Below, one piece after another: positions 1-27,524 of a stretch of DNA of 27,524 nt. Made by a program: the position numbers and the translations under genes. Where the stretch lies: positions 1-27,524 of IMG/VR virus record IMGVR_UViG_3300030102_001625; one strand, 5' to 3'. The stretch comes from a virus. The notes beneath the pieces were generated by a model. It made no database searches. It was not told the DNA's origin and saw only the letters and a program-made list of their open reading frames with translations. The first letter of the stretch is position 1. Each line of letters opens with the position of its first letter.

Positions 1-858
1 TAGTCCCAAGGTAGCACATAGAAACATAGTTCCCATCTCTGCTACTAGTTCTTCCTGAGAGTAGGTATCGCTTCCAAAAGGCGCATAGCTAACCAAGGTC
101 TTCCTGTTTAGGATTTGAGCATTCCCTGTGCTATGGATTAACTCATGGAATAAAACCTTGTAGTAGTCATCCTCTTTACCCTGACCAAACTTGTTCTTCG
201 TCTTGAAGGATGCTCTCTTTGGCATCTGAACATGATGGGTACTAGGTTGATAGTAGGCTTTGTTTCCACCATGGTCTAGGCTAGGTTTCTTCCTCATGTT
301 CTTGACCACATCCTCAGCTTTATCTAGTGGCTTGAATGTCACATCCTCAGTAGTAGTGTCCTTGATTTGGAACTTTGGTTGGATATCTCCTTCTAGCTGA
401 CCAATGTTGAACATCGGTGTAGATGTAGGGAAGAATCTCTTCTCGAATCTGTCATCTAGGTCTTCACTACTAAGCTTTAGCTTTGATGTTAGCTTCTTGA
501 ACTCTCCCATGGTTAACCACTTGTTCTCTTCTTTGTCTTTAACCTTGAGATACCATCCCACTAGATGAGTGGCTTTCTGTGATTTCTTCAGCTTGTATTC
601 TTGCTTGATAATCTGCCCCATGGTTAGCCATTCGTTGTAAGCATAGCCTTTATCTAGTGCTTCTGCTGTAGTTACCCATAGGTTAATCATGTTCTGATAA
701 GCATATCCTGTGATGTGGTTTACAGGGTAATTTGTTGACCCATCTGAATTAGTCCATGGTTTAAACCATTCTAATCCTTTTTCCTTTAGTCCATCAATGA
801 CCATGTTTGTAATCCTGTCGTAAATGTCTACTTTTTTGTATGTTTTCTTCTTTGGCAT
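1..858 (-). CDS. ardC: ArdC-like antirestriction protein, C-terminus cut by window edge
   Basis: The frame is open from the ATG at 858 down to base 1, giving 286 codons with no stop, so the C-terminus lies outside the window. The N-terminal part (about residues 10-130) has the look of the ArdC single-strand-DNA-binding domain, with VDIYDRIT, WFKPW and a YAYQNMINLW segment. A zincin-like metallopeptidase part follows, with HELIHSTG at about residues 238-245 (HExxH) and EELVAEMG about 25 residues later, which should supply the third ligand. In plasmids and phages this family protects incoming DNA from restriction. The start follows the TAG stop of the upstream gene by two bases. It is the last visible gene of a leftward string. 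Leucine is mostly CTA here, unlike the TTA-rich rightward genes. The family call is strong; the target in this host is unknown. Confidence 0.87.
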   Translation of the reverse strand, partial: MPKKKTYKKVDIYDRITNMVIDGLKEKGLEWFKPWTNSDGSTNYPVNHITGYAYQNMINLWVTTAEALDKGYAYNEWLTMGQIIKQEYKLKKSQKATHLVGWYLKVKDKEENKWLTMGEFKKLTSKLKLSSEDLDDRFEKRFFPTSTPMFNIGQLEGDIQPKFQIKDTTTEDVTFKPLDKAEDVVKNMRKKPSLDHGGNKAYYQPSTHHVQMPKRASFKTKNKFGQGKEDDYYKVLFHELIHSTGNAQILNRKTLVSYAPFGSDTYSQEELVAEMGTMFLCATLGL

Positions 859-860
859 AT

Positions 861-1034
861 CTAGTGTTTTAGGTAAACTGTTAAAAATGTAATATTGCCC
901 ATTCCAAAAATGATAAGGGCAGCTACTAAAGCCTCTCTAGTAGGAAATCCAATGTGCAAAGCACATAGTAAGCAAATGCTAGAAGTGGCATATCCTATAC
1001 CACTCACTAGCTTCATTAAGTTTTCTTTTTTCAT
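861..1034 (-). CDS. Small two-helix membrane protein, unknown function
   Basis: A 57-residue protein with two hydrophobic stretches, about residues 8-29 (KLVSGIGYATSSICLLCAL) and 36-53 (ALVAALIIFGMGNITFLTVY), separated by a short polar turn with Arg, so a small hairpin membrane protein. I chose the start at 1034 because it lies two bases after the TAG stop of the upstream gene (TAG-AT-ATG), exactly the spacing at its own junction with the ardC-like gene. An in-frame ATG at 1070 would give 69 residues but would overlap the upstream gene by 34 bases. I do not recognise the family. Its place in an early operon beside an antirestriction gene would fit a superinfection-exclusion or host-membrane role, but that is speculation. 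Confidence 0.6.
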   Translation of the reverse strand: MKKENLMKLVSGIGYATSSICLLCALHIGFPTREALVAALIIFGMGNITFLTVYLKH

Positions 1035-1036
1035 AT

Positions 1037-1411
1037 CTAGCGTTCTATCTTGATTAACATTTGTTTCCATATCTCTTGAAGATGTTCTAGCGTTCTCTCT
1101 GCTTGTCTCATGGTGGCATGATGGTGGGCAATGTACTTGGCTTTATCTTTGCTCATTTCTAGCCTGTCCTCTATGGTCTCATACTCATCTAGAGAATGGT
1201 CTACCTTGATTTTTGAAGACATGATTACACTATCTAGTTCATCCTTCAGGTTAAGGTAAAAGTTCGTTATCGCTAGGTTATGATTGCAAGTTCTATGAGT
1301 CAAATCTGTATCCCACGCTTCTAGTTCTTCATCGCTATGCATCTCTCTGCTTGATTCTAGGAGGTTTCTCTCTTGGAGTAGTTCCTCTACTAATCCTCTA
1401 TACTTTTTCAT
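1037..1411 (-). CDS. Charged helical (coiled-coil) protein, unknown function
   Basis: A 124-residue, strongly charged protein predicted by eye to be almost all helix, with repeated Leu/Glu/Lys patterns (EELLQERNLL near the start, RTLEHLQEIWKQML near the end) typical of coiled coils. A His cluster (AHHH) lies near residue 95. I do not recognise a family. Translation starts just after an AACCAAAAAG element that recurs twice further upstream on this strand. The TAG stop is two bases from the start of the next gene, suggesting coupled translation. The codon choice is odd: seven of eight leucines followed by G are CTA, but only one of eight followed by another base is, so CTAG is favoured over other synonymous choices. 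Confidence 0.7.
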   Translation of the reverse strand: MKKYRGLVEELLQERNLLESSREMHSDEELEAWDTDLTHRTCNHNLAITNFYLNLKDELDSVIMSSKIKVDHSLDEYETIEDRLEMSKDKAKYIAHHHATMRQAERTLEHLQEIWKQMLIKIER

Positions 1412-1429
1412 TTTTCTATCCTTTTTGGT

Positions 1430-1570
1430 TTAAACTAATTCGAATTTCATTCTCTCATCTAGAATCTCCTGAGCAAGTAATGAATGCTCACTTCTAGTCT
1501 GAACTATGTTCAACAGTTCTTCGTTAGTTAATTCTAAAGCTTGTACTAGGTTTCTCAATTTCTTTTCCAT
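1430..1570 (-). CDS. Small helical peptide, unknown function
   Basis: A 46-residue reading frame from the ATG at 1570 to the TAA at 1430, encoding a mostly helical charged peptide (begins MEKKLRNLVQALELTNEELL). It lies 18 bases upstream of the next leftward start and shares the strand, CTAG-rich composition and amino-acid style of its neighbours, which is the main support for calling it real. It would be the first gene of the leftward string, with a possible terminator or attenuator hairpin 30 bases before its start. No family recognised. Confidence 0.5.
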   Translation of the reverse strand: MEKKLRNLVQALELTNEELLNIVQTRSEHSLLAQEILDERMKFELV

Positions 1571-1600
1571 GATTTCTTGGTTTAAATCTTCTTGGCATAT

Positions 1601-1620
1601 CAAAAAAGGTCTCCGACCTT
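1601..1620 (-). terminator. Hairpin plus T-run, leader terminator or attenuator (leftward)
   Basis: Read leftward, the sequence is AAGGTC-GGA-GACCTT followed by TTTT: a six-base-pair stem with a three-base loop and a T-run. It stands about 30 bases before the start of the 46-residue gene, so it would stop or attenuate transcripts arriving from the CTAG-rich region. Confidence 0.55.
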
Positions 1621-2198
1621 ATCATCAGCACTAGGTTGCCAGACCTAGTGGACTAGATTAGACTTCATGATGCGTTTCGGTGTTTGTTCGATTACTTCTA
1701 GTGACTTATGGTAGGCTACTAGGGGTGTCGCTATCGTTTAATGTTTCCGCTTAACCCTTTTTGGTTTACCATCTAGTCCTTATCTACACCTACTCGGTCT
1801 GCTAATCTAGTTTCGATTTCAGAATTTTCATCCCCTCAATCCTTTTCCTAGGTTATTCTCTCTACTCTCACTAGGTTGTTCTCAGATTTAATCTAGTATC
1901 TGAACGCTTCCCATCTAGGAGATTCCAGAGGCGCACCTCCTTCGCTCTATCCTTTTTGGTTGGCTAAACCTAGTTACCATGAAAGTCCACTAGGTTAGCT
2001 ACTGCTCTTATCATGGCAGTCTTCTAATCTAGCGTGTAATCTAGTACTTCGGATTCATATCTGACCTTTGGAAATTATCTCTACCTAATCTAGCGTTCCT
2101 TGAACTCTTCAACTAGTACCCAATCTAGGAATTGGCACGTTCGCATCTAGTGTAAGGTAGGTCAGCATGTAAAAGAACGATGTCAGCGAGTGACACTC

Positions 2199-2206
2199 CA
2201 AAGATA
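2199..2206 (-). promoter_or_regulatory. Candidate leftward promoter (TATCTTTG)
   Basis: CAAAGATA on the plus strand reads TATCTTTG leftward, matching TAnnTTTG. About 19 bases upstream on that strand is a TTTG (within CAATTTGTAAATAACG), close to the expected -33 position. It falls in the longest gap between CTAG sites in the region (2147 to 2259). A transcript from here would carry a leader of about 600 bases before the first leftward gene. Confidence 0.5.
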
Positions 2207-2545
2207 CAACCATTTTCGTTATTTACAAATTGTCTACGCATTTTTTACGCTTCCACATCTAGTTACATTTTTTTTATTGTAATATGTTCGCCTCATACCT
2301 AGGATCTAATCTAGTAGGATAAAATCAGCATTTTAATAGCTTGTCTTTGTAACTGCTTGACACAGAACAGGTTAGCAGGGGTCTAAATCTAGTGGGAATA
2401 TTTGCTATAATCAAGATGCTAGATGGGGCTAGGTAAAGACTCTCTGTCTGTAACCTAGAAATACTAGATTAAGGGAAGGTATTGGACTAGGTTTACCTAT
2501 CTAGTGAGGGAAGTTTGGCACTAGATTGGACATGGTAAGAGGGAA

Positions 2546-2618
2546 TGGCATAGACTAGGTTGGCGTATCTAGTCGAAGAGGAGTATTGATGCCAATATCC
2601 CTAGATGGCATCATCTAG
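2546..2618. other. Cluster of competing inverted repeats
   Basis: Four inverted repeats overlap here: TGGCAT/ATGCCA (2546-2551 with 2589-2594), GACTAG/CTAGTC (2553-2558 with 2569-2574), TGATGCC/GGCATCA (2587-2593 with 2607-2613) and CTAGATG/CATCTAG (2601-2607 with 2612-2618). Several share bases, so they cannot all form together. A related ACTAG...CTAGT pair with the same ten-base spacer lies at 2486-2505. Confidence 0.6.
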
Positions 2619-2864
2619 TACACACGTTTTTTTTCTTTGTTAGCCCACGCATGTGCATGGGTGCTTGTCTCTAGAAATATGTGCGCTATGTGGGGACTGC
2701 GCAAACCATGGAGACTAGGGTAGGGGCAGGTCAAACGTCCAAGGATCAAACCTAGTAGCCCTAGAGAAAAACGCCAAAAAATCCCACTGCGCTAGGTTAG
2801 AAATGCATTTCCACTAGGTTGTAATCTGATTTTTTTTTTGGGGGTGTCGCTGGTATTTCGCTAT

Positions 2865-2880
2865 AGAACCCAGAGGTTCT
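2865..2880. promoter_or_regulatory. Inverted repeat upstream of promoter, possible operator
   Basis: AGAACC-CAGA-GGTTCT is a perfect six-base inverted repeat, extended by CTAT/CTATA on the outside with one bulge. It lies about 20 bases upstream of the TATCTTTG box at 2902, where a regulator could control the 2926 gene. Confidence 0.4.
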
Positions 2881-2901
2881 CTATATCTGATATAAATTTA
2901 T

Positions 2902-2909
2902 TATCTTTG
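2902..2909 (+). promoter_or_regulatory. Bacteroidetes-type promoter -7 box (TATCTTTG)
   Basis: An exact TAnnTTTG match 16 bases before the ATG at 2926, with A/T-rich sequence around it. It should drive the single 2926-3129 gene, which ends in its own terminator. Confidence 0.7.
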
Positions 2910-2925
2910 TTTCAAAAGAATCATC

Positions 2926-3129
2926 ATGTATAGAGACAACAGCAAGCCAAGTGACCAGGGGTTCATCGTAAAGGATGGTAGATTAATCAATGACTCTAAA
3001 GGCACGATGTGTGGTTTAACTAAAGCTGCCATAATGAGAAAAGATAGAAAGAGAGCTGAGAAGGTTCGTATGATTGCTGAGGGCAATGAACTATCTAGAG
3101 CTAACTTAGACTTATTCAAGAAACTATAA
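2926..3129 (+). CDS. Small basic protein, unknown function
   Basis: A 67-residue protein rich in Lys, Arg and Asp, with a helical C-terminal half (AAIMRKDRKRAEKVRMIAEG). The N-terminal half includes GFIVKDGRLINDSKGTMCGL. I do not recognise a family. A promoter box 16 bases upstream and an intrinsic terminator 28 bases after the stop make it a free-standing transcription unit, which favours a real gene over the minus-strand frame that covers the same bases. It is the first rightward gene beside the CTAG-rich control region, a place often held by small early or regulatory proteins. Confidence 0.72.
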   Translation: MYRDNSKPSDQGFIVKDGRLINDSKGTMCGLTKAAIMRKDRKRAEKVRMIAEGNELSRANLDLFKKL

Positions 3130-3156
3130 TTGTTTCCTTTTTTAGTGTGTGTGGAG

Positions 3157-3183
3157 GGGATGGCCAAGGTCATCCCTTTTTTT
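3157..3183 (+). terminator. Intrinsic terminator
   Basis: GGGATGGC/GTCATCCC forms an eight-pair stem (one G-T pair) with a four-base loop, followed by a run of seven T. It closes the 2926-3129 transcription unit. Confidence 0.8.
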
Positions 3184-3194
3184 GTTTCTATTAT

Positions 3195-3284
3195 CGTCAC
3201 ATGTGTGACGTTTTATTTTTAAGTTCGTCACTTCATAACTTACTGTAAATCAATACCTTAACTACCTACTGTGACGATGTGACG
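3195..3284. promoter_or_regulatory. Five CGTCAC/GTGACG sites upstream of groEL
   Basis: The six-base motif CGTCAC or its complement occurs at 3195-3200, 3205-3210, 3226-3231, 3271-3276 and 3279-3284. The first two form the inverted repeat CGTCACA-TG-TGTGACG; the last two are direct repeats eight bases apart. They lie 140-230 bases before the groEL promoter box, so this is a candidate operator array. Confidence 0.55.
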
Positions 3285-3425
3285 ATTTTTTTCCCAAATT
3301 TTTAGAAAGTTTTAAATATATATAGAGATAAATATATAAAGGGTATAATACTATTTTAAGTCATCACGTTTAATTCTTTTTTAGTACAAGTAGTGTTTTT
3401 TTAGTACACGCTTTATTTTTTTATC

Positions 3426-3433
3426 TATATTTG
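3426..3433 (+). promoter_or_regulatory. Bacteroidetes-type promoter -7 box (TATATTTG)
   Basis: A TAnnTTTG match 23 bases before the groEL ATG, followed by a TTAAAATTAAATTTAATCAA leader that resembles the leaders at 12690 and 19892. It probably drives the chaperonin operon. Upstream, two copies of TTTTTAGTACA (near 3382 and 3401) form a short direct repeat. Confidence 0.7.
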
Positions 3434-3456
3434 TTTAAAATTAAATTTAATCAAGT

Positions 3457-5109
3457 ATGAATCAAGGAGGCTACTCACCCAAGAATTTAGCGTTTGACAC
3501 TGACGCTAGAAGCAAATTAGTTGCAGGCATTACAAAATTATCTAAGGCAGTCAAGTCGACATTAGGGCCACAGGGCCAGACAGTATTAATAGAGTCGCAG
3601 GTACACACGCATGGAATCACAGTTACTAAGGATGGCGTAACAGTTGCGAAGTCCATAGACATGTTAGATCCTATTGAGAACTTAGCAGTTCGTGTTGTGA
3701 AGCAGGCAGCAGCCAAGACTGCTATAGACGCAGGCGATGGCACTACAACATCTATTGTATTGGCAGAGGCTATTGTCAATGAGATAATATGGGAAATGGA
3801 AAACAGCGATGTTGGATTAAACAAGACCTTATTATTAAATGAGATAACCAACTTAACAAATGAGTTTGTTTCTATATTGGACAAGAAGTCTATTAAGATT
3901 AACAAGAAGAAGTTATTAGACGTTGCTGCTATTTCCGCTAACAACGATAAGGAGTTGGGTAAGATAATTGCTGATGCCTATACTGAGGTTGGCTTAAATG
4001 GCGTAGTCACTGTAGAGAAGTCTGACAGCGAAAAGACTTATGCTGATGTCACTCAGGGGTTCAAGTTAGATCGTGGCTACAGTTCACAATTGTTTATAAA
4101 CAACCACGAGAAGGATGAATGTGTGTTTGAAGATTGCCACGTTTTAGTTTGCGACCAGCAGATAGACAACATCTTTCAAATTGAGAATGTATTGAAGCCA
4201 GTAGTTAAGAACCAACACAAGCTTGTAATCATTGCGCCTTGTTCTACAAATATGTTAAACACTTTAGCTGCCAATGTAGTAAAGAACAATGTTAGGGTAT
4301 GTGTTATCGAACCACCAAACTTTGGATGGAAGCAACACGAATTAATGGAGGACATAGCCTTGTCGTTGGGTGCAACGTATTTCTCAGAGAAGACAGGCGA
4401 TGACCTTTCACTAATTGGTTTAGAAGATTTAGGTAAAGCTAAGAAGGTTGTTATAGGCAGAGATAGTTCTGTTATAATAAAAGAAGACATAGACAACAGC
4501 GAGGAGCTTACTTCACGCATTGAGCAGTTGCACAAGCAAGAAAAGAGTGCCACTACTAAAGCAGAGAAGGAACACTTGTTAAATCGTATAGCTTCATTAG
4601 CAGGGGGCATTGGTGTTATATATGTAGGTGGCCTCACAGATACTGAGCAGAAGGAGAGGTACGATAGGATTGAGGATGCAGTGTGTGCAGTACGAGCAGC
4701 ATTAGAAGATGGCGTTCTTCCTGGAGGAGGATTGGCATTATATAATTTCGATGTATTATATAACATCACACATTGGGGTAAAACAAAACCCACCACCCAG
4801 GAGCAGTGGGCTGCAGGTAGCATATTGAGTAGGGCATTAAAGATGCCATTTGAAACTATTATGCGTAATGCAGGGTGCGATGGCGAGGAACTTGCTGAGA
4901 TGGGTTCAAACATAAACTCATCGCAGTGGACTACTATAGGTTATAACGCTAACAACAAAGCAAAGTGTGACCTAATTAAAGGAGGCATCATAGATCCAGC
5001 GAAGGTTACAAAGAGCGCATTGTTAAATGCTGTTAGTGTAGCCACTACTATTATGTCTACTAACGCTATTGTTACACTTGCTAGAAGCTACGAGGAGCAT
5101 GAAGGGTAG
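3457..5109 (+). CDS. groEL: Phage-encoded GroEL-type chaperonin
   Basis: A 550-residue group I chaperonin, close to the 548 of E. coli GroEL. Visible landmarks are TLGPQG at residues 35-40 (nucleotide loop), TKDGVTVAKS with D59 (equivalent of D52), DAGDGTTT at 91-98 with D94 (equivalent of the catalytic D87), the apical-entry RGYSSQLF near 207, GGIGVIYVGG near 387, RIEDAVCAVRAALEDG near 405 and LPGGGLA near 421. The ATPase residues are therefore intact. The C-terminus lacks the Gly-Met tail and ends SYEEHEG. Such an enzyme forms cytosolic rings that fold proteins with GroES; here the likely client is a phage protein such as the capsid protein, an inference. It is the first gene of a three-gene operon and overlaps the next gene by 11 bases. 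The protein is clearly diverged from bacterial GroEL. Confidence 0.96.
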   Translation: MNQGGYSPKNLAFDTDARSKLVAGITKLSKAVKSTLGPQGQTVLIESQVHTHGITVTKDGVTVAKSIDMLDPIENLAVRVVKQAAAKTAIDAGDGTTTSIVLAEAIVNEIIWEMENSDVGLNKTLLLNEITNLTNEFVSILDKKSIKINKKKLLDVAAISANNDKELGKIIADAYTEVGLNGVVTVEKSDSEKTYADVTQGFKLDRGYSSQLFINNHEKDECVFEDCHVLVCDQQIDNIFQIENVLKPVVKNQHKLVIIAPCSTNMLNTLAANVVKNNVRVCVIEPPNFGWKQHELMEDIALSLGATYFSEKTGDDLSLIGLEDLGKAKKVVIGRDSSVIIKEDIDNSEELTSRIEQLHKQEKSATTKAEKEHLLNRIASLAGGIGVIYVGGLTDTEQKERYDRIEDAVCAVRAALEDGVLPGGGLALYNFDVLYNITHWGKTKPTTQEQWAAGSILSRALKMPFETIMRNAGCDGEELAEMGSNINSSQWTTIGYNANNKAKCDLIKGGIIDPAKVTKSALLNAVSVATTIMSTNAIVTLARSYEEHEG

Positions 5110-5335
5110 AGTTATTGTATCAGACCCAGGCGATGAACAAGAGTTTATATACTCTAAAGTTTTTTTAAGCAGTCAAGAAATAAGTACCATTAATCATTTC
5201 TGTGACCAGAAGACTTCCTTGTATCAAGATATATTAGACAGGAATGATCTTCCCCCCCACGAAAGGAAGATATGGGAAAACAAAATCAAAGAGTTAAAAC
5301 ATTTAAAAGAGAAAATAAAATTAGGAATGTCATGA
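5099..5335 (+). CDS. Small protein inside the chaperonin operon, unknown function
   Basis: A 78-residue protein between groEL and groES, overlapping the first by 11 bases and the second by four (ATGA), so all three are probably translated in step. I chose the ATG at 5099; an in-frame ATG at 5069 would extend it further into groEL. The C-terminal half is helical and charged (RKIWENKIKELKHLKEKIKL). The N-terminal part begins MKGRVIVSDPGDEQEFIYSK. I do not recognise a family. Its position suggests a chaperonin partner or adaptor, but nothing in the sequence proves it. Confidence 0.72.
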   Translation: MKGRVIVSDPGDEQEFIYSKVFLSSQEISTINHFCDQKTSLYQDILDRNDLPPHERKIWENKIKELKHLKEKIKLGMS

Positions 5336-5589
5336 AGCCAATAAACAAATATATAATAGTAGATGACATCAAAGAAGATGTAAAGACAGACAGTGGCCTC
5401 TTATTATCTGGCGAAGACAAGGAATCTTTTAGATATTGTAAGGCTAGTGTTATAGCCCCAGGCACTGAAGTAAATTCAATCGCCAAAGGCGATGTTGTGT
5501 ATTACGACAAAGCTCGGTCTTTTACTATGATTATAAGTGGGCATCCTCGCACTATTATTCAGGAGCGAGATGTCGTTGTTGTCGAATAA
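5332..5589 (+). CDS. groES: GroES-type co-chaperonin
   Basis: An 85-residue protein with the GroES layout. An opening strand NKYIIVDDI is followed by a mobile-loop region EDVKTDSGLLLSG, where LLL stands where GroES has the GroEL-binding hydrophobic tripeptide IVL. A core ASVIAPGTEVNSIAKGDVVYYD matches the GroES 'V..VG....VKVGD.V.F' pattern, and the end is RDVVVVE. The stretch that forms the roof hairpin in GroES is very short, as in phage T4 gp31. The start at 5332 overlaps the previous stop (ATGA) and gives the normal N-terminus; an upstream ATG at 5272 would add 20 unrelated residues. Together with the neighbouring groEL it should form a complete phage chaperonin. The last 35 bases overlap a gene on the other strand. 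Confidence 0.88.
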   Translation: MKPINKYIIVDDIKEDVKTDSGLLLSGEDKESFRYCKASVIAPGTEVNSIAKGDVVYYDKARSFTMIISGHPRTIIQERDVVVVE

Positions 5590-6001
5590 ACTCGTTCATA
5601 TCTTTAATCATCTTTCTGTACACCTTGTCTGTGTACTTGACATTTTTTAAAAACAAAGGATTGCTGGAGGGGGACTCAGGGATTTCTTCTCCAGCTAATT
5701 TTTTGTAGAAGGAGTCAATCATCTTTACTGCCTTATATGACACTTTGTATATTACCTTATTACCACTCTTGTGTCTCTTGAAGGTATCTATCCACCCAGC
5801 ATTAGTAAGTCTATAGAACCTATTATCATCCCAGCTATATAGAGATGCGTAGTTATCAAAGTCTTTTCTCTTAAAGTATTTTTCTGAGTATAGGAAAAAC
5901 AAAAGCTCCAGGTCTGGATAGCTTATATTATACTTGGCACAAAAGAAATATCTAATCACTCTATAATACTTTAGATAGTCTCGTGGTATGTAGTGTTTCA
6001 T
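5555..6001 (-). CDS. Putative winged-helix DNA-binding regulator
   Basis: A 148-residue protein with helix-rich N-terminal sequence (YISYPDLELLFFLYS-like order, then FKRKDFDNYASLYSWDDNRFYRL), followed by TNAGWIDTFK, KVIYKVSYKAVKMIDSFYKKL. This is the order seen in MarR/PadR-like winged helices: recognition helix, then a Gly-containing wing, then 'Y.lt.kg...i'. It is basic and lacks membrane segments. It is the only leftward gene between 2900 and the right end and overlaps the groES 3' end by 35 bases tail to tail, so the two transcripts are complementary there. It could control the adjacent chaperonin or small-protein operons. No clear promoter box was seen upstream. The fold call is from pattern only. 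Confidence 0.6.
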   Translation of the reverse strand: MKHYIPRDYLKYYRVIRYFFCAKYNISYPDLELLFFLYSEKYFKRKDFDNYASLYSWDDNRFYRLTNAGWIDTFKRHKSGNKVIYKVSYKAVKMIDSFYKKLAGEEIPESPSSNPLFLKNVKYTDKVYRKMIKDMNEFIRQQRHLAPE

Positions 6002-6025
6002 GAAATTGAGTATATTTAATTTTAG

Positions 6026-6033
6026 TATCTTTG
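6026..6033 (+). promoter_or_regulatory. Promoter -7 box (TATCTTTG) giving a near-leaderless transcript
   Basis: An exact TAnnTTTG match that ends only seven bases before the ATG at 6041, so the transcript should start at or within a few bases of the start codon. It drives the run of small basic proteins. Confidence 0.7.
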
Positions 6034-6040
6034 TAAAGAT

Positions 6041-6319
6041 ATGAAAACCTCTGACTACTATAAAAAAAACCCTGAGGCATACGCAAAGAAAAAGGCGTAT
6101 GACACAGAGTACAATAAAAGTAAAGAGGCCACTAAAAAACGAAGCAAGTTAAATAGGTTTAATAGAAAAAAGAAAACGTATGGCAATGGCGATGGGATGG
6201 ATGCATGTCATAAAAAATATAAAGGCAAAACCATACTTACTTTTTGTAAAGCCAAAAGTAACCGAGGAGATACTAATGATACAAAGGGAGATAAAAAAGC
6301 AAGAGGTAAAAAGTCATGA
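6041..6319 (+). CDS. Small Lys-rich protein, first of basic-protein cluster
   Basis: A 92-residue, extremely basic protein (about a third Lys/Arg) with tandem YKKNPEAYAKKKAYDTEYNK at the start and two cysteines in the second half (DACHKKYKGK, TFCKAK). No hydrophobic core is obvious, which suggests an extended nucleic-acid- or virion-associated protein. It starts immediately after a promoter box and its stop overlaps the next start by four bases (ATGA). I do not recognise a named family, but small proteins of this style are common in marine phage genomes near structural genes. Confidence 0.75.
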   Translation: MKTSDYYKKNPEAYAKKKAYDTEYNKSKEATKKRSKLNRFNRKKKTYGNGDGMDACHKKYKGKTILTFCKAKSNRGDTNDTKGDKKARGKKS

Positions 6320-6477
6320 GTAAGTTAAAGAAAAAAAAAGGGAATAAGATTTGTGCTGCAGGTATAGCCTGGGCAAAGAGAACCTTTGATAGGTATCCTT
6401 CTGCTTATGCGAATATGGCAGCAAGTAAATATTGCAAAGATCCTAATTACGCAAAAGGCAAAAAGAAAAGAAAATGA
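6316..6477 (+). CDS. 53-residue basic protein with two Cys
   Basis: Encodes 53 residues: a KLKKKKGNKICAAGIAWAKR start, then RYPSAYANMAASKYCKDPNY and a Lys/Arg tail. The stretch CAAGIAWAKRTFDRYPSAYAN has the look of a small conserved helix pair with Cys at both ends. It starts by ATGA overlap with the previous gene and shares four bases with the next. Function unknown; a DNA-condensing or internal virion role is possible from charge alone. Confidence 0.72.
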   Translation: MSKLKKKKGNKICAAGIAWAKRTFDRYPSAYANMAASKYCKDPNYAKGKKKRK

Positions 6478-6605
6478 TTGATAAAAAAAAATTAAAAATA
6501 ATTTCGGCAGAACTTAAAAAAGCTTCTGCAATGCATAAAGGTCAGGCTGCAAGAATAGATAGAATGTTAAAATCTATAAAGCCAAAACCTAAAAAGAGAA
6601 AGTAA
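6474..6605 (+). CDS. 43-residue basic helical peptide
   Basis: Encodes 43 residues, begins MIDKKKLKIISAELKKASAM and ends with a Lys/Arg/Pro tail (KPKPKKRK). Most of it is predicted as one amphipathic helix. It starts inside the previous stop region (ATGA) and ends TAATG with the next gene. The tight coupling on both sides supports it being translated despite its size. Function unknown. Confidence 0.65.
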   Translation: MIDKKKLKIISAELKKASAMHKGQAARIDRMLKSIKPKPKKRK

Positions 6606-6844
6606 TGGGTGCATTAAAAAAATGGAGAGACCAGAAGTGGGTTCGTATAGGTAGTGATGGTTCTATTAAAGGAGCATGTGGTACTAGCAAAAACAAAAAG
6701 AACCCAGACAGGTGTTTGCCATTATCTAAAGCACGTAGTCTTTCAAAAGCAGAGAGAGCAAAAACTGCTCGCAAGAAAAAAAGACAAGGAGGCAGTAAGA
6801 AGCAATTTGTTTCTAATACTGTAAAAGCAAAAGTAAAATCATGA
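6605..6844 (+). CDS. Small basic protein of a phage/giant-virus 'KW..GACG' type
   Basis: 79 residues. The N-terminal half, KKWRDQKWVRIGSDGSIKGACG followed by KNPDRCLPLSKA, recalls a short domain known from many phages and large DNA viruses (DUF5872-like, from memory), with two cysteines in the same relative places. The C-terminal half, SLSKAERAKTARKKKRQGG, is a strongly basic helix. It overlaps its neighbours as TAATG upstream and ATGA downstream. Biochemical role unknown; the basic tail suggests binding of nucleic acid. Confidence 0.75.
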   Translation: MGALKKWRDQKWVRIGSDGSIKGACGTSKNKKNPDRCLPLSKARSLSKAERAKTARKKKRQGGSKKQFVSNTVKAKVKS

Positions 6845-6969
6845 AAACATCAGCATTAAGAAAAAAAACTAAAAAAAAATTAAGTAAAAAGCAACAAAAA
6901 ATTGCTAAAGTAGCAGCTCCTTATAACAAAATTACAGGAGCAGATTTTAAAAATTTAAAAAACAAATAA
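6841..6969 (+). CDS. 42-residue Lys-rich peptide
   Basis: 42 residues, nearly half of them lysine in the first 20 (KKKTKKKLSKKQQKIAKVA-like composition), then a less charged tail PYNKITGADFKNLKNK. It starts by ATGA overlap with the upstream gene and stops two bases before the next ATG. The coupling and shared style support a real gene. No family recognised. Confidence 0.65.
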   Translation: MKTSALRKKTKKKLSKKQQKIAKVAAPYNKITGADFKNLKNK

Positions 6970-6971
6970 TT

Positions 6972-7142
6972 ATGCCAACAGTAAAATTCAAATGTCCTGA
7001 TACAGGAAAAACTAAGACAAAGACTTTCCCATACAACGCTGTGGGTAAAGCACAAGCAGAAACATTTACAAAATTAATGAAGGGTTCTAAAAAAAACAAC
7101 CCAGGCTATGGGATGGAGAAGTCTACTAAAGGTGGATATTAA
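6972..7142 (+). CDS. 56-residue basic protein
   Basis: 56 residues beginning MPTVKFKCPDTGKTKTKTFP, resembling a short beta hairpin with one Cys, followed by a helix (VGKAQAETFTKLMKG) and a Gly-rich end NNPGYGMEKSTKGGY. The layout recalls small phage proteins with an Mu-like 'PYN..GK..A..' helix, but I cannot name it. It ends TAATG with the next gene. Confidence 0.68.
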   Translation: MPTVKFKCPDTGKTKTKTFPYNAVGKAQAETFTKLMKGSKKNNPGYGMEKSTKGGY

Positions 7143-7441
7143 TGGCAACTAGAGTCAACAAAGCAAAGATGGCCTGCAATAAGGTCAGACCTTCTACAAG
7201 ACCAGGAAAAAAGAAAATGGTTAAGGGTTGCGAGGGTGGCAAAGAAAAGATTATACACTTTGGAGCAAAGGGGTATGGTCATAATTATTCGCCTGCTGCG
7301 AGAAAGAGTTTCAAAGCTAGACACAAGTGTGGAACAGCCAAGTCTAAGTTGACAGCTAGATATTGGGCCTGCAAGCACTTGTGGGCAGGCAAAGGTGGAT
7401 CGACAAAAAGTTCTCCTAAAAAAAGGAGAGGAAAATATTAG
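7142..7441 (+). CDS. Cys/Lys-rich small phage protein (KSFKARHKC...YWACK)
   Basis: 99 residues with four or five cysteines. The order ACNKVRPSTRPGKKKMVKGC, EGGKEKIIHFGAKGYG, KSFKARHKCGTAK and LTARYWACKHLWAG matches a family I recall from many marine phages and some large eukaryotic viruses, in which the F[KR]ARHxC and YWxCxxxW segments are the most conserved. The Cys/His arrangement suggests metal binding. It usually sits near virion genes, and here it is seventh in the basic cluster. A poly-Ser/Lys tail follows. Function unknown. The last bases overlap the promoter box for the next gene. Confidence 0.8.
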   Translation: MATRVNKAKMACNKVRPSTRPGKKKMVKGCEGGKEKIIHFGAKGYGHNYSPAARKSFKARHKCGTAKSKLTARYWACKHLWAGKGGSTKSSPKKRRGKY

Positions 7442-7449
7442 TATCTTTG
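7442..7449 (+). promoter_or_regulatory. Promoter -7 box (TATCTTTG), near-leaderless
   Basis: TATCTTTG begins at the base after the preceding TAG stop and ends four bases before the ATG at 7454, so transcription should start at or just inside the start codon. It would re-initiate transcription in the middle of the basic cluster. Confidence 0.62.
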
Positions 7450-7453
7450 TGTT

Positions 7454-7645
7454 ATGGCTAAAAAAAAGAAACTAGATATAGAGATAAGCCCAAAAGAACG
7501 AGGGTCTTTTAGCAGATGGGCAAAAAAGAAAGGTATGTCTTCGTGTGAAGCTGCTAAAATGGTAATGGGCAATACCAAAAAGTACAGTGAGGCTATTGTA
7601 AAAAAAGCTAACTTTGCTAAGAATTTTGCTTGTAAGAAAAAATAA
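7454..7645 (+). CDS. 63-residue basic helical protein (KKANFAKNF motif)
   Basis: 63 residues: MAKKKKLDIEISPKERGSFS, then RWAKKKGMSSCEAAKMVMG and a final AIVKKANFAKNFACKKK. The 'F.rfAK.kG....' opening and the 'KrAnFAkNF' ending match, from memory, a short family common in marine phages. Two cysteines. It has its own near-leaderless promoter. Function unknown, probably a virion or DNA-associated component given its neighbours. Confidence 0.75.
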   Translation: MAKKKKLDIEISPKERGSFSRWAKKKGMSSCEAAKMVMGNTKKYSEAIVKKANFAKNFACKKK

Positions 7646-7678
7646 AATTTAAAAAATCAACAATAAAAAATAAATATT

Positions 7679-7891
7679 ATGCCAAGTCATTATAAAAAAC
7701 AAGGTTTCAACTCAAGACTTGATGAGTCTTTAGGAAACAAGCATAAAGGCCATCATTCGCAATCTATGAAAGATAGAAGAGATGAAAGTAAAGCTATGTC
7801 TAAAAAAGAATATGGCCACGCCTATGGTGGTGATCATGGAATGAAATATGAGAAAGTCCATGAGCATTTAGGTAAATTAATTAGAAAGTAA
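7679..7891 (+). CDS. 70-residue His/Lys-rich protein
   Basis: 70 residues with many His, Lys and Gly and no cysteine: a start MPSHYKKQGFNSRLDESLGN, a KHKGHHSQSMKDRRDE stretch, then YGHAYGGDHGMKYEKVHEHL. It is more mixed in charge than its neighbours. The 'SRLDESLG...' start recurs in marine phage small proteins, from memory. It starts about 33 bases after the upstream stop with an A/T-rich leader. Function unknown. Confidence 0.7.
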   Translation: MPSHYKKQGFNSRLDESLGNKHKGHHSQSMKDRRDESKAMSKKEYGHAYGGDHGMKYEKVHEHLGKLIRK

Positions 7892-7895
7892 AATT

Positions 7896-8087
7896 ATGGC
7901 AAAGTTCAAAGCTAGTTCTTCTCGAAGGCAGTCCAGGGGCTTGGGCGATACAATAGAAAAGGTAACTAAGGTTACTGGAATTAAAAATATTGTAGAGAAA
8001 GGCTCAAGAGCGTTAGGCAAAGACTGTGGTTGTTCTGAGAGAAGAGACTCTTTGAATCGAATGTTTCCATATAAAAGAAATAAATAA
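7896..8087 (+). CDS. 63-residue basic protein with C-terminal CGC motif
   Basis: 63 residues: GLGDTIEKVTKVTGIKNIVEKG followed by KDCGCSERRDSLNRMFPYK. The GDTIEKxTKxTGI helix and the terminal CGCxxRRxxLNxxFPYK block are a pattern I recall from many Bacteroidetes and marine phages. The paired cysteines could bind a metal or cross-link in the virion. It ends TAATG with the next gene, tying the basic cluster to the structural genes that follow. Confidence 0.78.
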   Translation: MAKFKASSSRRQSRGLGDTIEKVTKVTGIKNIVEKGSRALGKDCGCSERRDSLNRMFPYKRNK

Positions 8088-8575
8088 TGGCGTATCAAAA
8101 ATTACAATTAGCATTAGCAGCCGATGTCATCAAAAGCGACACCATAGACATTCCTTTAGAGAGTTCTTCTCAAATCACTGGAGAATCTGATGCAAGTATT
8201 CCTGCAAACAAACTTACCGATGCAGCAATAGACTTTACAGCTATTCAAGGATTAGTAAATGGAGCAATTATAGTAAACGTCACTGATGGTACTATTGCTA
8301 CAGTTACTGCGATAGATAGCGCACATGTCTTGTCGCTTTCTGCAAATATAATTCAAGATGCTAGTAAAGCATATAAAATATATTTAAACCCCACAGCCAA
8401 TCATGGTGTAGGAGCTATAATATATGTAGGTGGTGCTGGAGATTTAAAAGTAAAAACTGCTTCAGGTAGTATTGTTACATATACTGGAATACCAGCAGGG
8501 TTTTTTGTTCCTGTTCAAGTATTAAGAGTTTATAGTACTGACACTACTGCTACAGGCTTAATAGCAAACTGGTAA
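8087..8575 (+). CDS. Putative virion surface/decoration protein (paralogue of 23450 gene)
   Basis: 162 residues, rich in Ala, Thr, Ile and Val, likely all beta. Residues about 25-100 contain NKLTDAAIDFTAIQGLVNG, VTDGTIATVTAIDSAHVLSLS and a KIYLNPTA end, which align with the protein at 23450 (VQSGQNFTT, ATVTAVDSDTTLSLSADI, YVILSPTA). The shared domain points to a common virion role, perhaps head decoration or fibre attachment; that is inference. The C-terminal half (GAIIYVGGAGDLKVKTASGS to the end) differs from the other copy. The start overlaps the upstream stop (TAATG). Confidence 0.75.
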   Translation: MAYQKLQLALAADVIKSDTIDIPLESSSQITGESDASIPANKLTDAAIDFTAIQGLVNGAIIVNVTDGTIATVTAIDSAHVLSLSANIIQDASKAYKIYLNPTANHGVGAIIYVGGAGDLKVKTASGSIVTYTGIPAGFFVPVQVLRVYSTDTTATGLIANW

Positions 8576-8579
8576 GACA

Positions 8580-8723
8580 ATGGTGGGGATAATAGTAGGT
8601 GCAATAGTAGCTGTAGGACAAAAAGTATTAGCAGGCCTACCCCCAGGCATATTTTATAGAGTTACAGAAAGTTCTGATCTTAGGGTTACTGAAGATGGCA
8701 AAAACAATAGAATAACAGAATAA
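8580..8723 (+). CDS. 47-residue protein, unknown function
   Basis: 47 residues: a hydrophobic N-terminus (MVGIIVGAIVAVGQKVLAGL) then a polar beta-like end, RVTESSDLRVTEDGKNNRIT. It starts five bases after the upstream stop and ends TAATG with the fibre gene. The repeated RVTE/RITE phrases look like short strands of a virion protein, and the hydrophobic start is not a clean membrane helix. No family recognised. Confidence 0.6.
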   Translation: MVGIIVGAIVAVGQKVLAGLPPGIFYRVTESSDLRVTEDGKNNRITE

Positions 8724-11131
8724 TGGCAAATAAAAAAATATCACAATTAACCGCACTAGGTTCTAATTTTGGAGCAACAGATTTATTTGAGATTTCCAAA
8801 GATGTTGGAGGTGGTGCTTTTGAATCTAAAAAAATAACTGGTGCAGAAATGATTTCTTCTATAAGCACAAGTATAGCAATAGGAGATACAGTAACTAGCG
8901 GAACAGAAGGTTCGGTTTTATTTTTAGGAGCAGCAGGTGTGTTAGCACAAGATAATGCAAACTTCTTTTGGGATGACACTAATGATAGATTAGGTATTGG
9001 AACATCTTCTCCAAGCTTTGCATTACATGTTTTAGATGCGAGTGCAAACTTAGACACCAAATTTGAGAGTAATGGTGGTCATTCTAGATTAATTATCGAC
9101 TCTACAGGGGCTGACGATTCTATCTTACAGTTCAACGAAGCCAATGCACGTAGATGGTCAATATATACCGATGGCACAGACGATTCACTTAAAATCACTC
9201 GTAGTGATGTCCCTACTGCTAGTCCAACTTCCGATGCCATTGCTATAGATTCAACCGACAATGTCAGTATCCCTAATGGCACATTAACCATTAACGATTA
9301 CACATTCCCAGCAGCAGATGGCAGTGCCAATCAAATCATCCAAACAGATGGAGCAGGTAATTTAAGTTTCGTAGCAGCAGGTGGCGGTGGAGCTTCAGTA
9401 TTAAATGATTTAACAGATGTTAGTGTTTTAGGCAGTGGTGATGATTGGTCTGTATTTAAAAATGCTTCTACCCCAAATGGCGCACCAACTACAGGAACAT
9501 TTACAGGAAATAGAAATTTAGCAATAGGTGCTTATTCTCAAAGAATTATAACATCGGGAAGCGACAACATTTCATTTGGTGACCAATCTTTGTTTTCTAT
9601 AACAACAGGTGTGGGAAATATTGCAATAGGGGACAGCGTTTTATATAGCAATTCTTCAGGAGCTTACAATGTTGGTATTGGTAGACGAGTATTAAATGCA
9701 GCCACAGGTTATGGAAATGTAGGAATAGGTCAACAAGCTTTAACAAGTGTTAATTCAGGTCAATTTAATATAGGTCTAGGATATTTTACAACAGGTGGAA
9801 CACAACTTACTTCAGGCAGTTACAATATAAATTTTGGTTATCACTCAACAGTCAACAGTGGAACTGCTAGTTATCAATTTGCATTGGGTAGTGGTCACGC
9901 TACTCTTGGCGATTATTTAATGAGCGGAGATTTTAGTACAACAGGTGCTGCTAAATTAGGTATTAATTTAGGTAAAACAGCAGGAGGAGGTTTAAGACCA
10001 CCTAATCAACCAACAGCTACTTTACACCTTAAAGGTCAAGGTCTAACTTCAGGAACTACATCTTTATTAGTAGAAAAGAGTAATGGAGATGATTTATTGA
10101 AAATAACTGACGATGGTGCAGTTACTATTAATAGTGCATTTACTTTACCTATAGCAGATGGTTCAGCTAACCAAGTCTTACAGACAGATGGAGCAGGAGC
10201 AGTATCATGGGCAACTGCAGGTGGCGGTGGTGGTGCAACAGACCTAAATGGTCTTACTGATGCTGAAACTGTTTTTAGTGGAGGTAGTGCAGCACAGTTT
10301 AATGTATTTTTATCCAATGGCAGTTCTGCAGGTGCAGCAACCCAACATGGATCATTAAGTAATGCAAGAGGTTTAATTGCCATAGGCCCTAACACTTTAA
10401 AGTCTACTACATCTTCACAGTATAATGTTGCTATTGGTTACAATGCAGGCCCAGATATAACAACTTCTCCTGGCAATATAATGATAGGAGCTAATGCAGG
10501 TCTAAAAATTTCTACAGGCATAGGAGGTAATGTTCTTGTAGGTAGAGATGCAGGAAATGATATAACTGCAGGCGGTAATAACGTAGCTGTTGGTTATAAT
10601 TGTTTAGGTGCTAATCAAACAGGTGGAGAAAACGTAGCTGTTGGTTATGGCACTTTAGGTCAAGCAACTTACAGGCGTAACATAGCTGTTGGACGATTTG
10701 CAGGTTATGGAATAACAACAGGACAAGGAAATCTAGCTATGGGTTACAACTCCATGTTTGCTAACAATACAAATAGTTTTTGTTTTGCAATTGGATATGC
10801 AGTTGAACCAAGCAGCACTACTGTTAGTAATGAGTTGACTATTGGTTATGGGACTAATAGATATTTAATGCGTGGTAGTTTTGCAACTGCTGCACAAGCT
10901 AAATTAATGATTAATCCCGATGCTGCTGACACTCCTACTGCAACCCTTCACGTTAAAGGTCAAGGAGCAACTAATTCAACTACATCTTTATTAGTAGAAA
11001 ATAGCAGTGGTACTGACCAAGTTGAAGTAAAAGATGATGGAAGTGTATTTATGTATAATTTACCCACATCTGACCCTGGTGTTAGCGGTCAACTATGGGT
11101 TGATAGCGGAACTTTAAAAGTGAGTTCATAG
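8723..11131 (+). CDS. Large fibre protein with YadA-head-like repeats
   Basis: 802 residues. The first ~45 residues (NKKISQLTALG, ATDLFEISKD) look like a virion-attachment segment. Two long repeat blocks follow, at about residues 260-390 and 545-695, built from units such as NVAIGYNAG, GNIAIGDSVL and ENVAVGYGTLG. These are the 14-residue left-handed beta-roll repeats of trimeric adhesin heads (YadA/Hep_Hag). Each block is preceded by an ADGSANQ..QTDGAG..S...AGGGG linker (near residues 197 and 477) and followed by PTATLH.KGQG....TTSLLVE, showing an internal duplication. A trimeric receptor-binding fibre is the natural inference. There is no obvious chaperone-peptidase tail. Its neighbours are small structural genes; the second fibre lies at 12955. 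Confidence 0.85.
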   Translation: MANKKISQLTALGSNFGATDLFEISKDVGGGAFESKKITGAEMISSISTSIAIGDTVTSGTEGSVLFLGAAGVLAQDNANFFWDDTNDRLGIGTSSPSFALHVLDASANLDTKFESNGGHSRLIIDSTGADDSILQFNEANARRWSIYTDGTDDSLKITRSDVPTASPTSDAIAIDSTDNVSIPNGTLTINDYTFPAADGSANQIIQTDGAGNLSFVAAGGGGASVLNDLTDVSVLGSGDDWSVFKNASTPNGAPTTGTFTGNRNLAIGAYSQRIITSGSDNISFGDQSLFSITTGVGNIAIGDSVLYSNSSGAYNVGIGRRVLNAATGYGNVGIGQQALTSVNSGQFNIGLGYFTTGGTQLTSGSYNINFGYHSTVNSGTASYQFALGSGHATLGDYLMSGDFSTTGAAKLGINLGKTAGGGLRPPNQPTATLHLKGQGLTSGTTSLLVEKSNGDDLLKITDDGAVTINSAFTLPIADGSANQVLQTDGAGAVSWATAGGGGGATDLNGLTDAETVFSGGSAAQFNVFLSNGSSAGAATQHGSLSNARGLIAIGPNTLKSTTSSQYNVAIGYNAGPDITTSPGNIMIGANAGLKISTGIGGNVLVGRDAGNDITAGGNNVAVGYNCLGANQTGGENVAVGYGTLGQATYRRNIAVGRFAGYGITTGQGNLAMGYNSMFANNTNSFCFAIGYAVEPSSTTVSNELTIGYGTNRYLMRGSFATAAQAKLMINPDAADTPTATLHVKGQGATNSTTSLLVENSSGTDQVEVKDDGSVFMYNLPTSDPGVSGQLWVDSGTLKVSS
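9314..10230 (+). repeat. Internal 77-base repeat within the fibre gene
   Basis: A 77-base unit running from GCAGATGG to GTGGCGGTGG is present at 9314-9390 and again, diverged, at 10154-10230 (same length, 840 bases apart, same frame). A second pair of similar segments lies near 10010-10085 and 10933-11010. Together they show that the fibre arose by duplication of a module of about 280-300 codons. Confidence 0.75.
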
Positions 11132-11165
11132 AAAAAATAAAATATTAACAATAAAAACAACAAAA

Positions 11166-11486
11166 ATGGCATTAGAAATTTCAAAATCAAATACAGCTAA
11201 GTTAACTATTCAAGGCACAAGCATTGAGTTAGATAGCGCATACGCAAGAATCGAACTAGCAGCAGCAGCTAATGGTGTAGATATGCAAATGGGAATGTAC
11301 TACTACGAAAATGAAGCAGCATTTACAGCAGGTAGTAAAGTGTTAAAAATTGCAGAGATGAAACCTTTGTATAATGCAGAAGCTGACATTGCAGCAGGCG
11401 AAACACAAACTATCTTACTTGCTTCTGAGAAAGTCAAAGAAGACTTAGAGGCACAAGGATATACTGTAGCTATCGTAGAGTTATAA
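11166..11486 (+). CDS. 106-residue virion-like protein, unknown
   Basis: 106 residues, acidic, Ala-rich, without membrane segments: SIELDSAYARIELAAAANG, MQMGMYYYENEAAFTAGSK, and a helical KVKEDLEAQGYTVAIVEL end. The composition and strand-rich middle suggest a small structural or fibre-associated protein. It has an A/T-rich leader after the fibre stop, and its stop overlaps the next ATG (TAATG), linking it to the lysis cassette. No family recognised. Confidence 0.72.
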   Translation: MALEISKSNTAKLTIQGTSIELDSAYARIELAAAANGVDMQMGMYYYENEAAFTAGSKVLKIAEMKPLYNAEADIAAGETQTILLASEKVKEDLEAQGYTVAIVEL

Positions 11487-11719
11487 TGAAAGAGATTAAG
11501 ATTGACATACAATATTTGGCAACTATAATAATTTTTCTAGTATCTGTAGGAGGGTTTTATTATACGACTACCTATAGGTTAGATGAGTTAGAGGAAAAGG
11601 TTACTGAGTTGGAGGGCAATAATGAGGCTATCATTAGATTAGAAGAAAGATTAAAAAACGTACAAAACAAAACCGATGAAATATACAGGCATGTTATTGA
11701 GTTTGTTAGTGGCGATTAG
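11486..11719 (+). CDS. Inner-membrane spanin-like protein
   Basis: 77 residues with one N-terminal transmembrane helix (about residues 8-27, YLATIIIFLVSVGGFYYTTT) and a periplasmic coiled coil (about 30-66, RLDELEEKVTELEGNNEAI and onward). This is the form of an i-spanin (Rz-like). The next gene, in another frame, starts 44 bases before this one ends and encodes a lipoprotein-like protein, exactly the Rz/Rz1 type arrangement. The two would link inner and outer membrane in the last step of lysis. A holin accessory of XhlA type is the main alternative. Confidence 0.65.
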   Translation: MKEIKIDIQYLATIIIFLVSVGGFYYTTTYRLDELEEKVTELEGNNEAIIRLEERLKNVQNKTDEIYRHVIEFVSGD

Positions 11720-11891
11720 TTGTTCTGTTAGTCATTCTAAAGATAAGCCAAAAGCTATAGATACTGTAGTTATTGACTATTCTGAAGATAAAGATACCCT
11801 TATAATCTTAGATACTTTAGTGGTAAAAAAAAATGCCAAAAATCTGTGGACTCCCAAATGCGCAGCTTACATGAAATGGAGAATAAGCTAG
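11676..11891 (+). CDS. Outer-membrane spanin-like lipoprotein
   Basis: 71 residues. The N-terminus MKYTGMLLSLLVAISC is a short signal peptide ending in a near-canonical lipobox (AIS-C16). The remaining 55 residues are polar with a DTVVIDYSEDKDTLIILDTL stretch. The overlap with the inner-membrane protein and the amidase downstream fit an o-spanin (Rz1-like), although o-spanins are often Pro-rich and this one is not. The 3' end is overlapped by a third, basic frame (11858-11980). Identification rests on signal and context, not sequence homology. Confidence 0.6.
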   Translation: MKYTGMLLSLLVAISCSVSHSKDKPKAIDTVVIDYSEDKDTLIILDTLVVKKNAKNLWTPKCAAYMKWRIS

Positions 11892-11980
11892 ATAGGCTTA
11901 AACGCAAATTAGAACAAGCTAAGAAACGAAAAAAGGAACGCAGAAAGCGAAGAAATGTGGCACGAAAAGTACGTAAATAA
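11858..11980 (+). CDS. 40-residue basic coiled-coil peptide overlapping the lysis genes
   Basis: A 40-residue frame that overlaps the last 34 bases of the lipoprotein gene and stops seven bases before the preferred amidase start. The product MRSLHEMENKLDRLKRKLEQ followed by AKKRKKERRKRR is a coiled coil with an extreme Arg/Lys tail. The regular heptads and neat fit between neighbours argue for translation, but the size and overlap leave doubt. It could extend the spanin region or be a small lysis regulator. Confidence 0.45.
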   Translation: MRSLHEMENKLDRLKRKLEQAKKRKKERRKRRNVARKVRK

Positions 11981-11987
11981 ACACCAA

Positions 11988-12395
11988 ATGAGAGAGATAG
12001 ATAAAATTATTGTGCATTGTTCAGCAACTAGAGAGGGTCAAGATATTGACGCAGCTACTATTGATGAATGGCACAAAGATAGAGGATGGTCAGGCATTGG
12101 TTATCATTATATAATAAAACTAGATGGCTCTATTGAATATGGTCGTATGGTTAATAAGATGGGCGCACATTGTAAAGGACAAAATAAAAAGTCTATAGGT
12201 GTGTGTTACATTGGAGGTTGTGATGAGGACATGAATCCCAAAGACACAAGAACTTCACGACAAAAAACATCTTTATTTCAGCTCTTGTTGTTTTTAAAAA
12301 AGATGCATCCAGAGTCTGTTGTATATGGCCATAGAGACTTTTCAAGTAAGGCGTGTCCATCTTTTGATGCAAAAAAAGAATATAAAAACATATGA
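11988..12395 (+). CDS. Endolysin, N-acetylmuramoyl-L-alanine amidase (T7 lysozyme type)
   Basis: 135 residues from the preferred start. It cleaves the bond between muramic acid and the stem peptide, in the periplasm at the end of infection. Catalytic residues align with T7 lysozyme at a constant offset of seven: H10 in IIVHCSAT (H17), Y39 in GIGYHY (Y46), H115 in YGHRD (H122), K121 (K128) and C123 in KACPSFD (C130). All zinc ligands and the catalytic Tyr and Lys are present. The start at 11988 puts MREIDKIIVHC at the N-terminus as in the family; an ATG at 11955 would add 11 residues. There is no signal peptide, so it depends on a holin. T7 lysozyme also binds the phage RNA polymerase; whether this one does cannot be seen. 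Confidence 0.93.
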   Translation: MREIDKIIVHCSATREGQDIDAATIDEWHKDRGWSGIGYHYIIKLDGSIEYGRMVNKMGAHCKGQNKKSIGVCYIGGCDEDMNPKDTRTSRQKTSLFQLLLFLKKMHPESVVYGHRDFSSKACPSFDAKKEYKNI

Positions 12396-12427
12396 ACTTG
12401 GAGTTCACAATTATAAAAAACAAAACT

Positions 12428-12679
12428 ATGAAAATCTTAAAAGAGTTAATCTTAAAAAAACAATTAAAAAAAGTAGGTAAGGGTTTACTTACATTTGTTG
12501 ATCACGCTGTAGTAGGTGGTGCTGTAACAAAAACTTTACAAGAAACTAATGAAAGCAAAAGTGGAGAAGTCCCCATTTTGGAAGTAGTCTCTTCTTTAGT
12601 GCCAGTCGTACTATTAATAGCAGTATTAGCTGGTTGGATTAGCGTAGAACAACTAGAAGAATTGTTGCAATTATTTTAA
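12428..12679 (+). CDS. Putative holin-like small membrane protein
   Basis: 83 residues: a basic helical N-terminus (KILKELILKKQLKKVGKGLL), a central polar part and one strongly hydrophobic segment near the C-terminus (SSLVPVVLLIAVLAGWI), ending in a short acidic tail. Placement right after the amidase, with a single membrane span and charged ends, suits a holin or an accessory of one. I prefer the ATG at 12428, after an A-rich leader; an in-frame ATG at 12392 overlaps the amidase stop (ATGA) and would add 12 residues. The lysis role is inferred from context. Confidence 0.55.
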   Translation: MKILKELILKKQLKKVGKGLLTFVDHAVVGGAVTKTLQETNESKSGEVPILEVVSSLVPVVLLIAVLAGWISVEQLEELLQLF

Positions 12680-12687
12680 TATATTTG
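12680..12687 (+). promoter_or_regulatory. Promoter -7 box (TATATTTG)
   Basis: A TAnnTTTG match starting at the last base of the preceding TAA stop, 20 bases before the ATG at 12708. The leader TATAAACTAAATCAAATCAA resembles those upstream of 3457 and 19916. Confidence 0.65.
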
Positions 12688-12707
12688 TATAAACTAAATC
12701 AAATCAA

Positions 12708-12962
12708 ATGAAAACTGTAGAATTACCACAAAAATTAGAAGAAAACGAATTAAAAGCTCTTCAAGAATTAAACTCTGAGTTTACAAAATTAAAACTAGCG
12801 TTGGGAGAAGTAAAGCTTCACGAGGCAGATTTAATGGAACAAGTTAAATTAGTAAAAGGAGTATTCGTTGAAGAAGAAAAAAAATTAGTTGAAAAATATG
12901 GAGCTGAGTCTATTGTTAATATTAAGACAGGCGAAATAACAAAGAAAGAACAAAATGGCTAA
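12708..12962 (+). CDS. 84-residue coiled-coil protein
   Basis: 84 residues, charged and helical: LPQKLEENELKALQELNSEF to about residue 65 shows continuous heptads, then a short strand-like end (ESIVNIKTGEITK). It resembles short coiled-coil proteins that I recall beside tail-fibre genes in marine Bacteroidetes phages, but no name can be given. It has its own promoter and its last eight bases overlap the following fibre gene, so the two are probably made together; a fibre-assembly role is possible. Confidence 0.72.
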   Translation: MKTVELPQKLEENELKALQELNSEFTKLKLALGEVKLHEADLMEQVKLVKGVFVEEEKKLVEKYGAESIVNIKTGEITKKEQNG

Positions 12963-14106
12963 AATATCCAACCAAAGTGCGTATCCTGCAATTACTCCTC
13001 AAGCTAGTGATTATCTAGTTTTAACAGACACTTCTGATTCTAATAAAACTAAAACAGTTACAGTCCAGGCTTTAGCTGATTTTATTGATGGCGAAGTAAC
13101 TTTACAAGAGGTATTAGATGCAGGCAATAGTGCCACTCAAAACTTATCATTAGTTGGCAACTTAACCACGACAGGTGCAGCTACTATAAATACTACTATT
13201 TATGTAGACGCTAAACATCCTCATGGAGAATCCAACCTTTCTTATGGTTTTGATAGTCTACATCAAGGTGCATTACTAACAGGCCCTTATAATACAGGTT
13301 TAGGCATTAACACTTTAAAGGCTACTTTGGGAGGCCAACATAATACAGCAGTAGGGCATGATGCCTTAACTGCTGTTACTAGCGGTAATTATAATACTGC
13401 ACTTGGAAGCGCAGCAGGTCAAGCTTTTAATACAGGAGGTGATAATGTAGCTATTGGATATAGAGCGTTAAGACTTGGGACTACTGCTTCAAAAAATGTG
13501 GCTATTGGAAATGATGCTGCCAACCAATCATCAGTTGGAGTTAGTAATAATGTTATTATTGGAGATGAAGCAGGAGAAGAAGTTTCAGCCAATGACAATG
13601 TGATTATTGGACAAGGTGCAGGAAAAAAATCTACAGAGGGAAATGTTTATATAGGAAAAGGAGTAGCCCCTGCTGCTGCTAACCATCAAAATACAATTGT
13701 TGGATTTCAAGGATTTTCTTCTGCTACTACAGCCAGAGAAAACACAGCTATTGGCTGGCAAGCAGCTAACAATACTACCGATGGTAATAACAATACTGTT
13801 ATAGGATCACAGTCACGACCTACAGCAGCAAGCACAAGTGATGCTACAGCCATTGGTAAAGAGGCTATTGCTAACACAAGTGCAGTCGCTTTGGGTAAGG
13901 GAGCTAATGCTTCTAAGGTGGCGAGTGTGGCTTTCTCTAGCACTGTAGGCGCAGCTTATGGGGTTTCAGCGTTACCTGATGCTCTACAAGCTCCAAACAA
14001 TGCAGGAGCAGCAGCACTTAGTATTCCTATTGGAGGATTATATGTCGTAGGGCCAACAGGAGGGGCAGCATCAGACCCTGCAATATTGGCTATACGTACA
14101 GCTTAA
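12955..14106 (+). CDS. Second fibre protein with YadA-head-like repeats
   Basis: 383 residues. The N-terminus (AKISNQSAYPAITPQASDYL, then VLTDTSDSNKTKTVTVQALA) is a virion-attachment-like segment comparable to that of the 8723 protein. From about residue 95 to 315 there are beta-roll units such as NTAVGHDALTAVTSG, NVAIGYRALRLG, NVIIGDEAGEEV and NTVIGSQSRPT, the trimeric-adhesin head repeat. The C-terminus contains a GAAALSIPIGGLYVVG segment typical of the end of such fibres. It probably forms a trimeric fibre or spike that binds the host surface. Compared with the 802-residue fibre it has one repeat block and no duplicated linker. Confidence 0.83.
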   Translation: MAKISNQSAYPAITPQASDYLVLTDTSDSNKTKTVTVQALADFIDGEVTLQEVLDAGNSATQNLSLVGNLTTTGAATINTTIYVDAKHPHGESNLSYGFDSLHQGALLTGPYNTGLGINTLKATLGGQHNTAVGHDALTAVTSGNYNTALGSAAGQAFNTGGDNVAIGYRALRLGTTASKNVAIGNDAANQSSVGVSNNVIIGDEAGEEVSANDNVIIGQGAGKKSTEGNVYIGKGVAPAAANHQNTIVGFQGFSSATTARENTAIGWQAANNTTDGNNNTVIGSQSRPTAASTSDATAIGKEAIANTSAVALGKGANASKVASVAFSSTVGAAYGVSALPDALQAPNNAGAAALSIPIGGLYVVGPTGGAASDPAILAIRTA

Positions 14107-14116
14107 ATTAAATTAA

Positions 14117-14347
14117 ATGGATTCTATTCGTAAAATATCAGTGGGTGCTGACTATAAGTCTAGTGCTATGCATTATATTGTAGACCAAGATGTTCTTGGC
14201 AGTAAATATAAAATACATCACATTCAAAGGGATGATGATAAGAAATCTTATAAGGTATATATTATTAGGCCTAATCAAGAAGTTTTATTGTGGAAAGAGT
14301 TTAATGAAAGCATGCCAGTATCTGTAGAATATAATATAAATTTTTAG
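14117..14347 (+). CDS. 76-residue protein, unknown function
   Basis: 76 residues with a mixed alpha/beta look: KISVGADYKSSAMHYIVDQD, KYKIHHIQRDDDKKSYKVYI, then IRPNQEVLLWKEFNESMPV. Alternating hydrophobic residues suggest a small beta sheet. It starts 10 bases after the fibre gene with a TTAAATTAA leader and ends one base before the next ATG, so it is co-translated with the GroES-like gene. I do not recognise the family. Confidence 0.72.
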   Translation: MDSIRKISVGADYKSSAMHYIVDQDVLGSKYKIHHIQRDDDKKSYKVYIIRPNQEVLLWKEFNESMPVSVEYNINF

Positions 14348-14348
14348 G

Positions 14349-14918
14349 ATGAAGTCTCCATTTTATTTTATTGTCAAGCCTCACAAAAACAAGAGATACA
14401 ACAACACAGTAGATTGGGGAGATATAACTTTTATCACAAATACTTCTAAAGAAGACTTCAGGTTTTCTAATAGGCAAGCTTTAGTATTAGAAACTCCCAT
14501 CAACTATGATGGCCCAATCAAAAAAGGCGATAAGCTTTTGGTTCATCACAATGTATTTAAGTTCTTTAATGACATGAAGGGCAGAGAGAAAAGTGGTAAA
14601 AGCTTCTTAAAAGACGATACTTTCTTTTTAGATGATTCCCAGTTTTATGCGTACAAAAAAGATGACAATACAGATTGGACTTGTGTTCAAGACTATTGTT
14701 TTGTAAAGCCTGTTGCTTCTAGGGATTATTATGTTAAAAATTTCTCTAAAGAAGAACCACTAACAGGTATTATAAAATATAGCAACGAACAGCTAAAGGC
14801 TTTGGGAGTAAAAGAAGGAGACGAGGTTTGTTTTGAACCTCATAGCGAATATGAGTTTAATGTAGAGGGCGAGAAGCTATATAGAATGTACACACGCAAC
14901 ATAACGATGACATTATGA
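14349..14918 (+). CDS. GroES-like (double beta-barrel) protein
   Basis: 189 residues with two stretches that follow the GroES core pattern: ALVLETPINYDGPIKKGDKL running into LVHHNVFK (about residues 46-72), and TGIIKYSNEQLKALGVKEGD leading into EVCFEPHSEYEFNVEGEKLYRM (about 140-185). In GroES these are the 'G.V..VG....VKVGD.V.F' strand-loop-strand and the closing 'YEF.I.GE.LY.M...I'. The N-terminal FYFIVKPH and central DYCFVKPV fit opening strands. I infer a GroES-fold protein, separate from the groES gene at 5332. It may be a co-chaperonin for the capsid or a structural protein built on this fold. It lies just upstream of the terminase genes and overlaps the next gene by four bases. Confidence 0.6.
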   Translation: MKSPFYFIVKPHKNKRYNNTVDWGDITFITNTSKEDFRFSNRQALVLETPINYDGPIKKGDKLLVHHNVFKFFNDMKGREKSGKSFLKDDTFFLDDSQFYAYKKDDNTDWTCVQDYCFVKPVASRDYYVKNFSKEEPLTGIIKYSNEQLKALGVKEGDEVCFEPHSEYEFNVEGEKLYRMYTRNITMTL

Positions 14919-15193
14919 AATCAAATGAAATTAAAAAGAAAATAATTGAAGCTGGATATGATGCAGTAGAGCAATTAATAAAGGTAGCAAAAGAAAAAAT
15001 AATTAAGCCTGACCCAGAAGATGAACTGGCTGCCGATAGGCTTAAAAATGCTGCAGCCACAAAAAAGCTTGCTATTACTGATGCTTTTGAAATATTAAAT
15101 AGAATAGAATCTGAAAAAGAAAATTTACAAATGGCAGAAAAAAATATCAGCAATGATATAACCCAAGGATTTGCAGAACGAAGATCCAAATAG
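14915..15193 (+). CDS. Candidate small terminase subunit
   Basis: 92 residues, all helical by eye: KKIIEAGYDAVEQLIKVAKE, a Pro/Asp/Glu linker (KPDPEDELAADRLKNAAATK) and KLAITDAFEILNRIESEKEN. Position directly before the large terminase, with a 23-base overlap, is the classic place for the DNA-recognising small subunit. The DELAADRLKNAAAxKKLAIxDAFEIL block seems conserved in related phages, from memory. No helix-turn-helix is obvious at the N-terminus, so the assignment rests on position and size. Confidence 0.55.
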   Translation: MKSNEIKKKIIEAGYDAVEQLIKVAKEKIIKPDPEDELAADRLKNAAATKKLAITDAFEILNRIESEKENLQMAEKNISNDITQGFAERRSK

Positions 15194-17420
15194 CTTATGT
15201 AGAATTATAAACAATATAATTCCAAAGTCTGTTTTGACTAGAAAAAACAAGGCTAAGAGTTGGGTGTATGGATATGATAAAAAATATGACATTGTAGTTA
15301 TTTCTAAAGATGGCACTGTTGGAGAGATATATGAGATTAATCATTTAAAGATTGCCCTGCCACAAGCCCCCACAAAGTGTTATAAAAAAAGCACCAAGAA
15401 AGCTGAACAATACTGGGAGGCGTTTAATTATCCTAAAGAGCTTTCTAGGGTACAGAGCATTTTCCAATGGAATGAGATGCCTGCTCCTTTTAAAAACAAA
15501 TGGGTAGATTATATAGAAGAAGAGTTTGATAGGAGAGAAGCAGGCTTTTGGTTTATGAATAATGGTGTGTCTACTTATATTACAGGCAGTCATTACACCT
15601 ATTTGCAATGGACAAAAATAGACATAGGGCATCCAGACTTTAGAGAAGCCAATAGGTTATTTTATATTTTCTGGGAAGCATGCAAAGCAGACAAGCGATG
15701 TTTTGGAATGTGTTATTTAAAAATCAGGCGTTCAGGTTTTTCGTTTATGGGATCTTCAGAAGCTGTAAACAACGCTACTTTAGCTAAAGATTCACGCATA
15801 GGAATTTTATCTAAAACTGGTGCTGATGCTAAGAAGATGTTTACTGATAAGGTTGTGCCTATATCTAACAACTATCCTTTCTTTTTTAAGCCTGTTCAAG
15901 ATGGTATGGATAGGCCTAAGACAGAGTTAGCGTATCGTGTTCCTGCTAGTAAGATTACTAAAAAGAATATGTATGAAGTAGCTTCTACTCAAATAGATGG
16001 TCTAGACACCACTATAGATTGGAAGAACACAGATGAAAACTCATACGATGGAGAAAAGCTTTTATTGTTAGTACATGACGAAAGTGGCAAGTGGATTAGA
16101 CCTAACAATATTCTAAGCAACTGGCGAGTTACTAAAACTTGTCTCAGGTTGGGTAATAAGATTATAGGCAAGTGTATGATGGGTTCAACCTGTAATGCCT
16201 TAGAGAAAGGAGGAGACAATTTCAAGAAACTTTATTTTGACTCTAGCTTAGAGAATAGAAATAAAAATGGACAAACTAAAACAGGTTTGTATAATTTATT
16301 TATTCCTATGGAATGGAATATGGAAGGGTTTATTGACAGGTATGGAATGCCTGTATTAGAAAATCCTGAAACTGAAATCTTAGGAGTAGACAATGAGTTA
16401 ATATATCAAGGTGCTATTGATTATTGGGAAAACGAGGTTTCCTCTTTGAAGCACGACTCAGATGCTTTAAATGAATTTTATAGACAATTTCCTAGAACAG
16501 AATCTCACGCTTTTAGAGATGAAAGCAAGGCCTCATTGTTCAACCTTACAAAAATCTATCAACAAATAGATTACAATGATTCTTTAATACCTGAGCATTT
16601 TTTAACTAGAGGGAGATTCTTTTGGGAGAATGGAATTAAAGACAGCAGGGTTATTTGGACTCCTGATGTTAAAGGAAGATTTTTAATTAGCTGGACACCA
16701 CGCAGTAATCTTCAAAACAGCATTTATGAAAAAAATGGCACAAAGTATCCTGGCAATGAACACTTAGGATCGTTTGGTTGTGATAGCTACGACATCTCAG
16801 GCACAGTGGGTGGTGGTGGTTCAAATGGTGCGTTGCATGGTATGACTAAGTTTCACATGGAAGATGCGCCTACCAATCAATTCTTTTTGCAGTATGTTGC
16901 TAGGCCTCAAACAGCAGAGATATTTTTTGAAGAGGTATTAATGGCTTGTGTGTTTTATGGCATGCCTATTTTGGTAGAGAACAATAAGCCTAGGCTTTTA
17001 TATCATTTTAAAAACAGAGGTTATAGGGGTTTTTGCATGAACAGGCCAGACAAACATAAAAACAAACTTTCTGCTACTGAAAAAGAACTAGGTGGTATTC
17101 CTAACAGTTCAGAAGATATAAAGCAAGCCCATGCAGCAGCGATTGAAAGTTATATAGAAAAACATGTAGGTTTAGATTTAGATGGTTCATTTCGAGAATC
17201 AGACCAGATGGGAGAGATGTATTTCACACGAACACTAGAAGATTGGGCAAGATTTAATATTAACAACAGAACGAAATTTGACGCAAGTATAAGCTCTGGA
17301 TTAGCTATAATGGCTAACCAAAAACACCTGTATCAACCACAGGTTCAAAAACAGTCAAAAATAAGGCTTAACTTTGCAAGATATAGCAATAAAGGTATTA
17401 CCAGTGAATTAATAAGATAA
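15171..17420 (+). CDS. terL: Terminase large subunit
   Basis: 749 residues, in the size range of crAss-like large terminases. It packages DNA into the prohead with an ATPase and cuts concatemers with an RNase-H-like nuclease. The ATPase P-loop region is LKIRRSGFSFMGSSEA at about residues 182-197, which replaces the usual GxxxxGKS with an RRSGFS form that I recall from crAss-like phages. Walker B with catalytic Glu is LLLLVHDESGKW at about 295-306. The nuclease begins near residue 535 with FGCDSYD, whose Asp is the expected first metal ligand. The start overlaps the upstream gene by 23 bases and the stop shares one base with the portal start (TAATG). Confidence 0.88.
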   Translation: MQNEDPNSLCRIINNIIPKSVLTRKNKAKSWVYGYDKKYDIVVISKDGTVGEIYEINHLKIALPQAPTKCYKKSTKKAEQYWEAFNYPKELSRVQSIFQWNEMPAPFKNKWVDYIEEEFDRREAGFWFMNNGVSTYITGSHYTYLQWTKIDIGHPDFREANRLFYIFWEACKADKRCFGMCYLKIRRSGFSFMGSSEAVNNATLAKDSRIGILSKTGADAKKMFTDKVVPISNNYPFFFKPVQDGMDRPKTELAYRVPASKITKKNMYEVASTQIDGLDTTIDWKNTDENSYDGEKLLLLVHDESGKWIRPNNILSNWRVTKTCLRLGNKIIGKCMMGSTCNALEKGGDNFKKLYFDSSLENRNKNGQTKTGLYNLFIPMEWNMEGFIDRYGMPVLENPETEILGVDNELIYQGAIDYWENEVSSLKHDSDALNEFYRQFPRTESHAFRDESKASLFNLTKIYQQIDYNDSLIPEHFLTRGRFFWENGIKDSRVIWTPDVKGRFLISWTPRSNLQNSIYEKNGTKYPGNEHLGSFGCDSYDISGTVGGGGSNGALHGMTKFHMEDAPTNQFFLQYVARPQTAEIFFEEVLMACVFYGMPILVENNKPRLLYHFKNRGYRGFCMNRPDKHKNKLSATEKELGGIPNSSEDIKQAHAAAIESYIEKHVGLDLDGSFRESDQMGEMYFTRTLEDWARFNINNRTKFDASISSGLAIMANQKHLYQPQVQKQSKIRLNFARYSNKGITSELIR

Positions 17421-19855
17421 TGGAACAAGTAAGCATTCAAATAACACCCAATGGGTTTCCCAGTCAATATGTCTCTGACTCACAAAAGAAGACACTAGAA
17501 TATGGTTTGCAGATTGGTCAGGCTATTCAATATGAATGGTTTAGAAAAGATGGAAATCAATGTCGTTTTTATAATCAATGGAATGAGTTCAATAGGCGCA
17601 GGGTTTATGCTCGTGGCGAACAGTCTATTGCTAAATACAAAAACGAGTTGGCGATAGATGGGGACTTATCATACTTAAACTTAGATTGGACTCCAGTTCC
17701 TATACTTCCTAAGTTTGTAGATATTGTTGTTAATGGAATGACAGATAGATTGTTTGGTGTTAAGTGTGAAGCTCAAGACGCTTTGTCTGCTGAGAACAAG
17801 AATGCTTTTCAAGACAACGTAGAGAGGCAAATGGTTTCCAAAGACTTTTTATCGCAAGTAGGAGAAACATTTGGTGTTAATACCTTTACCATGAATCCTG
17901 ATGATTTGCCTAATGACGATGAAGAGCTGGAGCTGTATATGCAAATGAAATACAAACCTGCCATTGAGATTGCTGAAGAGATTGCTATAAACACAATATT
18001 AGAAGACAACCAATATATAGATTTAAGAAAACGAGTTGACTATGATTTAATGGTCGTAGGTATTGGTGCAATGAAACAACAGTTTTTGCCTGGTGCTGGT
18101 ATTAAGGTAGATTATGTAGACCCAGCTAACTTAGTTTATAGTTACACTGAAGATCCTTTTATGAAGGATTGTTTTTATTGGGGCGAGATTAAAACTGTCC
18201 CTATTACTGAACTTTTAAAAATAGACCCTACTCTCACAAACAATGACCTGGAAGAAATTGCTCAGTATAGTCAAACTTGGTATGATTATTTTAATGTGGC
18301 CCAGTGGTATCAGAATAGCATTTTTGCTCGTGACACAGCTACGTTATTATATTTTAATTATAAAACAACTCAGAAGTTTGTTCACAAAAGAAAAGTAATG
18401 GACTCTGGAGCTGAAAGGGTAATTCCTAAAGATGACACTTTTAATCCTCCACAAGAGATTATGGAAGAGGGCAACTTTGAAAAAATAGAAAAGAACATAG
18501 AGGTTTGGTATGAAGGCATAATGGTAATGGGAACAAACATTGTGTTGAAATGGGAGATGGCTAAGAATATGGTTCGACCAAAGTCTGCAAGTCAATACGC
18601 ACTACCACAATACTATGCTTGCGCTCCACGTATGTATAAAGGAAATATTGAGTCGTTAGTTTCTAGAATGATACCTTTTGCAGACCTTATACAGGTTACT
18701 CACTTAAAACTTCAACAAGTAATATCTAGAGTTGTTCCTGATGGCGTATATATTGATGCTGATGGCCTTAATGAAGTAGACTTAGGGACAGGCAACGCTT
18801 ACAATCCTGAAGACGCTCTAAGGCTTTATTTCCAAACAGGTAGTGTTATTGGTAGAAGTTACACTCAAGATGGAGAATACAATCAAGGTAAAGTTCCTAT
18901 TACACAGCTTACTTCAAGTAGTGGCATATCTAAAATGCAAGCTTTAATTCAAAACTATAATCATTATTTAGATATGATTAGAGCAGTAACAGGATTAAAT
19001 GAAGCTAGAGATGCTAGTACGCCACATGAAGATTCATTGGTAGGGGTTCAGAAACTTGCTGCGTTAAACTCTAATACTGCTACTAGACATATTTTAGATT
19101 CTAGTTTATATTTACTAAGGCAAGTATCATTAGGTTTATCGTATAGAATTTCAGACATCTTAGAGTTTGCAGACTTCAAAGAAGAGTTTGCAAATAAGAT
19201 TGGCAAGTATAATGTAAAGATACTAGAAGATATCAAAGACTTATATCTTTATGACTTTGGCATTTATGTAGAGGTTGCGCCTGATGCTGAACAGAAAGCT
19301 ATGTTAGAGGCTAATATTCAAATGGCTTTGTCTAAAAACGACATTAACTTAGAAGATGCCATTGACATCAGAGAGATAAAAAACATTAAGTTAGCTAATC
19401 AGTTATTAAAGTTAAAGCGCAAACAGAAACAAGAAAAGGATCAAGAGCAAGCAGAACGCATGCAGCTATTACAAGGCGAGCAGCAAATGCAAGTACAACA
19501 GATGAAGTCGCAAGCAGAGATGCAGAAGTACGAATTAGAAACGCAATCTAAGATTGCTGTTGTTCAAGCAGAGATGCAGTTTGAAACTCAAAAGATGCAA
19601 GCTGAAGCTGAACTGAAGAAAACATTAATGGCTGAAGAGTTTATGTATCAAATGAAACTAAGAGATATTTCTGAAAATGCATTGCAATCCAGAGAAACAC
19701 AAAGAGAGGATGCCAAAGCAAAAAGAATATCTCAGCAGAACTCTCAACAGTCAGAATTAATAAATCAACGCAAAAATAACTTACCTCCAAAAAACTTTGA
19801 ATCTAACGAAGATAGCTTGGATGGGTTTGACTTGGCTGAATTTGAACCAAGATAA
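17420..19855 (+). CDS. Portal protein
   Basis: 811 residues, long for a portal but normal for crAss-like phages. The portal is the twelve-part ring through which DNA enters and leaves the head. The N-terminal two thirds contain FVDIVVNGMTDRLFGVKCEA, a DYDLMVVGIGAMKQQFLPGAG segment, YVDPANLVYSYTEDPFMKDC and the stem/wing-like KMQALIQNYNHYLDMIRAVTG followed by NEARDASTPHEDSLVGVQKL, which is the usual 'aitG.nea....' feature. The last ~150 residues are a Gln/Glu/Lys-rich coiled coil (EQAERMQLLQGEQQMQVQQM and on), resembling the barrel tail. Gene order and size support the call strongly. Confidence 0.9.
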   Translation: MEQVSIQITPNGFPSQYVSDSQKKTLEYGLQIGQAIQYEWFRKDGNQCRFYNQWNEFNRRRVYARGEQSIAKYKNELAIDGDLSYLNLDWTPVPILPKFVDIVVNGMTDRLFGVKCEAQDALSAENKNAFQDNVERQMVSKDFLSQVGETFGVNTFTMNPDDLPNDDEELELYMQMKYKPAIEIAEEIAINTILEDNQYIDLRKRVDYDLMVVGIGAMKQQFLPGAGIKVDYVDPANLVYSYTEDPFMKDCFYWGEIKTVPITELLKIDPTLTNNDLEEIAQYSQTWYDYFNVAQWYQNSIFARDTATLLYFNYKTTQKFVHKRKVMDSGAERVIPKDDTFNPPQEIMEEGNFEKIEKNIEVWYEGIMVMGTNIVLKWEMAKNMVRPKSASQYALPQYYACAPRMYKGNIESLVSRMIPFADLIQVTHLKLQQVISRVVPDGVYIDADGLNEVDLGTGNAYNPEDALRLYFQTGSVIGRSYTQDGEYNQGKVPITQLTSSSGISKMQALIQNYNHYLDMIRAVTGLNEARDASTPHEDSLVGVQKLAALNSNTATRHILDSSLYLLRQVSLGLSYRISDILEFADFKEEFANKIGKYNVKILEDIKDLYLYDFGIYVEVAPDAEQKAMLEANIQMALSKNDINLEDAIDIREIKNIKLANQLLKLKRKQKQEKDQEQAERMQLLQGEQQMQVQQMKSQAEMQKYELETQSKIAVVQAEMQFETQKMQAEAELKKTLMAEEFMYQMKLRDISENALQSRETQREDAKAKRISQQNSQQSELINQRKNNLPPKNFESNEDSLDGFDLAEFEPR

Positions 19856-19883
19856 TCCCTTATTTTTGTATTAATAATTTTAA

Positions 19884-19891
19884 TATCTTTG
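19884..19891 (+). promoter_or_regulatory. Promoter -7 box (TATCTTTG), with a second TAnnTTTG just upstream
   Basis: TATCTTTG lies 24 bases before the ATG at 19916, followed by a TATAAATAAATTAAATTCAA leader. A second match, TATTTTTG, lies at 19861-19868, right after the portal stop. Either could start a transcript for the scaffold and capsid genes. Confidence 0.68.
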
Positions 19892-19915
19892 TATAAATAA
19901 ATTAAATTCAATCAA

Positions 19916-21022
19916 ATGTCAGATTTTAAAGTACGAGCAATGGATGATGTAGAGCAGAAGTCCAAAGCTCAAGTAGAAGAAGAATTACTTCAAAAGCATG
20001 AAGAACAATTTGTTGATGCTGAAGTAAAAGTTGAAGCTCCTGCAAATGAAACTACTGTTGAGACAACAGAAGGAAGTGCAGAAGATGAGACAAAATCATC
20101 GTTTAGCGATGAAGACGTTCTTTCATATATTGGAGAAAGGTATGGCAAGACCATTAACTCTCTAGATGAATTATTAGAAGAAAGGGAAACAGCTCCAGAA
20201 TTACCTGAAGATGTGGCTGCTTACTTCAAATATAAACAAGAAACTGGTAGAACTATTGAAGACTTTGTTAAGTTAAACAGAGATTTTTCAAAAGTTGATC
20301 AGGATGAAATGTTAATAAACTATTATAAAGCTACAGACGAATATCTTGATGATGAAGATGTGGCTTCAATGATAGAAGAGTTTTCTTTTGATGCAGAGTA
20401 TGATGAGGAGAAGGAGATAAAGAAAAAGAAACTTGCCAAAAAGAAAGCAGTGTCTCAAGCACGAAAATTCTTTGAAGAGCAAAAAGAACAATATAAAATG
20501 CCCCTTGAGTCAAGTTCGGCATCTATTGATTCTAAGCTTACCGAAGAATTAGAAGGTTATAGGGCACAGCTTAAAGAAGCTGAAGAGAATGATAAGAAAT
20601 CTAAAGTAATGAGGGATTCCTTTTTACAGAAGGTAGAGGAGGTTTTCAATGACAATTTCAAAGGTTTTGAATTTAAAATTGATGACCAAGTTATTTCTTA
20701 CACACCAGCAGAAGCTAATACATTGAAGTCATCACAGAAAGACATGAACAATTTTATTGCGAAGTTTTCTGATGACAAAGGTATTAACGACCACGCTGGC
20801 TTTCATCGTTCTTTAGCAATAGCGAGCTACCCAGAGAAGTTTGCGAAGTTTTTTTATGAGAAGGGCAAATCTGATGCAGTGACAACAGATGCGAAACGAA
20901 CTAAAAATATTGACCTTAGCGTAAATAGAGCTCCAGAGGTAACTTCAAAAGGTGGAATGCAAATCAAGGCTGTGACTGCTCAAAGCAATGGTAACAGTCT
21001 TAAAATTAGAAAACGTAAATAA
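19916..21022 (+). CDS. Putative head scaffolding protein
   Basis: 368 residues, very acidic N-terminal third (EVKVEAPANETTVETTEGSA), helical and coiled-coil middle (KKKKLAKKKAVSQARKFFEE, LEGYRAQLKEAEENDKKSKV) and a basic C-terminus ending LKIRKRK. This charge order, and the position between portal and major capsid protein, is typical of scaffolds that guide capsid assembly and leave or are cleaved before packaging. No protease signature is seen. It has its own promoter pair and is followed directly by the capsid gene without a terminator, so both should be on one message. Confidence 0.72.
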   Translation: MSDFKVRAMDDVEQKSKAQVEEELLQKHEEQFVDAEVKVEAPANETTVETTEGSAEDETKSSFSDEDVLSYIGERYGKTINSLDELLEERETAPELPEDVAAYFKYKQETGRTIEDFVKLNRDFSKVDQDEMLINYYKATDEYLDDEDVASMIEEFSFDAEYDEEKEIKKKKLAKKKAVSQARKFFEEQKEQYKMPLESSSASIDSKLTEELEGYRAQLKEAEENDKKSKVMRDSFLQKVEEVFNDNFKGFEFKIDDQVISYTPAEANTLKSSQKDMNNFIAKFSDDKGINDHAGFHRSLAIASYPEKFAKFFYEKGKSDAVTTDAKRTKNIDLSVNRAPEVTSKGGMQIKAVTAQSNGNSLKIRKRK

Positions 21023-21048
21023 ATTTAAAAAATTAAAAACATAATAAA

Positions 21049-22512
21049 ATGAGTGTATTAGCTTCACCAGGGTTTAACTTAATCCCTAGTGCTGAACGTG
21101 TGGCCAAAGAAACTAACTACATCACAAATTTCAATTTCCTAAATCAGTATTTACCTGACACTTATGAAAAAGAATTTGAGAGGTATGGTAACAGGTCTAT
21201 TAGTGCGTTCTTGAGAATGGTAGGTGCAGAAATGCCATCGAACTCTGACATGATAAAATGGGCAGAGCAAGGAAGACTGCATATTAAATATACAAATTGT
21301 ACAACTCCTGCTCTTTTAGGTGCGGAGACTGCTACTTTTACTGTAAACGATAACTTGACTCCTGCTATTCCAGGTGGTACTACTACTGCTGGACAAGGTG
21401 GACAAGCTATCAGAAAAGGTCAAACAGTTATGATTTCAGCTAACGCTGGAGCGTCTACGCTTCACAATAAAGCTGTAGTAACTGCTGTTGGCCCAGATGC
21501 TGGTGCTGGTTTGGTTGAAGGCGAGTTTAGCGTAGCTTACTATGAAGCTGCTGGTCAAGCATTTGCTGCAGCTACTGTATGTACTGTATTCATTTATGGT
21601 TCTGAGTTTAAGAAAGGAACTGAAGGAATGGAGAAAAGCCTTGAGTCTGATGATTTCATTTTTGAAAACAAACCTATCATTATCAAAGACAAGTATGAAG
21701 TTTCTGGTTCTGACATGGCTCAAATTGGATGGATTGAAATTACTTCAGAAATGGGTGCTACTGGTTATCTATGGTATTTGAAATCTGAGTCTGATACAAG
21801 AATGAGATTTGATGATTACTTAGAAACTGCTATGATTGAAGCTGTTCCTGCTGGAAGTGGTTCTGGTGCTGCAAAGCATTTTGGTAACGCTGCTGGTACA
21901 GATGGACAAGGTGGTTCTGAGGGTGTATTCTATGTTGTTAAAGAAAGAGGAAACGTCTTCCAAGGCGCACCTGCTGCTTTAGCTGACTTCGATGCTATCA
22001 TCCAACGTCTTGACAAACAAGGTTCTATTGAGGAGAATGTTATCTTCGTAAACAGAGAATTAAGCTTCGACATTGATGATATGTTGGCTGCTCAAAACTC
22101 TTATGGCGCAGGTGGTACTTCTTATGGATTGTTTGACAACGATGAGGAGATGGCTCTTAATCTTGGATTCACTGGATTCAGAAGAGGTTATGACTTCTAT
22201 AAGTCTGACTGGAAATACTTGAATGATCCAACGATGAGAGGAGATTTAAACGCTGGTAAAATCTTTGGACTATTAGTTCCTGCTGGTTCTACTACTGTTT
22301 ATGACCAAATCTTAGGTAAGAATGCTAAAAGGCCTTTCTTACACGTTAGATACAGAGCTTCTGAAACTGAAGACAGAAGATACAAAACTTGGATTACTGG
22401 TTCTGCTGGTGGTGCAAGAACATCTTCTTTGGATGCTATGGAAGTTCACTTCTTATCAGAAAGAGCTGTTTGTACTTTAGGTGCTAACAACTTCTTCTTG
22501 ATTGAGGCATAA
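21049..22512 (+). CDS. Major capsid protein
   Basis: 487 residues. The segment FERYGNRSISAF then MVGAEMPSNSDMIKWAEQGR (about residues 43-76) is, as I recall it, a hallmark of crAss-like major capsid proteins. HK97-fold features fit: an extended N-terminus, a long beta-rich body with Gly/Ala-rich loops (for example PAIPGGTTTAGQGGQA) and a C-terminal LHVRYRASETEDRRYKTWIT segment. Codon use here includes more GCT and TCT than in its neighbours, as expected for a very highly expressed gene. An intrinsic terminator follows 16 bases after the stop. It is a likely client of the phage chaperonin encoded at 3457-5589. Confidence 0.9.
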   Translation: MSVLASPGFNLIPSAERVAKETNYITNFNFLNQYLPDTYEKEFERYGNRSISAFLRMVGAEMPSNSDMIKWAEQGRLHIKYTNCTTPALLGAETATFTVNDNLTPAIPGGTTTAGQGGQAIRKGQTVMISANAGASTLHNKAVVTAVGPDAGAGLVEGEFSVAYYEAAGQAFAAATVCTVFIYGSEFKKGTEGMEKSLESDDFIFENKPIIIKDKYEVSGSDMAQIGWIEITSEMGATGYLWYLKSESDTRMRFDDYLETAMIEAVPAGSGSGAAKHFGNAAGTDGQGGSEGVFYVVKERGNVFQGAPAALADFDAIIQRLDKQGSIEENVIFVNRELSFDIDDMLAAQNSYGAGGTSYGLFDNDEEMALNLGFTGFRRGYDFYKSDWKYLNDPTMRGDLNAGKIFGLLVPAGSTTVYDQILGKNAKRPFLHVRYRASETEDRRYKTWITGSAGGARTSSLDAMEVHFLSERAVCTLGANNFFLIEA

Positions 22513-22528
22513 TTTATGCGAGTGAAAG

Positions 22529-22555
22529 GGGGAGGGATTGCCTCCCCTTTTTTTT
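22529..22555 (+). terminator. Strong intrinsic terminator after the capsid gene
   Basis: GGGGAGG-GATTG-CCTCCCC is a seven-pair GC stem with a five-base loop, followed by eight T. It insulates the highly expressed capsid gene. Confidence 0.9.
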
Positions 22556-22574
22556 AATTTAATTTAATTTAATT
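22556..22574 (+). repeat. AATTT tandem repeat
   Basis: Three AATTT units plus a partial AATT between the terminator tail and the ATG at 22578. No TAnnTTTG box was found between terminator and gene, so this A/T tract may serve as leader for read-through or an unusual promoter. Confidence 0.5.
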
Positions 22575-22577
22575 GTA

Positions 22578-23339
22578 ATGATAAAGAATAAACCAAAGTA
22601 TGTAGACAAGGCATACAAACTCACACGAGGCGCAGCTCCTCTTTCTTTTATGTTGTCTTCTAAAAACACTAAAAGAAAACCACTTTTATATTTTGATAAT
22701 GAAACTGGAACTAACAGACCTTTGCGTTATGCTAGGAATCAAAAGTCTCCATTTGAAGACGAGCAAGATGGCAACGCCATTTTAGAACCTATTGTTTTTG
22801 ATGATGGCTTTTTACACGTTGCTAAAGAGAATCAAGTTCTTCAAAAGTTTTTAAACTTACATCCAGAAAATGGAAGCACGTTTGTAGAAATAGACAATGA
22901 AAAAGATGCTGCCAAAGAAGTAGAAAGTTTAACTGTAGAGGTAGATGCTTTAATAGCTGCTAGGGAACTTAGTATTAACAGGTCGGAGCAAATCGCTAGA
23001 GCTGCATTAGGATTAAATGTAGACAAGATGGCTTCAGCAGAAATAAAAAGAGACATCTTAGTTTTTGCTAGAAACAATCCTTCTGAGTTTTTGGAAGTTT
23101 TAAATGATCCTATGTTAGAATTAATGGCTCAAGTTTATGACTTTTTTAATAGTGGGTTGTTGGCTTATAGAAACCAAAAAGATGTTTACTTTAATTGGAA
23201 AGGTAATAAGAAGAAAATGCTTACTGTTCCTTTTGGCGAGGGAAGAGATTACATTGTAGCTTCTTATCTACAATCTGATGATGGAATAGAGACATTGAAA
23301 ATTTTAGAGAAAAAATACTCTGCTTTAACAGAAGAGTAG
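22578..23339 (+). CDS. Structural protein following the capsid gene, unknown role
   Basis: 253 residues. The N-terminal half has APLSFMLSSKNTKRKPLLYF, RPLRYARNQKSPFEDEQDG and AILEPIVFDDGFLHVAKEN, a short block I recall from proteins located after the capsid gene in crAss-like and other marine phages. The second half is helical (KEVESLTVEVDALIAARELS, AEIKRDILVFARNNPSEFLE) and ends with GRDYIVASYLQSDDGIETL. It probably belongs to the head or neck. It lies between two terminators, with no clear promoter of its own. The exact virion role is unknown. Confidence 0.75.
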   Translation: MIKNKPKYVDKAYKLTRGAAPLSFMLSSKNTKRKPLLYFDNETGTNRPLRYARNQKSPFEDEQDGNAILEPIVFDDGFLHVAKENQVLQKFLNLHPENGSTFVEIDNEKDAAKEVESLTVEVDALIAARELSINRSEQIARAALGLNVDKMASAEIKRDILVFARNNPSEFLEVLNDPMLELMAQVYDFFNSGLLAYRNQKDVYFNWKGNKKKMLTVPFGEGRDYIVASYLQSDDGIETLKILEKKYSALTEE

Positions 23340-23374
23340 TATATTTATAATCTCTTTTCAATTCTATGTTCAAG

Positions 23375-23403
23375 AAGGATGCCTAAACAGCATCCTTTTT
23401 TTT
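23375..23403 (+). terminator. Intrinsic terminator
   Basis: AAGGATGC-CTAAACA-GCATCCTT forms an eight-pair stem with a seven-base loop and a run of eight T, ending the 22578 transcription unit. Confidence 0.88.
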
Positions 23404-23405
23404 AT

Positions 23406-23413
23406 TATATTTG
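23406..23413 (+). promoter_or_regulatory. Promoter -7 box (TATATTTG)
   Basis: A TAnnTTTG match two bases after the preceding terminator T-run, 36 bases before the ATG at 23450; it gives the 23450 gene its own transcript. Confidence 0.68.
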
Positions 23414-23449
23414 CATAAGAATTTTGTTAACAAATAAATTATTTAAAAA

Positions 23450-23953
23450 ATGTCAAAATACATAAAATTACCTATCGCTACAGTAAAAGATAGCGGTACA
23501 ACAACAGCAGATACAACTGATAAATTAGTTCAATCAGGACAAAACTTTACCACTACTGTGGCTGTTGGAGATTACGTTTATAACAGCACTACACCAGCGA
23601 GTGCTACAGTAACAGCAGTAGATAGCGATACTACACTTTCTCTTTCTGCTGACATTATGGGCAATAGTGAAGCTTACGTCATTCTTTCTCCTACAGCTAG
23701 TGATCAGTCTGTCTTAGTTTTATTGGATGCTATAGTATTGGCTACTCAGTCTAATACTCTTACAACTGTAATACAAACTTCAGCAGCAGCTAATGACACT
23801 GTGACCATTACTCATACTGCACTAGCGAAACCTTTATTCGCAGCAGCAGTAGAGGCAGCTATGATTGCAGCAGCTCATCCTAATAGCAGACCTGTTCCTG
23901 CAGAAACTTTATCTGTGAGTGGAGCAGTTATTGAATCTATTGCAGTATCTTAG
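23450..23953 (+). CDS. Putative virion protein, paralogue of the 8087 gene
   Basis: 167 residues, Thr/Ala/Val-rich and probably all beta. Residues about 25-88 (KLVQSGQNFTTTVAVGDYVY, ASATVTAVDSDTTLSLSADI, YVILSPTA) match the corresponding part of the 8087-8575 protein, so both carry the same small domain. The C-terminal half (LDAIVLATQSNTLTTVIQTS, AAVEAAMIAAAHPNSRPVPA) differs from the other copy and looks helical. It has its own promoter and terminator, suggesting a need for high or separately timed expression, as for a decoration protein. The virion role is inference. Confidence 0.75.
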   Translation: MSKYIKLPIATVKDSGTTTADTTDKLVQSGQNFTTTVAVGDYVYNSTTPASATVTAVDSDTTLSLSADIMGNSEAYVILSPTASDQSVLVLLDAIVLATQSNTLTTVIQTSAAANDTVTITHTALAKPLFAAAVEAAMIAAAHPNSRPVPAETLSVSGAVIESIAVS

Positions 23954-23977
23954 TATAGATTTTTAACAACAAAAATT

Positions 23978-24015
23978 AGAGGGTTGCATCTTAAAATGCG
24001 CCCTCTTTTTTTTTT
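23978..24015 (+). terminator. Intrinsic terminator
   Basis: AGAGGG/CCCTCT and GCAT/ATGC form a ten-pair stem with a small internal loop (TT opposite G) and a six-base loop, followed by ten T. It ends the single-gene unit at 23450. Confidence 0.85.
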
Positions 24016-24018
24016 AGT

Positions 24019-24026
24019 TATCTTTG
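24019..24026 (+). promoter_or_regulatory. Promoter -7 box (TATCTTTG)
   Basis: A TAnnTTTG match just after the preceding terminator and 18 bases before the ATG at 24045; it should drive the neck/muzzle gene string. Confidence 0.7.
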
Positions 24027-24044
24027 TAATAAATAGGATAAGAA

Positions 24045-24848
24045 ATGTCAATGATTAACAATGTTAGGGATACAGTCCTTTCGATTTTAAATAAAAACAA
24101 TTATGGTTATGTCTCTCCAATAGACTTTAACCTTTTTGCAAAGCAAGCTCAATTAGATTTATTTGAAGACTATTTTTACGATTATAACAATGAGATAAAC
24201 TCTCAAAACAAAAGACTGTCAGGCTCAGGCCATGCAGATATTGCACGACAACTTAATGAAGTAATTGATACTTTTACTCAGTATAAAGATTTGACTTTGG
24301 CTGCTGGCTCTAGTCAAACTTTTAATTTGCCTACTGATTGGTACACAATGGTAGAAATAGTTTGGGGAAGAAATTGTGTTGACCCTTTACTTACTGATTA
24401 TGCCAACAAAGAAGCAGAAAGAGTTAGTGAATATCAAATTAAAAGATTAGTTAGAAGTAACTTAACTACGCCTTCTCCTCAGTTTCCTGCTTATATATAT
24501 TCGCCTCAAGGATTTCCTGTAACTGAAGGTTCAGGTACTGGAGGCTATGGTAATTTAGGAAATCAAATAACCCTTTACCCTGCACCAGAAGCTACCTGTA
24601 CATTAACTTGTGGATTGACATACATAAGATATCCTAAAGATCCTAACTGGACATATTCTACTGTCACAGGAGGAGTTCCTGTATTTAATGAATTTGCTGC
24701 TACATATCAAGACTTTGAACTTCCTAAGTCAGATGAGACTGATTTAGTAATGAAGATTTTACAATATGCAGGAATGTCAATTAGAGAATTAGAAGCTGTA
24801 AAGTTTGGCATGCAGCAAGAGGCCCAAACAACTCAAGAAAATAGATAG
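24045..24848 (+). CDS. Putative neck ring/connector protein 1
   Basis: 267 residues. The order VRDTVLSILNKNNYGYVSPI then DFNLFAKQAQLDLFEDYFYD, LPTDWYTMVEIVWGRNCVDP, QITLYPAPEATCTLTCGLTY and IRYPKDPNW is the pattern of podovirus head-tail adaptors, as in crAss-like ring proteins (R1-like): an N-terminal helical bundle, 'lP.d...i..v......', then a beta domain. It forms part of the tube below the portal. An in-frame ATG two codons later is equally possible. It is two bases from the next gene, which has a similar plan, so the two may be distant paralogues. Confidence 0.7.
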   Translation: MSMINNVRDTVLSILNKNNYGYVSPIDFNLFAKQAQLDLFEDYFYDYNNEINSQNKRLSGSGHADIARQLNEVIDTFTQYKDLTLAAGSSQTFNLPTDWYTMVEIVWGRNCVDPLLTDYANKEAERVSEYQIKRLVRSNLTTPSPQFPAYIYSPQGFPVTEGSGTGGYGNLGNQITLYPAPEATCTLTCGLTYIRYPKDPNWTYSTVTGGVPVFNEFAATYQDFELPKSDETDLVMKILQYAGMSIRELEAVKFGMQQEAQTTQENR

Positions 24849-24850
24849 AA

Positions 24851-25774
24851 ATGGCGTATATATCAGCGTATGAATATTATGAAAACAATGGTAACAGCCC
24901 TGAAGATGCAAATTGGGGAAGCTATCAATATGTTTCTTTAGAAGATATTGTTAATAACTTCTTATTAATGTATCAAGGAAATCATTCTTTGATAAACAAT
25001 GAACCTAGATATAAGATATTGTTTCATGCAAAGCGTGGCATTCAAGAATTAAACTATGATGCATTTAAGGAAACGAAAGTTTTACAGCTAGATATATGTG
25101 ATACTTTACGTTTTGTCTTGCCTTCAGACTATGTGAATTGGATACGAGTTTCTTTGTGGGACAATGGTGCGTTATATCCTTTGACAGAAAACATCCAGGC
25201 GATGAGTTCTAATGCTTATCTGCAAGACAATAATTGTAAAATCCTTTTTGATATTGATGGCAATATATTAAGACCACAATACTCTCAGCTTGATAAAGCT
25301 AGATTTGATAAAACCACACAAAGTATTTATCTAAATGCTGATAGCCCTTTTAATGGATTGTCTGGGTGGAACATTGAGGGAGATTGGTATTTTGAGTGGA
25401 ACATCGGAAGTAGGTTTGGTTTAAACACAGAAACAGCAAATCAAAACCCTACATTTAGAGTAGACCAAAAAGCAGGCGTAATTAACTTCAGCTCAGGCAT
25501 GGCAGGAAAGTCTTGTGTATTAGAATATGTGTCTGATGGCATGGAGAATGGAGACAATAGCAAAATAACTGTTAATAAATTATTTGAAGATTACATCTAT
25601 GCTTATATAGAATATGCTATTTTAAGAAGCAAGTTTGGGGTACAAGAGTATATAGTACGCAGAGCGCAAAATCAAAAAAGTGCTTTGTTGAGAAATGCCA
25701 AAATAAGATTAAGCAATATTCATCCTGGAAGGTTGTTAATGAACTTGAGAGGTCAAGCAAAATGGATTAAATAA
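24851..25774 (+). CDS. Putative neck ring/connector protein 2
   Basis: 307 residues. SLEDIVNNFLLMYQGNHSLI, KRGIQELNYDAFKETKVLQL, FVLPSDYVNWIRVSLWDNGA and LEYVSDGMENGDNSKITVNK followed by EDYIYAYIEYAILRSKFGVQ give the same plan as the previous protein: helices, 'LP.DYV.w..v', beta middle and a C-terminal helix where members of the family bind neighbouring rings. By analogy with crAss-like phages it would be ring protein 2 (gp40-like). It starts two bases after the previous gene and its stop shares a base with the next ATG (TAATG). Confidence 0.7.
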   Translation: MAYISAYEYYENNGNSPEDANWGSYQYVSLEDIVNNFLLMYQGNHSLINNEPRYKILFHAKRGIQELNYDAFKETKVLQLDICDTLRFVLPSDYVNWIRVSLWDNGALYPLTENIQAMSSNAYLQDNNCKILFDIDGNILRPQYSQLDKARFDKTTQSIYLNADSPFNGLSGWNIEGDWYFEWNIGSRFGLNTETANQNPTFRVDQKAGVINFSSGMAGKSCVLEYVSDGMENGDNSKITVNKLFEDYIYAYIEYAILRSKFGVQEYIVRRAQNQKSALLRNAKIRLSNIHPGRLLMNLRGQAKWIK

Positions 25775-27524
25775 TGAAGTTAATTAGAAGCTTTATAAAA
25801 GGCAAAATGAACAAAAGCGTAGATGAACGCTTAGTGCCTGATGGAGAATATGTAGATGCATTAAACGTCAGAGTTGGTAGCACAGAAACAACTGATATAG
25901 GGGCATTAGAAAACACTAAGGGAAACACACAAATAACTACTTTACAGTATCCAATAAGTGGTGGGCCAAACCTATCTCCAGATGCTGTATGTATAGGGGC
26001 TTTTGAAGATGGCGCAGAAGAAACGATTTATTGGTTTGTTCACGACTCAAACAGCGCAGCTCCAGGAGTAGATAAGGTAGACTTAATAGTTTCTTATAAT
26101 GTTTTAAACTCTACTTTAAATTATATTGCTACTGCTGAAGCAACAGGTTCAAACAACACAGCATTAAATTTTAATCCTACTTATTTAATAAATGGTATTA
26201 ACAAGATTGAGAATTTTTTGTTTTTTACTGACAACTATAATGCACCACGAAGAATAGATGTCACAGAAACTTATTTAGGATTAACCGAGGACACAAATCT
26301 TTTAGTTATAAAAAAACCACCTTTGTTTGCTCCCATCATAGAGTTGCAAAATATAAACAAAGAGATAAACTACATTGAAGATAAGTTTATAACATTTGCA
26401 TATAGATGGAAATATAAAACAGGGGAATATAGTTCTCTTTCTCCATTCAGTCAAATTGCTTTTAATCCACAAAACTTTAGATTAAATAGCAATAACTTTA
26501 CTAATGATGGCATGCTAAACAGGCATAACAGTGTAAAGGTAACTGTAGATGGCGATGCTGCTAATGAAATTGTGCAAATACAAGTTTGTTTTAAGTTTGG
26601 AGATGAAACAGTAATTAAGGTTGCAGAAGAGATAGACATCGAACCCAATCAAACAACATATTCTATAGATTTCGACAACAGCAAAAACTATACTGTTTTG
26701 CCTCAGTCTGAAATACTAAGACTTTATGACAATGTTCCAAGATTAGCAAAAGCCCAAACATTAATGGGTAATAGAATAATGTATGGAAATTATCTAGAAG
26801 GATATGATTTGTCTCGAAATGGACAACCAACTGACTTATTATATGAAACAAATTTAATTACTGAAAACATAAATTTAACTGAATATACTGTTGACCAAAT
26901 ATCATTTAGAACCAACTCAAGCATGTTGTCTGGCGCAACTAATATACCAGTTAACCAAACAGGTCAAGTCATATTTTTTGATTTGACAGGATTTAGCATG
27001 GTTGCAGGATCTGTTTTAAATATTAATATAGATATTGAACATTCAGGCTGGTATGTTTTTAATACACCACCTGTTGGACTCGCAGCCTATCCTACAAATA
27101 TTGGGTCAGGGTCTTTTCAAATTTCTCTACAATACACGCTACCACAGTTTTATGCTACAGTTTTTGACTTAGTCACAAGTGCAAGCTTTTTGCAGGCTAT
27201 TGGAACTGTTGCGTCAATACAATCCCTGAATAACTGTAGCCAAGGACAAAGCCTTACCGATGTTTTTAATTGTAACATTAACACAACGCCAACTGCTGAT
27301 TGGGCTGCTTTTGAGTCTGGCTTTGCTACAACACAACAACCTATTGAAACTATATTTCCTACAGCCTTACAGCCTAATGTTTTTGGATTAAGAATATTGT
27401 CTGTAAACTTTAAGGATGTTGCTGGCGTTTCTTTAGCTCCAACTTTAGGCGAGTTGTTCCAAATAACGTCAGGCGAAGCTTTTAGCACTACAGAAGATAG
27501 TTTAAGAAGTTTGCATAGCGACAG
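25774..27524 (+). CDS. Muzzle/tail-stabilisation-like protein, C-terminus cut by window edge
   Basis: Open for 583 codons to the window end without a stop. The N-terminus, NKSVDERLVPDGEYVDALNV then RVGSTETTDIGALENTKGN, matches the start of crAss-like muzzle/stabilisation proteins and of P22 gp10-type plugs ('G.n.d.d...lp.geY..a.N.r.......g.i.N..Gn'). Further on, INGINKIENFLFFTDNYNAP, RRIDVTETYLG and FAYRWKYKTGEYSSLSPFSQ are typical of the beta-propeller body. It should close the tail tube under the rings. The start overlaps the upstream stop by one base. The remainder lies to the right of the window. Confidence 0.78.
   Translation, partial: MKLIRSFIKGKMNKSVDERLVPDGEYVDALNVRVGSTETTDIGALENTKGNTQITTLQYPISGGPNLSPDAVCIGAFEDGAEETIYWFVHDSNSAAPGVDKVDLIVSYNVLNSTLNYIATAEATGSNNTALNFNPTYLINGINKIENFLFFTDNYNAPRRIDVTETYLGLTEDTNLLVIKKPPLFAPIIELQNINKEINYIEDKFITFAYRWKYKTGEYSSLSPFSQIAFNPQNFRLNSNNFTNDGMLNRHNSVKVTVDGDAANEIVQIQVCFKFGDETVIKVAEEIDIEPNQTTYSIDFDNSKNYTVLPQSEILRLYDNVPRLAKAQTLMGNRIMYGNYLEGYDLSRNGQPTDLLYETNLITENINLTEYTVDQISFRTNSSMLSGATNIPVNQTGQVIFFDLTGFSMVAGSVLNINIDIEHSGWYVFNTPPVGLAAYPTNIGSGSFQISLQYTLPQFYATVFDLVTSASFLQAIGTVASIQSLNNCSQGQSLTDVFNCNINTTPTADWAAFESGFATTQQPIETIFPTALQPNVFGLRILSVNFKDVAGVSLAPTLGELFQITSGEAFSTTEDSLRSLHSD

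What the first reader, a model, noticed from the sequence alone, without database searches (positions are those of the whole stretch)
1037..1411. Leucine codon choice inside genes favours CTAG, not just CTA
In the 124-residue gene seven of eight leucines followed by G use CTA, but only one of eight followed by another base does. Over the four leftward reading frames my hand tally is about 17 of 25 against about 10 of 33. General CTA preference would not depend on the next base. This suggests selection or mutation acting on the four-base word itself. Other copies arise in other phases (CCT-AGT, TCT-AGC, ACT-AGA), which again argues for the word rather than the codon.
Basis: seen in the sequence. 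Interest (0 to 1): 0.76.

Follow-up and report, generated by a model that had tools for sequence, protein, structure and literature searches.

The report
CTAG-packed early-region array in phage
A virus of probable flavobacteria packs the four-letter word CTAG into the left end of its sequenced fragment about four to six times more often than expected, in genes and between them, in a pattern that looks like a long array of protein landing sites at the junction of its early and late genes.

Summary
In the 124-aa gene, Leu codons before G are CTA in 7/8 cases, otherwise in 1/8; over four leftward ORFs 18/26 against 10/35 (p=0.002), with no such effect in rightward genes. The whole left end (1-2820) holds 64 CTAG against 17 in dinucleotide shuffles. 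The densest part is a 1.3-kb stretch without long ORFs (about 1 per 33 bp), ending just before the rightward GroEL operon.

A relative (about 85% nt identity; near-identical IMG/VR contigs G001/G002) shares it. Window 1660-2640 is 99.2% identical there, the most conserved segment of the alignment. Other relatives lack it. Flanks are symmetric (AAHCTAGDTT), no two sites in the noncoding part lie closer than 8 bp, and spacings cluster near multiples of about 11 bp. Best explanation: an extended array of CTAG-centred binding sites for a dimeric DNA-binding protein, acting in early/late transcription control or replication. The binder, the methylation state and the function are not shown. Looser relatives carry a different dispersed palindrome in their early regions, so this may be a very dense variant of that theme. 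No described match was found in the papers searched.

The parts
1..2820 (.). CTAG-dense region: 64 CTAG; right edge at the last dense copy (2814-2817); left edge not reached (contig end)
   Evidence: 64 against 17.0 +/- 3.8 in dinucleotide shuffles; next copies at 3095 and 3506
1431..2820 (.). densest part, 43 CTAG, about 1 per 33 bp, mostly without long ORFs; symmetric AAHCTAGDTT context; spacings 8-14, 20-23, 30-35
1660..2640 (.). segment 99.2% identical to relative G002, the most conserved in the whole alignment; noncoding (34- and 10-nt indels)
1..858 (-). ArdC-like gene (ArdcN + MPTase-PolyVal), cut by the contig end; 9 CTAG, against 1 in the L006 homologue (50% aa identity)
861..1070 (-). 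69-aa ORF of unknown function, 5 CTAG
1037..1411 (-). 124-aa ORF named in the finding, 8 CTAG (7 as Leu CTA + G); no relatives found
1430..1570 (-). 46-aa ORF (57 aa if the TTG start at 1603 is used), 3 CTAG
2199..2206 (-). possible leftward promoter element TAnnTTTG inside the array (consensus match only); GC-skew minimum at 2299
2902..2909 (+). possible rightward promoter element TAnnTTTG just beyond the array; surrounding 2858-2914 is 81% identical in L006
5555..6001 (-). 148-aa protein, weak MarR-like winged-helix prediction; candidate (unproven) reader of the array

Best explanation
The left end is an extended DNA-level array of CTAG-centred sites (loose consensus AAHCTAGDTT), bound by a dimeric sequence-specific protein of phage or host. 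Binding on repeated faces of the helix would make a nucleoprotein structure across the divergent early/late junction and into the early genes, and so control early against late transcription and/or start of replication. Coding sequences in the region have been bent toward the word through synonymous codons. Shown: the excess, its edges, its sharing with one relative, codon and noncoding contributions, symmetric flanks. Suggested by statistics: spacing rules and site conservation. Inferred: a protein binder, its identity, and the function.
For: Excess of 64 against 17, independent of coding and of transcription strand: CTAG is dense on both sides of the skew switch at 2299. Synonymous shuffle 25 against 15.2, 0/20,000. 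Symmetric flanks over 3 bp each side (-1 G 5/86; -2 A 40/86, chi2 14.3). No spacing under 8 bp in the noncoding part (P=0.004); spacings cluster with a period of about 11 bp (P=0.0005 to 0.013 by null model). Shared with G001/G002: 41 of 43 sites retained, two gained, only 1 of 44 substitutions falls in CTAG columns (5.3 expected, P=0.023). Noncoding array 99.2% identical while genes are 69-96%. Relatives MW202828 and L007 have a dispersed 16-bp palindrome GTGTC-N6-GACAC in the same early region (14 and 10 copies), absent from the window.
Against: No binder identified. The spacing analysis was made after looking; under the stricter null P is only 0.013-0.039. The high identity of the array could come from recent recombination, which also reduces what the conservation test can say. 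Only two independent genomes carry it. A four-base core is short for a specific operator. The near relative L006, with a homologous junction, lacks the array.
Confidence: 0.55

Rival explanations
1. Methylation-controlled region: CTAG is the target of a host or phage DNA methyltransferase, and dense sites act like GATC in an origin (sequestration, timing) or protect entering DNA.
For: A bare 4-bp palindrome is the usual form of a methyltransferase target; the local density is high and lies at a likely divergence point. Relative L007 has no CTAG at all in 21.6 kb, as well as no GATC, CATG and AGCT, which fits restriction pressure on such words in the hosts of this group.
Against: Symmetric flank preference and helical-like spacing are not expected for a bare methylation site. 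No methyltransferase is visible in the fragment, though most of the early region is missing. The rest of the window neither gains nor clearly avoids CTAG (63 against 79).
Confidence: 0.2
2. Local mutational or gene-conversion bias (nicking enzyme, repair patch, deamination) writes CTAG into this region without function.
For: A sharp edge and a region-limited excess could reflect a local process; CTGG is absent from the noncoding part (0 against 2.9 expected).
Against: Neighbour words are not consistently consumed. Differences from G002 are of several kinds (CTCG/CTAG, GGCAGG/GCTAGG, CTAG/CTAA). CCT-AGY in place of CCN-TCN needs more than one change. The flank symmetry extends beyond the word.
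Confidence: 0.1
3. RNA-level signal: CUAG in early transcripts is bound or cut by a protein, or forms part of long structured noncoding RNAs in 1600-2820.
For: 1.3 kb of near-identical noncoding DNA; one 200-nt window has a low folding energy (1901-2100 +, z=-4.7).
Against: Most windows have no unusual folding energy on either strand; no Rfam family reaches its threshold. Density is equal in leftward and rightward sectors.
Confidence: 0.08
4. Foreign or recombined segment: the left end was acquired from a CTAG-rich source and its composition is a relic.
For: The array is the most conserved block against G002, as recent exchange would give.
Against: ArdC, the small ORF at 2926 and the junction promoter are syntenic and homologous with L006. 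CTAG dependence on the following base within codons is not a composition effect. Scans of IMG/VR and GTDB contigs found no CTAG-dense donor, though these were limited in reach.
Confidence: 0.07

Closest known systems
Cluster O mycobacteriophage 17-bp palindromic repeats (Corndog; PMC4351075)
   Same: many copies of a dyad-symmetric word, some inside coding regions, denser at one genome end, function unknown
   Different: 34 copies of a long exact 17-bp repeat across a whole genome; here a 4-bp core with loose flanks, 43 copies in 1.4 kb
Operator/stoperator sites of cluster A mycobacteriophages L5/TipsytheTRex (PMC9283540)
   Same: more than twenty dispersed binding sites of a phage repressor in promoters and short intergenic gaps
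   Different: those are asymmetric 13-mers bound by a monomer and oriented with transcription; here symmetric, palindromic and ten-fold denser locally; no lysogeny genes seen
GTGTC-N6-GACAC palindromes in relatives MW202828 and L007 (this work)
   Same: dispersed palindromes in the early region of the same phage group
   Different: 16-bp, perfect, about one per gene and largely intergenic; could also be RNA hairpins; absent from the window
GATC clusters of E. coli oriC (own knowledge)
   Same: dense 4-bp palindrome in a control region, about 1 per 20-30 bp
   Different: GATC is read through Dam methylation and SeqA; here methylation is unknown and the region is at least 2.8 kb including genes

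Membership tests
Dispersed phage operator/stoperator system | many copies of a conserved site in early/regulatory region | tested here: met
   64 CTAG in 2.85 kb, z=12
Dispersed phage operator/stoperator system | consensus long enough to be specific (13 bp or more) | tested here: not met
   invariant core 4 bp with loose symmetric preference over 10 bp
Dispersed phage operator/stoperator system | phage-encoded repressor that binds the site | not testable with these tools
   148-aa MarR-like candidate only by weak prediction (pLDDT 63.5, best Foldseek E 2.7e-3)
Methylation-sequestration origin (oriC/GATC type) | dense palindromic methylation target at an origin | tested here: inconclusive
   dense palindrome at GC-skew minimum 2299, no DnaA boxes found
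Methylation-sequestration origin (oriC/GATC type) | cognate methyltransferase and hemimethylation reader | not testable with these tools
   early region mostly missing from the fragment
Flavobacterial podovirus group of MW202828/elemo/Cellulophaga phages | shared terminase, portal, capsid, GroEL/GroES module | tested here: met
   terminase 73% aa to MW202828, 45% to elemo phages; PHROG terminase, portal, GroEL
Tandem repeat or satellite array | head-to-tail repeat units | tested here: not met
   repeat families of 2-3 imperfect copies only; sequences between CTAGs differ

The most novel reading that the evidence does not exclude
A phage control region in which a degenerate 4-bp-core palindrome at a density of one per three helical turns, imposed also on coding sequence by synonymous codon choice, nucleates a helically phased nucleoprotein filament that separates early from late expression or starts replication; a kind of dense-word control region not described for phages.
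Probability: 0.3. Interest if true: 0.82.

Novelty: new variant of a known kind. Interest (0 to 1): 0.62.

Why it matters
A short word that bends codon choice in genes and saturates the adjoining noncoding DNA points to a DNA-level function strong enough to overlay protein coding. It gives a cheap and testable handle (one 1.4-kb fragment) on how an abundant, little studied group of flavobacterial phages switches between early and late programmes or starts replication, and it warns that codon preference in phage early genes can come from overlapping DNA signals.

Tried and rejected
General CTA codon preference as the whole cause: rejected by the following-base test, synonymous shuffle and noncoding density, although a residual CTA excess without G exists. 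Tandem repeats: not found. tRNA/Rfam RNAs: none; a sub-threshold hammerhead type II hit at 1682-1612 (23.4 bits, threshold 37) was judged chance. RNA folding: no consistent signal. ArdC and 124-aa proteins: no close relatives in IMG/VR beyond L006. L006, L007, MW202828 and an elemo phage have no CTAG array. DnaA boxes: none. Whole early region could not be recovered: contig ends at position 1, G002 ends at window 1407. Paper searches for CTAG enrichment in phages found nothing relevant; the library lacks most subscription journals.

Full report
What is there. The window is a 27,524-base virus record, a fragment whose left end cuts a gene. Terminase, portal, a virion protein and GroEL match PHROG families; the terminase is 73% identical (aa) to MW202828 (Manatee Spring) and 45% to Flavobacterium elemo phages, with Cellulophaga phages also matching. 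So this is a podovirus-type phage of probable Flavobacteriia; the host is inferred. Genes right of 2926 run rightward, except the 148-aa ORF at 5555-6001; ORFs left of 1603 run leftward. The leftmost is an ArdC-like gene.

The codon observation. Synonymous shuffles keep protein and codon usage and still fall short: 15.2 expected, 25 seen, 0/20,000. Leu-only and non-Leu shuffles both fall short (92 and 109 of 20,000), so the word is favoured in more than one phase. With the codon usage of the rightward genes, the left proteins would carry about 5 CTAG. CTA is also raised without a following G (p=0.0009), which the word hypothesis alone does not explain.

A regional feature. The 64 CTAG in 1-2850 compare with 17.0 +/- 3.8 in local dinucleotide shuffles; the noncoding 1431-2850 has 43 against 9.1. 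After 2817 the next copies are at 3095 and 3506, and the rest of the window has 63 against 79 expected from composition. The array straddles the GC-skew minimum at 2299 and ends before a TAnnTTTG element at 2902; that this is the promoter type of Bacteroidota is my own knowledge.

Relatives. A pattern scan found two IMG/VR contigs with 32-33 CTAG per kb. They are 99.96% identical to each other, so count as one genome, here G002; it aligns with window 1407-27524 at roughly 82-86% in most blocks. In the alignment 41 of 43 sites are shared, two are lost and two gained; 1 of 44 mismatches falls in a CTAG column where 5.3 are expected (P=0.023). Window 1660-2640 is 99.2% identical, the highest of any 900-nt stretch; the next, around 5561-5921, reaches 96% and includes the 148-aa gene. 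This may be constraint or recent exchange; I cannot separate them. Indels of 34 and 10 nt argue against coding there. L006, whose junction is homologous (GroEL 72%, ArdC 50%), has no array, so it arose or was lost within the group. Its ArdC gene has one CTAG where the window has nine; two Pro-Ser pairs read CCT-AGY in the window and CCN-TCN in L006.

Fine structure. Around the 43 noncoding sites, read on both strands, G is avoided at -1 (5/86) and A preferred at -2 (40/86) and -3 (36/86): AAHCTAGDTT. No spacing is under 8 bp (P=0.004). Spacings cluster at 8-14, 20-23 and 30-35, none at 15-19; the best period is 11 bp with P=0.0005 (minimum spacing 4) or 0.013 (minimum spacing 8), period optimised in the simulations as well. 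I noticed the pattern before testing it, so I treat it as suggestive.

Mechanism. A palindromic core, symmetric flanks, steric spacing and helical phase fit a dimeric DNA-binding protein in a long array. The junction position suggests early/late control or replication start. A candidate is the 148-aa protein, predicted with modest confidence as a MarR-like winged helix (pLDDT 63.5, best Foldseek hit MarR 3bpx at E=2.7e-3). Against it: its relatives in L007 (59%) and MW202828 (41%) occur with GTGTC-N6-GACAC palindromes instead, and L006 (75%) with neither. The link is a guess.

Novelty. Dispersed phage sites are known: cluster O 17-bp palindromes (PMC4351075) and L5-type stoperators (PMC9283540). 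I found no report of a 4-bp-core array at this density imposed on codons as well, but the library is partial. I file it as a new variant of the dispersed-site kind, with the protein, the modification state and the function unproven.

Noticed in passing
L002/L003 (MW202828 record 43745-55154): 14 perfect copies of the palindrome GTGTCGTTAACGACAC in the early region, mostly just before genes; operator, or hairpin element (promoter or processing site).
   Followed up: partly
L007 2090-13302: 10 copies of GTGTC-N6-GACAC (typical GTGTCYTTGARGACAC), several in intergenic gaps before early genes; same theme as MW202828.
   Followed up: partly
L007, whole locus (21.6 kb): No CTAG, GATC, CATG or AGCT at all (81 of each expected from composition), a strong avoidance of several 4-bp palindromes.
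   Followed up: no
window 1-27524: CCGG and CGCG absent (29 of each expected) and GATC 24 against 89 expected: likely restriction avoidance.
   Followed up: no
window 5555-6001: 148-aa leftward gene among rightward genes, MarR-like by weak structure match, about 96% nt identical to G002, 99% aa.
   Followed up: partly
window 1606-1620: Terminator-like hairpin on the - strand (AAGGTCGGAGACCTT + T run), missing from G002 through a 21-nt deletion.
   Followed up: no
window 1415-1430, 1946-1961 (and 1748-1766 imperfect): Repeated element TCTATCCTTTTTGGTT, on the - strand just upstream of the 124-aa gene start and again within the noncoding part.
   Followed up: partly
L125 2302-2525: Local cluster of about 14 CTAG in an otherwise CTAG-poor contig, AT-rich and repeat-like; unrelated phage, not examined.
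   Followed up: no
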